From: Nitrospirota bacterium
GTDB lineage: Bacteria > Nitrospirota > Nitrospiria > SBBL01 > JAADHI01
Direction of reading: 5' to 3'
Assembly (NCBI GenBank): GCA_029261155.1
Contig: JAJDBW010000049.1
Location: 1 to 46,363, forward strand
DNA: 46,363 nt
Shown: piece after piece, positions 1 to 46,363 of the stretch
Layout: every line of letters begins with the position of its first letter
Position numbering within the stretch: position 1 is the stretch's first letter
Notes under the pieces: model-generated
Databases searched by the model: none
Seen by the model: the letters and a program-made list of their open reading frames with translations, nothing else
Told to the model about the DNA's origin: nothing
Program-made: the position numbers and the translations under genes

Positions 1-459
1 ACTTATAACTTAGGAACCCATTATTCCTGGATTAGCGGGAACAAAGTTGTGGACATTCGATATACGGACTTGCAAAAAGTAAAACCTGAGCCTTTAGAAA
101 TCGTCAATGCATATTTGCAGAAGCATCCAAGCACCGTCCCAACAATGGTAATGGACAATGCCCGCAGCGAACAATGGATCAAAAACGAAATGGCGCGGCG
201 TTTGTGGCTGGGGGATAAATGGTTCCTACAAATCCAAACCGGCAAGGCCACGCAAGACAAAGTGCTGCGCGAAGCCCTCGATCACATGAATGTGTTCTTG
301 GATTATCGCGACAAATACTTCGGCGTCGGGAGTAGTGGCGAAAAACGCGCCCTCTCCGTCGCCCTGCAAGCCAAAGACGGCGGCACCATCAAAGCCAAAT
401 TCACCGAATACAAAGCCTGGTGGGAAGTGAATAAAGGCAAGGCCATTGTGTTGCCCTGA
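1..459 (+). CDS. 3' end of an unrecognised protein gene (cut by window edge)
   Basis: The reading frame has no stop codon between base 1 and the TGA ending at 459, so this is most likely the C-terminal part of a longer gene that begins before the window. A GTG at 49 could be an internal or an alternative start, but no clear ribosome binding site precedes it. The visible 152 residues are soluble, with a charged helical stretch and a Trp-rich end (residues YKAWWEVNKG). There is no signal peptide, membrane segment or metal motif in the visible part. I do not recognise the family and assign no function. Confidence 0.6.
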   Translation, partial: TYNLGTHYSWISGNKVVDIRYTDLQKVKPEPLEIVNAYLQKHPSTVPTMVMDNARSEQWIKNEMARRLWLGDKWFLQIQTGKATQDKVLREALDHMNVFLDYRDKYFGVGSSGEKRALSVALQAKDGGTIKAKFTEYKAWWEVNKGKAIVLP

Positions 460-560
460 GGAAAGACCTGTGTTCATTTTGAAGTGCTGTTCAATCTCAT
501 CTTTCCTTTCCCGCGAATTTGAATATCCACACAAAAAAAGCTTATAGTTGAAGCAGTTTC

Positions 561-660
561 AGGCGCGACGCAAGGCGTGATGTATCATCGGCGGGCCCGT
601 CCCCAGGCGCTTCGAAGTGACCTGCCTTTGAAAAACGCCGTCAGTCGCTGGGGAGACGTG
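561..660 (+). other. candidate structured RNA leader upstream of the LtaS-like gene
   Basis: Three short helices sit in a row in the 235-bp gap. ACGC-AAG-GCGT (568-578) and GATG-TAT-CATC (579-589) are perfect hairpins. CCCCAGGCG (601-609) can pair with CGCTGGGG (646-653) with a single bulged G. The element ends about 35 bp before the GTG start of the next gene on the same strand. I could not match it to a riboswitch class I know, so its role as a leader RNA is inference. Confidence 0.3.
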
Positions 661-694
661 AGACCCTGCATTTCTGAAAAACAAGAAACCATGC

Positions 695-2758
695 GTGAGC
701 CCGTCTTTATTGAGCCATAATTTTTCTGCAAAACACTTTTCGAAGCTTCCCAAAATCCTGCAATTTATTGTCGTGTATGTCGGTAGCCTGACGGCTGTGT
801 TTGTGGCCTTGCGCTGGGTTTTCTGGATGGTATACGACGATGTGAAGGCGCCGCTTTCGACGCCCGATTTTATTCACGCGATGTGGCTGGGTTTTCGCTT
901 CGATCTTCGTATCGCCATTGCGACAATCTTGCCCCTGTTTTTTGTGGGGTGGATTAAGGGTCTAAATCCATTTCAATCCAAAATATCCCGGGCCTTTTGG
1001 CATGTCTATTTAACGCTTGTTTTCACGGTCATCGCCCTTTCTTACATCGTCGATTTCGGCCACTTTGCCTATTTGAATTCCCGACTCAATTTCACGGCTA
1101 GCCGCTTTTTGGAAAATGCAGCCATCTCTGCAAGCATGGTTTGGGAGAGCTATCCTGTCTTGTGGATTTTAGCGGCCTACATCGCTTCCGTCTGTCTGTT
1201 CGTCTGGTCCATTAATCGCTTGCACGCGTGGGTGTCGAAACAGCCTTCAATAAAATTAAAGGCGCGGCAGGGCGTGCTGGTGGGCCTCAGTTCTTTTTTG
1301 CTGGTCGCTTTGGGTGCGCACAGCAAGTTTTCGCAATACCCGCTGCGCTGGTCGGAGGCGGCCTTTAGTCAACACCCCTTCGCGGCACAGCTCAGCTATA
1401 ACCCGCTGCACTATTTTTTCGATACCTGGAAAAATGGCCGGATAAATTTCGATCTTGAGGCGACACGAAGCCACTACGAGGTGATGGCCGAATTCCTTGG
1501 CGTAAAAGATAAAGATCCTATGGCCTTAAACTACCAGCGCGACATCCCGGCCTCCAAAGGCATCGAGGGAAAACCGAACCTTGTCTTGATCTTGGTCGAG
1601 TCTTATGCCACGTATAAAACATCGCTCTCCGGCAATCCGCTCAATGCCACGCCCTTCACCCAGAAATTAGCCGATGAAGGCTATTATTTTAAAAACTTTT
1701 TTACCCCGTCCACCGGAACGGCGCGTTCGGTCTTTACCACCATCACCGGCATGCCCGATGTGGAGCTGCATGGCACCTCGAGCCGCAATCCCCTCGTCGT
1801 CGATCAGCACAGCATTATGAATCAGTTTGAGGGTTACGAGAAATACTATTTTATTGGGGGCTCGGCGTCCTGGGGAAATATTCGCGGGATCTTAACGAAA
1901 AACATCGAGAACCTCCATCTCTATGAAGAAGGCGATTACGGCTCGCCTCGCAACGATGTCTGGGGCATCTCCGATATCGATCTCTTTCGTGAGGCCCATG
2001 CGGTGTTGGAAAAAGAGACCAAGCCTTTTATCGCCGTCATTCAAACCTCCGGCAACCATCGGCCCTATACTATTCCGGAAGAGCGCTATGGTTTTGAGCT
2101 GAAACCTTTAAACAAGGAGAAGGCCCTGCGTTACGGTTTTCTTCATGAGGAGGATTACAACGCTTATCGCTTAGTCGATTATGCCATGGAACATTTTGTT
2201 GGCCTCAGCAAGAATGCGGGCTATGACAAAAACACAATCTTTGCCTTATGGGGCGATCATGGCAGTGACGGGTTTGCCGGCGAGCATGTCCCGAAAGGCG
2301 AGAGCGCGTCTTACCTCAACCTGGGATCCTACCGCGTTCCCTTCGTGATTTGGGCACCCGACTTGATTAAAATCCCAAAGGTTTTTGATACGGTGATGTC
2401 GGAGGTGGACGTCCTGCCGAGCCTTGCACGCTTGATCGGTCAGCCCTATACGGCCACGACCATGGGCCGCGATATCTTCGATGAACGCTATGTCGATAGG
2501 CGCTACGCCTTTACGATCGCCCATTCCAATCCGCCCCGTATTGGGATGGTCGGAGCGGACTATTATTTTCACATGCTTTCGGATGGCACGCAGGCCGGTT
2601 TGTATGATATACATAGTGACAAGCCACTGGAAGATCAGAGTCCAAAACATCCGGACTTGGCGCTACGATTAAAAAGCCTGTCTTTGGCCTACTACACAAC
2701 AAGCCAGTACATGCTCCACCATAATAAGCAAGCGCAGGTGAAACCGCCTAAATTTTAG
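695..2758 (+). CDS. LtaS/OpgB-like sulfatase-fold membrane phosphoglycerol (or phosphoethanolamine) transferase
   Basis: A 687-residue membrane enzyme. About five hydrophobic helices lie in residues 20-210 (roughly 20-45, 68-88, 103-122, 153-172 and 192-208), followed by a large extracytoplasmic sulfatase-type domain from about residue 294. Likely metal and nucleophile residues are Glu302 in LVESY, Thr342 in the GTARS loop and the Asp-His pair in ALWGDHG, matching the lipoteichoic acid synthase/OpgB arrangement. In a Gram-negative cell such enzymes move phosphoglycerol or phosphoethanolamine onto periplasmic glucans or lipids; the substrate here is unknown. The start is GTG 695, chosen because it keeps the N-terminal charged region before the first helix; TTG 710 is an alternative. 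A membrane-anchored phosphatase gene follows after 63 bp. Confidence 0.85.
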   Translation: MSPSLLSHNFSAKHFSKLPKILQFIVVYVGSLTAVFVALRWVFWMVYDDVKAPLSTPDFIHAMWLGFRFDLRIAIATILPLFFVGWIKGLNPFQSKISRAFWHVYLTLVFTVIALSYIVDFGHFAYLNSRLNFTASRFLENAAISASMVWESYPVLWILAAYIASVCLFVWSINRLHAWVSKQPSIKLKARQGVLVGLSSFLLVALGAHSKFSQYPLRWSEAAFSQHPFAAQLSYNPLHYFFDTWKNGRINFDLEATRSHYEVMAEFLGVKDKDPMALNYQRDIPASKGIEGKPNLVLILVESYATYKTSLSGNPLNATPFTQKLADEGYYFKNFFTPSTGTARSVFTTITGMPDVELHGTSSRNPLVVDQHSIMNQFEGYEKYYFIGGSASWGNIRGILTKNIENLHLYEEGDYGSPRNDVWGISDIDLFREAHAVLEKETKPFIAVIQTSGNHRPYTIPEERYGFELKPLNKEKALRYGFLHEEDYNAYRLVDYAMEHFVGLSKNAGYDKNTIFALWGDHGSDGFAGEHVPKGESASYLNLGSYRVPFVIWAPDLIKIPKVFDTVMSEVDVLPSLARLIGQPYTATTMGRDIFDERYVDRRYAFTIAHSNPPRIGMVGADYYFHMLSDGTQAGLYDIHSDKPLEDQSPKHPDLALRLKSLSLAYYTTSQYMLHHNKQAQVKPPKF

Positions 2759-2821
2759 GGCGATTGGTGCCCCTTTGATGATTGAGAGAAGTTCATAAAA
2801 AAAGCCGCAAAAATATTTCTA

Positions 2822-3436
2822 TTGGTCGCCGCGCTCTGGGGCATTCCCTACGTTTGGTGGGTCCATTTTAATTACCGTTTTGCCACCGTGGTCGAGAACA
2901 AGGTCTATAAGTCGGGGGCGATCCCGCCCGAGGAGATCGCCGATTACATTAACGAGCACAAGATCAAAACAGTTGTCGATTTAAGGCACCCTCAGCTCCA
3001 CGATGCCTTAAATCCTGCGAACCAGGATGACATTGATCGGGAAAAGGAAGCCATCGCAAAATTGCAGGGCGTCCGGCATATCAATATCCCCTCCGATCAA
3101 GTCCCCACCCAAGAAACCTTAGCGCGATTTTTTGAGGTGATGGACGATAAAATGGCCTATCCCGTACTGATCCACTGCGTGCACGGCACCGGCAGGGCGA
3201 TGATCTATTCCGCCTTGTATCGAATCGAATATGAAGGCTATTCGAATGAGGATGCAAGAGCAAAGACCCGGTTTGTCCTTTACAGAAGTAGCTTCGATAA
3301 AGGAAAAGGCAAAGGGGATTTTTTAATCAACTACAAGCCGAGAAAAGAAGGCCCCGAAAGCACTTTGAATGGGATGGATCTAAAAAAAATCGAATCGCTA
3401 AACCTTTTTAAGCCGATCTTGCACGTGTTCTCCTAA
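2822..3436 (+). CDS. membrane-anchored dual-specificity/tyrosine phosphatase-like protein
   Basis: The protein carries the Cys-X5-Arg phosphatase signature HCVHGTGRA and an upstream general-acid-type region (TVVDLRHP, then a conserved Asp in IPSDQ), as in small dual-specificity phosphatases. One hydrophobic segment at the N-terminus (VAALWGIPYVWWVHF) suggests an inner-membrane anchor. The TTG at 2822 is the first standard start, but it removes the positively charged lead-in. The frame stays open back to 2786 and reads IKKAAKIFL just upstream, beginning at an ATA codon (2795) that is preceded by GAGAGAAG. The real start may therefore be a rare ATA, or a mutated ATG. It lies downstream of the LtaS-like gene, so it may act on the same lipid or glycan pathway (inference). 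Confidence 0.7.
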   Translation: MVAALWGIPYVWWVHFNYRFATVVENKVYKSGAIPPEEIADYINEHKIKTVVDLRHPQLHDALNPANQDDIDREKEAIAKLQGVRHINIPSDQVPTQETLARFFEVMDDKMAYPVLIHCVHGTGRAMIYSALYRIEYEGYSNEDARAKTRFVLYRSSFDKGKGKGDFLINYKPRKEGPESTLNGMDLKKIESLNLFKPILHVFS

Positions 3437-3590
3437 AAAAACCGAAACCCTATTCCCCCCGGCCTGATCCCCCTTTCGACACGACACCCTTTCTTAAACA
3501 TCCAAAGAGAGGGCATTCATCCGCATCTCGATTCTCGGCATTGGGTTGAGGTTATGGGTCGGATTTCGTCGCTTGAGTATGAGATGCGCT

Positions 3591-4946
3591 TTAGCGAATT
3601 GCAGCCAGCCCTTCCACCAAGCGCTTGATGTCGTCGCTTCGGTGTTTTTCCGTGAGGCAAATTAAGAGGTGATTTTGTAACTCGGGGAAATAACTTCCGA
3701 GATCGATGCCTCCGAAGATGTCTTTGGCCAACAGTTTTTCAAGGATCTCCGAGACGGGTCTATCGGTTTTGACGACGAACTCTTTGAAAAAAGGATACGG
3801 GAAGGCCGCGTGGAAACCGGGAAGCGCTGTGATCTGTTCAAAGGCTTCGTGAGATTTTGCAATGCAAAGGCGGGCGACTTCGTTCAAGCCCTGCTTGCCG
3901 AGCGTGGCAAGATAAACAGCGGCGGCCAAGGCATTGAGGGCCTGATTGGTGCAAATATTCGAGGTTGCCCGTTCGCGCTTAATGTGTTGCTCGCGCGTCT
4001 GCAGGGTGAGGCAGAATCCCGGCCGCCCTTGGACATCGACCGTCGCGCCCACAATGCGTCCGGGGATCTGGCGGACCATGGATTGCCGTGTCGCAAAAAA
4101 ACCCACATAAGGTCCGCCGTAACTTATGGCATTGCCCAGGGCTTGGCCTTCCCCCACGGCGATGTCGGCGCCGTATTCGCCGGGGGTTTTTAAAACGCCC
4201 AGAGAAATCGGATCCACCGCCATCACCAATAGGCCCCCCTTCGCATGGACTTTTTCCGCAAAGGCTTCGGCTTCTTCCAGGTGACCCAAAAAATTTGGCT
4301 GCTGAATAAGGACGGCGGCGACGCTTTCGTCCATCGCGCTTTCAAAGGCGGCCATGGCAAGGCGGCCTTCATCCAAATCGATTTCCTTGACTAGCGTATT
4401 CGGCAAGCCGGAGAGATAGGTTTTGAGTACCTGTCGATAGTGAGGATGGACGGAGCGGGCGACGAGGATGGTATTGCGCTTTGTTACGCGCATGGCCATT
4501 AAGGCCCCTTCGGCCAAGGCGGAGGCGCCGTCGTAGAGCGAAGCACCGGAGACATCCATGTCGGTCAATTGGCAGATCATGCTTTGATATTCGTAAATCG
4601 TTTGCAGTAAGCCCTGGCTCAACTCGGCTTGGTAGGGCGTGTAGGCCGTGTAGAACTCCGAGCGGCCGATCACGTGGCCGACCGTGCTGGGAATGAAGTG
4701 ATCGTAGCTGCCGCCGCCGAGGAAGGAAAGGGTGTCGGAGGCGTTGCGATTTTTATTGGCCAGCGCGGCCATTTCGCGTTTCAATTCCATCTGCGAGAGC
4801 GGCGCAGGTAAATTCAGCGGGCGCTTTAAACGAAAGCCACTCGGAATTTCCAGCAGATCGTCAAAAGAAGCCGCGCCGATAGCCGCGAGCATTTCCGCCT
4901 CTTCCTTGGGGGTGTTGGGGATGTATTCGAAATTCTCATCACGCAT
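3591..4946 (-). CDS. gcvPA: glycine dehydrogenase (decarboxylating) subunit 1, P-protein alpha
   Basis: At 451 residues this matches the N-terminal half of the pyridoxal-phosphate P-protein of the glycine cleavage system in organisms that encode it as two subunits. Typical stretches are FLGGGSYDHFIPS near residue 75, YTPYQAELSQG and LYDGASALAEGALMA. The two-subunit enzyme decarboxylates glycine and passes the aminomethyl group to lipoyl-GcvH. Its ATG overlaps the gcvT stop by one base (TAATG), so the two are probably translationally coupled. The partner genes gcvPB and gcvH are not next to it: the next gene downstream is on the opposite strand. They must lie elsewhere for the system to work. 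Confidence 0.93.
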   Translation of the reverse strand: MRDENFEYIPNTPKEEAEMLAAIGAASFDDLLEIPSGFRLKRPLNLPAPLSQMELKREMAALANKNRNASDTLSFLGGGSYDHFIPSTVGHVIGRSEFYTAYTPYQAELSQGLLQTIYEYQSMICQLTDMDVSGASLYDGASALAEGALMAMRVTKRNTILVARSVHPHYRQVLKTYLSGLPNTLVKEIDLDEGRLAMAAFESAMDESVAAVLIQQPNFLGHLEEAEAFAEKVHAKGGLLVMAVDPISLGVLKTPGEYGADIAVGEGQALGNAISYGGPYVGFFATRQSMVRQIPGRIVGATVDVQGRPGFCLTLQTREQHIKRERATSNICTNQALNALAAAVYLATLGKQGLNEVARLCIAKSHEAFEQITALPGFHAAFPYPFFKEFVVKTDRPVSEILEKLLAKDIFGGIDLGSYFPELQNHLLICLTEKHRSDDIKRLVEGLAAIR

Positions 4947-6040
4947 TAGTGTCCTACCTTTTTCCTTTTATAAAAGGGTGTTTTTACAATTACCGCCATC
5001 GCGCCCTTTCCGCGAATGTCGATGAGGATCTCCGTGCCTTCTTCACAAAAATGACTGTCCACATGGGCCATGCCGATGCCTTTTCTTAGGGACGGCGAAT
5101 GGTTGCCGGAGGTCACCTTGCCGATTTCTTTCTGTTCGGAATAGACCAATAAGCCCTCGCGCGGAACGCCTCTCGATAAAAGTTCGAAGCCCACCAGCTT
5201 ACGGGCAATGCCTTTATTTTGTTGCGCGATTAGGGCTTCTTTGCCGATAAAGTCTTTGTTGAAATCGATAAAGCGGGCGAGGTCGGCTTCGAGGGGCGTG
5301 GTGTGCTCGTCCATTTCATGGCCGTAGAGGGGATAGCCCATCTCCAAGCGCAAGGTGTCGCGTGCGCCTAGGCCCGCCGGTTTTATTTCGAAGGGTGCGC
5401 CCGCCGTCATGAGGGCCTGCCAGAGGGTTTCCGCAGCGTCGGCCGGAACCACCAGTTCGTAACCTTTTTCGCCGGTGTAGCCGGTTCGCGCCACCAAAAG
5501 CGAAACACCGTTTTCGGTCGAGGCCGCAATAAATTTTCGAAGGGGGATTTCTTCTTTCAAGGGAAGGGCCTTAGAGAGGATGTCCCAGGACCTCGGCCCT
5601 TGCAGGGCAATTAAGGCCGTCTGCTCGCTCTGGTCTTCGATCTGCGGACCGTTCTTGGCCCGATGCTGCTTGATCCATCGGAGGTCTTTCGCGCGGTTGC
5701 TCGCGTTGACGATAACCAGGTAGTCGTTGCTGCCCTTCTTATAAATATAAATGTCATCGATGATTCCGCCCTGCTCATTCAGCAGCATGGAATATTGTGC
5801 GCCGCCCTTTTTGAGTGCGTGAATGGGTCCGGGCGTGATCTTTTCCATGTAGTCGTCGGCGCCTTCGCCAAAAACGGCGAAGCGGCCCATGTGGCTGACA
5901 TCGAATAAGCCCGCCGCATGCCGGACGCTTCGATGTTCGTCGGTCACTCCGGAATACGATAGGGGCATCTCCCATCCGGCGAAAGGGACGATTTTGGCCT
6001 GGAGCTTCTGGTGTATTTCAAAAAGGGGTGTTCGTTTCAT
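4946..6040 (-). CDS. gcvT: aminomethyltransferase, glycine cleavage system T-protein
   Basis: A 364-residue folate-dependent enzyme that takes the aminomethyl group from GcvH, releases ammonia and makes 5,10-methylenetetrahydrofolate. The start (MKRTPLFEIHQKLQAKIVPF, then AGWEMPL), the FDVSHMG segment and ARTGYTGEKGYE are hallmark T-protein sequences. Length is normal for the family. The ATG is preceded by GGAGT. It lies 72 bp after livF on the same strand and is coupled to gcvPA by a one-base stop/start overlap. No glycine riboswitch is visible in the 72-bp gap, so transcription may read through from livGF. Confidence 0.95.
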   Translation of the reverse strand: MKRTPLFEIHQKLQAKIVPFAGWEMPLSYSGVTDEHRSVRHAAGLFDVSHMGRFAVFGEGADDYMEKITPGPIHALKKGGAQYSMLLNEQGGIIDDIYIYKKGSNDYLVIVNASNRAKDLRWIKQHRAKNGPQIEDQSEQTALIALQGPRSWDILSKALPLKEEIPLRKFIAASTENGVSLLVARTGYTGEKGYELVVPADAAETLWQALMTAGAPFEIKPAGLGARDTLRLEMGYPLYGHEMDEHTTPLEADLARFIDFNKDFIGKEALIAQQNKGIARKLVGFELLSRGVPREGLLVYSEQKEIGKVTSGNHSPSLRKGIGMAHVDSHFCEEGTEILIDIRGKGAMAVIVKTPFYKRKKVGH

Positions 6041-6112
6041 TGTGACTCCAACACTGAGATGCGCTGCGACGTGGCTGGGCCGATAAGCCGGGTTTCACGC
6101 GATAGTTCTCGC

Positions 6113-6826
6113 TTAGGCGGAGGAGATGCCTAAGTAGGACGACTGAACCGCTTCGTTTTGCAGCAGGTCAGCGGCGCGATCTTCTAGAACGATTTGCCCC
6201 GTTTCCATCACGTAACCGCGATGGGCTAAGGATAAAGCGGCACGGGCGTTTTGTTCGACCAAGAGGATGGTGATGCCTTCCCGGCTGATCCGTTGTATCA
6301 TCTCAAAAATCTTCTCAACCATCAAGGGGGAAAGTCCCAAAGAGGGCTCATCGAGGATTAAAAGTTTCGGTCGCGCCATCAGGGCGCGTCCAATAGCCAG
6401 CATTTGCTGCTCGCCGCCGCTCAAGGTGCCTCCTCTTTGGGTGGCCCGTTCCTTCAACAGCGGGAAAAGGCCGTAGACCCGGGCGAGATCGTCTTGGCTT
6501 TGTTGGCCGTCGCCCTGTAAATAGGCGCCCATTTCCAAGTTTTCCAAGACGGAAAGCCTTGGAAAGATCCGTCGGCCTTCGGGGACATGGGAGAGGCCTT
6601 TTTCGACAATTTTGTGGGGCGGCAATGTGGAGATTTCCTCGCCCTGAAAGCGGATGCTGCCCGATTGTGCCGGAACAATGCCGGAAATGGCCATTAAGGT
6701 CGTCGTTTTTCCCGCACCGTTGGCGCCGATGATGGCCACGACTTCTCCTTCGTCAATGGTCAGGGAAATCCCCTTTAAGACGGTCACGAGGTTGTAGCCG
6801 GCATGGAGGTTTTCGATTGTCAGCAT
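6113..6826 (-). CDS. livF: branched-chain amino acid ABC transporter ATP-binding protein LivF
   Basis: A 237-residue ABC ATPase with Walker A GANGAGKTT near residue 35, signature LSGGEQQMLAIGRAL and Walker B LLILDEPSLGL. The LivF pattern is clear, including HVPEGRRIFPRLSVLENLEMGA. It normally pairs with LivG on the cytoplasmic side of the LivHM permease to import branched-chain or other hydrophobic amino acids. Its start overlaps the end of livG by 7 bp. No livH, livM or binding-protein gene is present nearby, so this is only the ATPase half of the transporter. Gene identity is secure; the transported substrate is not. Confidence 0.92.
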   Translation of the reverse strand: MLTIENLHAGYNLVTVLKGISLTIDEGEVVAIIGANGAGKTTTLMAISGIVPAQSGSIRFQGEEISTLPPHKIVEKGLSHVPEGRRIFPRLSVLENLEMGAYLQGDGQQSQDDLARVYGLFPLLKERATQRGGTLSGGEQQMLAIGRALMARPKLLILDEPSLGLSPLMVEKIFEMIQRISREGITILLVEQNARAALSLAHRGYVMETGQIVLEDRAADLLQNEAVQSSYLGISSA

Positions 6827-7644
6827 GAGGGTGGGTTTTTGGCGGTCGTGGACGCGGCCTTTGCATCTGGCGTTGAAGCTTGTGCCCCCAGGTAGGCCTC
6901 GATGACCCTTGGGTTCTGTTGCACCGCCGCCGCATCGCCTTCAGCGATTTTTTCGCCGTGATCCAAAACAATAATGTGGTCCGAAATGCCCATGACCATC
7001 TGCATGTTGTGTTCAATTAAAAAAGGGGTCACGCCCCGCTCGCGAATTTTTCCGATGAGGCTCATCAGGGCCTGGGTTTCTTGGGGATTCATCCCTGCCG
7101 CCGGTTCGTCGAGCAGCAGCAGCATGGGGTCCGAGGCCAGGGCGCGGGCGATTTCGAGCCGGCGTTGATCGCCATAGGCCAGGTGTCGGGAGAGGCGCTT
7201 GTGGTGCCGCGACAAGCCCACAAAGTCGAGTAATTGACGCGCCTTATCTTGGAGGTCGTTCTCCTGATTGCAAAAGTTTCGCCCTTTGAAAAGGGCGCCG
7301 ACGAAGGTGCGCACAAGGGGCCGCGCCGTTTGGATGTAGCGGCCGACCATGACGTTTTCGAGCACGGTCATTTCGGAAAAAAGGCGGATATTTTGGAAGG
7401 TCCGTGCAATCCCGCAGCGGGTAATTTGAAAGGGCTTGAGGCCGGTAATCTCCTTGCTGCCGAAGACGATGCGGCCCGAAGTGGGGGATAGCATACCCGT
7501 AATGCAATTGAAAAAGGTGGTCTTGCCCGCACCGTTTGGTCCAATGAGGCTGTGCACTTCCCCTTTTTCAAGGATAAGGTCAATGCCTTCGAGTGCCTTT
7601 AAGCCTTCAAAGCGCTTCGCCAGACCTTCGATTTTTAGAAACAT
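6820..7644 (-). CDS. livG: branched-chain amino acid ABC transporter ATP-binding protein LivG
   Basis: An ABC ATPase of 274 residues from the chosen start, with Walker A GPNGAGKTTFFN, the LivG-type signature HLAYGDQRRLEIARAL and Walker B LLLLDEPAAGMNP. I chose ATG 7644 (MFLKIEGLAKRF) because it matches the usual LivG N-terminus. The frame is open for another 39 codons up to 7761, but that extension (MKCKALMRDS...) does not resemble the family. ATG 7656 is a second possibility. It overlaps livF by 7 bp. It is the first gene of the livG-livF-gcvT-gcvPA run, with a 230-bp divergent region in front, so the promoter should lie there. Confidence 0.9.
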   Translation of the reverse strand: MFLKIEGLAKRFEGLKALEGIDLILEKGEVHSLIGPNGAGKTTFFNCITGMLSPTSGRIVFGSKEITGLKPFQITRCGIARTFQNIRLFSEMTVLENVMVGRYIQTARPLVRTFVGALFKGRNFCNQENDLQDKARQLLDFVGLSRHHKRLSRHLAYGDQRRLEIARALASDPMLLLLDEPAAGMNPQETQALMSLIGKIRERGVTPFLIEHNMQMVMGISDHIIVLDHGEKIAEGDAAAVQQNPRVIEAYLGAQASTPDAKAASTTAKNPPSC

Positions 7645-7877
7645 ACGGTCTCTCATTTCCAGGAAACTCAGCGATGTTACCAAGCCGGCAGAGACCTTAT
7701 CATAGGGGAAAATAGGGGTCAACCAGCCGAGGCTATCTCGCATTAATGCCTTGCATTTCATGGTGTTGCAAGATATCGTTTTTTGAGATTGGGCTGTCGC
7801 TGAGTCCTATTGACCCCGTGTCGATAAAAGGTTACTCTAGAAACATTACGCGAAATACGCACCCCATTGGATAGGCA

Positions 7878-8519
7878 ATGCGCACAACGAGTTTCTTTTT
7901 TCTTTTTTCTGCAATGCTGTTCTTTCCCCTGGCGCTTCAAGGCGAAGGCGCGCCGGGCACCCTTTGGACCGGGACCATCGTTCCCCATCCTGCCACGCCT
8001 GAAGTGTTTTCCGATACCCCGACGCCTGTTCGCATTCGAGTCGTCAACCACGGAGAAAAGAAGGTCTATCTGCAGGGCTTTCGCCAAGGCGCGTCGAAAA
8101 AAGTGCACTTCTTTTTTTATCACCGGCAGCAGGGCCGTGGGTGGAAACCCTTTTTCGAATCACTGCCTTGTAACCATCCCACCTGCCAAAACCTCCACGT
8201 CATCGGCAAGCGCTGCGGCCAAGCCGCGCCGCATGTTGTTCGATTGGGACCGGCGGGGAGTGCCAACGCCATAAAAGAATTCGAATGGAGCGGCTTACTT
8301 TATCAACAGGTCGAAGCCATACAAAAGAAACGCGAGCGGCGTTATTGTTATCGAGGCTGGGTGCCGAAAGGTGGGGAAATCCGGATCGAGATGGAGTATT
8401 CGGACACGGTCCAACACGATAAAAACAACAATCTTACGATTGGCGGTCGACGTCACACCGCCATCGAATTTTCCCTCCCACCGACCCAAGCGGTTTATGA
8501 ATTTGGCTTGGGCAGTTAG
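7878..8519 (+). CDS. secreted protein of unknown function
   Basis: A 213-residue protein with a clear signal peptide (hydrophobic residues 5-19, FFFLFSAMLFFPLAL, then a small-residue cleavage zone). The mature part is rich in beta-type and aromatic segments and contains about four cysteines (in LPCNHPTCQN, GKRCG and RRYCYRG), which would suit periplasmic disulphides. I do not recognise the family. It stands alone: livG is divergent upstream and folE is convergent downstream. Confidence 0.65.
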   Translation: MRTTSFFFLFSAMLFFPLALQGEGAPGTLWTGTIVPHPATPEVFSDTPTPVRIRVVNHGEKKVYLQGFRQGASKKVHFFFYHRQQGRGWKPFFESLPCNHPTCQNLHVIGKRCGQAAPHVVRLGPAGSANAIKEFEWSGLLYQQVEAIQKKRERRYCYRGWVPKGGEIRIEMEYSDTVQHDKNNNLTIGGRRHTAIEFSLPPTQAVYEFGLGS

Positions 8520-8619
8520 CCGAGATAAGCCGAAGGTTCATTCAATTAAAGGCGACGTTCTCTAAGCCGACTCTTCTTACCAATAACTCAGTGTGTCTAG
8601 ATTGTCGGGGTTTGTCTTA

Positions 8620-9165
8620 CTAGTCGCTTCGGATGAGTTCAAGGAATTCCGATCGCGCCTTGGGGTCGGTTTTAAAGACGCCGAGCATGGCGCTGGTGAC
8701 GGCCTTCGAAGATTGTTTTTGCACGCCCCGCATCATCATGCAGAGATGCTGGGCCTCGATGACCACGGCCACGCCGTGAGGATGAATGTGGTTTAAAATC
8801 GCTTCGGCGATTTGGCAGGTAAGTTGTTCTTGAATTTGCAGGCGTCGGCTGAAGATTTCGACGACGCGTGGCAATTTGCTGAGGCCCACGACCTTTTTGT
8901 TAGGCAGATAAGCGACGTGACACTTACCGAAGAAGGGAAGCAAGTGGTGTTCGCAGAGCGAAAAAAACTGAATGTCTTTGACGATGACCATCTCCTCACT
9001 CGAAATCGAAAAGAAGGCGTCGTTCAGTACGGTATCGATATTTTGCTCGTAGCCTTTGGTTAAAAATTTGTAAGATTTTTCGACGCGTGCCGGTGTGTCT
9101 TTTAAGCCCTCTCGCTGGGGGTCTTCGCCGAGTTCAAGGAGCATTTTTTCAATCAATTCCTTCAT
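8620..9165 (-). CDS. folE: GTP cyclohydrolase I
   Basis: A 181-residue type I GTP cyclohydrolase, which converts GTP to 7,8-dihydroneopterin triphosphate for folate and pterin synthesis. The zinc ligands are visible as Cys71 and His74 in [13 protein letters not shown] and Cys142 in [10 protein letters not shown]. The motif [20 protein letters not shown] is diagnostic. It is the last gene of the minus-strand set hemQ-like/trxB/Xaa-Pro peptidase/folE, 11 bp after the peptidase, and its start has an AGGAG-type ribosome binding site. Methylenetetrahydrofolate from the nearby glycine cleavage genes gives only a loose pathway link. Confidence 0.96.
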
Positions 9166-9176
9166 GAGGTCTCCTA

Positions 9177-10352
9177 TTAAGGAATTACGAACGTTTTTGG
9201 ATGGGTGGTTAAATTCCGACAGCCTTCGGCCGTCACCAAGACCATGTCTTCGATACGCACGGCACCGATCTCGGGATAATAAAGCCCGGGTTCAACCGTG
9301 ACCACTTCGCCTTCCTCTAAGAAATGATCGACCTTGCCGATGCGCGGCGGTTCATGGATATCCAGGCCGATGCCGTGTCCCGTGCCGTGAAAAAAGCCCT
9401 GCATCCGGCCCTCGACTTTTCCGGTCGCGTAGCCTTGCTTTTCAAAGTAGGCGAGGATTTCGGAATGAATTTCTAAGCCGTTTTTCCCCTTGCGCACATT
9501 CCGAATACCCAATTCTTGTCCTTCCAGCACGGTGTCGTAAAGCCGCTTTAAGGGGTCAGATGGCCTGCCTTTGACGACGGTGCGCGACATGTCGGCAAAA
9601 TAGCGGCTTTCGATGGAACGCGGAAAGATGTCGAAGATAATCGATTCGTTCGCGCGCAGCGGGCCGGAACCTTCGTTGTGCGGATCGCAGGCATCGCGAC
9701 CGCAGGCGATAATCGTATGCTGTCCCAGATATCCTTTTTCCATCAGCCTCAAATGCAAGAAATTCCGCAAGGATTCGGAGCTGAGCGCCTGCCCTTCATA
9801 ATAAATGAGGCCTTCCTTAATTTCCGCTTGGCGGATGCGCTCGAAGGCCTCGCCGATGACTTCCTCAACGGCTTCTTGGGTAATGCGGATGGCCGCAACT
9901 TCCTCCGGTGTTTTAAGGACGCGTTTTGGAAAGAAGGGGTCGTTTTTAATGTTAAGCGTGTAACCATGCTGGCGAAGCGCATCGCCGTATTGAAGCGGGA
10001 AATTGGCGGGCACCGTCCATTCCTGAATCGCCTGTTCCTTCATAAAGGTATGAACAACATCGGCGAGGCCGGGAGCCTTGATGCCTTCCGACTTGGCCCG
10101 GGCCTCGTAGTCGGAATAAGACAGAACCACATCAACCTTGGATTGCGCGCGCGCACGATCGACTTCCAAATCGCTCATTAGTAAATAGGATCGGCCCTTG
10201 GCTTGAAAATAGATAAAGGCATCGGGGGCGAGAAAATGGCTTGCGTAGTAGATGTTGGCGTCGGTCTCACTGCAGGCGATCATCAATAGATCTGAACCTG
10301 CGGTGCTTGTTGTGTTTTGGGCTGGGTTTTGGGGCGCGGCTTGTTCAGCCAT
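9177..10352 (-). CDS. Xaa-Pro aminopeptidase family (M24) metallopeptidase
   Basis: 391 residues with a small N-terminal creatinase-like domain (about 20-140) and a C-terminal pita-bread M24 domain. All five metal ligands are present: Asp241 (IIFDIFPR), Asp254 (FADMSRT), His326 ([12 protein letters not shown]), Glu354 ([10 protein letters not shown]) and Glu368 (VRIEDM). Family members remove N-terminal residues before proline. The N-terminal 20 residues are low complexity (Ala, Gln, Pro), and a later start is possible. It sits 12 bp downstream of trxB and 11 bp upstream of folE, so co-transcription is likely. Exact substrate is uncertain. Confidence 0.88.
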
Positions 10353-10364
10353 TTAAGCCTATCC

Positions 10365-11324
10365 TCAAGTGCCCACACCATTTTCTTCGGCGTCGGCTTC
10401 CAAAAAGCGCTCGGCGTCGATTGCGGCCATGCAGCCGGTGCCGGCCGCCGTAATGGCTTGGCGATAGGAGGGGTCTTGTACGTCACCCGCCGCAAAAACG
10501 CCTGGGATTTGGGTGCGTGTTGTCCCGGCTTCGGTGATAATGTAGCCGTTTGTGTCGAGCTTGAGTTGGTCTTTAAACAGGGCTGTATTGGGGATGTGTC
10601 CGATGGCGACAAAGAGGCCGTCAGCCGGGAGTTTGTTTTCTTCTCCCGTTTTTAGGTTTTTAACTAAGATGGCTTCTACGGCGCCCGATGCACCGGCAAG
10701 GATGTCGGTGACCGCGGAGTCCCAAAGATAGGCGATTTTTTTGTTCTTAAAAATCTTGTCCTGCATGATCTTTGAGGCCCGGAGCGCATCGCGACGGTGA
10801 ATGAGGGTGACCTTGCTGGCGAACTTGGTGAGGAAAATGGCTTCTTCAACCGCAGTGTCGCCGCCGCCGACCACATAAACATTTTTCTCTTTAAAAAAGA
10901 AGCCGTCGCAGGTGGCGCAGGCGGACACGCCGTGTCCCATTAATTTGCCTTCCGCAGGCAGGCCGAGCAGGCGGGCCTTGGCGCCGGAGCTGATAATGAT
11001 GGCCTGGGCCTGATAGGTCGTTTCGTCATCAACGACAATGCGGAAGGGACGTTTGGAGAGGTCGGCTTCGGTAACATCGCCTTGGATAAATTCTGTTTCG
11101 AAGCGTGCCGCCTGTTTCTTCAACTCCATGATGAGCTCGGGTCCCTGAACGCCTTCGGGGAAGCCGGGGTAGTTATCGACATCGGTGGTAATCATCAGTT
11201 GGCCACCCGCCTGGGCCCCTTCGATCATGAGGGGCTTGAGGTTTGCCCGGGCCGCATAAATGGCGGAGGTCAGGCCCGCCGGACCCGATCCGATAATGAT
11301 AACCTCGCGTGGAGTTTCGCTCAT
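10365..11324 (-). CDS. trxB: thioredoxin-disulfide reductase
   Basis: A 319-residue low-molecular-weight thioredoxin reductase. It has the FAD-binding GSGPAGLTSAIYAARA at the N-terminus, the redox pair CATC in VSACATCDGFFF, the NADPH-binding GGGDTAVEEA and HRRD, and the C-terminal FAD motif GVFAAGDVQD. It moves electrons from NADPH to thioredoxin in the cytoplasm. The gene follows the HemQ-like gene by 2 bp and precedes the Xaa-Pro peptidase by 12 bp, so it is in the middle of an operon. Length and motifs are fully normal. Confidence 0.96.
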   Translation of the reverse strand: MSETPREVIIIGSGPAGLTSAIYAARANLKPLMIEGAQAGGQLMITTDVDNYPGFPEGVQGPELIMELKKQAARFETEFIQGDVTEADLSKRPFRIVVDDETTYQAQAIIISSGAKARLLGLPAEGKLMGHGVSACATCDGFFFKEKNVYVVGGGDTAVEEAIFLTKFASKVTLIHRRDALRASKIMQDKIFKNKKIAYLWDSAVTDILAGASGAVEAILVKNLKTGEENKLPADGLFVAIGHIPNTALFKDQLKLDTNGYIITEAGTTRTQIPGVFAAGDVQDPSYRQAITAAGTGCMAAIDAERFLEADAEENGVGT

Positions 11325-11326
11325 CC

Positions 11327-12022
11327 TCAGCCGCCGAGATCGTTTAAGGCGTCTTTGAGTTCTTTGCGGACACAGGTGAAGATCGGGGTATCCAGCAGGG
11401 TATAGCGGCTGGCTTCAACCTCACGGAGTTCCATCACCAGATCGAGAAAGTCGGCGGGGTAATCGCTTTCGAAGGCCACGACAAATTCCGCGTCGTCGAG
11501 ACCGAAGGAATAGGAGGTGTTAATCTTAACCGTCGGGTATTTATGGCCCACTTCGATGTGCTCATTCATCATGCCCTGTCGGGCGGCTTTGGTGAGCAGG
11601 TACCAATCCCGTGTTTTGACAAAGGGATAGATAAAAAGATACTTGGCTTCTCCGGGAACGACCGTGAGACGGCTCGCTTCCGACCCTTCATGGGAATGCT
11701 TGTCCACATAAGTCGAGCGTTTGGTCATGGCGATATAAGAATAAGGGGTATTGATGTATTTCCCGAGGCCTGTTGAAAGCATTTTTGCCATCATGTCCTG
11801 CAGGGTTTCTAATTCGTAGCTCACCCGCCAGAGCATTAAATCCACTTCTGCTCGAATTCCCACGGTGGAGTAAGGTACGACGATCGCTTTCTTATCGTAT
11901 TCCGCGATGGCGGCCGCGAATTCTCGTTTCCCGGCTTCCCGTTCGTCCGCGGGCAAGCGCCGCCAAGCGGGATCGATCTTTAGGAATTGATAATTGACAA
12001 ACTGTCTTTTAAATTCTGCCAT
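11327..12022 (-). CDS. hemQ: chlorite dismutase-family heme protein, HemQ-like coproheme decarboxylase
   Basis: 231 residues of the chlorite dismutase/HemQ superfamily. The likely proximal haem ligand is His155 in MMNEHIEVGHKYP, followed by the family motif SFGLDDAEFVVAFE. IYPFVKTRDWY contains Tyr132, which lines up with the catalytic tyrosine of coproheme decarboxylases (VYPMSKKR in Firmicutes). This suggests the coproporphyrin-dependent route to haem, in which HemQ removes two propionate carboxyls from coproheme. Canonical chlorite dismutase activity is unlikely but not excluded. The start has a strong AGGAGG eight bases upstream. It is first in the trxB/peptidase/folE operon. Confidence 0.8.
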   Translation of the reverse strand: MAEFKRQFVNYQFLKIDPAWRRLPADEREAGKREFAAAIAEYDKKAIVVPYSTVGIRAEVDLMLWRVSYELETLQDMMAKMLSTGLGKYINTPYSYIAMTKRSTYVDKHSHEGSEASRLTVVPGEAKYLFIYPFVKTRDWYLLTKAARQGMMNEHIEVGHKYPTVKINTSYSFGLDDAEFVVAFESDYPADFLDLVMELREVEASRYTLLDTPIFTCVRKELKDALNDLGG

Positions 12023-12184
12023 CTGTGGGTCCTCCTGTTTCTGGATAAGGGTTGGCGGATTAGCCTGTTCGGTTAGGGCCGAGTTTATCAGCGGGGGCTT
12101 CTTGAAATCAACCTTTTTCCGCCTATAGAAGCCATCTGTCGGCCTTATCGGCAGAATTGCATGTCCAGTCTTTGTGGATTTCGC

Positions 12185-13753
12185 TCAGGCTTGTTTTTTG
12201 TCCTTTGAGGGGGAGGGATCTGAGGCCGTGGCCGCGCCGCTGCGGCAATAGCCTTTGAGTAGTTCGACCCGGCGGACCAAGAGGGCGGTGAGGAAGCCGA
12301 TGGAAAAGAGGGCCGCCAGAAAGACGATATGAGTATCGAATGCGATTTCAATTTCGGGGCGGAAGAGCCGGGCATGACCGAGAAGAAAGGTATAGGAGGC
12401 CAGGGAAACGCCTGTGACAACCCAGACCAGTCGAATACGAAACCAAAGCCCTGAAGCGGCGATGAGGACGGGATAGAGAATTACCAAATGGCTGGCGATG
12501 CCTGTTGAATTAAGCAGGGCCGCCGTGAGGAAAAAGACATCGCTCACGGCCCAGGCGCGCGGGACGGATTGGGCCAGGCTGGGCTTAAGCAAAAGCCGCT
12601 GAAACGCGTAGGCACTGAAGCCCCAAAGGCCTAAAATGCTGAGCAGGGTGTAATGGTAGGCGGCGCTTCGAATTTTAAAGAGGTGATACCAAAGCATCTC
12701 GATTCCGAAAAAGAGGGCGAGGACGATCAGGCGCGAGGCCAGCGGGGGCTCCCGCCGAAACCAGCCTTTTAAGGCATCGACCCAACCGGAGGCCGCGGTC
12801 TCCACGACATCACCCGCGAGAAAGCGATCGAGGTCGTCCGCAAGGGCGGCTGCCGAAGCATAGCGTTTTTCGGGCCGCTTCTCTAGGCATTTCAGGCAGA
12901 TCATTTCGATTGTTTTGGAAATCTTTGGCGCGATTTTGCGCGGGGAAATGGGTTCGCCTTCGATCACCTCCACCAGGGTTTCAAAGGCGTGGGCCTCTTT
13001 AAAAGGGGGTTGTCCCGTCAAGAGTTCGTATAAAATCGCGCCGAGGCCATACACATCCGAAAGCGGACCAATCTCCCAGTCGTCACCGCGGGCCTGTTCG
13101 GGTGCCATGTAGCAGGGCGTTCCGGAGACGGAATCGACGCTCCGTTCGTCTCGCCGCGCGCCCAGGCCCCGCGCCAGGCCGAAATCGGTAACATAGGGTT
13201 GTCCTTCGGTGTCTATGAGGATGTTCGAAGGCTTGAGGTCGAGATGTACAATTTGGCGTGAATGTAAATGGGCAATCGCCCGCGCAATGGCGGCCACGAT
13301 CTGTACGCCTTCTTCCAGGGGCAAGGGGCTTCGGCGTTGCCGCTTAGCAAGGCTTTCGCCTTGGATGTATTCCATGGCGATGTAGTGTTGGCCGAGCTGC
13401 TGGCTGGCCTCGTAGATGCCGACAATGTTCGGGTGCCGCACCTTGGCCGCCGTTTTGGCTTCGTCTCGAAAACGCGTGACGTTTTTTCGCGAAAGCAGAC
13501 GGCTGGAGAGAATAAGCTTGACGGAGACCAGGCGGTCGAGGTCGCATTGCAGGCCCTTGTAAACCACGCCCATTCCGCCTCGACCGATTTCGCCCAGAAT
13601 TTTATAAGGGCCGAAGTCGAACGGAAAGTCGGTGATGTTAATCGAAGTTGCGCTGCCTTCCGAGGGGATGCTTTCTGAGGGATCGCGGGTCAGTTCAGAG
13701 GTGAGCTCGACATCCGGCATCGCTTCCTCTATTTTTTTCTTTAAGTCCGCCAT
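12185..13753 (-). CDS. membrane Ser/Thr protein kinase (Hanks type)
   Basis: Using the longest frame (start 13813) for numbering: the kinase domain spans about residues 70-335, with GRGGMG at 78-82, the ATP lysine at Lys99 (VSVKL), catalytic loop HLDLKPSN (190-197, Asp192), DFG 210-212 and APE 237-239. About six hydrophobic helices fill residues 358-525. The catalytic loop reads HLD rather than HRD, so activation may not depend on activation-loop phosphorylation. There are no PASTA repeats. I place the start at ATG 13753 (MADLKKK) because a good promoter lies at 13793-13821, inside the 5' end of the longer frame. Substrates are unknown. The gene stands between hemQ and a divergent lipoprotein gene. 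Confidence 0.88.
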   Translation of the reverse strand: MADLKKKIEEAMPDVELTSELTRDPSESIPSEGSATSINITDFPFDFGPYKILGEIGRGGMGVVYKGLQCDLDRLVSVKLILSSRLLSRKNVTRFRDEAKTAAKVRHPNIVGIYEASQQLGQHYIAMEYIQGESLAKRQRRSPLPLEEGVQIVAAIARAIAHLHSRQIVHLDLKPSNILIDTEGQPYVTDFGLARGLGARRDERSVDSVSGTPCYMAPEQARGDDWEIGPLSDVYGLGAILYELLTGQPPFKEAHAFETLVEVIEGEPISPRKIAPKISKTIEMICLKCLEKRPEKRYASAAALADDLDRFLAGDVVETAASGWVDALKGWFRREPPLASRLIVLALFFGIEMLWYHLFKIRSAAYHYTLLSILGLWGFSAYAFQRLLLKPSLAQSVPRAWAVSDVFFLTAALLNSTGIASHLVILYPVLIAASGLWFRIRLVWVVTGVSLASYTFLLGHARLFRPEIEIAFDTHIVFLAALFSIGFLTALLVRRVELLKGYCRSGAATASDPSPSKDKKQA

Positions 13754-13792
13754 GGGAAGTCCGTCATATTCTTGTCTGGGAAATCGCTCGAA

Positions 13793-13821
13793 ATTATAGA
13801 CGAATGCGCGCATTCATACAA
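13793..13821 (-). promoter_or_regulatory. kinase promoter with palindromic spacer
   Basis: On the minus strand TTGTAT (13821-13816), a 17-base spacer and TATAAT (13798-13793). The spacer contains the perfect 14-bp palindrome GAATGCGCGCATTC (13802-13815), a likely operator for a dimeric repressor. Transcription would begin near 13786, which supports the kinase start at 13753. Confidence 0.6.
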
Positions 13822-13878
13822 GGGAGCGCCTGCGCTCCGGCGCTGCGCTTAATGAGGCAAGCATGGGCGCTCTGGTAT

Positions 13879-13908
13879 TTGACAATATTTTACCAATCGA
13901 GCTACAAT
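13879..13908 (+). promoter_or_regulatory. promoter of the BamE-like lipoprotein gene
   Basis: TTGACA (13879-13884), an 18-base spacer and TACAAT (13903-13908). It sits about 50 bp before the GTG start at 13957 and may also drive tRNA-Cys just downstream. Confidence 0.6.
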
Positions 13909-13956
13909 CGCAGCCAATCGAAGACAATCTACATTAAAAGTCATCAGGAGGTCGTC

Positions 13957-14292
13957 GTGGGCCGGGTCAAGGCGGTATTGTTCTCTTTATTTGTTGTACT
14001 TGTCTTGAGTGTGTCTGGCTGTATAAGCGGGCCAATGGGGCTGTTTGGCGGAAACCGCTTGGATTCAGGGATGACGCAAGAGGCGGTGAAGGAACGCATC
14101 GGCGAGCCGACGGGTTTCCACCGTCGGCAAATTGCCCCGGACGATTTAAGAGAAATATGGGTCTATCATACCAAAAACCGAAATCTCTTAACCTTCCATC
14201 TCTACCCGAGTATTCACTTGGTTGTCTTCAGCAACGGAAAGTTGTTGGCCCAGGATCCCCACGATCCTTATGCCCCCCGCAACACCTTTTGA
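13957..14292 (+). CDS. small lipoprotein, SmpA/OmlA (BamE)-like
   Basis: A 111-residue lipoprotein. The GTG at 13957 is chosen because AGGAGG lies five bases upstream and because it starts a compact lipoprotein signal peptide ending in the lipobox LSVSGC. The promoter at 13879 also rules out the longer open frame. The mature region contains LDSGMTQEAVKERIGEPTGF, the typical start of the SmpA/OmlA fold in which a turn, a short helix (tkeqV..llG.P) and a beta sheet follow. True BamE helps insert outer-membrane proteins; many other small envelope lipoproteins share the fold, so function is not fixed. tRNA-Cys begins 20 bp after its stop. Confidence 0.75.
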   Translation: MGRVKAVLFSLFVVLVLSVSGCISGPMGLFGGNRLDSGMTQEAVKERIGEPTGFHRRQIAPDDLREIWVYHTKNRNLLTFHLYPSIHLVVFSNGKLLAQDPHDPYAPRNTF

Positions 14293-14312
14293 ACTGGATC
14301 AACAAGCCTATC

Positions 14313-14388
14313 GGCGGCGTACCCAAGTGGTTAAGGGAGCAGTCTGCAAAACTGCGATTCAGCGGTTCAAATCCGCTCGCCGCCTCCA
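14313..14388 (+). tRNA. tRNA-Cys (GCA)
   Basis: Acceptor stem GGCGGCG (14313-14319) pairs with CGCCGCC (14378-14384). The anticodon stem GCAGT/ACTGC (14339-14343 and 14351-14355) encloses loop CTGCAAA with anticodon GCA at 14346-14348. The T arm GCGGTTCAAATCCGC is intact. The discriminator is T and the CCA end is encoded (14386-14388). Confidence 0.95.
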
Positions 14389-14401
14389 GCTTCTCTCCCC
14401 A

Positions 14402-14424
14402 CGACACGGGTTTTCCCGTAGTCG
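14402..14424 (+). terminator. stem-loop after tRNA-Cys
   Basis: CGAC-ACGGG pairs with CCCGT-A-GTCG around a TTTT loop (nine pairs, one bulged A), followed by GTTTGT. The position 14 bp after the CCA fits a terminator or 3' processing signal; the T tail is weak. Confidence 0.45.
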
Positions 14425-14553
14425 GTTTGTCCTGAACCCCTTCCTTATTGCTTGATCTAATTCTTAATCTATCCTTGCTTCTTTATGAAAACCGAGCTTT
14501 GTTTTAGCCTTCAGTTTTGCTCCAGGTTTCAGTAATTAGCTAAAATTGACGAC

Positions 14554-14632
14554 TTGACGCACGTGTTTTTGTGTGTTATAAGTCGTCATATATAACGATA
14601 TAAGTGATATTTATCCATATAACTCGTTATTA
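14554..14632 (+). promoter_or_regulatory. hipBA promoter and operator region
   Basis: TTGACG (14554-14559), a 17-base spacer and TATAAG (14577-14582) form a near-consensus promoter. Downstream, up to the start codon, is an AT-rich stretch with inverted copies ATAACGA (14592-14598) and TCGTTAT (14624-14630) and several ATATAA-type repeats. This is the expected place for HipB dimers to bind and repress the operon. Confidence 0.6.
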
Positions 14633-14641
14633 TTGGCGACT

Positions 14642-14992
14642 ATGAATATCTTAAAAAACCTAGCGGATGAGGCCATCCTTGGCGAAATAGGACAGCGCCT
14701 TGCGCGCCGTAGGCTCGATCTACAGCTCACCCAGGCGAATGTGGCCGAGCAGTCGGGCGTGTCCAAGCGTACCGTCGAGCGGATCGAGGCCGGGGACTCG
14801 ACACAGATGTCTACGCTTATCCGGATTTTTCGGGTGCTGAATTTGTTACCGACTCTGGATCGTGCCATCCCGGAGGTCGGCCCCAGGCCCATGGATTTGT
14901 TAAAACGAAAAGGAAAGCAACGGCAGCGCGCTTCCTCCCGCCGCCCTTCGGAGCCGTCCAGTAAACCCTGGACCTGGGACGAAGAGATATGA
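14642..14992 (+). CDS. hipB: HipB-like antitoxin, XRE-family HTH
   Basis: About 116 residues with one helix-turn-helix (RLARRRLDLQLTQANVAEQS, then GVSKRTVERIEAGD). The C-terminal tail is basic then acidic and ends TWDEEI, comparable with the flexible C-terminus of HipB. ATG 14642 is preferred; a TTG at 14633 is three codons earlier in the same frame, and neither has a strong ribosome binding site. The stop overlaps the hipA start in ATGA, a coupled antitoxin-toxin arrangement. It should neutralise HipA and repress its own promoter through the repeats at 14592-14630. Confidence 0.85.
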   Translation: MNILKNLADEAILGEIGQRLARRRLDLQLTQANVAEQSGVSKRTVERIEAGDSTQMSTLIRIFRVLNLLPTLDRAIPEVGPRPMDLLKRKGKQRQRASSRRPSEPSSKPWTWDEEI

Positions 14993-16293
14993 GCACCCTT
15001 GCAGAGGTAAGGCTTTGGGGGCGCACGATTGGCGCGGTGTCTTTGGGCGATGGCGATGAGGTCGCCGCCTTTGAGTACGATTCGGCCTTTGCACAAAGCG
15101 GCATCGAGATTGCCCCGCTGAGCATGCCGCTCTCCCAGCGCGTTTTTACCTTTCCCGAACTCTCCAGAACAACCTTCTACGGCTTGCCCGGCCTGCTGGC
15201 CGATTCGCTGCCGGATAAATTCGGTCATGCCCTCATCGACGCCTGGCTGGCCACCCAAGGTCGAGGGCCGGAGGCCTTCAATGCAATCGAACGACTTTGC
15301 TATACGGGGGAGCGGGGCATGGGCGCGCTGGAATTCTTGCCTGCGATTGGACCCAAAGCCCGAAAGGCGAAGCAGATACAAATCGACGCGCTGGTGGAAC
15401 TTGCCTCGGAAATCCTCAGCCATCGCAACAGCCTTCGGTCTTCCTTCGCCGATGAAAGCCGGGAGCAGGCCCTAAGCGATATATTACGGGTCGGCACTTC
15501 GGCGGGCGGCGCCCGGGCGAAGGCGGTGATTGCCTGGAATCCGTCTACCCATGAAGTGCGTTCGGGACAGATCCCGGCGGGCGAAGGTTTTGAATACTGG
15601 CTGCTCAAGTTTGACGGCGTCAGCGGAAACCGGGATAAGGAACTCGAAGATCCCCAAGGCTACGGCGCGATTGAATACGCCTATTTTCTCATGGCGAAGG
15701 ACTGCGGCATCGAGATCAGGCCCTGTCGTCTGTTGGAGGAAAATGGGAGGCGGCATTTTATGACGCGGCGTTTCGATCGCCTTGCCGGAGGGGAGAAGCT
15801 GCACATGCAATCGCTTTGTGCCCTGGCGCACTACGATTATAATCTGGCAGGTGCCTACAGCTATGAGCAGGCGCTCATGGTCATTCGGCATTTGGGCCTG
15901 CCCATGCGGGCCATAGAGGAACTATTCCGGCGCATGGCCTTTAACATCGTCGCCCGCAATCAGGACGACCATGTGAAGAACATCGCTTTTTTAATGGACA
16001 AGACGGGCCAGTGGTCGCTCTCGCCCGCCTTCGATATCACCTACAGTTTTAATCCCACCGGCAGCTGGACCGCCAGCCACCAAATGACCCTAAACGGCAA
16101 ACGGGACAATTTCACGATGGATGATTTCAAGACCTGCGCCAAGGCCGCCTCCATGAAGCGCGGGCAGGCCGAGGCCATTGTGAAGGCCGTGCAAGAAACG
16201 GTATCCCGCTGGAAAGCCTACGCCGATGAAGCCGGTGTCCCGGTAGCGATGCGGGATGAAATTTATGAAACGCTGCGTTTGAATAGCTTTTAA
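14989..16293 (+). CDS. hipA: HipA-like serine/threonine kinase toxin
   Basis: 434 residues with both HipA domains: the N-terminal subdomain with ERLCYTGERGMGALEF at 101-116, and the kinase core. The Gly-rich loop GTSAGGARAK (169-178), the lysine in WLLKFDG (207), catalytic RNQDDHVKN (323-331) and metal site SPAFDITYSF are all present, so the enzyme looks active. HipA of E. coli phosphorylates glutamyl-tRNA synthetase and causes persistence; the target of this more distant homologue is unknown. It is coupled to hipB by a 4-bp overlap. The reading frame is complete, unlike the neighbouring hicA and OLD genes. Confidence 0.92.
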   Translation: MSTLAEVRLWGRTIGAVSLGDGDEVAAFEYDSAFAQSGIEIAPLSMPLSQRVFTFPELSRTTFYGLPGLLADSLPDKFGHALIDAWLATQGRGPEAFNAIERLCYTGERGMGALEFLPAIGPKARKAKQIQIDALVELASEILSHRNSLRSSFADESREQALSDILRVGTSAGGARAKAVIAWNPSTHEVRSGQIPAGEGFEYWLLKFDGVSGNRDKELEDPQGYGAIEYAYFLMAKDCGIEIRPCRLLEENGRRHFMTRRFDRLAGGEKLHMQSLCALAHYDYNLAGAYSYEQALMVIRHLGLPMRAIEELFRRMAFNIVARNQDDHVKNIAFLMDKTGQWSLSPAFDITYSFNPTGSWTASHQMTLNGKRDNFTMDDFKTCAKAASMKRGQAEAIVKAVQETVSRWKAYADEAGVPVAMRDEIYETLRLNSF

Positions 16294-16650
16294 TGAAAGG
16301 CGAAGAATCGAGAGCCTTTTGGGGCTGGAAGGGTTAAAAGGGGCGTTTTATTTTAAAAATATCCGCGTCACAGGCACCGAAAGTACCGGTGAAAGTGGAG
16401 GGGCGAAGCTGAACACTCGACGGAATGGATTGACAGAAAAGCATAAAATCAACTTGACCGGATGAATCGAGATAAGGCATATTTCGATTAAGTGAACCTG
16501 TCGATGACGGAATAAATCAGGGTGGTAGATTCTCGATGGGCTGAAGACGTTTTGAATTCCATTCGAATTTTTATCGGCCCGCATAATTGTTTACAGCGTA
16601 TTGGACAGGAATTCAGCAGCTTGTTAAAATAGGTGTCATAAAGAAAATTG
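16294..16650 (+). other. 357-bp gap between hipA and the hicA remnant
   Basis: No convincing gene, terminator or repeat is seen. Short open frames exist on both strands (for instance 16348-16584 minus), but none has a ribosome binding site or recognisable motif. It may be degraded coding DNA like the stretch that follows. Confidence 0.3.
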
Positions 16651-16839
16651 TTGAAAGTCAGGGATGTCATTAAAAACTAGAGGAAGAGGGTTGGTCCTTG
16701 TTAAGAACGCGAGGCAGTCATCGGCAGTAAGCACCCTATAAAGAAAGGTCTTGTAACGGTATCGGGCAAGCCGGGAGACGATTTGGCACGCGGAACCCTG
16801 AATAGCGTCTTAAAACAAGCCGGATTAAAGAAAGGATGA
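16651..16839 (+). pseudogene. hicA: hicA toxin pseudogene with two frame-cancelling deletions
   Basis: Three reading frames must be joined to read a HicA mRNA interferase. KVRDVIK from 16654 is followed by the loss of one base before CTA 16677. The next segment, LEEEGWSLLRTRGSHRQ, has the HicA core with the catalytic-type His. Two bases of a tyrosine codon are then lost at 16728. The frame finally returns to its original phase with KHPIKKGLVTVSGKP and GTLNSVLKQAGLKKG, ending TGA 16837-16839. The total loss is three bases, but stops at 16678 (TAG) and 16728 (TAA) block every frame. The start would be TTG 16651, possibly a decayed ATG. The ancestral hicA stop overlapped the hicB ATG by ATGA. 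The toxin is almost certainly dead. Confidence 0.85.
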
Positions 16840-17054
16840 ACATGCAATACTTGATTGTCATCGAGAAGATAAAGACGGGCTACTCCTCATACTCGCCCGC
16901 CCTGAGCGGTTGCGTGGCGACCGGGAAGACACGGGAGGAGGTAGAGCGAAGGATGCGCGAAGCGATTGCCTTTCACATTGAAGGCTTGCGACAGGAAAAC
17001 TACGCCGTTCCAGGACCGCAATCCTATTCGACTTACATCGATGTAGCTGTGTAA
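16836..17054 (+). CDS. hicB: HicB-like antitoxin (orphan)
   Basis: 72 residues of the HicB partial-RNase H fold: YLIVIEKIKTGYSSYSPALS, then GCVATGKTREEVERRMREAI and FHIEGLRQENYAVPGP. No C-terminal DNA-binding domain is present, which is usual for short HicB proteins. Its ATG overlaps the stop of the hicA remnant. The frame is undamaged although its cognate toxin gene carries two deletions. It could act as a solitary antidote against related HicA toxins, or simply be younger in its decay. Confidence 0.85.
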   Translation: MNMQYLIVIEKIKTGYSSYSPALSGCVATGKTREEVERRMREAIAFHIEGLRQENYAVPGPQSYSTYIDVAV

Positions 17055-17090
17055 GAACCCTTCTCTCCTCGCAATCTTGTTATTTCCGTA

Positions 17091-17312
17091 GTGCCCGTGA
17101 TGTGCGCCACAACGATTTTCGACCTCTACAATAGCCGCGATTTTTTAAGCGCGGCCGACGTGCCGATCTTTCTCGTCGGCTTTGTTGTCTCCTTCATTTC
17201 CGCCTAGTTCGCTGTCAAATTCTTCCTCCGCCTCATCAGCACCCACACCCTTGAAGCCTTCGGCTGGTACCGGGTGGCGATGGCCGTGGCGATTCTGGCG
17301 TTCATGTTGTGA
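17091..17312 (+). pseudogene. uppP: 3' remnant of undecaprenyl-diphosphatase gene
   Basis: The 73 codons from 17091 to the TGA at 17310 read like the last two or three membrane helices of UppP/BacA: VPIFLVGFVVSFISA, then FAVKFFLRLISTHTLEAFGW and YRVAMAVAILAFML. There is an internal TAG at 17205-17207 exactly where a Leu or similar is expected. The N-terminal two thirds, with the catalytic Glu-rich and Arg motifs, are absent. The fragment begins abruptly after hicB. A functional copy should exist elsewhere because the enzyme recycles the essential lipid carrier. This looks like a scar of recombination or insertion that replaced the 5' part. Confidence 0.75.
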
Positions 17313-17323
17313 ATTCAGTACAG

Positions 17324-17920
17324 CTATAATCGATTTTCTAACTGCTGTTCAACTTTCTTGAATCTCTTATCAAGAATTTCTTTAAGTATTTTGAAATTAT
17401 TTTTTGTAATTGTAGAAGTATCAGAAATGATTTTGGTCCTTATTTCCTTGCTCTCAAAGTATAAAGAAGAGATTACTCTTTCGTAGGTCGAATCTTCTGG
17501 TAGCCCTATTTTTTTTCTTATATCATCCAAGTCTTTTGAAGTGATCATGCCTTCCATTCGTCGTTTGTTGTTACTTAAAAGAGGGAGTAAATCAAAACGG
17601 ATTGATTCATGTTCTCCAAATAGTTGCGATGCTTTTTTCTTTGCAGAAACACCTTCTTTATCATTGTCCCAAATTGCAATGTAGTTTATCCCAAAAGCAT
17701 TCAGGAATTGAATGTTTTTAATGATTGAAGCAGCGCTAGTGCCTGGGAATAATGTGTAGTCAGTCGATAACTCAAAAAAAAGCTCTATAGCATATTTATC
17801 ATAAATACCTTCGACTAGGATTACTTTATCAGCGTTCTTTATAACCTCAAAAATTGGAACCTGAAGCGCTTCATAAACTGGCTGTAAAGCACTGTTAGAT
17901 TCCGCCTTGCCTTTATACAA
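17324..17920 (-). CDS. TOPRIM nuclease part of a split OLD-family protein
   Basis: 198 residues, listed from TTG 17920, with the TOPRIM motifs ILVEGIYDKYAIELFF (catalytic Glu37) and AIWDNDKEG (Asp85 and Asp87). This is the nuclease half of OLD (overcoming lysogenization defect) family proteins, normally fused to the C-terminus of the ATPase in the gene just upstream. The frame is open upstream through SITPLPLYKG to a stop within the A11 tract, and there is no credible independent start or ribosome binding site. It is therefore probably not translated alone unless a slippage product restores the fusion. The DNA is markedly AT-rich compared with flanking genes, suggesting horizontal origin. Confidence 0.75.
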   Translation of the reverse strand: MYKGKAESNSALQPVYEALQVPIFEVIKNADKVILVEGIYDKYAIELFFELSTDYTLFPGTSAASIIKNIQFLNAFGINYIAIWDNDKEGVSAKKKASQLFGEHESIRFDLLPLLSNNKRRMEGMITSKDLDDIRKKIGLPEDSTYERVISSLYFESKEIRTKIISDTSTITKNNFKILKEILDKRFKKVEQQLENRL

Positions 17921-17931
17921 AGGCAGAGGTG

Positions 17932-19095
17932 TTATAGAGATGTTTTTACTTTGTTTTTTTTTTTAATAATATATATTTTGTTAAGTGGGATATAGGTTGG
18001 ATTAAGAAGGTGATGGGAGTGAGTGCAGAAAATAACTTTCCCATGTTTCTCTGAAATAATCTTTAACTTTGCGCATAGTTTCTCCTGGGCAGATGCGTGC
18101 AAATATGAACCTGGTTCATCAAGTAAATATATTGTCTCTTTTTTATTGCCGCTAATTTTAGGATTAAACTCTAATTTCATTACGAAATTAAAAAACCACA
18201 AAAAGCCTTTGCTTCGGTCAGCAACATCGAAATATCTATCTTTCTTTTTGATCTTCTCAATAATATTTATCTCAAGTCTATTGCTGAATTTCTCCTTGTT
18301 TTCACCGTCATTTGGAACTATGCGAAGGCTTACCTTTAATGTGCTATGGTTGTCGAGCGAAAAGGTACGCCATGCTTTCAATAGAGTCGTGTTTAGAACT
18401 TCTTGAACATCGGAGATAATAGAGTCCCTTCTCCTGCTTTCTGGTTCATTTATGATTGAAAATAGGGAGTATGAAGAGTCTGTGACGTTGAATAGCCTTT
18501 CATAGATTGAAAGCCAACCAGATACGCTGTTAGGGGTTAGATTGGGAATTTCAACAGAGGTTGGGGGTCTATCATTGAAATCATCATTATAGAGAATGTA
18601 AGGCAATTGACTAATAACTGAATAAGAAAACCTATCTTGGGATACGATTGTTTCTTGGTCAAAATGCGCAACATTATATTTTCTCGTTTTGACATCTCTT
18701 GTAACCTCAATAAATCCTGGAAAATCAGTTGAACTAAATGGAATCTTAATAGGAACAAAAGCCTCTTCTTCCTCCTGTTCATCTCCTTCGGTTTTAAGGC
18801 CTTCTTCGTTGTACTCTTCAATTAATTTTTTTAGGTTTGTATAACTTAACTCAATGATCGCTGTAATCTTAGGGTTTTCGTCACTAGTGTGATACAAGTT
18901 CAAGAAATTTTTCAGATGATTTCCATGGTATTGTCTATCATTAAAATAATCGAAGCAAAAAATTGCCTGTAAAATTGTTGTCTCATCCCACTCGTTTATG
19001 CCAACGAGTGGGATGAGAGCATTGTTCTTCACATCAATTTGAATGAGCTTTTTGATGGCTCTGTAGTTTTTAATTTTAAATTTTATATATCTCAT
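17932..19095 (-). CDS. OLD-family ATPase part, damaged Walker A, frameshifted from its TOPRIM domain
   Basis: 387 residues of an ABC-type/SMC-like ATPase (RYIKFKIKNYRAIKKLIQID at the N-terminus). The Walker A position reads VGINEWDETTILQAI (residues 31-45) where the family has GIN-E-x-G-K-T-T, so the Gly-Lys needed for nucleotide binding is replaced by Asp-Glu. Walker B ETIYLLDEPGSYLH and the H-loop FCTHSHHLL remain. The frame ends KKKNKVKTSL at TAA 17934-17932, just after an A11 run; adding one A, or removing two, would join it to the TOPRIM frame. OLD proteins are ATP-dependent nucleases, and several act against phages. Two independent lesions point to a decayed gene. It is AT-rich and probably acquired. 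Confidence 0.75.
   Translation of the reverse strand: MRYIKFKIKNYRAIKKLIQIDVKNNALIPLVGINEWDETTILQAIFCFDYFNDRQYHGNHLKNFLNLYHTSDENPKITAIIELSYTNLKKLIEEYNEEGLKTEGDEQEEEEAFVPIKIPFSSTDFPGFIEVTRDVKTRKYNVAHFDQETIVSQDRFSYSVISQLPYILYNDDFNDRPPTSVEIPNLTPNSVSGWLSIYERLFNVTDSSYSLFSIINEPESRRRDSIISDVQEVLNTTLLKAWRTFSLDNHSTLKVSLRIVPNDGENKEKFSNRLEINIIEKIKKKDRYFDVADRSKGFLWFFNFVMKLEFNPKISGNKKETIYLLDEPGSYLHASAQEKLCAKLKIISEKHGKVIFCTHSHHLLNPTYIPLNKIYIIKKKNKVKTSL
17954..17964 (-). repeat. A11 homopolymer at the ATPase/TOPRIM frame break
   Basis: Eleven consecutive T on the plus strand (A11 in the coding sense). One extra A, or two fewer, would fuse the OLD ATPase and TOPRIM frames without a stop. The run could be a mutation, a slippery site or a base-calling error. 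Confidence 0.85.
18981..19018. repeat. 16-bp perfect inverted repeat over the Walker A codons
   Basis: TCTCATCCCACTCGTT (18981-18996), a six-base loop and AACGAGTGGGATGAGA (19003-19018). In the gene it spans residues 27-39, and the second arm spells the abnormal Trp-Asp-Glu of the P-loop. The inner six pairs are explained by the expected P-loop codons; the outer nine or ten replace them. Confidence 0.95.
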
Positions 19096-19264
19096 ACTAT
19101 TTCTAGTCTTGTGAGTTGACTTTATTTACCTTCATTTTTAAGAAATATAAAGCCCTGAATCGTCTTCTATTCTTTAGCAGGTTGAGATAATGACTAAAAA
19201 AAGAAGTGGGTCAGGCTTGGCAAATTGGCTTATTGTTTATGGACGGGAAGGTCAATTGGAAGAA

Positions 19265-19642
19265 TTATTTCGGAGGCAGGTAAACAACGCCGGGTAAACC
19301 TTGTAGGTCCGCATCGCTGGTAATCAGTTCCGCGCCTTCTTCTTGAGCGGTCGCATACACGATTGCGTCCGCCATCGCCAGCCGATATTGGAGGCTGATA
19401 TCGGCGGCAGCCAAGGCGATGGAATCGCTTAGGGGGATCACCGTCGTCTTCCCGATTTGTCCGGCAATAAGGAGAGCCGATTCTTCTCCTTTTTCCCTTT
19501 TGATGATTTTGTACACCTCGTAAAGAACGATGGTAGGTGTTCGAATTGTTTTGAGGTTTTTAATATAAACAGCATATTTATCTGCCAGACGACCGGCTGT
19601 AAAATATTGAATCCAGCCGCTTGAATCAATAAGCGTTTTCAA
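19265..19642 (-). CDS. vapC: VapC-family PIN-domain toxin
   Basis: 125 residues of a PIN ribonuclease with the acidic active site intact: Asp6 (LIDSSGW), Glu42 (VLYEVYK), Asp92 (MADAIVYATA) and Asp110 or Asp112 (ITSDADLQ). VapC toxins cut tRNA or rRNA when released from their antitoxin. The start overlaps the antitoxin stop by 4 bp. It is the promoter-distal gene of the pair, as usual. The frame is complete, and the few residues before the stop (GVVYLPPK) are typical of a full-length protein. Confidence 0.92.
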   Translation of the reverse strand: MKTLIDSSGWIQYFTAGRLADKYAVYIKNLKTIRTPTIVLYEVYKIIKREKGEESALLIAGQIGKTTVIPLSDSIALAAADISLQYRLAMADAIVYATAQEEGAELITSDADLQGLPGVVYLPPK

Positions 19643-19848
19643 AGGCGGTCACTTTTTTCGCGAAGCCCATTCGTTTTCATCCCTTTTAGAAGGCCTTTAA
19701 GGGATTTCATTGGAATCTCCGGAATTAAAGTGATGATCCCACCTTTTTCCACAACCTGAAGCCGTTGCTTTGGTGTTAATTTTAGCTTCTCCCGAACTTC
19801 TTTTGGAATCACAATTTGAAATTTAGAAGAAATGGTAATCTGTGCCAT
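19639..19848 (-). CDS. vapB: VapB-type antitoxin, AbrB/SpoVT swapped-hairpin fold
   Basis: 69 residues. The N-terminal half ITISSKFQIVIPKEVREKLK and LTPKQRLQVVEKGGIITLIP is a classic AbrB-like DNA-binding domain. The C-terminal tail (SLKGLLKGMKTNGLREKSDR) is the toxin-binding segment. ATG 19848 has GGAGG about seven bases upstream. It overlaps vapC by 4 bp. The tandem 12-bp repeats at 19868-19891 directly upstream are a plausible self-binding operator. Confidence 0.92.
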   Translation of the reverse strand: MAQITISSKFQIVIPKEVREKLKLTPKQRLQVVEKGGIITLIPEIPMKSLKGLLKGMKTNGLREKSDRL

Positions 19849-19867
19849 TGCAGACCTCCGATTTACA

Positions 19868-19891
19868 ATAATACTATCGATAATGCTATCG
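19868..19891 (-). promoter_or_regulatory. tandem 12-bp operator of vapBC
   Basis: Two adjacent near-identical 12-mers, CGATAGCATTAT and CGATAGTATTAT in the coding sense, differ at one base and end about 20 bp before the vapB start. They overlap where a -10 box is expected (TATTAT/TATTGT). Such repeats are typical VapB autoregulation sites. Confidence 0.6.
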
Positions 19892-19973
19892 TAAGACAGT
19901 CTAAGGTGTCAAGCTGCGCTCATGGCGATTTTAAATACGCGCCACTCCGTCCATATTGTGTAAAAGTCTAGGG

Positions 19974-20756
19974 TTAAGGTTTCCTTCGCGTGATATCGGA
20001 GCGAGGATAGGAGAAAACAGTCTTCGGTATCGATTTAGAAAAGATGAGAAGCCGGTCTTCGTTTTCTTCCACAATCCAACCGCTGCCTTTTTGTGTCGTA
20101 GGTTCGTTTGAAAACTGATAGTCCAGGGCGGGGGATGTGGGTGCTTGAAGAGCAGGGCTTTGCCACAGTTCAACGAGCGCGGGTAGAGCGCTAGCAAAAG
20201 CGGATGCGAGTTGGTCTCCTTGATGGGCACTCCAAGAATTATCCCCTTTCAAGGGCAGGCTCTCCGTCACAAAAATAAATCGAGTCGGCCCTTCAGGGGC
20301 CGCGTCCGTCTTTTTGACCACTTCTAAAATAACCTTTAGATGCGCTTGCGGGTTCCCGAATAAAATCCCGTATAAACGCACTTCGCCCCCAAGCCTTTTT
20401 CCTTGACCTAGGTTCTTCACGGCTTTATTGAATTGAGCATGCAGAGCAAACCGAGGCAGGGCCTCAAAAAGCGCTGCCGCGTCTTCGTTCTTTTTCTTCC
20501 GCTGGCCTGCCGCAATGGCTGGGCCGATATCGGGAATCCCCATGGCCACGCTGAAATCGAAATCGTGATTAATAAATAAGGGTTGCTCCTTCACCCAGAC
20601 GCCCCCCGTGAGTTCGTAGGCGGGCAAGTTAGATCGTCGAGGGTGAATGTGGTGCTGGAGCGTTTCAAGACTGGAAAATTTAACTTGTGGGGGGGTGCAG
20701 GCTGTAATCCCTATTAGTGAAATCAGTATTAGTGCAAGGGTTGTTTTGGGGGCCAT
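19974..20756 (-). CDS. lipoprotein of unknown function
   Basis: 260 residues beginning with a lipoprotein signal: hydrophobic residues 5-18 and the lipobox ITAC, so lipid would attach to Cys20. The mature protein has no motif I recognise. It contains a Gly/Asp stretch HDFDFSVAMGIPDIGPAIAAG and beta-rich segments, and looks like an envelope protein. It ends in a short basic tail (SDITRRKP). It lies 71 bp downstream of the larger lipoprotein on the same strand, and the two may form a small operon. Confidence 0.65.
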   Translation of the reverse strand: MAPKTTLALILISLIGITACTPPQVKFSSLETLQHHIHPRRSNLPAYELTGGVWVKEQPLFINHDFDFSVAMGIPDIGPAIAAGQRKKKNEDAAALFEALPRFALHAQFNKAVKNLGQGKRLGGEVRLYGILFGNPQAHLKVILEVVKKTDAAPEGPTRFIFVTESLPLKGDNSWSAHQGDQLASAFASALPALVELWQSPALQAPTSPALDYQFSNEPTTQKGSGWIVEENEDRLLIFSKSIPKTVFSYPRSDITRRKP

Positions 20757-20827
20757 AGGTAGGCGATTTTATCACTCGAGTGATGGGATGACAAGGAGGG
20801 GGAATTTATTCTGAAAACAGAAAGCCT

Positions 20828-22363
20828 CTAAAAGAAAGGGATGCCGAATTCGCTTTTCGTGGGTGTGGTGGTGATTCTGAGCAAGGAGTCGGCTTGATCG
20901 GCTTTGATGTAGAAGAGGTCGAGTTGATTGCCGCTTCCGGGGGCGACGCCGAAGCCTAAGGCCTCGTTGGCGAGGCTGCTAAAGGAGAGCAGCGAGATGT
21001 CGGCGGGAATCGTGCCGAGGCTGATTTCGCCGGAATGGCTTGCGGCATCCACCGACTTGAGGGTGCCGTTGGCGCAGGTGCTGGTGGCGCAGCCTTCGAG
21101 CCAAAGGATTTTATCGATCACCTCAAAACCCGATGCGGCTGAAAAGCTTGAGCGGAAGATAAAACTAATCCATAAGGCATTGGGCCGATCGACATTGTCC
21201 GTTCCATCTTCTTTGATCGCCCCGCTGCTAAAGGCCGTGGCGTTGCTGCGAGTGTAGTAGGCGAAGCTTGACGCGCTCGCCACCAAAAATAGGCTGTCCG
21301 TCGTCGCGGGGAGGAGCGTTGTCGCACTGCCCCCATTTTTCCCGACAGCTTTTAGGGTGCGTGTGGTGGGGGTGCCGACACTGCTGAGGAGGTAGACGAC
21401 TTTGTTGCTTGTGAGTTTGATCGATCCGAGCGTGCCGCTTTCTGTGACGAGGATGCTCGCATTTGCGCTGCCGTTTAAAGCCAGCTTCACGAGCTTGGCG
21501 CCATCCATAAAATAAGCGTGGCTGGCATCGAGTTGCGATTCCACGCCGGAAGGAATGGCGGAGAAGGTGTACAAGCTTGCGGACATGACGCCGGTATCAA
21601 CCGAATAGCTATAGAGCGTATCGTCCACAAGGAGGATGAGAAAACCGCTAAAGGGATTGTACTCCAGTTCGGCCACGCCGGTGCTAATACTAATGGGGAG
21701 CGGTCCGCAGTTTTTAAAGTTTTGATCGCAACGGACTAAGTTGGCTCCGTCGATGGCCAAAAAGCCGACAATGCCGCCGGTGCTTTTGCTAAGCAAGGTG
21801 CTGACCACTTCCTTGGCCGCAAGGGGCGCGTCGTCGGCGCCCATTTCCAGGCGGAGCATTTTCCAAACATTGTCGTCTTTTGCCGTGCAGTCGGCGTCGT
21901 CACCCGCAAGTTCGTAGAGCAGAATAGATTTGGCGTGGTCGGCGGTGTCCGGTTCGACTCCGCTTGAACAAAGCGTTGCCACAGCCCCTTCGCTGGAAAC
22001 TTGGACGGGAAGGTGCGAATCATCCTTGAGCGTACTCACTTTGTAGAAGTGGCCGTCATCTTTTGTGTAGAGAAGGGTTCGAACTTCTTGATCGCTGATC
22101 GCTTGGTTGGCGACATCGAATGTTCGAAAAATGACGCCAAATTCATTCGCGGTGTTGTCGGCGTCGACGACGATGGGCGCTGCACTTGGATTGGCTGGAT
22201 CCATGCGGGAGAGGCTCCCGCTTTTAAAAAAAAGTTGAGCGTTGCTGGTCGGGGGTGTAGTAATCGTGCCTGATTGTGCGTTTGGGCCGCTGTTTGAGCT
22301 GCCGCAACCAATGAGTGTTGCGAAGAGGAGAATACTCAGTGTAGTTTTGACTGAGCCCATCAT
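20828..22363 (-). CDS. large lipoprotein, beta-propeller-like, unknown function
   Basis: About 511 residues from ATG 22363 (the frame extends 12 codons further to GTG 22399). The signal peptide ends in the lipobox TLIGC followed by SSNSG, typical of an exported lipoprotein with a flexible Ser/Gly/Asn linker. The mature part is rich in repeated beta segments of about 45-60 residues (for example STGGIVGFLAIDGANLVRCD, GFLILLVDDTLYSYS and KVVYLLSSVGTP), which suggests a beta-propeller, though I cannot assign a family. A few Cys pairs (ATLCSS, CDQNFKNCG, GCATSTCANG) could form disulphides. No enzymatic motif is seen. Confidence 0.65.
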   Translation of the reverse strand: MMGSVKTTLSILLFATLIGCGSSNSGPNAQSGTITTPPTSNAQLFFKSGSLSRMDPANPSAAPIVVDADNTANEFGVIFRTFDVANQAISDQEVRTLLYTKDDGHFYKVSTLKDDSHLPVQVSSEGAVATLCSSGVEPDTADHAKSILLYELAGDDADCTAKDDNVWKMLRLEMGADDAPLAAKEVVSTLLSKSTGGIVGFLAIDGANLVRCDQNFKNCGPLPISISTGVAELEYNPFSGFLILLVDDTLYSYSVDTGVMSASLYTFSAIPSGVESQLDASHAYFMDGAKLVKLALNGSANASILVTESGTLGSIKLTSNKVVYLLSSVGTPTTRTLKAVGKNGGSATTLLPATTDSLFLVASASSFAYYTRSNATAFSSGAIKEDGTDNVDRPNALWISFIFRSSFSAASGFEVIDKILWLEGCATSTCANGTLKSVDAASHSGEISLGTIPADISLLSFSSLANEALGFGVAPGSGNQLDLFYIKADQADSLLRITTTPTKSEFGIPFF

Positions 22364-22696
22364 AAGTTTGCTTCGTATTAAGTTTTGAAAAATGCCCACG
22401 CGCCTTCATCCTTTAAAAAAGAAAATGGGAATTCGCTCGCCTTGCAGGCTTGTTCAATTTTTTCGATATTCATAGTTTATCAGAAAGCATGCGAAGGACA
22501 ACGTGCGGCCCATAAAAGCTTGGGTTGAGGATAAGCGATCTTGCCCCCTCAATGTCAAGGTCTGTGGCCGAGGTCGGAAAAATAATATTGAATAATGGGC
22601 TTTGTAAAACTGCTTTGTTGGGCCCTGGAACGCCTTCAATCGGTCGGGTGCCTGCTTGCGAAATTAGGTGGCCTATGCTAAGTTCCACTCGCCTAA

Positions 22697-25228
22697 ATGG
22701 AAGCGAATTACCCCCCCAAAGAGATCGAATCCCGCTGGCGGCAATATTGGGAAAAAGCCGCGTCTTTTCGTGTCGATGAGAAGAAAACGGGTCCAAAATA
22801 CTACATCCTTGAGATGTTTCCCTATCCCTCCGGCCGCATCCACATGGGACATGTCCGCGTCTACGCCATTGGAGACGTGATCGCCCGTTTCAAGCGGATG
22901 CGCGGTTTCCGCGTCCTCCATCCCATGGGCTGGGATGCCTTCGGACTGCCGGCCGAAAATGCGGCCATCCAGAAAAAGGTGCACCCGGCGGAATGGACGG
23001 CGCAAAACATCGACGCGATGCGCGAGCAGTTGAAAAAGTTGGGCCTGTCCTACGACTGGGACCGGGAGCTGGCGACCTGCCGTCCCGACTATTACCGCTG
23101 GAACCAGTGGCTCTTTTTAAAGATGTATGAGCAGGGCCTGGCCTATCGAAAAGAGGCGACGGTCAACTGGTGCCCGACTTGCCTAACCGTATTGGCGAAC
23201 GAGCAGGTGATCGACGGTGTGTGTTGGCGCTGCGATAGCGCGGTCACCCAAAAGGCCCTGAAGCAATGGTTTTTTCGCATCACGGCCTATGCCGAAGAAT
23301 TACTTTCCGCTTGCGACGGACTGAGGGGCTGGCCCGAGCGCGTCCTGACCATGCAAAAAAATTGGATCGGGAAGAGCCAAGGCCTTGAGGTGGCCTTCCC
23401 TCTGGACGAGCGTCTCGATACGCTTGAAAAAGGTTCGAGTCCTAGAAGTTTGACGATCTTTACGACCCGCCCCGACACCCTCTACGGCGTGACCTTTATG
23501 AGCATCGCCCCGGAACATCCGCTTGTGTCCAAGCTGATTGCCGGTCGAAAGGAAGCCCCTGCCGTTGAGGCCTTTTGTAAAAAAGTGAGCGGCTTGGATA
23601 AAACCGTGAGGACCGCTTTGAGTCAAGAGAAAGAAGGCGTCTTCACCGGGGCCTATGCGCGGCACCCTCTTACCGGCGAAAAGGTTCCGATTTGGGTGGC
23701 TAACTTTGTGCTCATGGAATACGGCACCGGCATCGTTATGGCCGTGCCGGCGCACGATCAGCGGGACTTCGAATTCGCAAAAAAATACCAGCTACCCATC
23801 CGCTTGGTGATTCAAAACCCCGAAGGCGATTTGGCCGAGCCTCTGGCGGCGGCCTATACCGATGAAGCCGGAGCCTTGGTCGCCTCGGGTCAATTTGATG
23901 GCCTCGCCCCCCAGGAGGCCCAGGAGGCCATTATTCAATTTATCGAAAGCGCGGGTTTGGGGAAAAGGCAGGTTCACTATCGACTCCGGGATTGGGGGGT
24001 TTCGCGGCAGCGCTATTGGGGCACGCCCATCCCCATGGTCTATTGCGAGGCCTGTGGTTTGGTGCCGGTGCCGGCATCGGATCTCCCCATCTTGCTGCCC
24101 GAAAACCTACCGCTGACCACGGAGGGAAGCTCTCTCCTTAACGATCCAAATTTTTTAGAAGTGGTCTGCCCGAGTTGCGGAAAAATGGCCCGACGCGAGA
24201 CCGATACCATGGACACTTTTGTCGATTCTTCTTGGTACTTCCTGCGTTATACCTCGCCGCACGAAACTGAAGGTCCGGTCGATCCGAGTTTGGCCGCGCA
24301 GTGGATGCCCGTCGATCAATATGTCGGGGGCATCGAGCATGCCGTGCTGCATCTCCTCTATGCCCGCTTTTTTACGAAGGTGATGCGCGATATCGGCCTG
24401 ATACAATTCGACGAGCCCTTTCAGAATTTGCTGACGCAAGGCATGGTGATTAAAAACGGAGCGAAGATGTCGAAGTCGAAGGGCAACGTCGTCGACCCGA
24501 ACGCCCTTATCGATACTTACGGGGCCGACACGGCTCGGCTGTTTTCTCTCTTCGCGGCGCCGCCTGAAAAAGATTTGGAATGGAGCGACGAAGGCGTGCA
24601 GGGCAGCTTTCGTTTTCTACAACGCGTCTGGCGTTTGGTGCAAGATCATGCCAAAACGGAAGGATGCGAAGCGGCTTCGGATAAGGCTGTCGATGCTGCC
24701 GAGGCCTCGTCCCGTGTCCGGGCACTTCGGCGTGCAACCCACCAAACAATACAAAAAGTCACGGTCGATATTGAATCGGGCTACCAATTCAACACAGCCA
24801 TCGCGGCCCTCATGTCCTTCTACAATGTGCTTTCCCGCGATCGGGCCGAGTTGCCACCGAATAAAGCGGAAGCTGCCGCCTACGACTCTGCCTATGCCGA
24901 AGCCATGCGTGCCCTGGTGCTTTTACTTTCGCCTTTTGCCCCTCATTTGGCCGAGTCCCTTTGGGAAGACTTGGGCCAGGCCCCTTCGATTCTCGATCAG
25001 CCTTGGCCTAGGTATAACCTTTCGGCCATGGAAGAAGAAGAGGTCGAGGTGGTGGTCCAAATCAATGGCAAGGTCCGGAATCGCTTTTCCGCCCCCGCCG
25101 GGGTGGCGGACGATCTGTTGGAAGCCCGTGCATTATCTGACGAGAAAACTCTGCCTTGGATCGAAGGGAAGACGATTAAAAAGGTTTTTGTGATTAAAAG
25201 CAGATTGGTTAATATTGTCCTGACATGA
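22697..25228 (+). CDS. leuS: leucyl-tRNA synthetase
   Basis: An 843-residue class I synthetase. The HIGH motif appears as HMGH in [17 protein letters not shown], and KMSKS in [15 protein letters not shown]. The editing domain (about residues 225-420, with the T-rich [13 protein letters not shown]) is present, as is the C-terminal tRNA-binding domain. Length is normal for bacteria. It attaches leucine to tRNA-Leu in the cytoplasm. The stop overlaps the start of the lptE-like gene in ATGA. The order leuS-lptE-holA is a conserved arrangement in Gram-negative bacteria. Confidence 0.98.
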
Positions 25229-25842
25229 AGGCGCGATTTTCTTGGAGATCTTTTAAGATGTTAAGGCATAGAAGGTCGTCTCGAGTGAGCATGGGCTTTT
25301 GTATTACGACGATAAGCGTCCTGTTTTTTTTGCTCGTTATTTCCGGTTGTACCGCGCTAAATAAGGGCCGATCCTTTTCGGAAGAAAAATCAGAGGGCAG
25401 CCTTGGGGTTTTAATTGTGCCTCTTTTCGAAAATGAAACCTTCGAGCCCATCTTGGAGCGGCCGCTGACGCAGATTTTTAAAGAGACCTTGTTCGAGGAA
25501 GGCTGGGTCGTCGTCAATCCAGGGAAGCCGGGTACACAGGTGCTCCTTGGCCGAATTAAGTCCTTCGGTCTTCGTCCGATCTCTCTGAATCCTGTCGGCG
25601 CGGTGCGGGAGTATCGTATAGATCTGGGCTTGTCTGTCGAAGTCCTTGAATCGGCCGGCGGTCAGGCCGCGTTATCGATGGCCATTGAAGGCAGGGCGGA
25701 CTATGTGGCCCGCCCGGACCCTGGAAGCGATCGCGTCGCGAAGGACCGCGCAATTCGTGAGGCCGGCCGCGGTATGGCGGAGAAGCTTGCGGCCGCGCTT
25801 CAGGTGGCCTTGAATCCGAAAACGAAGGTGATCGAAAAATGA
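25225..25842 (+). CDS. lptE: LptE-like LPS-assembly lipoprotein
   Basis: 205 residues with a long basic N-terminus, one hydrophobic segment and the lipobox LVISGC (Cys42). The mature region [20 protein letters not shown] fits the LptE/YfgA-like fold, in which the lipoprotein plugs the LptD barrel and helps place LPS in the outer membrane. The assignment rests mainly on position: leuS upstream and holA downstream, each with a 4-bp overlap. ATG 25225 is coupled to the leuS stop; later ATGs at residues 12 and 23 would give a more usual signal peptide length. Confidence 0.78.
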
Positions 25843-26912
25843 ACTATCAGGAAGGCATGCGTCATTTTGAGCGCGAGGACTTATCGCTTTGTTACCTCTT
25901 GAGCGGCGAGGAGCCTTTGTTGCTTTCGCGTTTGCTCCATCGACTTCTCGAAAAAGGGATTGAGCCCAGCTTGGCTGCATTTAACAGTCACCAGTTTCGA
26001 GGTGAATCGATTTCACCTGAAGCTGTGGTTTCCATGGCCAATACCTTTCCGGTTTCCAGCCCGCGGCGGGTGATTGTGATTCGAAACGCCGAACACATCA
26101 AAGACGAAGCGGGCCTTCTGCTGCATTATTTAAACGATCCTTGCGAGACCAGTCTTTTGGTTTTTGTCTCAGAAAAACCCGACATGCGCAAGAAGCTGTT
26201 TTCGACTTTAAAACGCTTGGCGACGGTGATGGCCTGTCCTCGGCTCTATGATCGAGAGCTTCCGGCTTGGATTGCACAAGAGGGAAGCAAAAACGGCTTG
26301 CGGTTTTCTCAGGAGGCGCTGTGGTTGATTAAAGAGTATCTCGGAAATGACTTGTCTTTAATTCAGCGGGAGATCGAAAAGATCGGACTTTATTTGGCCA
26401 GAGTGGACAGCACATCGGAGGGTGAGGCCCTTGAGGTGTCGAGTGAGGTGGTTCGGGTGGTCGTGAGTGGTGGACGGAGTCATTCAATTTTTGAGCTGCT
26501 TCGCGCCCTGGGGGAAAAAGATCGATCGAAAGCACTTCGTTTATTGAATTTGTTGTTGGGGGAAGGTGCGCACCCCCTCTTTATTTTGTCGATGCTCACT
26601 CGCCAGCTGCGGCAGATGTCCCTGGCCCGAACGGGGATCGATGCGGGCCTAAAAGAAGCGGTCATCGCCAAAAAAGTTCCGATGCCGCCGGGGCTCTTTC
26701 AACGTTTTCTCAAGCAAGTGGAGGCTTGGTCTCAGGCTGAGATTCGGTCGGCATTCGCAGGGTCTCTTTCCGCTGATTCGCAATTGAAGGGCGGAAGCCT
26801 GTCTCCGGCGATCGTTTTGGAGACATTGCTCTTGGATCTTTGCCAAGGGAATTCTACATTCCCTCGGCGCGCTGCTTACCTGATGTCCTTTCAGGAACAA
26901 ACGGCTTTTTGA
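25839..26912 (+). CDS. holA: DNA polymerase III delta subunit
   Basis: 357 residues of the clamp-loader delta subunit, which opens the beta clamp ring. LSLCYLLSGEEPLLLSRLLH at the N-terminus, FPVSSPRRVIVIRNAEHI and the C-terminal segment FELLRALGEKDRSKALRLLN are typical. The ATPase fold lacks a working P-loop, as expected for delta. It overlaps the lptE stop by 4 bp and is the last gene of the leuS operon. The length is normal. Confidence 0.92.
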   Translation: MNYQEGMRHFEREDLSLCYLLSGEEPLLLSRLLHRLLEKGIEPSLAAFNSHQFRGESISPEAVVSMANTFPVSSPRRVIVIRNAEHIKDEAGLLLHYLNDPCETSLLVFVSEKPDMRKKLFSTLKRLATVMACPRLYDRELPAWIAQEGSKNGLRFSQEALWLIKEYLGNDLSLIQREIEKIGLYLARVDSTSEGEALEVSSEVVRVVVSGGRSHSIFELLRALGEKDRSKALRLLNLLLGEGAHPLFILSMLTRQLRQMSLARTGIDAGLKEAVIAKKVPMPPGLFQRFLKQVEAWSQAEIRSAFAGSLSADSQLKGGSLSPAIVLETLLLDLCQGNSTFPRRAAYLMSFQEQTAF

Positions 26913-27159
26913 GGCCAGCGGTATTTTATCGGCCTCAATAGGCTTAGTCGGCGTTTCTCTCTTTTTGTAATCAGGAAGATTATTGATGTGGTTTTGTTTC
27001 TTGCCGAGATCCGTTTAGGGCCATGTGGTGTTGTATCGAGGCACTATAATAACCTGCTCGAGTCCACGGCTTTTGAGTGGATCGCAAAGTGGAGAAGCAG
27101 TCCGATGAAGCCTTCGGCTTGCTTGCTCGGATCCAGGACCAAGATTGAGTGGATTGGTG

Positions 27160-27429
27160 TTATTGAGAAAGGGCTTGGTTGGCCTTTTTGGCGAGACGCG
27201 AGATCTTTCTAGAGGCTCTCTTTTTGGGCAACACGCCCTTGGATGCGGCCCGATTGATTGATGCGGTGGCCGCTTTCAAGCGCTGTTGGGTGGTCTCGGC
27301 ATCTTTGTCATTGATCGCAGCAAGCGCTTTTCTGACGGCTGTTTTCACCGAAGACGCGACGGTTCTGTTTTGCTGTCGCCGCTTTTGCGACTGACGTTCT
27401 CTCTTTAATGCAGAAGGATGGTTGGCCAA
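27160..27429 (-). CDS. rpsT: 30S ribosomal protein S20 (TTG start)
   Basis: 89 residues, almost entirely basic helices: ANHPSALKRERQSQKRRQQN and KGVLPKKRASRKISRLAKKA are diagnostic. The start codon is TTG at 27429-27427 with AGGAGAT upstream. The E. coli rpsT gene also begins with UUG, where the weak codon takes part in autoregulation, so the same may hold here. S20 is an early-assembling 16S rRNA-binding protein. It is transcribed from a promoter that overlaps the start of the divergent murJ gene. Confidence 0.97.
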   Translation of the reverse strand: MANHPSALKRERQSQKRRQQNRTVASSVKTAVRKALAAINDKDAETTQQRLKAATASINRAASKGVLPKKRASRKISRLAKKANQALSQ

Positions 27430-27457
27430 AGGACGATCTCCTAAAAATGAAATTCAT

Positions 27458-27487
27458 TATATAATGCCTACTGAGATGGAAAGTCAA
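27458..27487 (-). promoter_or_regulatory. rpsT promoter
   Basis: On the minus strand TTGACT (27487-27482), an 18-base spacer and TATATA (27463-27458), about 30 bp before the TTG start of rpsT. It covers the first codons of murJ on the other strand. Confidence 0.65.
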
Positions 27488-29101
27488 GAAAAATCGATTT
27501 CGGGCTTTGCCGAAGCGGAGAAGGAAATCGCGGCTTCGGCCGGAGTTGTGGCGGCCGGAACCTTTGTTAGCCGCATTTTCGGCTTTGTCCGAGACATGCT
27601 CTTGGCGGGCATATTTGGCGCGTCCTTTACCGCCGATGCTTTTTACGTGGCTTTTCGCATTCCCAACCTGCTTCGCGAGCTTTTTGCGGAAGGCTCAATG
27701 TCGGCTGGCTTTGTTCCGGTATTTACGGAATATTTAACAAGGCATGGCAAAGAGAAGGCCAAGGCTCTCGCTCAGGCTTCTTTTTCCGTGCTGCTTATCA
27801 TTGTCACAGCCATCACAATCGTCGGTGTTCTGTTCTCGACGCAACTTGTTGGCCTTATTGCACCGGGTTTCCTGGCGGATAGGGAAAAGTTTGAGTTGAC
27901 AGTGACGCTGACACGATTGATGTTTCCCTTCCTGATCTTTATCTCCTTATCGGCTTTGGCCATGGGCATGCTCAACAGTATGCGCCGCTTTGCCCCTCCT
28001 GCCTTTTCCTCGGTCGTCTACAATGGGGTGAATATTACCATGCTCCTTGTCTTGGCGCCCTTTCTTGAGGCGCCCGTATATGCGGCGGCCATTGGGGTAA
28101 CTTGTGGGTGCATTGCCCAATTTTTAATCTTGCTTCCTTATGTGCGCCGTGAGGGCTTATCCCTTTTGCCGGAGCGCTGGCGCTGGCCCTGGCCAATCCA
28201 CTCAGGTGTTTCACGGATGGGGCGCTTGATCTTACCGACATTATTGGGTTTGTCCGTCACACAGGTTAACCTGTTTGTGAATACTTTTTTGGCCTCCTTC
28301 CTGTCGATGGGAAGTGTGAGTTATCTCTACTATGGGATGCGTTTAATTCATTTTCCGCTGGGGATTTTTGCCGTCGCCCTGTCCACCGTCCTTCTGCCCA
28401 CGCTTTCTTCTCAGGCTGCAAAAGGCGATCTTCCGGCTTTGGGTCGTTCGTTTTCTTTTGGTCTCCGACTTGTTTTTTTTATTACTTTTCCCGCCCTCTT
28501 GGGATTGATTTTATTTAGGACCCCAATCGTGCATCTGCTCTTTGAGCATGGTCAATTCGATCGGGCTGCGACGGCAGGTACGGCTGATGCCGTCCTCTTT
28601 TACGCGGTTGGGCTTTGGGCCTTTGCGGGCGTTCGCGTTGTCGTGCCCGTTTTTTATGCGATGCAGGATACGAAAACACCTGTAAAAATTGCCATCGCGT
28701 CGATGGCTTTAAATCTTGTGCTTAATCTTTTATTGATGTTTCCCTTAAAACACAGAGGCTTGGCCCTCGCGACTTCCTTGTCGGCGATCTTCAATTTCTT
28801 AACGCTTCTTTTTGTATTAAGACGTCGGGTGCGCTGGACTGAAGGGGGGGGATTGGGAGGCGCCTATTTGAAGGTGGTTTTTAGTTCATGCTTTATGCTC
28901 ATCCCTGCGTTTATGATTTCAAAACAAGGGCTTTGGTTGGAAGGAGGTGCTTGGGTCTTGAAGACCGCATCTTTGGCTTTGGCCATCTTCACGAGTGTTG
29001 TGGTGTATGTCGGCCTTCAATTCCTATTGAAATGCGAAGAGCTGCATTTTATAGCAAAGGTCATCAAGGATCGATTTAATGGTCGCGGGAAGCCTCTTTA
29101 A
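27464..29101 (+). CDS. murJ: lipid II flippase
   Basis: About 545 residues with 13-14 hydrophobic helices. The N-terminal helix region ASAGVVAAGTFVSRIFGFVR and LRELFAEGSMSAGFVPVFTE is the hallmark of MurJ/MviN. The protein flips lipid II across the inner membrane for peptidoglycan synthesis. The open frame begins at TTG 27422, but that codon lies inside rpsT. ATG 27464 or ATG 27476 is a better start; neither has a clear Shine-Dalgarno. The gene is divergent from rpsT with overlapping 5' regions. Confidence 0.94.
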   Translation: MPTEMESQEKSISGFAEAEKEIAASAGVVAAGTFVSRIFGFVRDMLLAGIFGASFTADAFYVAFRIPNLLRELFAEGSMSAGFVPVFTEYLTRHGKEKAKALAQASFSVLLIIVTAITIVGVLFSTQLVGLIAPGFLADREKFELTVTLTRLMFPFLIFISLSALAMGMLNSMRRFAPPAFSSVVYNGVNITMLLVLAPFLEAPVYAAAIGVTCGCIAQFLILLPYVRREGLSLLPERWRWPWPIHSGVSRMGRLILPTLLGLSVTQVNLFVNTFLASFLSMGSVSYLYYGMRLIHFPLGIFAVALSTVLLPTLSSQAAKGDLPALGRSFSFGLRLVFFITFPALLGLILFRTPIVHLLFEHGQFDRAATAGTADAVLFYAVGLWAFAGVRVVVPVFYAMQDTKTPVKIAIASMALNLVLNLLLMFPLKHRGLALATSLSAIFNFLTLLFVLRRRVRWTEGGGLGGAYLKVVFSSCFMLIPAFMISKQGLWLEGGAWVLKTASLALAIFTSVVVYVGLQFLLKCEELHFIAKVIKDRFNGRGKPL

Positions 29102-29434
29102 TTCGCTGACGCAATAATAGCGAATCAATGCAGTCTACAAGAATTATTATAGAGTTATTCAAAATGCAACAGTATTTACCCCTCTTTCCTTGCCTATGCT
29201 TTAAAGATTTCGATCATTCGCACGTCATGAAGACCAAGATAATGAGTCTTTTCTTTTATCGATCGTTCCTCTCTTCATGTCATTTTACATAGATTTTACT
29301 GGCTTCTTTTCCGTTCGTCAGATTTATAACCATAGCCTACTGTATAGCATTCAGTAAAATAATTATTTTATGTATAGCATTTTGCTTGACACAAATCATA
29401 TTAAGCGCTATACCTGTTCCATAGAGGTGATGAA
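29102..29434 (+). promoter_or_regulatory. intergenic region with promoter and 30-bp-spaced repeats
   Basis: This AT-rich 333-bp gap holds TTGACA (29386-29391), a 17-base spacer and TATACC (29409-29414), followed by GAGGTGAT before the TTG start at 29435. Two copies of TGTATAGCATT (29341-29351 and 29371-29381) are exactly 30 bp apart, about three helical turns, just upstream of the -35 box. They are a likely regulator site. I see no gene in the rest. Confidence 0.6.
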
Positions 29435-29947
29435 TTGCAAGAACTCAAAGAAATTATTACTGGTCTTGAGCAAAGAATTCAAGTTTACAAATCGAAGCTT
29501 CAAGATCTACAAAAAAGGCGAGATGAAATCGATGGAAATATTAAGACCATCAAGAAGTACCTCGAACTTGCCGAAACGCTTTGTCGGGTAGAAATTGCAA
29601 AAGCTAAGGGTGGCAAAGGCTTTGACCAAGACGTTCCTGGAAACGAAAAAGGCGCGGTCGAAGAAGATAAATCCGATATCATCTTACTTGAAAAATCGAA
29701 ATATGTCGGCCTTTCCGTCCCTCAGGCGACTTACTTGTTGTTGAAGGAATTGGGTCGAACCGCTCATGCAAAGGAGATCTATCAGAAGCTAACAAAGGGA
29801 GGTATCCGAATGCGAGGCAAGACACCAGTGACCTCCATTGCGATTTCTCTTTCTCGGGATAAGCGTTTTAAAAAGGTTGCACCGAATACCTTTGATCTGG
29901 TCGAGGATATCGAAACCGATGTCCTGTCTAACAAAAACGGGAGCTGA
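29435..29947 (+). CDS. coiled-coil plus HARE-HTH-like domain protein
   Basis: 170 residues starting at TTG 29435, supported by GAGGTGAT upstream and no nearby ATG in frame. Residues 1-50 form an amphipathic coiled coil (LEQRIQVYKSKLQDLQKRRD), residues 60-85 an acidic linker. Residues 92-155 resemble the HARE-HTH/winged-helix fold: SVPQATYLLLKELGRTAHAK, IYQKLTKGGIRMRGKTP, FKKVAPNTFDLVE. In other proteins this domain is linked to DNA modification and chromatin-like factors and restriction enzymes. The gene is followed after 17 bp by a histone H1-like gene on the same strand, so a joint role in nucleoid structure or DNA binding is plausible (inference). Confidence 0.65.
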   Translation: MQELKEIITGLEQRIQVYKSKLQDLQKRRDEIDGNIKTIKKYLELAETLCRVEIAKAKGGKGFDQDVPGNEKGAVEEDKSDIILLEKSKYVGLSVPQATYLLLKELGRTAHAKEIYQKLTKGGIRMRGKTPVTSIAISLSRDKRFKKVAPNTFDLVEDIETDVLSNKNGS

Positions 29948-29964
29948 AAGGGGGTGAAGGCAGC

Positions 29965-30306
29965 TTGGCTACAGTAAAAAAAGCAAAAAAGAAAAAATCA
30001 ACGGCAGGAACAAAGGTTTCTGCAAAGAAGAAAACGGCTAAAAAAGTAGCAAAGCCGAAAGCAACGGCGAAAAAGGCCGCTGCAAAGAAGAAAACGGCTA
30101 AAAAAGCAGCAAAGCCGAAAGCAACGGCGAAAAAGGCCGCTGCAAAGAAGAAAACGGCTAAAAAAGCAGCAAAGCCGAAAGCAACGGCGAAAAAAGCCGC
30201 TGCAAAGAAGAAAACGGCTAAAAAAACAGCAAAGCCGAAAGCAACGGCGAAAAAAGCCGCTGCAAAGAAGAAAACGGCTAAAAAAGCAGCTAAAAGAAAG
30301 AGGTAG
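29965..30306 (+). CDS. histone H1-like Lys/Ala/Pro repeat protein
   Basis: 113 residues almost entirely of Lys, Ala, Thr and Pro: after a short lead it repeats a 20-residue unit (AAAKKKTAKKAAKPKATAKK) about 4.5 times and ends KRKR. This matches the C-terminal tail of eukaryotic histone H1 and bacterial H1-like proteins such as those of Chlamydia and Bordetella, which bind DNA through charge. The start is TTG with GGGGGTGA about six bases upstream. It ends directly at a strong terminator. The repeat unit is 60 bp and nearly identical at DNA level, so copy number may vary between strains. Confidence 0.88.
   Translation: MATVKKAKKKKSTAGTKVSAKKKTAKKVAKPKATAKKAAAKKKTAKKAAKPKATAKKAAAKKKTAKKAAKPKATAKKAAAKKKTAKKTAKPKATAKKAAAKKKTAKKAAKRKR
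30020..30300 (+). repeat. 60-bp tandem repeat inside the H1-like gene
   Basis: About 4.7 copies of a 60-bp unit (starting TGCAAAGAAGAAAACGGCTA), with only a few single-base differences between copies (for example ggcc/agcc and a gca/gta/aca change). The exact 60-bp period keeps the reading frame. Confidence 0.95.
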
Positions 30307-30314
30307 AACCAACT

Positions 30315-30342
30315 GGGGGGGCTTTGCCCCCCCTTTTTTTTT
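30315..30342 (+). terminator. rho-independent terminator
   Basis: GGGGGGGC (30315-30322), a TTT loop, GCCCCCCC (30326-30333) and a run of nine T. It ends the HARE-HTH/H1-like unit, and lies 20 bp from the convergent lpxC stop. Confidence 0.95.
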
Positions 30343-30361
30343 GCTTTAAAGCCGAATTTTT

Positions 30362-31282
30362 TTAGGCGGGAAGCGGGATACTTTGATAGCTGGGGATTGG
30401 GTATTTTTTCGGGTGTGTTTCTTGGGAAGCGGGTGCGGAAACCATCCGCCAGGCTTTTTTGTTTTTGAAGATTTCCTTAACCAAGGCGACATGGAGTTGA
30501 TGTCCCGAGCAGTTGGCCTCAACTCTCCCAAGGATGGGTCTGCCCAGTAGGGAAAAGTCGCCGACGAGATCTAAGACTTTGTGCCGGACAAATTCATCTG
30601 AATAGCGCAGCCCTTGCTTATTCAAGACCGAACTATCTCCAATGACGACGGCATTGTCGAGAGATCCGCCCATTGCAAGACCCTGAGACTGCAAGTAGGA
30701 CACATCTTTTAGGAAGGCAAAAGTTCTCGCAGGAGCGATGTCGCGGATAAAGGCCTGCGGACTATGCCAATAGTGATACGATTGTTTGGCAATTACGGAA
30801 TGATCAAAGTCAATTTTATAGAGCACTTCGAAGGTAGAGCTGGGGCGAATCGTAATTGACTTCCCTTTTTCGGAGATGCGTAGGGGTTTTAAAATTTCAA
30901 TAAAGGGGCGTTCCTTGGCCTGTGTGGTTGTTCCCGCGTCCAAGAGTAATGATATAAAAGGCGAGGCGCTGCCATCCATTGCAGGAACCTCAGGACCATC
31001 CAGTTCAATGATGAGGTTATCGATTTCAAGTGCAGCGACCGCAGCCAAAAGGTGCTCGACCGTTTGAACAGTTGCTCCTTTTGCACCGATTATGGTAGAA
31101 AATTGCGATGGCAACACGTGCGCTTCATTTGCGGGAATCGCTGTTCTTCCGATGTCCGTACGAACAAAAACAATACCATCACCAGGTTTTGCCGGGAGCA
31201 GATTTAGGTGGATGTTTTTACCGGAGTGGAGTCCGATGCCTCGACAAGACACCTTTTTTCCGATCGTTTTTTCCCTTGCCAT
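30362..31282 (-). CDS. lpxC: UDP-3-O-acyl-N-acetylglucosamine deacetylase
   Basis: 306 residues of the zinc deacetylase that commits cells to lipid A synthesis. Metal ligands are in VEHLLAAVAALE (first His) and EFVRHKVLDLVGD (His and Asp), with SGHQLHVALVKEI near the C-terminus carrying the catalytic His. GIGLHSGKNIHLNLLPA and DIAPARTFAFLKDV are typical. Its presence shows that the organism makes lipopolysaccharide. ATG 31282 has no close upstream gene, so it has its own promoter in the AT-rich 274-bp gap shared with glgA. Confidence 0.96.
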   Translation of the reverse strand: MAREKTIGKKVSCRGIGLHSGKNIHLNLLPAKPGDGIVFVRTDIGRTAIPANEAHVLPSQFSTIIGAKGATVQTVEHLLAAVAALEIDNLIIELDGPEVPAMDGSASPFISLLLDAGTTTQAKERPFIEILKPLRISEKGKSITIRPSSTFEVLYKIDFDHSVIAKQSYHYWHSPQAFIRDIAPARTFAFLKDVSYLQSQGLAMGGSLDNAVVIGDSSVLNKQGLRYSDEFVRHKVLDLVGDFSLLGRPILGRVEANCSGHQLHVALVKEIFKNKKAWRMVSAPASQETHPKKYPIPSYQSIPLPA

Positions 31283-31450
31283 GCTTTGTATGCCTTATTT
31301 TTTAAAAAAGTATGAAATTGCTTGTGTTTCCTAATTAAGAGAGCAATGTTCGTGCCAATCGTTTCGATGTGAACTTAATACTAAAAAGATTATATTTTTC
31401 AATAGTTTATGGTGTTCTTTTTTAGCTTCTTTATTTTGAGGCTCCTTAAA

Positions 31451-31516
31451 GTGTTGTATATTTAATACACTTAAAAAAAGGGGTGTTGTATTTTAACAAC
31501 ATGCCTAAGTTATTAT
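31451..31516 (+). promoter_or_regulatory. glgA promoter region with repeated operator-like sites
   Basis: Two related elements, GTGTTGTATATTTAATACAC (31451-31470) and GTGTTGTATTTTAACAAC (31483-31500), are each partly palindromic and lie 32 bp apart. The second covers a possible -35 (TTGTAT 31486), and TATTAT (31511-31516) is a possible -10. They could bind a regulator of glgA-pfkA or of divergent lpxC. Confidence 0.45.
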
Positions 31517-31556
31517 AGGGTCTAGATTTTTCTTAGAAAACGAAGGCGATCTGCAC

Positions 31557-33029
31557 TTGAGTTCTAAGGCACAAAAATTAGACATTGTCTTTGCCGCTTC
31601 GGAATCGCTCCCTTACGCCAAAACTGGTGGCTTGGCAGATGTCATTGCATCTCTTTCTGCAAGCTTGGTTCAAAAAGGGCTTTCTGTCACGGTATTTCTG
31701 CCTTTGTATGGCCAAATCGATCGCGAAGCGTTCTCATTGATTTCCACCGGGAAAGAAATTGTCGTTCCTGTTTCGGACCGAAAAGAAAGGGGCCTGCTCT
31801 ATCGGGGAGAACATGCAGGGGTCATGTTTTATTTTATCGAACAAGATCGCTATTTTAATCGATTGGGATACTATGGTACGGAGGAGGGTGATTATTTCGA
31901 CAACGCGGAGCGCTTTCTTTTTTTTTCCCGCGGGATACTGGAAGGACTCAAGGTCCTCGGCCTTTCTCCCGATGTCTTACATTGCCATGACTGGCATACC
32001 GCGCTTATTCCGCTTTACCTTAAGGAAAGCTATCGCAATGATTTTCCAAAGACGGCAACGCTCTTTACGATCCACAACCTGGGATATCAAGGTGTCTTTT
32101 GGCACTACGATTGGCACCTGCTGAATTTGCCCTGGGATTATTTTTATGCAGATGGTCTCGAGTTTTTTGGGAAGATTAATTTTCTAAAAGGAGGCTTGTT
32201 TTTTGCCGATCAACTGACGACGGTCAGCCGGAAATATGCCAAAGAGATTCAAACGCCCGCTGGAGGCCAGCGTTTGGAGGGCGTGTTAAGAAAGCGGCAA
32301 AAGGATCTCGTGGGGATTGTAAACGGGATCGACACGACCGAATGGGATTCGGCGCATGATCCCTATATAGCGGCAGCCTACGACAGCGACCGGCTCGCCG
32401 GAAAAGCGATCTGCAAGACTGCGCTTCAAAAAGAGGTGGGCCTTCCCTGTCAAAAAGAGCGTCCGCTTTTGGCGATGATTACTCGCCTCGTGGCACACAA
32501 AGGGATTGATTTGCTGGCCTCCGTTCTCGAAACCATGATGAAGATGCCGATCCAATGCGTCATATTGGGAAATGGTGAGAAACATTATGAAGACATGTTG
32601 GCGGTCTGTGCCGCGCGATATCCCGAAAAAATGGTCGTGAAGATCGGTTATGATCCAGCCTTGGCGCACCGCATCGAAGCGGGCGCAGACCTCTTTCTGA
32701 TGCCCTCCCAATATGAACCCTGTGGCCTCACGCAGTTGGTCAGTCTACGTTATGGGACCATCCCGATAGTTCATGCAACCGGAGGACTTGAGGATACGGT
32801 TGCGTCTTTTAAATCCAAAAGCGGTCGTGGAAACGGATTTAAATTTAAGTCCTACACGGCCCGTGCTTTTATAAGGCAGATTCAAAAAAGTCTTTCTTTA
32901 TTTCGCGATAAAAAAAAGTGGCGGACCTTGATGCGCAATGGTATGCGAGGCGATTATTCCTGGGGGGCGTCTGCTGAAGTTTATGTGGAATTGTATCAAG
33001 GGCTCATAGATAAACAGGAGAAGAGATGA
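31557..33029 (+). CDS. glgA: glycogen synthase (ADP-glucose type)
   Basis: 490 residues of a GT5 glycosyltransferase with GT-B fold. The ADP-glucose-binding KTGGLADV motif is near residue 22, HCHDWHTALIPLYLK and FTIHNLGYQG lie in the N-domain, and PSQYEPCGLTQLVSLRYGTI is in the C-domain. It extends alpha-1,4-glucan chains. TTG 31557 is used as the start since the conserved sequence begins only eight residues later. The stop overlaps the pfkA start by 4 bp, an unusual joining of glycogen synthesis and glycolysis. Confidence 0.94.
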   Translation: MSSKAQKLDIVFAASESLPYAKTGGLADVIASLSASLVQKGLSVTVFLPLYGQIDREAFSLISTGKEIVVPVSDRKERGLLYRGEHAGVMFYFIEQDRYFNRLGYYGTEEGDYFDNAERFLFFSRGILEGLKVLGLSPDVLHCHDWHTALIPLYLKESYRNDFPKTATLFTIHNLGYQGVFWHYDWHLLNLPWDYFYADGLEFFGKINFLKGGLFFADQLTTVSRKYAKEIQTPAGGQRLEGVLRKRQKDLVGIVNGIDTTEWDSAHDPYIAAAYDSDRLAGKAICKTALQKEVGLPCQKERPLLAMITRLVAHKGIDLLASVLETMMKMPIQCVILGNGEKHYEDMLAVCAARYPEKMVVKIGYDPALAHRIEAGADLFLMPSQYEPCGLTQLVSLRYGTIPIVHATGGLEDTVASFKSKSGRGNGFKFKSYTARAFIRQIQKSLSLFRDKKKWRTLMRNGMRGDYSWGASAEVYVELYQGLIDKQEKR

Positions 33030-34105
33030 CGATAGGGGTGTTGACAGGAGGCGGCGATTGTCCGGGATTAAATGCAGTGATCCGCGCCATCGTGAAGTCT
33101 GCAAAAATAAATCATCAATGGGATGTCATCGGCATCGAAGAAGGTTATGAGGGATTACTCACGCCCGTAAAAACGCGGCCCTTAAACGAGGCGGCTATTC
33201 GAGGGATTCTTCCGATGGGTGGAACGATTTTAGGCGCGACCAGCGGGATGAGTCCTGACAAAGTCAAGAAAAGATCAGGCCTTTTCGATGGAGATCAGGG
33301 TGTTTCTGGTGAAGTCAAAGAAAACATTCAAGCGCTTAATCTCTCCTGTTTGATCGCAATGGGGGGAGACGGCACAATGAAAATTGCGCATGCCCTATTT
33401 AATGCAGGCGTCCCCGTGATAGGGATTCCAAAAACCATCGACAACGACATACCCAGTACCGACCTCACTTTTGGTTTTCAAACCGCTGTAAATACGGCGA
33501 CGGAAGCCCTCGACAAATTGCACACCACGGCAGAAAGTCATCACCGCGTGATTGTTGTCGAAGTCATGGGGCGTTATGCCGGTTGGATCGCGCTCGAAGC
33601 CGGGATCGCGGGTGGCGCCGATGTGATCTTGATCCCTGAAATTCCTTTTCGAGTCGATAAAATTTGTGAAACAATCGATAGTCGATACAAAAGAGGTCGG
33701 CGTTTTTCGATCGTGGTTGCGGCCGAGGGTGCCAAACCACTCGGCGGGGAAATGTCCGTTATTCAGCGATCCGATTCTGGTTATGTCGAACGCCTTGGCG
33801 GGATGGGCAACAAGGTGGGTGAAGAGCTGGCGCGTTGTACCGACATGGATGTTCGGGTGACTGTGTTGGGCCACCTTCAGCGAGGGGGTTCGCCGACTCC
33901 CTTTGACCGCATCCTTGCGAGCCGCTTTGGTGTGGCCGCCGTTGATCTCATCGCAAAGAAACGTTTTGGAGAAATGGTCCGCCTTCATGGAACCGAAATC
34001 GATTCGATCCCGCTTGCCGATGTCGTCCACCATCTTAAAACGGTGGCACCCGATGGGCCCTTGGTCAAATCCGCCGAATCGCTGGGCATCTCTTTTGGAC
34101 GATAA
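33026..34105 (+). CDS. pfkA: 6-phosphofructokinase
   Basis: 359 residues of the PFK-A family. The N-terminal GVLTGGGDCPGLNAVIRAIV, GGDGTMKIAH, PKTIDNDIPSTDLTFGFQTA and EVMGRYAGWIALEAG are all intact. At the two positions used to tell phosphate donors apart, the sequence has Gly after GGD (as in ATP enzymes) and Lys in PKTIDND (as in pyrophosphate enzymes). That mix is known from ATP-dependent enzymes related to the PPi group, such as those of trypanosomes, so ATP is more likely. It is coupled to glgA by ATGA. Confidence 0.93.
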   Translation: MTIGVLTGGGDCPGLNAVIRAIVKSAKINHQWDVIGIEEGYEGLLTPVKTRPLNEAAIRGILPMGGTILGATSGMSPDKVKKRSGLFDGDQGVSGEVKENIQALNLSCLIAMGGDGTMKIAHALFNAGVPVIGIPKTIDNDIPSTDLTFGFQTAVNTATEALDKLHTTAESHHRVIVVEVMGRYAGWIALEAGIAGGADVILIPEIPFRVDKICETIDSRYKRGRRFSIVVAAEGAKPLGGEMSVIQRSDSGYVERLGGMGNKVGEELARCTDMDVRVTVLGHLQRGGSPTPFDRILASRFGVAAVDLIAKKRFGEMVRLHGTEIDSIPLADVVHHLKTVAPDGPLVKSAESLGISFGR

Positions 34106-34153
34106 AATAAGAGGTGTGCAAGAAGCCCGGCGTCAAACCCAACTTGCGCCGTT

Positions 34154-34462
34154 TTATTTTACAGTTTTACCTTTCGCTTTGGAGTCGATGAAAAAAGGGG
34201 ACCGGCGTTTATTCGCTTGATAATAAATCGCATCTTCGCCCCAAACTAATTGGAAGGGGAGGTTCAGGTGCCTCGCGATGCCTTCTCGAATGTAAGGGTC
34301 TTTTAAAATAAAGTCTCCCGTTTTGGGATTAAGGTTCAGGCACTGAGATAATGAACGTCGATCCACTCTTAAAGCCTTGGCGATTTCCGCCTGCTTCAAT
34401 CCTTTGGTCACAATCAGCCCCTTGATTTTAGCGGCTCTTTGTTTTATTTTTGTCGCATTCAT
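34154..34462 (-). CDS. small helix-turn-helix protein (phage repressor/Ner-like)
   Basis: 102 residues. Residues 10-60 form a helix-turn-helix (IKGLIVTKGLKQAEIAKALR, then VDRRSLSQCLNL), and residues 60-80 (YIREGIARHLNLPFQLVWGED) resemble the end of Ner/Nlp-type phage regulators. ATG 34462 has AGGAGG eight bases upstream. It is the last of three same-strand genes in a compact cassette with a small basic ORF and a P-loop protein. It is probably a transcription factor; its target is unknown. Confidence 0.68.
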   Translation of the reverse strand: MNATKIKQRAAKIKGLIVTKGLKQAEIAKALRVDRRSLSQCLNLNPKTGDFILKDPYIREGIARHLNLPFQLVWGEDAIYYQANKRRSPFFIDSKAKGKTVK

Positions 34463-34509
34463 AGCTGGGGGCCTCCTGAAAACCGTATTGTTGGTACAGA
34501 AGCGCCATC

Positions 34510-34692
34510 TTATTTGTCTTTAGACAATGCGATAAAAGCCAAACCTTTGGCCCTTGATCCTGAGCCTTCGATTCCGCTTTTTTTAATTCCGGTTTTTTTA
34601 GGAAGCCGTACCCTTAAAAATACTTCGGACAACAAGCATGCCGCCCTTTTTGTTTGGGCAATGGAAAGATAAGCATTAGTAGACCGTTTCAT
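34510..34692 (-). CDS. small basic protein of unknown function
   Basis: 60 residues from ATG 34692 (a longer frame reaches 34716). It is rich in Lys and Arg (VRLPKKTGIKKSGIEGSGSR). No domain is recognised and the ribosome binding site is poor. It is listed because it fits, with about 50-bp gaps on each side, between the P-loop and HTH genes on the same strand. It could be a chance frame. Confidence 0.3.
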   Translation of the reverse strand: MKRSTNAYLSIAQTKRAACLLSEVFLRVRLPKKTGIKKSGIEGSGSRAKGLAFIALSKDK

Positions 34693-34742
34693 AAGAATAG
34701 GTTCCGTATGATCCATCGGGAGCGGTGGCCCGACTTAAGCAA

Positions 34743-35015
34743 TCAAGACCGATTTTCAATTAAGCGTATAGTTTGAAAAGGATTTTCTAAACATTCGGCT
34801 TTTAGTTTTTTATCCGGGAGAACCGTGAGAATAATGTAGTTGAACACATGGGCTTCGGATAGATGTTGAATTTGTTCTTCCCCAATGTCGGGATCGTCGA
34901 TAAGCAATGCCCGAATTCCCAGATCTTGATAATGCTCCATTAAAAAAGAAGCGAGTAATGATTTTCCCGAACCCGATTCTCCACAAATGACAATGAGTTT
35001 GGTATATGTTTTCAT
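34743..35015 (-). CDS. miniature P-loop NTP-binding protein
   Basis: 90 residues. An intact Walker A, ICGESGSGKSLLASFLMEHY, is followed by IRALLIDDPDIGEEQIQHLS, where LLIDDPD could act like Walker B. The fold resembles small nucleotide or polynucleotide kinase-type P-loop proteins but is much shorter than those enzymes, so it is either a minimal domain or a regulator. ATG 35015 lies downstream of a very good promoter with an operator-like palindrome (35060-35088). It leads a three-gene operon (P-loop, basic ORF, HTH) and is divergent from an XRE regulator. Confidence 0.65.
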   Translation of the reverse strand: MKTYTKLIVICGESGSGKSLLASFLMEHYQDLGIRALLIDDPDIGEEQIQHLSEAHVFNYIILTVLPDKKLKAECLENPFQTIRLIENRS

Positions 35016-35059
35016 GAGCGCCTTGTTTCAGTTGGGGAAAATCGTACAGGATAAATCGC

Positions 35060-35088
35060 AATATATACGTTAAATACGTATTAGTCAA
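35060..35088 (-). promoter_or_regulatory. promoter with operator for the P-loop operon
   Basis: On the minus strand TTGACT (35088-35083), a 17-base spacer and TATATT (35065-35060). The spacer carries the inverted repeat ATACGT-N5-ACGTAT (35065-35081), so a repressor bound there would block RNA polymerase. The divergent XRE protein is the obvious candidate. Confidence 0.7.
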
Positions 35089-35123
35089 GAAAAATATGCG
35101 TTTTTAGTGTATAAAAAGGGCTT

Positions 35124-35537
35124 ATGGTCGATTATAAAAAAGAATATGCAAAACGATTGAGAGCTGCAATCAAGGGAGCCGGCCTGTCTCAAGTCGAGTT
35201 ATGCCGCCGGACCCAGATCCTCACCCAAACCCTGACGGGATATCTCAATGGCGGATTGCCACGCAACATCAAGGATTTGGAATCGATCGCCCGGGAACTT
35301 CAGATCTCAATTGATTGGCTCCTCACCGGCAAGGAAGTCAAGGCGGGCATTACCCAAGTTGGCGAATCGATTTCAGCCTATGGGCGTGTGGGCTATAGCG
35401 AGGAAGAAAAAGCGGTGATTGAAGAGTACCGTCAGGCCGACGACAAGTCGCGCGAAATCGGACGAATGGTCTTTCGAATGAACCCGAGAGGCACTAAGAC
35501 AAAATCCAAAGCACAAAAAAGCAAAAAGGCGCGATGA
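35124..35537 (+). CDS. XRE-family HTH regulator
   Basis: 137 residues with a standard helix-turn-helix (residues 8-68: RLRAAIKGAGLSQVELCRRT, QTLTGYLNGG, ELQISIDWLLTGKE), a middle region that may support dimers and a Lys-rich tail (TKTKSKAQKSKKAR). A TATAAA at 35110-35115 lies only eight bases before the ATG, so its message would be leaderless or nearly so. It is divergent from the P-loop gene and likely binds the ATACGT repeat between them. This looks like the immunity-repressor side of a phage- or island-type cassette. Confidence 0.75.
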   Translation: MVDYKKEYAKRLRAAIKGAGLSQVELCRRTQILTQTLTGYLNGGLPRNIKDLESIARELQISIDWLLTGKEVKAGITQVGESISAYGRVGYSEEEKAVIEEYRQADDKSREIGRMVFRMNPRGTKTKSKAQKSKKAR

Positions 35538-35599
35538 GCGCTGCGCTTTCCTCGCAGATTAAATGGGTTTGAAATGAGAAGGAAGTGCGGTGGAAAAAG

Positions 35600-35672
35600 T
35601 GAGCCGCCTCGGGATCGAACCGAGGACACCCGCCTTAAAAGGGCGATGCTCTACCAACTGAGCTAGCGGCTC
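35600..35672 (-). tRNA. tRNA-Lys (TTT)
   Basis: Read on the minus strand, acceptor GAGCCGC pairs with GCGGCTC. The D arm is GCTCAGTTGGTAGAGC. The anticodon loop CTTTTAA within TCGCC/GGCGG gives anticodon TTT. The T arm CTCGGTTCGATCCCGAG is intact, and discriminator A is at 35600. CCA is not encoded, unlike in tRNA-Cys of this window. ACTTTTTCC follows and may help termination. Confidence 0.95.
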
Positions 35673-35693
35673 TCTTTTTAAAAACGGTGTCCG

Positions 35694-35722
35694 TTCTAAC
35701 ACGTTCCCGAATCTACTGTCAA
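35694..35722 (-). promoter_or_regulatory. tRNA-Lys promoter
   Basis: On the minus strand TTGACA (35722-35717), a 17-base spacer and TTAGAA (35699-35694), about 22 bp before the tRNA 5' end. Confidence 0.55.
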
Positions 35723-35749
35723 ATTTGGCTCAGCGGATGTTCCCCATCC

Positions 35750-38512
35750 TCATTTGGGCCTCAAGGCCTCAAGCTCTGCGTCCCGCCGGTGATAACCGCA
35801 GGCTTCAATCAAGCGCGCCGCCTCATCGAAATGCCCCTTGAATTTCCCTTCCATCTCTATTCTGGAAAGGGACAGCGTTTCACCGTCTTCAATAATTTCA
35901 AAGCTTTTCTCCGTCAACTCTGAACCCTCAACCGTCAACTGCATTTTTATATTCCGGCAAGCCTCCAGCGCATAGTCCGCAAGATAGAGTTTCATGCCGC
36001 CATAAGCCGCGATGTCATGGGCCTCGTCGAGATCGGCCCAAGATTTTAGGAAACGCCGTTGATGCCGGTACAAGCCGGCGCGGGCAAGCAGGCCGCGAGG
36101 CAAATAATGCTGAGTACCCGCTTTCCGCAAGCCCACCACTGCTTCATTCAGAAAAGGCTCTGCCTCGGAAAAATCATAGGATTCTTCTTGTAGGTTTTGA
36201 AACAAGGCGGTTTGGCCAAGAGAAAGCTGGTCGAGGGCAATACCGAGAAGATAGTACCAACCCTCTTTTCCATATTTTAAAGTCGTTTCCGCTCGGTCCC
36301 TTACTTCTTGAAAACGCCCCAAAGACAGTAGCAGGTCACAATATTCAAATCCCTGCACGGAATAGAAATAGGGGTATTCCGACCGTCTTTGTTGGTGCAT
36401 GTGTTCTGCTTCTTTAAAGAGAACCTTGGCTGCATCCAGATTACCCATTTGATGATAAATATTCGCAACTGTGGTTCGCTTGCTTTCCATTTGAAAGTCA
36501 TCTTCGCTTCGGTCCGAAAAGTTCACACTTTCTATGGCATGTGTTTCGGCCGCTTGTAGATCTCCCATGGTGAGCAAAAGTTCGCTGATATTCCCTGCTT
36601 CCAGTGCTGCTTCGGCCCAATTTTCTTGTTTGATTCGCATTTCTAGGCCCGCTCGCATTGGCTGGACCGCTTCGCGTAGCCGCCCTAGCGCGCGCAGACG
36701 AAATCCGGCCCAGTTTAACGCATCCGCTTGCCAAAGATTGCTTAAGGTTTCTATTGGTATCGACCATAGAGATTCAAAAAAACTCGACACGCAATTGAGG
36801 TCCGCGCCAAAAGCCCCGAGTAGATGTACCGTGTAGGCTTTTTCTTTCCTGCGTATCCGTTCCCAATACACATCTTCCAAGGCCTCTTGATGCCGCTCCG
36901 CCAGACAGCCATGCCGGACGGCGGCGAAGAGGGGTTCCATCTCTTCGAGGGTGTCGGGCAATGCTTTTTCAGGAAGATTTTTGTAATAGTCATACAGCCG
37001 GCCGTGGGCCGCGCGCCAGGCCTCGGGCTTGCCGTTTTTCAGCCCTTCGCCAAAATGTTCCCGGACGAGGGGGTGGCAGTCCAAGGTGTCGGGCCGGTGG
37101 CTGCTTTTGGGCGCGATGAGTTTGATCTTTCTCAAGCCTTCCAAAAGTTGTAGGTAGTGCGTAGCGTCCAATGAGGCGAGGGCCTCCGTCAGGCCGGGAA
37201 TGGAATCTTCTCCAAGGACGGCGTCGAGGGCGGCGTGTTCCACGGGATGGTCAAAGAGGCCGAGCAGAGACAACAAAGCCACTTCGGGACTCGATGCGCC
37301 GAACTGCAGGGCAAAGGCTTCGATAACGCGCCGGGGGTGACGCCCTTTTTCGATGGGGATGTCGAGATCGGGTATCTCGAAGGCCTTTTGAACGCCGTGC
37401 CCCGGAAAGAGATGCAGGTATTCGGCCAGCAGGCTTACGGCCAGGGCATGGTTGCCAAAGGCATGGACGGCCTGTTCCAATTCCCCTTCACTTCCGCGAA
37501 CGCCTCTCAGTTCGAGCAACTTTCTGCCCGCTTCATCGGAGATCTGTTCCAGGTCTTCCTGTTTTGTGGTCTTCGGATAACGCCTGAGTTCGGGGACGTT
37601 TTCACGGGTGGAGATGATGCACAGGCCCCGGTTGCGTTTCGCCAAGTCCTTAATCAGCATCGCCAGGGCGGGATCTTTGATTGCGCCTTTTTCAACATCC
37701 AAGCCCGATTGCAGCGGTTCCAACCCGTCGAGAATGAGGAGGGTCTTGCGTTGGCCAATCAGTTTGGCGAGCCGTTTCCCCTTGTCCCAAGCCGAGCCCG
37801 CTTCCGGGTTTTCGTCGCCAAACCATTTAAGCGCAGCGTGGATAAACTGATCCGCAGAACTGACATATTCGTTCGTGCCCTGCGAATAAAAAGACCAGGC
37901 ATAGACTCTCTCCGCGCCCCGGTAGTGGTCCCAGCGCATCTTTTCCAACCATTTATTGAGCAAGGTCGATTTCCCCATGCCGCCGTAGGCGACAAAACTG
38001 ACGACATGAATTTTGCCGGAGTCCCAGGCTTCATTTAAAAGTTGAAGTTCTTTCTGTCGTCCGAAGAGTGCAAAACCCGTAAGGGGCAGCCGCTCGGTAT
38101 AAATGTGTTCTTCACTGAGTTCGGCATATTGGATTTTTGCCGAATTCAATTCGGCGAAGTCTTTTTTGATTTGCCCGATTAAGCGCTTGAATTGATCACT
38201 CTGTTCGCTTTCTTCACTGAAATCCGCATAGGTAAAAATGGACAAGCGCTTCGGCAAGTCACAGGACGACAACATCAAAGGGATGATTTTTTTCTTTAAA
38301 TTGAGGGGAGATTCTGTTTGGAGCATGACGCCTTCAAACTGGGCGAATTCACTCTTCACCCAATTCGGGGATAAAACGAGGATCGTCTTTTCACAGGTTT
38401 CGACGGCCCGTTCCATATTGATGAGGCTGGGCAGACCAATTTCGAAATCGCGATAATCGATGTGGCACGGAATCCCACTCTTCTCTAAATTAGGAAGAAG
38501 ATAGGACTTCAC
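35750..38512 (-). CDS. TIR-STAND NTPase-TPR protein, 5' end removed by an insertion sequence
   Basis: The remaining open frame, from GTG 38512, is 920 residues. Residues 1-100 are most of a TIR domain: CHIDYRDFEIGLPSLINMER and ILVLSPNWVKSEFAQFEGVM, with Glu55 or Glu60 as candidate catalytic glutamates. Residues 145-480 are a STAND/NB-ARC-type NTPase: Walker A YGGMGKSTLL (Lys181), Walker B TLLILDGLEPL (Asp262), sensor-like CIISTREN. Residues about 520-890 are helical repeats of TPR type. TIR-STAND proteins are known or suspected phage sensors that use the TIR to destroy NAD. The first 26 residues lie beyond the IS481-like element at 38544-39410; joining at the target duplication gives an in-frame ATG at 39453. 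The natural gene would encode 946 residues. The truncated product lacks the first TIR strand and is probably inactive. Confidence 0.85.
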   Translation of the reverse strand: MKSYLLPNLEKSGIPCHIDYRDFEIGLPSLINMERAVETCEKTILVLSPNWVKSEFAQFEGVMLQTESPLNLKKKIIPLMLSSCDLPKRLSIFTYADFSEESEQSDQFKRLIGQIKKDFAELNSAKIQYAELSEEHIYTERLPLTGFALFGRQKELQLLNEAWDSGKIHVVSFVAYGGMGKSTLLNKWLEKMRWDHYRGAERVYAWSFYSQGTNEYVSSADQFIHAALKWFGDENPEAGSAWDKGKRLAKLIGQRKTLLILDGLEPLQSGLDVEKGAIKDPALAMLIKDLAKRNRGLCIISTRENVPELRRYPKTTKQEDLEQISDEAGRKLLELRGVRGSEGELEQAVHAFGNHALAVSLLAEYLHLFPGHGVQKAFEIPDLDIPIEKGRHPRRVIEAFALQFGASSPEVALLSLLGLFDHPVEHAALDAVLGEDSIPGLTEALASLDATHYLQLLEGLRKIKLIAPKSSHRPDTLDCHPLVREHFGEGLKNGKPEAWRAAHGRLYDYYKNLPEKALPDTLEEMEPLFAAVRHGCLAERHQEALEDVYWERIRRKEKAYTVHLLGAFGADLNCVSSFFESLWSIPIETLSNLWQADALNWAGFRLRALGRLREAVQPMRAGLEMRIKQENWAEAALEAGNISELLLTMGDLQAAETHAIESVNFSDRSEDDFQMESKRTTVANIYHQMGNLDAAKVLFKEAEHMHQQRRSEYPYFYSVQGFEYCDLLLSLGRFQEVRDRAETTLKYGKEGWYYLLGIALDQLSLGQTALFQNLQEESYDFSEAEPFLNEAVVGLRKAGTQHYLPRGLLARAGLYRHQRRFLKSWADLDEAHDIAAYGGMKLYLADYALEACRNIKMQLTVEGSELTEKSFEIIEDGETLSLSRIEMEGKFKGHFDEAARLIEACGYHRRDAELEALRPK

Positions 38513-38543
38513 CCAATGTTTATCCTTATGTGTTAGAAAACAT

Positions 38544-39410
38544 CGCGTTGTTTACACATTTGTTGATCCATGAAAGTGTTCAAATAGCTTTTCATAAGGG
38601 GTCATGTCGCCAATGCCCTTGTGGGGTTTGACGGTATTATAAAAGTTAATGAAACGCAACAGGCTGATCTGTCTTTGCTTTCTATCCGTAAATTGTTCTC
38701 TTTTATGCCACATCTCCATCAAGGTCCGAATGACCCGTTCCGCTTTGCCATTCGTTTGTGGCCGCTTGCAGCGCGTGAACTTCTGTCCCATCCCGGCTTC
38801 CCGGCATAAACTCACAAAGGCGTGGCCCTCGGTCCCCTTGTATTCCTTGCCGTTGTCCGAATAGCTGTATTCAAGGGTATAGGGGCATTCTTCGAGTACC
38901 TGCTGGAGAAAGGCAGCAGCACTATACTGTGTCTTGTCCGGATAAATGCCCGCATAAAGCTCACGAGAAAAATCATCAATGCCTACAAACAGATGTTCTC
39001 TTGGCCGGGTGGCCTCTTCTCCTTTAAGGAGGGGCAGGCGCTTCGTATCAAAGTGAAGCATCTCGCCAGGGTAAGACTTGTTGTATCGCCGGGCTTCCTG
39101 TTTTCGTTTCTCCTCAAGCGCTTTTTCAACCTTGGCTAAACGCTTCAGACCGAACTGCATGGTCTTGAAGCGATTGTTGACACTTCGGCGCGGAGAAAAT
39201 TCTTGTTTCCTGGCCCGCGCCAGAACCTTGTAAATCGTTGGTCTCGATACCCTAAAATGATCGGAAAGCACGGCGGCCTTCCACTGCCCTGTTTTCCACA
39301 AACGCCAGATCTCCTGTCGATCCAGCGGCGTTAACCTGATCCGCTTGTGCATCACCCTGTCTACAGAACCTCCTCTTCGTTAAATTACACGAAATTCTGT
39401 AAACAACGCG
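38544..39410 (-). mobile_element. IS481-like insertion sequence in the TIR-STAND gene
   Basis: The outer limits carry 13-bp inverted copies of CGCGTTGTTTACA (38544-38556 and 39398-39410). The most economical reading is an element of about 859 bp (38548-39406) with TTGTTTACA/TGTAAACAA ends, flanked by a 4-bp direct repeat CGCG; because CGCG is its own complement, it can be counted in either. It contains one transposase gene. The host gene becomes readable across the site when the element and one CGCG are removed. Confidence 0.85.
38552..39352 (-). CDS. IS481-family DDE transposase
   Basis: 266 residues from ATG 39352 (a GTG lies one codon earlier). An N-terminal helix-turn-helix (LWKTGQWKAAVLSDHFRVSR and PTIYKVLARARK) is followed by an integrase-core domain. 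Its acidic residues are visible in LHFDTKRLP, YSYSDNGKEYKG and RPQTNGKAERVIRTLMEMWH. The C-terminus INFYNTVKPHKGIGDMTPYE is typical of the IS481/IS3 group. The stop codon TAA is formed inside the terminal repeat. It is rather short for the family (often over 300 residues) but has all catalytic residues, so the element may still be mobile. Confidence 0.9.
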   Translation of the reverse strand: MHKRIRLTPLDRQEIWRLWKTGQWKAAVLSDHFRVSRPTIYKVLARARKQEFSPRRSVNNRFKTMQFGLKRLAKVEKALEEKRKQEARRYNKSYPGEMLHFDTKRLPLLKGEEATRPREHLFVGIDDFSRELYAGIYPDKTQYSAAAFLQQVLEECPYTLEYSYSDNGKEYKGTEGHAFVSLCREAGMGQKFTRCKRPQTNGKAERVIRTLMEMWHKREQFTDRKQRQISLLRFINFYNTVKPHKGIGDMTPYEKLFEHFHGSTNV

Positions 39411-39453
39411 CATATTTCTTACAACTGACATTTATCTTTTTGTGCTGGTTCAT
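39411..39453 (-). pseudogene. severed first codons of the TIR-STAND gene
   Basis: Reading minus from ATG 39453 gives MNQHKKINVSCKKY, open up to the insertion site. Joined through one CGCG to the other side it continues ARCFLTHKDKHWVKSY, which is the expected first strand and loop of a TIR domain, in phase with the 920-residue frame. The start overlaps the end of the PLA2-like gene by 35 bp. Confidence 0.65.
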
Positions 39454-39787
39454 AGAACAAAAAGGGAGGCAAATTGGTCACTATCCCTGAAAAAATCTCC
39501 TCATTTGCTTTACAATTTGCTCTACATAAAGGATTATCAATAGCATTACAAGTCCCTTCCCAACCTTGGGAAAGTGTTAAATCACATGTCGTTTTATCGC
39601 TTTGGCAAGTATCAAAGCAAACATCATGGTCATTACAAGAATCCGTAAAAATACCGATTGCATCAGCTAAACAAACCAAGCTTCCAGTCAGTATGGGAAG
39701 GAAGGGCCCATGAAAAAGTATATGTGGAACATAGACGGGATGTGTAGGAGAAAACAGAGGGAACCTTAACGTCAGGAGTTCCACCAA
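39419..39787 (-). CDS. phospholipase A2-like small protein
   Basis: 122 residues from TTG 39787 (GTG 39784 is an equal choice). The core DSCNDHDVCFDTCQSDKTTC (residues 49-68) has the secreted PLA2 pattern: cysteines around a His54-Asp55 pair followed by C-F-x-x-C and a CD. Further cysteines (80, 88, 92) follow at PLA2-like spacing. The N-terminus is hydrophobic (PLFSPTHPVYVPHILFHGP) but not a clean signal peptide. PLA2 enzymes cut the sn-2 acyl chain of phospholipids using this His-Asp pair and calcium. The gene is co-directional with, and originally overlapped, the TIR-STAND gene. No ribosome binding site is obvious. Confidence 0.6.
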   Translation of the reverse strand: MVELLTLRFPLFSPTHPVYVPHILFHGPFLPILTGSLVCLADAIGIFTDSCNDHDVCFDTCQSDKTTCDLTLSQGWEGTCNAIDNPLCRANCKANEEIFSGIVTNLPPFLFYEPAQKDKCQL

Positions 39788-39844
39788 AGTTTATTTATTA
39801 TGCGATTTATTAACTAGGGGATATTCGCGCGCCATCCCCATATT

Positions 39845-40474
39845 TTAAGATGCCTTGGGGCCTTCGAGCAATACGGCTGTGCCGACGGCGGAAAGAAGGA
39901 TAACTTGTGTATCGATACGGTGATGGTCGAACGACGCGGCGACAACGGCATTGGCACCCACCAACGCGGCTTCCGCCTTTAAAAGCTTGAGGGCTTCCAT
40001 GGTTCCGCGCTTAAATTCTGCTTGATATTCGGTGCCCGTGGGCGAAATCGAAAGATCACTTAAATCGACCACGACACTGCCATGGACCAGGCCGAAATAT
40101 TTTCCGATACGCTTGCCTTCCACTCTTTGCGTCGTGGCCACGAGGATGGCTTGAGATCGATTTTTGGCCGGCGATTTTGCCGCGGCAGAGGCTTTTCCTT
40201 CTTGAGGCTCCTTTGAAGTGGTCGAGGTGGAGGGATAAGTTTCATGCGTCGGTTCGCCTTCCAATGCGTCCTGGGATTTCTGTTGCTTTCCCCCTCGGGT
40301 TAAGATACCGCTGCTTTGGGGCGGAACCGTCGTAAAGGATTCTTCTGGCGAAGGATCAAATCCGGATAGAGAATCTTCCTCTTCGGTTTTATACTTTTCC
40401 TCGGTGATCGGTGTGTGACACTGCACACATCGGTCTGCCACGCGCTGTTGGGTCCCGCAGATCGGACAAATCAT
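39845..40474 (-). CDS. zinc ribbon plus YbjQ (UPF0145)-like domain protein
   Basis: 209 residues from ATG 40474, supported by GGAGG eight bases upstream. Residues 1-24 form a zinc ribbon (MICPICGTQQRVADRCVQCH). Residues 25-110 are a polar, disordered linker rich in Glu, Ser and Pro. The C-terminal ~100 residues are a YbjQ/UPF0145 domain (ILVATTQRVEGKRIGKYFGL, GANAVVAASFDHHRI), a pentameric fold of unknown role sometimes called heavy-metal-binding. Its ATG overlaps the purN stop by ATGA, so it is translationally coupled to purine synthesis genes. Confidence 0.75.
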   Translation of the reverse strand: MICPICGTQQRVADRCVQCHTPITEEKYKTEEEDSLSGFDPSPEESFTTVPPQSSGILTRGGKQQKSQDALEGEPTHETYPSTSTTSKEPQEGKASAAAKSPAKNRSQAILVATTQRVEGKRIGKYFGLVHGSVVVDLSDLSISPTGTEYQAEFKRGTMEALKLLKAEAALVGANAVVAASFDHHRIDTQVILLSAVGTAVLLEGPKAS

Positions 40475-41127
40475 GGTAATGCCTCCGTGCAAGGTTTTGA
40501 CTGGATGCGAACGTGACGACCTTCAATGGCCAAGTGCCCTTCAGCAATGCCTTGAACCACCTCAACCAACAGTCGATGTTCTTCGACAAGAATCCGCTCC
40601 GTCAAGCTAGACTCGGTATCGCTCTGTAAGACGGGAACCGTCGCTTGGGCGATAATCGGGCCATGGTCCATCTTCTCATCCACAAAGTGGACGGTGCACC
40701 CACTCACCTTCACACCATAAGCCAGGGCCTGCCCTTGGGCCTGCAAACCGGGAAAGGCGGGCAGAAGACTGGGGTGAATATTAACAATCCGACCCGGCAT
40801 CGGCGCAACCAAGGCAGGGCTCAATAGACGCATATAACCCGCTAAAACAAGTAGATCAACCTCGTGTTCCTGTAGATTTCTAAGCAGGGCTTCGTCATAG
40901 GCCTCCCGGCTATCATGGTCTTTCGGGTCTAAAAAAACGGCATCAATGCCATGTTTTCTTGCCCGTTCAAGGGCCTGGGCTTCTTTTTTATTGCTCAAAA
41001 CGACGGCGATTCGGGCCTGCAGCCGACCCAGCTCGATGGCGTCAATGAGGGCCTGTAGATTACTCCCTCGACCCGAGGCCAGAACGCCAAGGATCAGTGG
41101 ACTTGAATTCGAGCCCGGCTTAGACAT
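40471..41127 (-). CDS. purN: phosphoribosylglycinamide formyltransferase
   Basis: 218 residues. LGVLASGRGSNLQALIDAIE binds phosphate at the N-terminus. The catalytic region GRIVNIHPSLLPAFPGLQAQ, with the catalytic His (IHPS) and VDEKMDHGPIIAQ, is present. It transfers a formyl group from 10-formyl-tetrahydrofolate to GAR, step three of purine synthesis. The start overlaps the end of purM by 8 bp, and the stop overlaps the zinc ribbon/YbjQ gene by 4 bp. Confidence 0.95.
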   Translation of the reverse strand: MSKPGSNSSPLILGVLASGRGSNLQALIDAIELGRLQARIAVVLSNKKEAQALERARKHGIDAVFLDPKDHDSREAYDEALLRNLQEHEVDLLVLAGYMRLLSPALVAPMPGRIVNIHPSLLPAFPGLQAQGQALAYGVKVSGCTVHFVDEKMDHGPIIAQATVPVLQSDTESSLTERILVEEHRLLVEVVQGIAEGHLAIEGRHVRIQSKPCTEALP

Positions 41128-42151
41128 AACGGACCTGAGGCTTTCCTTTGACGATGTGACCGATCACAAAGGCCTCCTGCCGAAGGCGCTGCAGAATTGA
41201 CATCGCTTGCTTAAGTTCCTTTTCATTGACCACGAGGATCATGCCAATCCCCATGTTAAAGGTTGAATACATTTCGTGATCATTGATTTTGCCCAGCTTC
41301 TGGAGGATTTGAAAAATCGGGGGAATAGTCCATGCGCCCCTTTGAATTTGAGCGCAAGCGCCTTCTGGCAGTATTCTTGGAAGGTTTTCGGTAATCCCTC
41401 CTCCGGTAATATGCGCCGCACCTTTAACTGTAACACTTTTTAAGACTTTTTGGATGGCCTTCACATAAATTTGAGTCGGTCGAAGCAATTCTTCACCCAG
41501 GGGTCGCTCGAGCCCTTCCAGCTTGTCTTTTACGGTATAGCGTTTTTTATCGAATAATAGCTTTCGAGCCAGCGAAAAAGCGTTGCTATGTAAGCCTGAG
41601 GAAGGCAGCCCGATCAAGACATCCTTTGCGCGAATCTTCCGGCCATCGATGATCTTTTTCTTCTCGACAACGCCGACGGAAAAACCCGCCAGATCGTATT
41701 CTCCCGGCGGATAAAATGAAGGCATCTCTGCCGTCTCCCCGCCAATGAGCGCGCAACCCGCTTCCTTGCAGCCTTGGGCGATGCCTTTGATCACCTGGAC
41801 CGCGACACGCGGTCGGAGTTGACCGGTCGCAAAATAATCGAGAAAGAAAAGCGGCTCCGCGCCGGTAACGATCACATCGTTGACACACATTGCCACCAAA
41901 TCGATCCCCACGGTATCGTGCTTGCCCGTCATAAAAGCGATCTTCAACTTGGTGCCGACACCGTCCGTCCCGGAAACCAAGACCGGGTTTTTATATTTTT
42001 TTGCCTTGAGGGAAAACAAGCCGGCAAAACCGCCGATGCCTCCCATCACCTCGGGTCGGAAGGTTGAGCGGACAATGGGCTTAATCTTCTCCACCAGGCG
42101 ATTCCCTGCGGCTACGTTTACGCCTGCCTTTTTATAAGCCGATTGTGTCAT
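41120..42151 (-). CDS. purM: phosphoribosylformylglycinamidine cyclo-ligase
   Basis: 343 residues of AIR synthetase. Typical segments are YKKAGVNVAAGNRLVEKIKP at the start, VSGTDGVGTKLKIAF, GAEPLFFLDYFATG, ALIGGETAEMPSFYPPGEYD and AHITGGGITENLPRILP. It closes the imidazole ring with ATP. It leads the purM-purN-(zinc ribbon/YbjQ) operon and has a promoter at 42268-42297. Confidence 0.96.
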   Translation of the reverse strand: MTQSAYKKAGVNVAAGNRLVEKIKPIVRSTFRPEVMGGIGGFAGLFSLKAKKYKNPVLVSGTDGVGTKLKIAFMTGKHDTVGIDLVAMCVNDVIVTGAEPLFFLDYFATGQLRPRVAVQVIKGIAQGCKEAGCALIGGETAEMPSFYPPGEYDLAGFSVGVVEKKKIIDGRKIRAKDVLIGLPSSGLHSNAFSLARKLLFDKKRYTVKDKLEGLERPLGEELLRPTQIYVKAIQKVLKSVTVKGAAHITGGGITENLPRILPEGACAQIQRGAWTIPPIFQILQKLGKINDHEMYSTFNMGIGMILVVNEKELKQAMSILQRLRQEAFVIGHIVKGKPQVRYV

Positions 42152-42267
42152 GCGGTTTTTGGCTCCATCCCTAGATATCGAAATCGTAAATCGTGTTTTT
42201 GTTGATCATCAAATGCGAAAGACCATTCCACATTGGCATTCCGTTTTTGTATGAAATAATTTTTGGA

Positions 42268-42297
42268 ATAGTACCCCATTAAATGCGAAAAGGTCAA
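42268..42297 (-). promoter_or_regulatory. purM promoter with nearby direct repeat
   Basis: On the minus strand TTGACC (42297-42292), an 18-base spacer and TACTAT (42273-42268). A 10-bp direct repeat AAATGCGAAA occurs at 42211-42220 and 42281-42290, the second inside the spacer, and could be a regulator site. Confidence 0.5.
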
Positions 42298-42550
42298 TGA
42301 AACCAATAGCAAACTATGGATTTATCTCAATTTTAATAGGGCGAGGCCTAAGAAACCGGCTTACAGAAGATCGAGAGACCGGACGACAACAGGTCATGGA
42401 CATCCGCCCTATCGACGAGAGACGTCCTCCCTCCAAGGCTCCCTTTGCGTCAGGGTCACGCTCAAATCCTTACCAGCAATTATGAGGACAAACAATTTAC
42501 GATCGGCTTGACCTGATGAAAACGACCGTGTAAATTAGGGCTCAGTTATT
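42298..42550. other. gap between purM promoter and the Fur-like box
   Basis: No supported gene. A 62-codon frame (42297-42485 plus) has no ribosome binding site, motif or fitting promoter. I see nothing else clear. Confidence 0.3.
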
Positions 42551-42569
42551 GATAATGATTCTCATGTTC
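42551..42569 (+). promoter_or_regulatory. Fur-box-like site
   Basis: GATAATGATTCTCATGTTC matches the 19-base Fur consensus at 15 positions, including the GATAATGAT half. It lies about 110 bp before the cupredoxin ATG and next to AT-rich DNA where a promoter would sit. Confidence 0.5.
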
Positions 42570-42676
42570 ATAAAAACAATAAACAGGAACGATCTCAATC
42601 CAAGTTCACTTGCATACCCGCCCCCGTGTGTAAAAAAAGGGCTTGGTTATTAAAATTCATCCCGAAGGAGGTCAAC

Positions 42677-43075
42677 ATGAAAACGGAAATATCGAAAAAA
42701 GGCTTACTCATACTCTGCTTCTCATCGCTTATTTTCACAGGCCCGGTTTATGCGGATTCTACGGTGGAAATTGAAGTTCACCTGAAATCCTTTTCCGTTC
42801 GTTCCCAAAAGAACACGCTACCCGCGGGCCGAATTCGATTTGTGGCAAAAAACATAGACACCGAGGAGCACGAACTCGTCGTCCGAAAAATAGAAGGCGC
42901 TGTATACAAGGAAATAGGAGAAATTGAAGCAATCGCACCCGGAACGGGAAAAGTGATGACCTTGGACCTTCTCCCAGGAAAGTACGAACTCTCCTGCCTA
43001 ATTATCGAAAAAGAGGATGGGGAAACCGTTGACCACTATAAAAGCGGAATGCACATGGCGTTTGTTGTTCGATAA
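42677..43075 (+). CDS. periplasmic cupredoxin-like protein
   Basis: 132 residues from ATG 42677, which has AAGGAGG upstream. A signal peptide (residues 8-26, ending VYADS) sends it to the periplasm. The body is a Greek-key beta sandwich with likely type 1 copper ligands: His65 (TEEHELVV), Cys107 (YELSCLI), His120 and Met125 (DHYKSGMHM). The His-x4-Met spacing is as in plastocyanin, but the Cys to His loop is longer than usual (12 residues, with EKEDGETVD). It could carry electrons or copper. The upstream Fur-box-like site suggests iron control. Confidence 0.75.
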   Translation: MKTEISKKGLLILCFSSLIFTGPVYADSTVEIEVHLKSFSVRSQKNTLPAGRIRFVAKNIDTEEHELVVRKIEGAVYKEIGEIEAIAPGTGKVMTLDLLPGKYELSCLIIEKEDGETVDHYKSGMHMAFVVR

Positions 43076-43127
43076 GCAGAGGGGCAGCATTGACACGGAC
43101 CCTGAGCCCATTGACAGGACTGTGTAC

Positions 43128-45944
43128 CTAGAGCATTTTTTTTAGAAATTGGCCCGTATAAGAAGTTTTCACTTTGGCCACTTGCTCCGGCGTGCCGACC
43201 GTAACCACTTCGCCGCCGGCCGATCCTCCTTCCGGACCCAGATCGATAATCCAATCGGCGTTGCGGATGACATCGAGATTGTGTTCGATAACAATCACCG
43301 TATTTCCCGCCTCGGCGAAACGGTTCAGCACGTTGAGCAGTTTTTGGATGTCGGCAAAATGCAGGCCCGTGGTGGGCTCATCCAGGATATACACGGTCTT
43401 TCCCGTCGCCCGCTTCGATAATTCTTTGGAGAGCTTGATCCGCTGCGCCTCGCCGCCCGATAGCGTCGTCGCCGACTGGCCGAGGTGAATATAGCCCAGG
43501 CCAACGGCGTCCAAGGTCTTCAGCTTTGTATAAATTGAAGGGATGGCTTTAAAAAAAGATTGGGCATCTTCGACCGTCATCTCCAAAATATCGGCGATGC
43601 TTTTGTCTCGGTAATGAATATCGAGGGTCTCGCGGTTGTAGCGCCGGCCCTTACACACCTCGCAGGTGACGTAGACATCGGGCAAAAAGTGCATTTCAAT
43701 CTTAATCAGCCCGTCGCCCTGACAGGCCTCACAGCGCCCGCCTTTTACATTAAAAGAATAACGCCCCGCCTTGTAGCCCCGCATGCGCGACTCCGGCAAC
43801 TGGGTAAAAAGATCGCGAATAAAGGTAAACACGCCGGTATAGGTTGCGGCGTTGGAACGCGGCGTGCGGCCGATGGGTGCCTGATCAATGTGAATAACCT
43901 TATCAATTTGCAGTATCCCGGAAATACCGAGGAAAGCCCCCGGCTTGTCGGAACTTCGGTAGAGCTTCTGTGCCAAATGCTTATAGAGGACTTCGAGGAC
44001 GAGCGTCGATTTGCCCGAACCACTCACGCCCGTTACACAGGTGAAGAGACCCATGGGAATGTCGACGTCGATTTTCTTTAGATTGTTCTCGGATGCCCCT
44101 TTGATCTTGATAAATTTCTTCGCCTTGCGCGTCCGAGGCGGCAGGGAAATCGTTTTCTTCTTCGAAAGATAAGCCCCCGTCGGAGAATTCTTTGCGGCAA
44201 TGATGGCCTTCGGCGTCCCTTGCGCCACCACAGACCCGCCATGGATGCCCGCCGCCGGGCCCATGTCGATCACCCAGTCCGCACTTTGTATCGTCTCTTC
44301 ATCATGCTCGACCACCAGGACCGTGTTCCCCAGATCACGCAAGCGTCTTAAGGTATTCAGAAGGCGCATATTGTCACGCTGGTGCAATCCGATGCTCGGC
44401 TCATCAAGAATGTAGAGCACCCCCACCAGAGAAGATCCAATTTGCGTGGCCAGACGAATCCGTTGGCCCTCCCCGCCCGAAAGTGTCCCCGCCGTTCGGT
44501 CGAGCGTGAGATACTCTACGCCCACATTTACGAGAAATCCGAGGCGTTCACGGACTTCCTTTAAAATTCGCTCTCCAATCAGTCGTTCCCGTTCCGTTAA
44601 CTTCAAGGTTTCGACAAATTGAAGGGCCGACTTAATCGACAACTTCATCAATTCTGAAATTGATTGTCCCGCGATCTTAATCGCCAGACTCTCCAGTTTG
44701 AGACGATCACCCTTGCAGCTTGGGCAAGGATGCTTCGACATATAAATCTCGATCTCTTGACGGATATAACTCGAATCGGTTTCTTTATAACGCCGTTCAA
44801 GATTGGGAATCACGCCCTCAAAAGGGCGGAGATAAGACTGCGCTTTGCCCTCTCGCTTGCTACGGAATGTAATTCGCTCTCGGCCAGAGCCATAGAGCAA
44901 AACTTCCTGCTGTTTCGGCTTAAGCTTCCCAAAAGGCGTATGCATATCGAAACCATAGTGTTCGGCCAAGGCTTCGAAGATTTGATCGTAAAACATCGAA
45001 GCCCGTTTCGCCCAGGGCCGGATCGCCCCTTCGCTTAAGGAACATTCAGGATTTGTAACCACAAGTTCTGGATCGACATCGAGCGTCATGCCAATGCCGT
45101 CACAGGCCGGGCAAGCGCCTTGCGGGGAGTTAAAGGAAAACAGGCGCGGCTCGGTTTCAGGGTAACTCACCCCACAATCGATACAGGCTAAATGCTCCGA
45201 GAACAAGACGACGTCCTCCCCTTTAAGAACAAGCACAATGCCATCGCCCATTTTCGCGGCCATCTCGAGAGAGTCGGCCAAACGCCGGGCAATCCCGGCC
45301 TTGACCACCAATCGGTCGACCACCACTTCGATATCATGTTTTTTGTTTTTGGCCTGAATCGCCGCTTTTTCATCCAAAGACAAATCGACGATCTTCCCGT
45401 CGATGCGCACGCGCACAAAACCCCGTTGACGTACCGCGCGCAACTCCTTTTTATATTCTCCCTTACGACCTCGAACGATCGGCGCGAGGACATAAATCTT
45501 CTCCTCTTCGGGAAACTGGAGGATGGCATCGGCCATTTGTTGAATGGTTTGCGCCGTAATCGGCTTGCCGCATTGGTAGCAAAAAGGCCGCCCGATACGC
45601 GCGAAGAGTAGTCGAAAATAATCGTAGAGCTCCGTCACCGTAGCAACCGTCGAACGCGGATTCCGGCTGGTGGTTTTTTGTTCGATCGAAATTGCGGGGC
45701 TTAAACCTTCAATGGAATCGACATCGGGCTTGTCCATTTTATCGAGAAACTGCCGGGCGTAAGTCGAAAGCGATTCGACATAGCGCCGTTGCCCTTCGGC
45801 ATAGATGGTATCGAAGGCCAGAGAAGACTTGCCCGAACCGGAGAGCCCGGTAATCACCACAAACTGATCCCGTGGAATCTCCAAATCGATATTTTTGAGA
45901 TTATGCTCCCGCGCACCCTTAATTTGAATATTCTGTTTTTTCAT
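43128..45944 (-). CDS. uvrA: excinuclease ABC subunit A
   Basis: 938 residues from ATG 45944 (the frame is open 18 codons further to 45998, outside the usual N-terminus). It has two ABC ATPase modules with Walker [13 protein letters not shown] and [12 protein letters not shown], signatures [16 protein letters not shown] and [16 protein letters not shown], and Walker [16 protein letters not shown]. Zinc modules [10 protein letters not shown]...CPACDGIG and [13 protein letters not shown]...CEVCKGRRY are present. It recognises bulky DNA damage and loads UvrB for nucleotide excision repair. Length and motifs are normal. It stands alone, convergent with the cupredoxin gene. Confidence 0.97.
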
Positions 45945-45998
45945 AAGCCTAAATCGAAGATAATCGCGTATTATCCGCCGGGTTTCGAATCTTAGCAC

Positions 45999-46287
45999 GC
46001 GCCAGAGCCGCTGTAAATCGCTTTGCTTAAGAAGGGGGTATCTGAGAGAAAACCTTGAGGATTCAGGAGATATTTAGGACATCAAGCGCTTAGAATTGGA
46101 AAGGTTTTCTTGTTGAGATAAGTTAATGCGTTTTGCATCTTACTTCAAAATAGTTTCCTAAAATGAATCCTGATCGAATACATCTCCTACTATCAATTCA
46201 TGTTATTAAAGGTGTGGAATTGAAATTTGAAAGGCAGGAAAACTTAAGTTTCATCTGGGTCTGTGAATCCTTATTTAAGTGTGTTTC
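45999..46287. other. AT-rich stretch upstream of uvrA
   Basis: No gene, RNA or clear repeat is seen. The uvrA promoter is expected here but I could not pick one box pair with confidence. Confidence 0.3.
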
Positions 46288-46362
46288 CTGTCTCCCCTAA
46301 CCCTAGTAAGTTGATTGGGTCATAAGAACCCTTGTAATAATGGAGATTGGGTTGGGAGACAG
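46288..46362. repeat. inverted repeat at the window edge
   Basis: CTGTCTCCC (46288-46296) and GGGAGACAG (46354-46362) are perfect inverted copies. They extend inward by AACCC (46299-46303) against GGGTT (46349-46353) with a two-base bulge, giving a 14-bp stem around about 45 bases. It could be a structured RNA, the end of a mobile element, or a palindromic repeat. Confidence 0.6.
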
Positions 46363-46363
46363 C

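Follow-up and report, generated by a model that had tools for sequence, protein, structure and literature searches.

In a wild Nitrospirota bacterium, a gene for an OLD-like ATPase reads Trp-Asp-Glu in its Walker A motif in place of Cys/Ser-Gly-Lys, and these three codons are part of one arm of a perfect 16-bp hairpin. A single template switch during replication, of the kind termed quasipalindrome correction, very probably created this hairpin and thereby removed the Walker A motif from what is now most likely a young pseudogene. The features on which our argument relies are listed below with their positions in the window, that is, the whole stretch of 46,363 nucleotides that was analyzed.

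17324 to 17962, minus strand: TOPRIM part, derived from the same ancestral gene as the ATPase part but in another reading frame (Pfam OLD-like_TOPRIM, 33.2 bits); it aligns to the C-termini of the homologues.

17932 to 19095, minus strand: open reading frame of an OLD-like ATPase domain, 387 amino acids, with a broken Walker A (Pfam AAA_15, 49.2 bits, and AAA_21; PADLOC AriA/Old/GajA-like; 18 homologues).

17954 to 17964, minus strand: run of 11 A that interrupts the frame; with respect to the homologues, the shift is +2 or -1.

18981 to 18996, no strand assigned: arm presumed to be overwritten; coding strand AACGAGTGGGATGAGA, Asn-Glu-Trp-Asp-Glu(-Thr).

18982 to 18990, minus strand: codons 36 to 38, TGG GAT GAG (W-D-E), replacing Cys/Ser-Gly-Lys; the minimum converted tract is 18984 to 18988.

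18997 to 19002, no strand assigned: hairpin loop of 6 nt; coding strand GGCATA, Gly-Ile, not inverted.

19003 to 19018, no strand assigned: presumed template arm; coding strand TCTCATCCCACTCGTT, (part of Ala-)Leu-Ile-Pro-Leu-Val, matching the family consensus.

The two inverted arms, TCTCATCCCACTCGTT and AACGAGTGGGATGAGA, are complementary over their full length (18981-18996 and 19003-19018; 100%) and are separated by six nucleotides; as single-stranded DNA, the site has a folding energy of -18.4 kcal/mol (z = -9.6). On the coding strand, the region reads GCT CTC ATC CCA CTC GTT GGC ATA AAC GAG TGG GAT GAG ACA ACA and is translated as A-L-I-P-L-V-G-I-N-E-W-D-E-T-T, the P-loop being G-I-N-E-W-D-E-T-T. 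The upstream codons CTC ATC CCA (L-I-P), read as reverse complement, give TGG GAT GAG in 9 of 9 bases, while the Gly-Ile residues encoded by the loop (GGC ATA) are those of the family. The original prediction had described a perfect 16-bp palindrome with a six-base loop at 18981-19018, a Walker A reading Trp-Asp-Glu-Thr in an OLD-type ATPase, and new bases that are the reverse complement of the Leu-Ile-Pro codons; each of these observations is borne out, the identity of the ATPase by a minus-strand open reading frame with matches to AAA_15 and AAA_21.

A scan of species-representative genomes yielded 17 loci with a homologue of this gene, their best segments being 39-56% identical, and one more (L028, 45% identity) came from searching 396 genomes of the phylum; as L019 and L028 are identical where they could be compared, these 18 sequences amount to about 17 independent homologues. 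Most of them are 37-56% identical to the window gene, L027 being 38% identical over its N-terminal part. All 18 carry the motif G-x-N-E-[C/S]-G-K-T-[T/S], with Cys preceding the Walker A Gly in the four closest homologues, and none has Trp-Asp-Glu at this site. This is in keeping with the original prediction, which had expected GIN-E-x-GKTT along with a short inner repeat in the relatives and had named homologues sharing Trp-Asp-Glu as the finding that would speak against it. The three codons ahead of the loop pair with the three motif codons at 2-5 of nine bases in the 18 homologues, as opposed to 9 of 9 here, and the best stems near the equivalent site are 4-9 bp long, as opposed to 16 bp. 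In the closest homologue, L011 (CCA CTC GTC GGT ATA AAC GAG TGC GGG AAA), only an inner stem of 7 bp, CACTCGT/ACGAGTG (CCACTCGT...ACGAGTGC), is found at the same place as the window hairpin. The short stem of L011 agrees with the pre-existing inner repeat CTCGTT/AACGAG that had been postulated, but this repeat was probably 8 bp rather than 6 bp long if the ancestral residue was Cys (CACTCGTT/AACGAGTG).

Searches at the level of genus, family and order gave no copy of the gene, L028 being the one good homologue in the 396 genomes of the phylum; the viral contigs searched gave none either, and the 26 records obtained in a plasmid search all had less than 60% identity. Since the searched sets hold no copy from the same species or genus, the immediate ancestor has to be reconstructed from homologues whose identity does not exceed 56%. 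In the same-genus genome, the contig carries only leuS-lptE-holA of the neighborhood. Among approximately 87 alignment columns that are kept in at least 17 of the 18 homologues, five are changed in the window sequence (its two frames joined with an X): those of the Gly and Lys in the Walker A, the column of the frameshift, and two conservative replacements (Ile to Val and Tyr to Phe). With so few near-invariant columns changed, the alignment points to a concentrated event and not to diffuse drift.

These data lend themselves to the following mechanistic model. The ancestor would have been a Class 1-like OLD protein that united an ABC-type ATPase and a TOPRIM nuclease in one chain and had the Walker A region L-I-P-L-V-G-I-N-E-C-G-K-T-T, and its gene would have contained the short inverted repeat CACTCGTT...AACGAGTG, an 8-bp inner stem provided that the ancestral residue was Cys. 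While this DNA was being replicated, the growing strand, extended through AACGAGTG, may have folded back onto CACTCGTT or paired with the sister strand, and would have used the opposite arm as its template for about 5-7 nt (the complement of CTC ATC CCA; at least 18984-18988, and up to 18981) before resuming synthesis on its proper template in register. One such event would have converted Cys-Gly-Lys into Trp-Asp-Glu and would at the same time have completed the perfect 16-bp hairpin. As the loop GGC ATA is not inverted, the spacer was not flipped. The changes are length-neutral, lie within a tract of 5-7 nt beside the pre-existing inverted repeat, and without exception match the opposite arm, as quasipalindrome correction predicts; a perfect inverted repeat is present here and shorter stems are present in the relatives. 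Together with the intact motif of the homologues, these observations support the template switch that had been proposed at the outset. As for the accompanying claim that the nucleotide site was destroyed in one event, both invariant residues are indeed replaced, but we infer, and do not observe, that this took a single event, that it took place in vivo, and that ATP is no longer bound.

Template-switch mutation is known from phage T4, and quasipalindrome correction, the Ripley model, has the E. coli thyA reporter and yeast UTP5 among its known cases. The mutational process is therefore already known, and the window provides an instance of it, not a new kind of event. Quasipalindrome reporters of E. 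coli (lacZ QP5/QP6) demonstrate the mechanism in bacteria (PMC7202029; PMC6357072), and in the yeast REG2 gene, arms of 5 bp grew to 16 bp through template switching, several amino acids being replaced in the process (PMC8604942). As in these reporter and yeast cases, an imperfect repeat appears to have been perfected in the window by copying one arm, and the changes are clustered and length-neutral. Unlike those cases, which rest on parent and mutant strains, the event discussed here is deduced, for a wild bacterium, from homologues that are only distantly related, and it struck the Walker A of a defense-type ATPase, where both the invariant Gly and the invariant Lys were changed.

The lesion in the Walker A is not the only one. 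Walker B (LLDEPGSYLH) and the H-loop (THSH) are present in the window open reading frame, and the TOPRIM motifs EG and WDND are present as well, but out of frame with the ATPase part. The break coincides with a run of 11 A, the longest homopolymer of the window, where every homologue has at most seven. A single open reading frame of 552-606 amino acids is found in 17 of the 18 homologues, the exception being L027, whose frame is itself broken. In this locus (2456-3564; uncultured proteobacterium RUG14145), the frame stops at 217 amino acids while the similarity continues to residue 378, so that it represents a second broken member of the family. Members of the OLD family combine an ATPase with Walker A, Walker B and H-loop with a TOPRIM domain in the same polypeptide; with the Gly and Lys of its Walker A replaced and its TOPRIM in another frame, the window copy is probably a damaged descendant of this family and no longer a working member.

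As in Class 1 OLD systems, the gene is solitary and lacks the UvrD-like helicase of Class 2 and the retron reverse transcriptase of Class 3; neither a GajB-type nor a UvrD-type helicase nor a reverse transcriptase was identified among the tested neighbors of the window gene and its homologues. The best solved-structure match of the intact homologues is the OLD protein of Thermus scotoductus (6p74; 36 bits), and in conjunction with the lack of a helicase or reverse transcriptase among the neighbors scanned this marks them as Class 1-like OLD proteins. Like the Class 1 nucleases (T. scotoductus OLD, PDB 6P74; P2 Old; E. coli YbjD), the homologues are stand-alone proteins consisting of an ABC ATPase and a TOPRIM domain. 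The family has nevertheless diverged from them and also resembles the ATPase profiles of PARIS AriA, its intact members matching both the Old and the AriA profiles of PADLOC. The window copy differs from the Class 1 nucleases in that it has no Walker A and in that its TOPRIM is out of frame. The ATPase profiles of Gabija GajA (Class 2 OLD) and PARIS AriA are related to the window gene, but in contrast to those systems, neither a GajB helicase nor an AriB partner was found adjoining it.

The OLD-like gene resides in a low-GC stretch (34-36% versus approximately 50%). Its neighbors are HipBA, HicAB-like, PIN and MazE-like genes and a remnant of uppP. In the HicAB-like pair (about 16610-17054, plus strand), the hicA frame is broken and the hicB-like partner is open. 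The uppP/BacA remnant (undecaprenyl-diphosphatase, PF02673; 17085-17288, plus strand) is C-terminal, lacks the first 190 profile positions and contains an in-frame TAG; an intact uppP is present on contig C90. Farther out, hipBA, the PIN/MazE-like pair and leuS are open frames. The original prediction had overlooked these broken neighbors, as it had the A11 frameshift that cuts off the TOPRIM part. Between 14313 and 20000, a tRNA-Cys is followed by the HipBA, HicAB-like, OLD and PIN/MazE-like genes, with a drop in GC content; this region looks like a small toxin-antitoxin/defense island beside a tRNA.

Foremost among the alternatives is an artefact: fold-back copying during amplification or library preparation, or an error of the assembler, might have written the palindrome into a gene whose Walker A is normal in the cell, with the A11 run being a homopolymer error. 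The genome is a draft of 90 contigs, the longest homopolymer of the window is a typical site of error, nearly all other invariant residues are intact, and the two lesions of the gene and the adjoining broken frames lie within 2.5 kb, as might result from a locally poor assembly. Fold-back chimeras, however, rarely rejoin the original template in register without a change in length, and such a molecule would additionally have to win the consensus. Intact long genes nearby (leuS, hipA, a gcvP-type gene and a kinase gene) speak against a poor assembly overall, and the uppP remnant, with its in-frame TAG and missing first 190 positions, cannot be explained as a simple sequencing slip, which argues that this stretch is really decaying. 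The surroundings thus resemble an insertion in decay more than an assembly of poor quality throughout, and we regard an artefact as unlikely.

With the template switch as the favored origin of the hairpin, the most likely status of the gene is that of a young pseudogene within a low-GC patch undergoing decay, since nearly all other family-invariant residues persist although the Walker A is gone and the A11 frameshift severs the TOPRIM. Because of this second lesion, the template switch, which may have come before or after it, need not have been what killed the gene. Judged from what is known of the family, a protein deprived of both the Gly and the Lys of its Walker A should no longer bind nucleotides. 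The K37A substitution in P2 Old abolished in vivo activity, and all Walker A, Walker B and TOPRIM mutants of P2 Old that were tested were inactive (PMC7049728). In E. coli YbjD, on the other hand, the Walker A variant K35A kept its anti-phage phenotypes and had raised toxicity, and a construct without TOPRIM (residues 1-377) kept them as well, TOPRIM thus being dispensable (PMC13261556). Death of the gene is consequently likely, given its two lesions and decayed neighbors, but not certain, given the activity of these YbjD mutants.

The same data bear on the view that Trp-Asp-Glu is a variant with a real function, in which case the gene would belong to an OLD subfamily able to work without binding nucleotides, perhaps with proteins that consist of the ATPase domain only. 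The YbjD mutants would provide a precedent, the window open reading frame being 387 amino acids long and otherwise conserved, and transcriptional slippage at runs of at least 9 A can restore the frame (PMC1088944). The A11 lesion may hence be leaky, long A runs being partly read through in this manner, a remedy that is not available for the Walker A change; slippage at 17954-17964 (minus strand) could also render the frame break phase-variable. But the variant is shared by no homologue, the P2 Old mutants all lost activity, and the neighboring genes are decayed, so that a functional variant is quite improbable. Slightly less probable still would be a combination of both ideas, in which the product of the template switch, an OLD protein blind to nucleotides and devoid of TOPRIM, would still be synthesized and active, with A11 slippage restoring some full-length chain.

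Ordinary point mutations might also have completed the palindrome by chance in a dead gene, whose constraint may have been relaxed in view of the A11 frameshift and the broken neighbors. Starting from Cys-Gly-Lys, three to five substitutions are needed to arrive at Trp-Asp-Glu, and every one of them matches the opposite arm. The probability of this outcome is about 4e-4 for three random changes confined to the nine bases and below 1e-4 for four or five; hence, at least three changes within 5 nt that all match the other arm, with almost every other invariant column unchanged, make an origin by chance highly improbable. When the gene was shuffled, a stem longer than 13 bp arose in none of 1,500 synonymous-codon and none of 1,500 codon-order shuffles, whereas the real gene has one of 16 bp. 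In a census of 383 kb of the same genome (the window and 20 other stretches), the hairpin was the only perfect stem of at least 12 bp found inside a coding gene, all others lying outside genes. The one other long stem to overlap an open frame, a 14-bp stem in L053, lies in a frame of 181 codons without any match in Pfam and just beyond the end of the probable coding gene; the short gene upstream of it (approximately 17000-17430) contains an apparent in-frame stop. Least credible of all is the idea that the hairpin is a selected element (a terminator, a regulatory site, or an end of a recombination or mobile element) with the Walker A loss as a side effect: despite its strength and a terminator-like signal, albeit weak, that a pattern scan flags on the plus strand, it has no proper T tract on either strand, occurs as a single copy in the genome, matches no Rfam family, lies mid-gene (about codons 27-39) in conserved family sequence, and is absent as a 16-bp structure from the 18 distant homologues.

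Template-switch mutations have been well studied in reporters and yeast lineages. The OLD-like gene described here offers a readable and seemingly recent case from a wild bacterium in which the donor arm, the target arm and the unchanged loop are all visible. It illustrates that a single error of replication is enough to eliminate the two invariant residues of a nucleotide-binding loop, and it warns against reading a cluster of changes within a catalytic motif as stepwise evolution or as a new variant of the motif.
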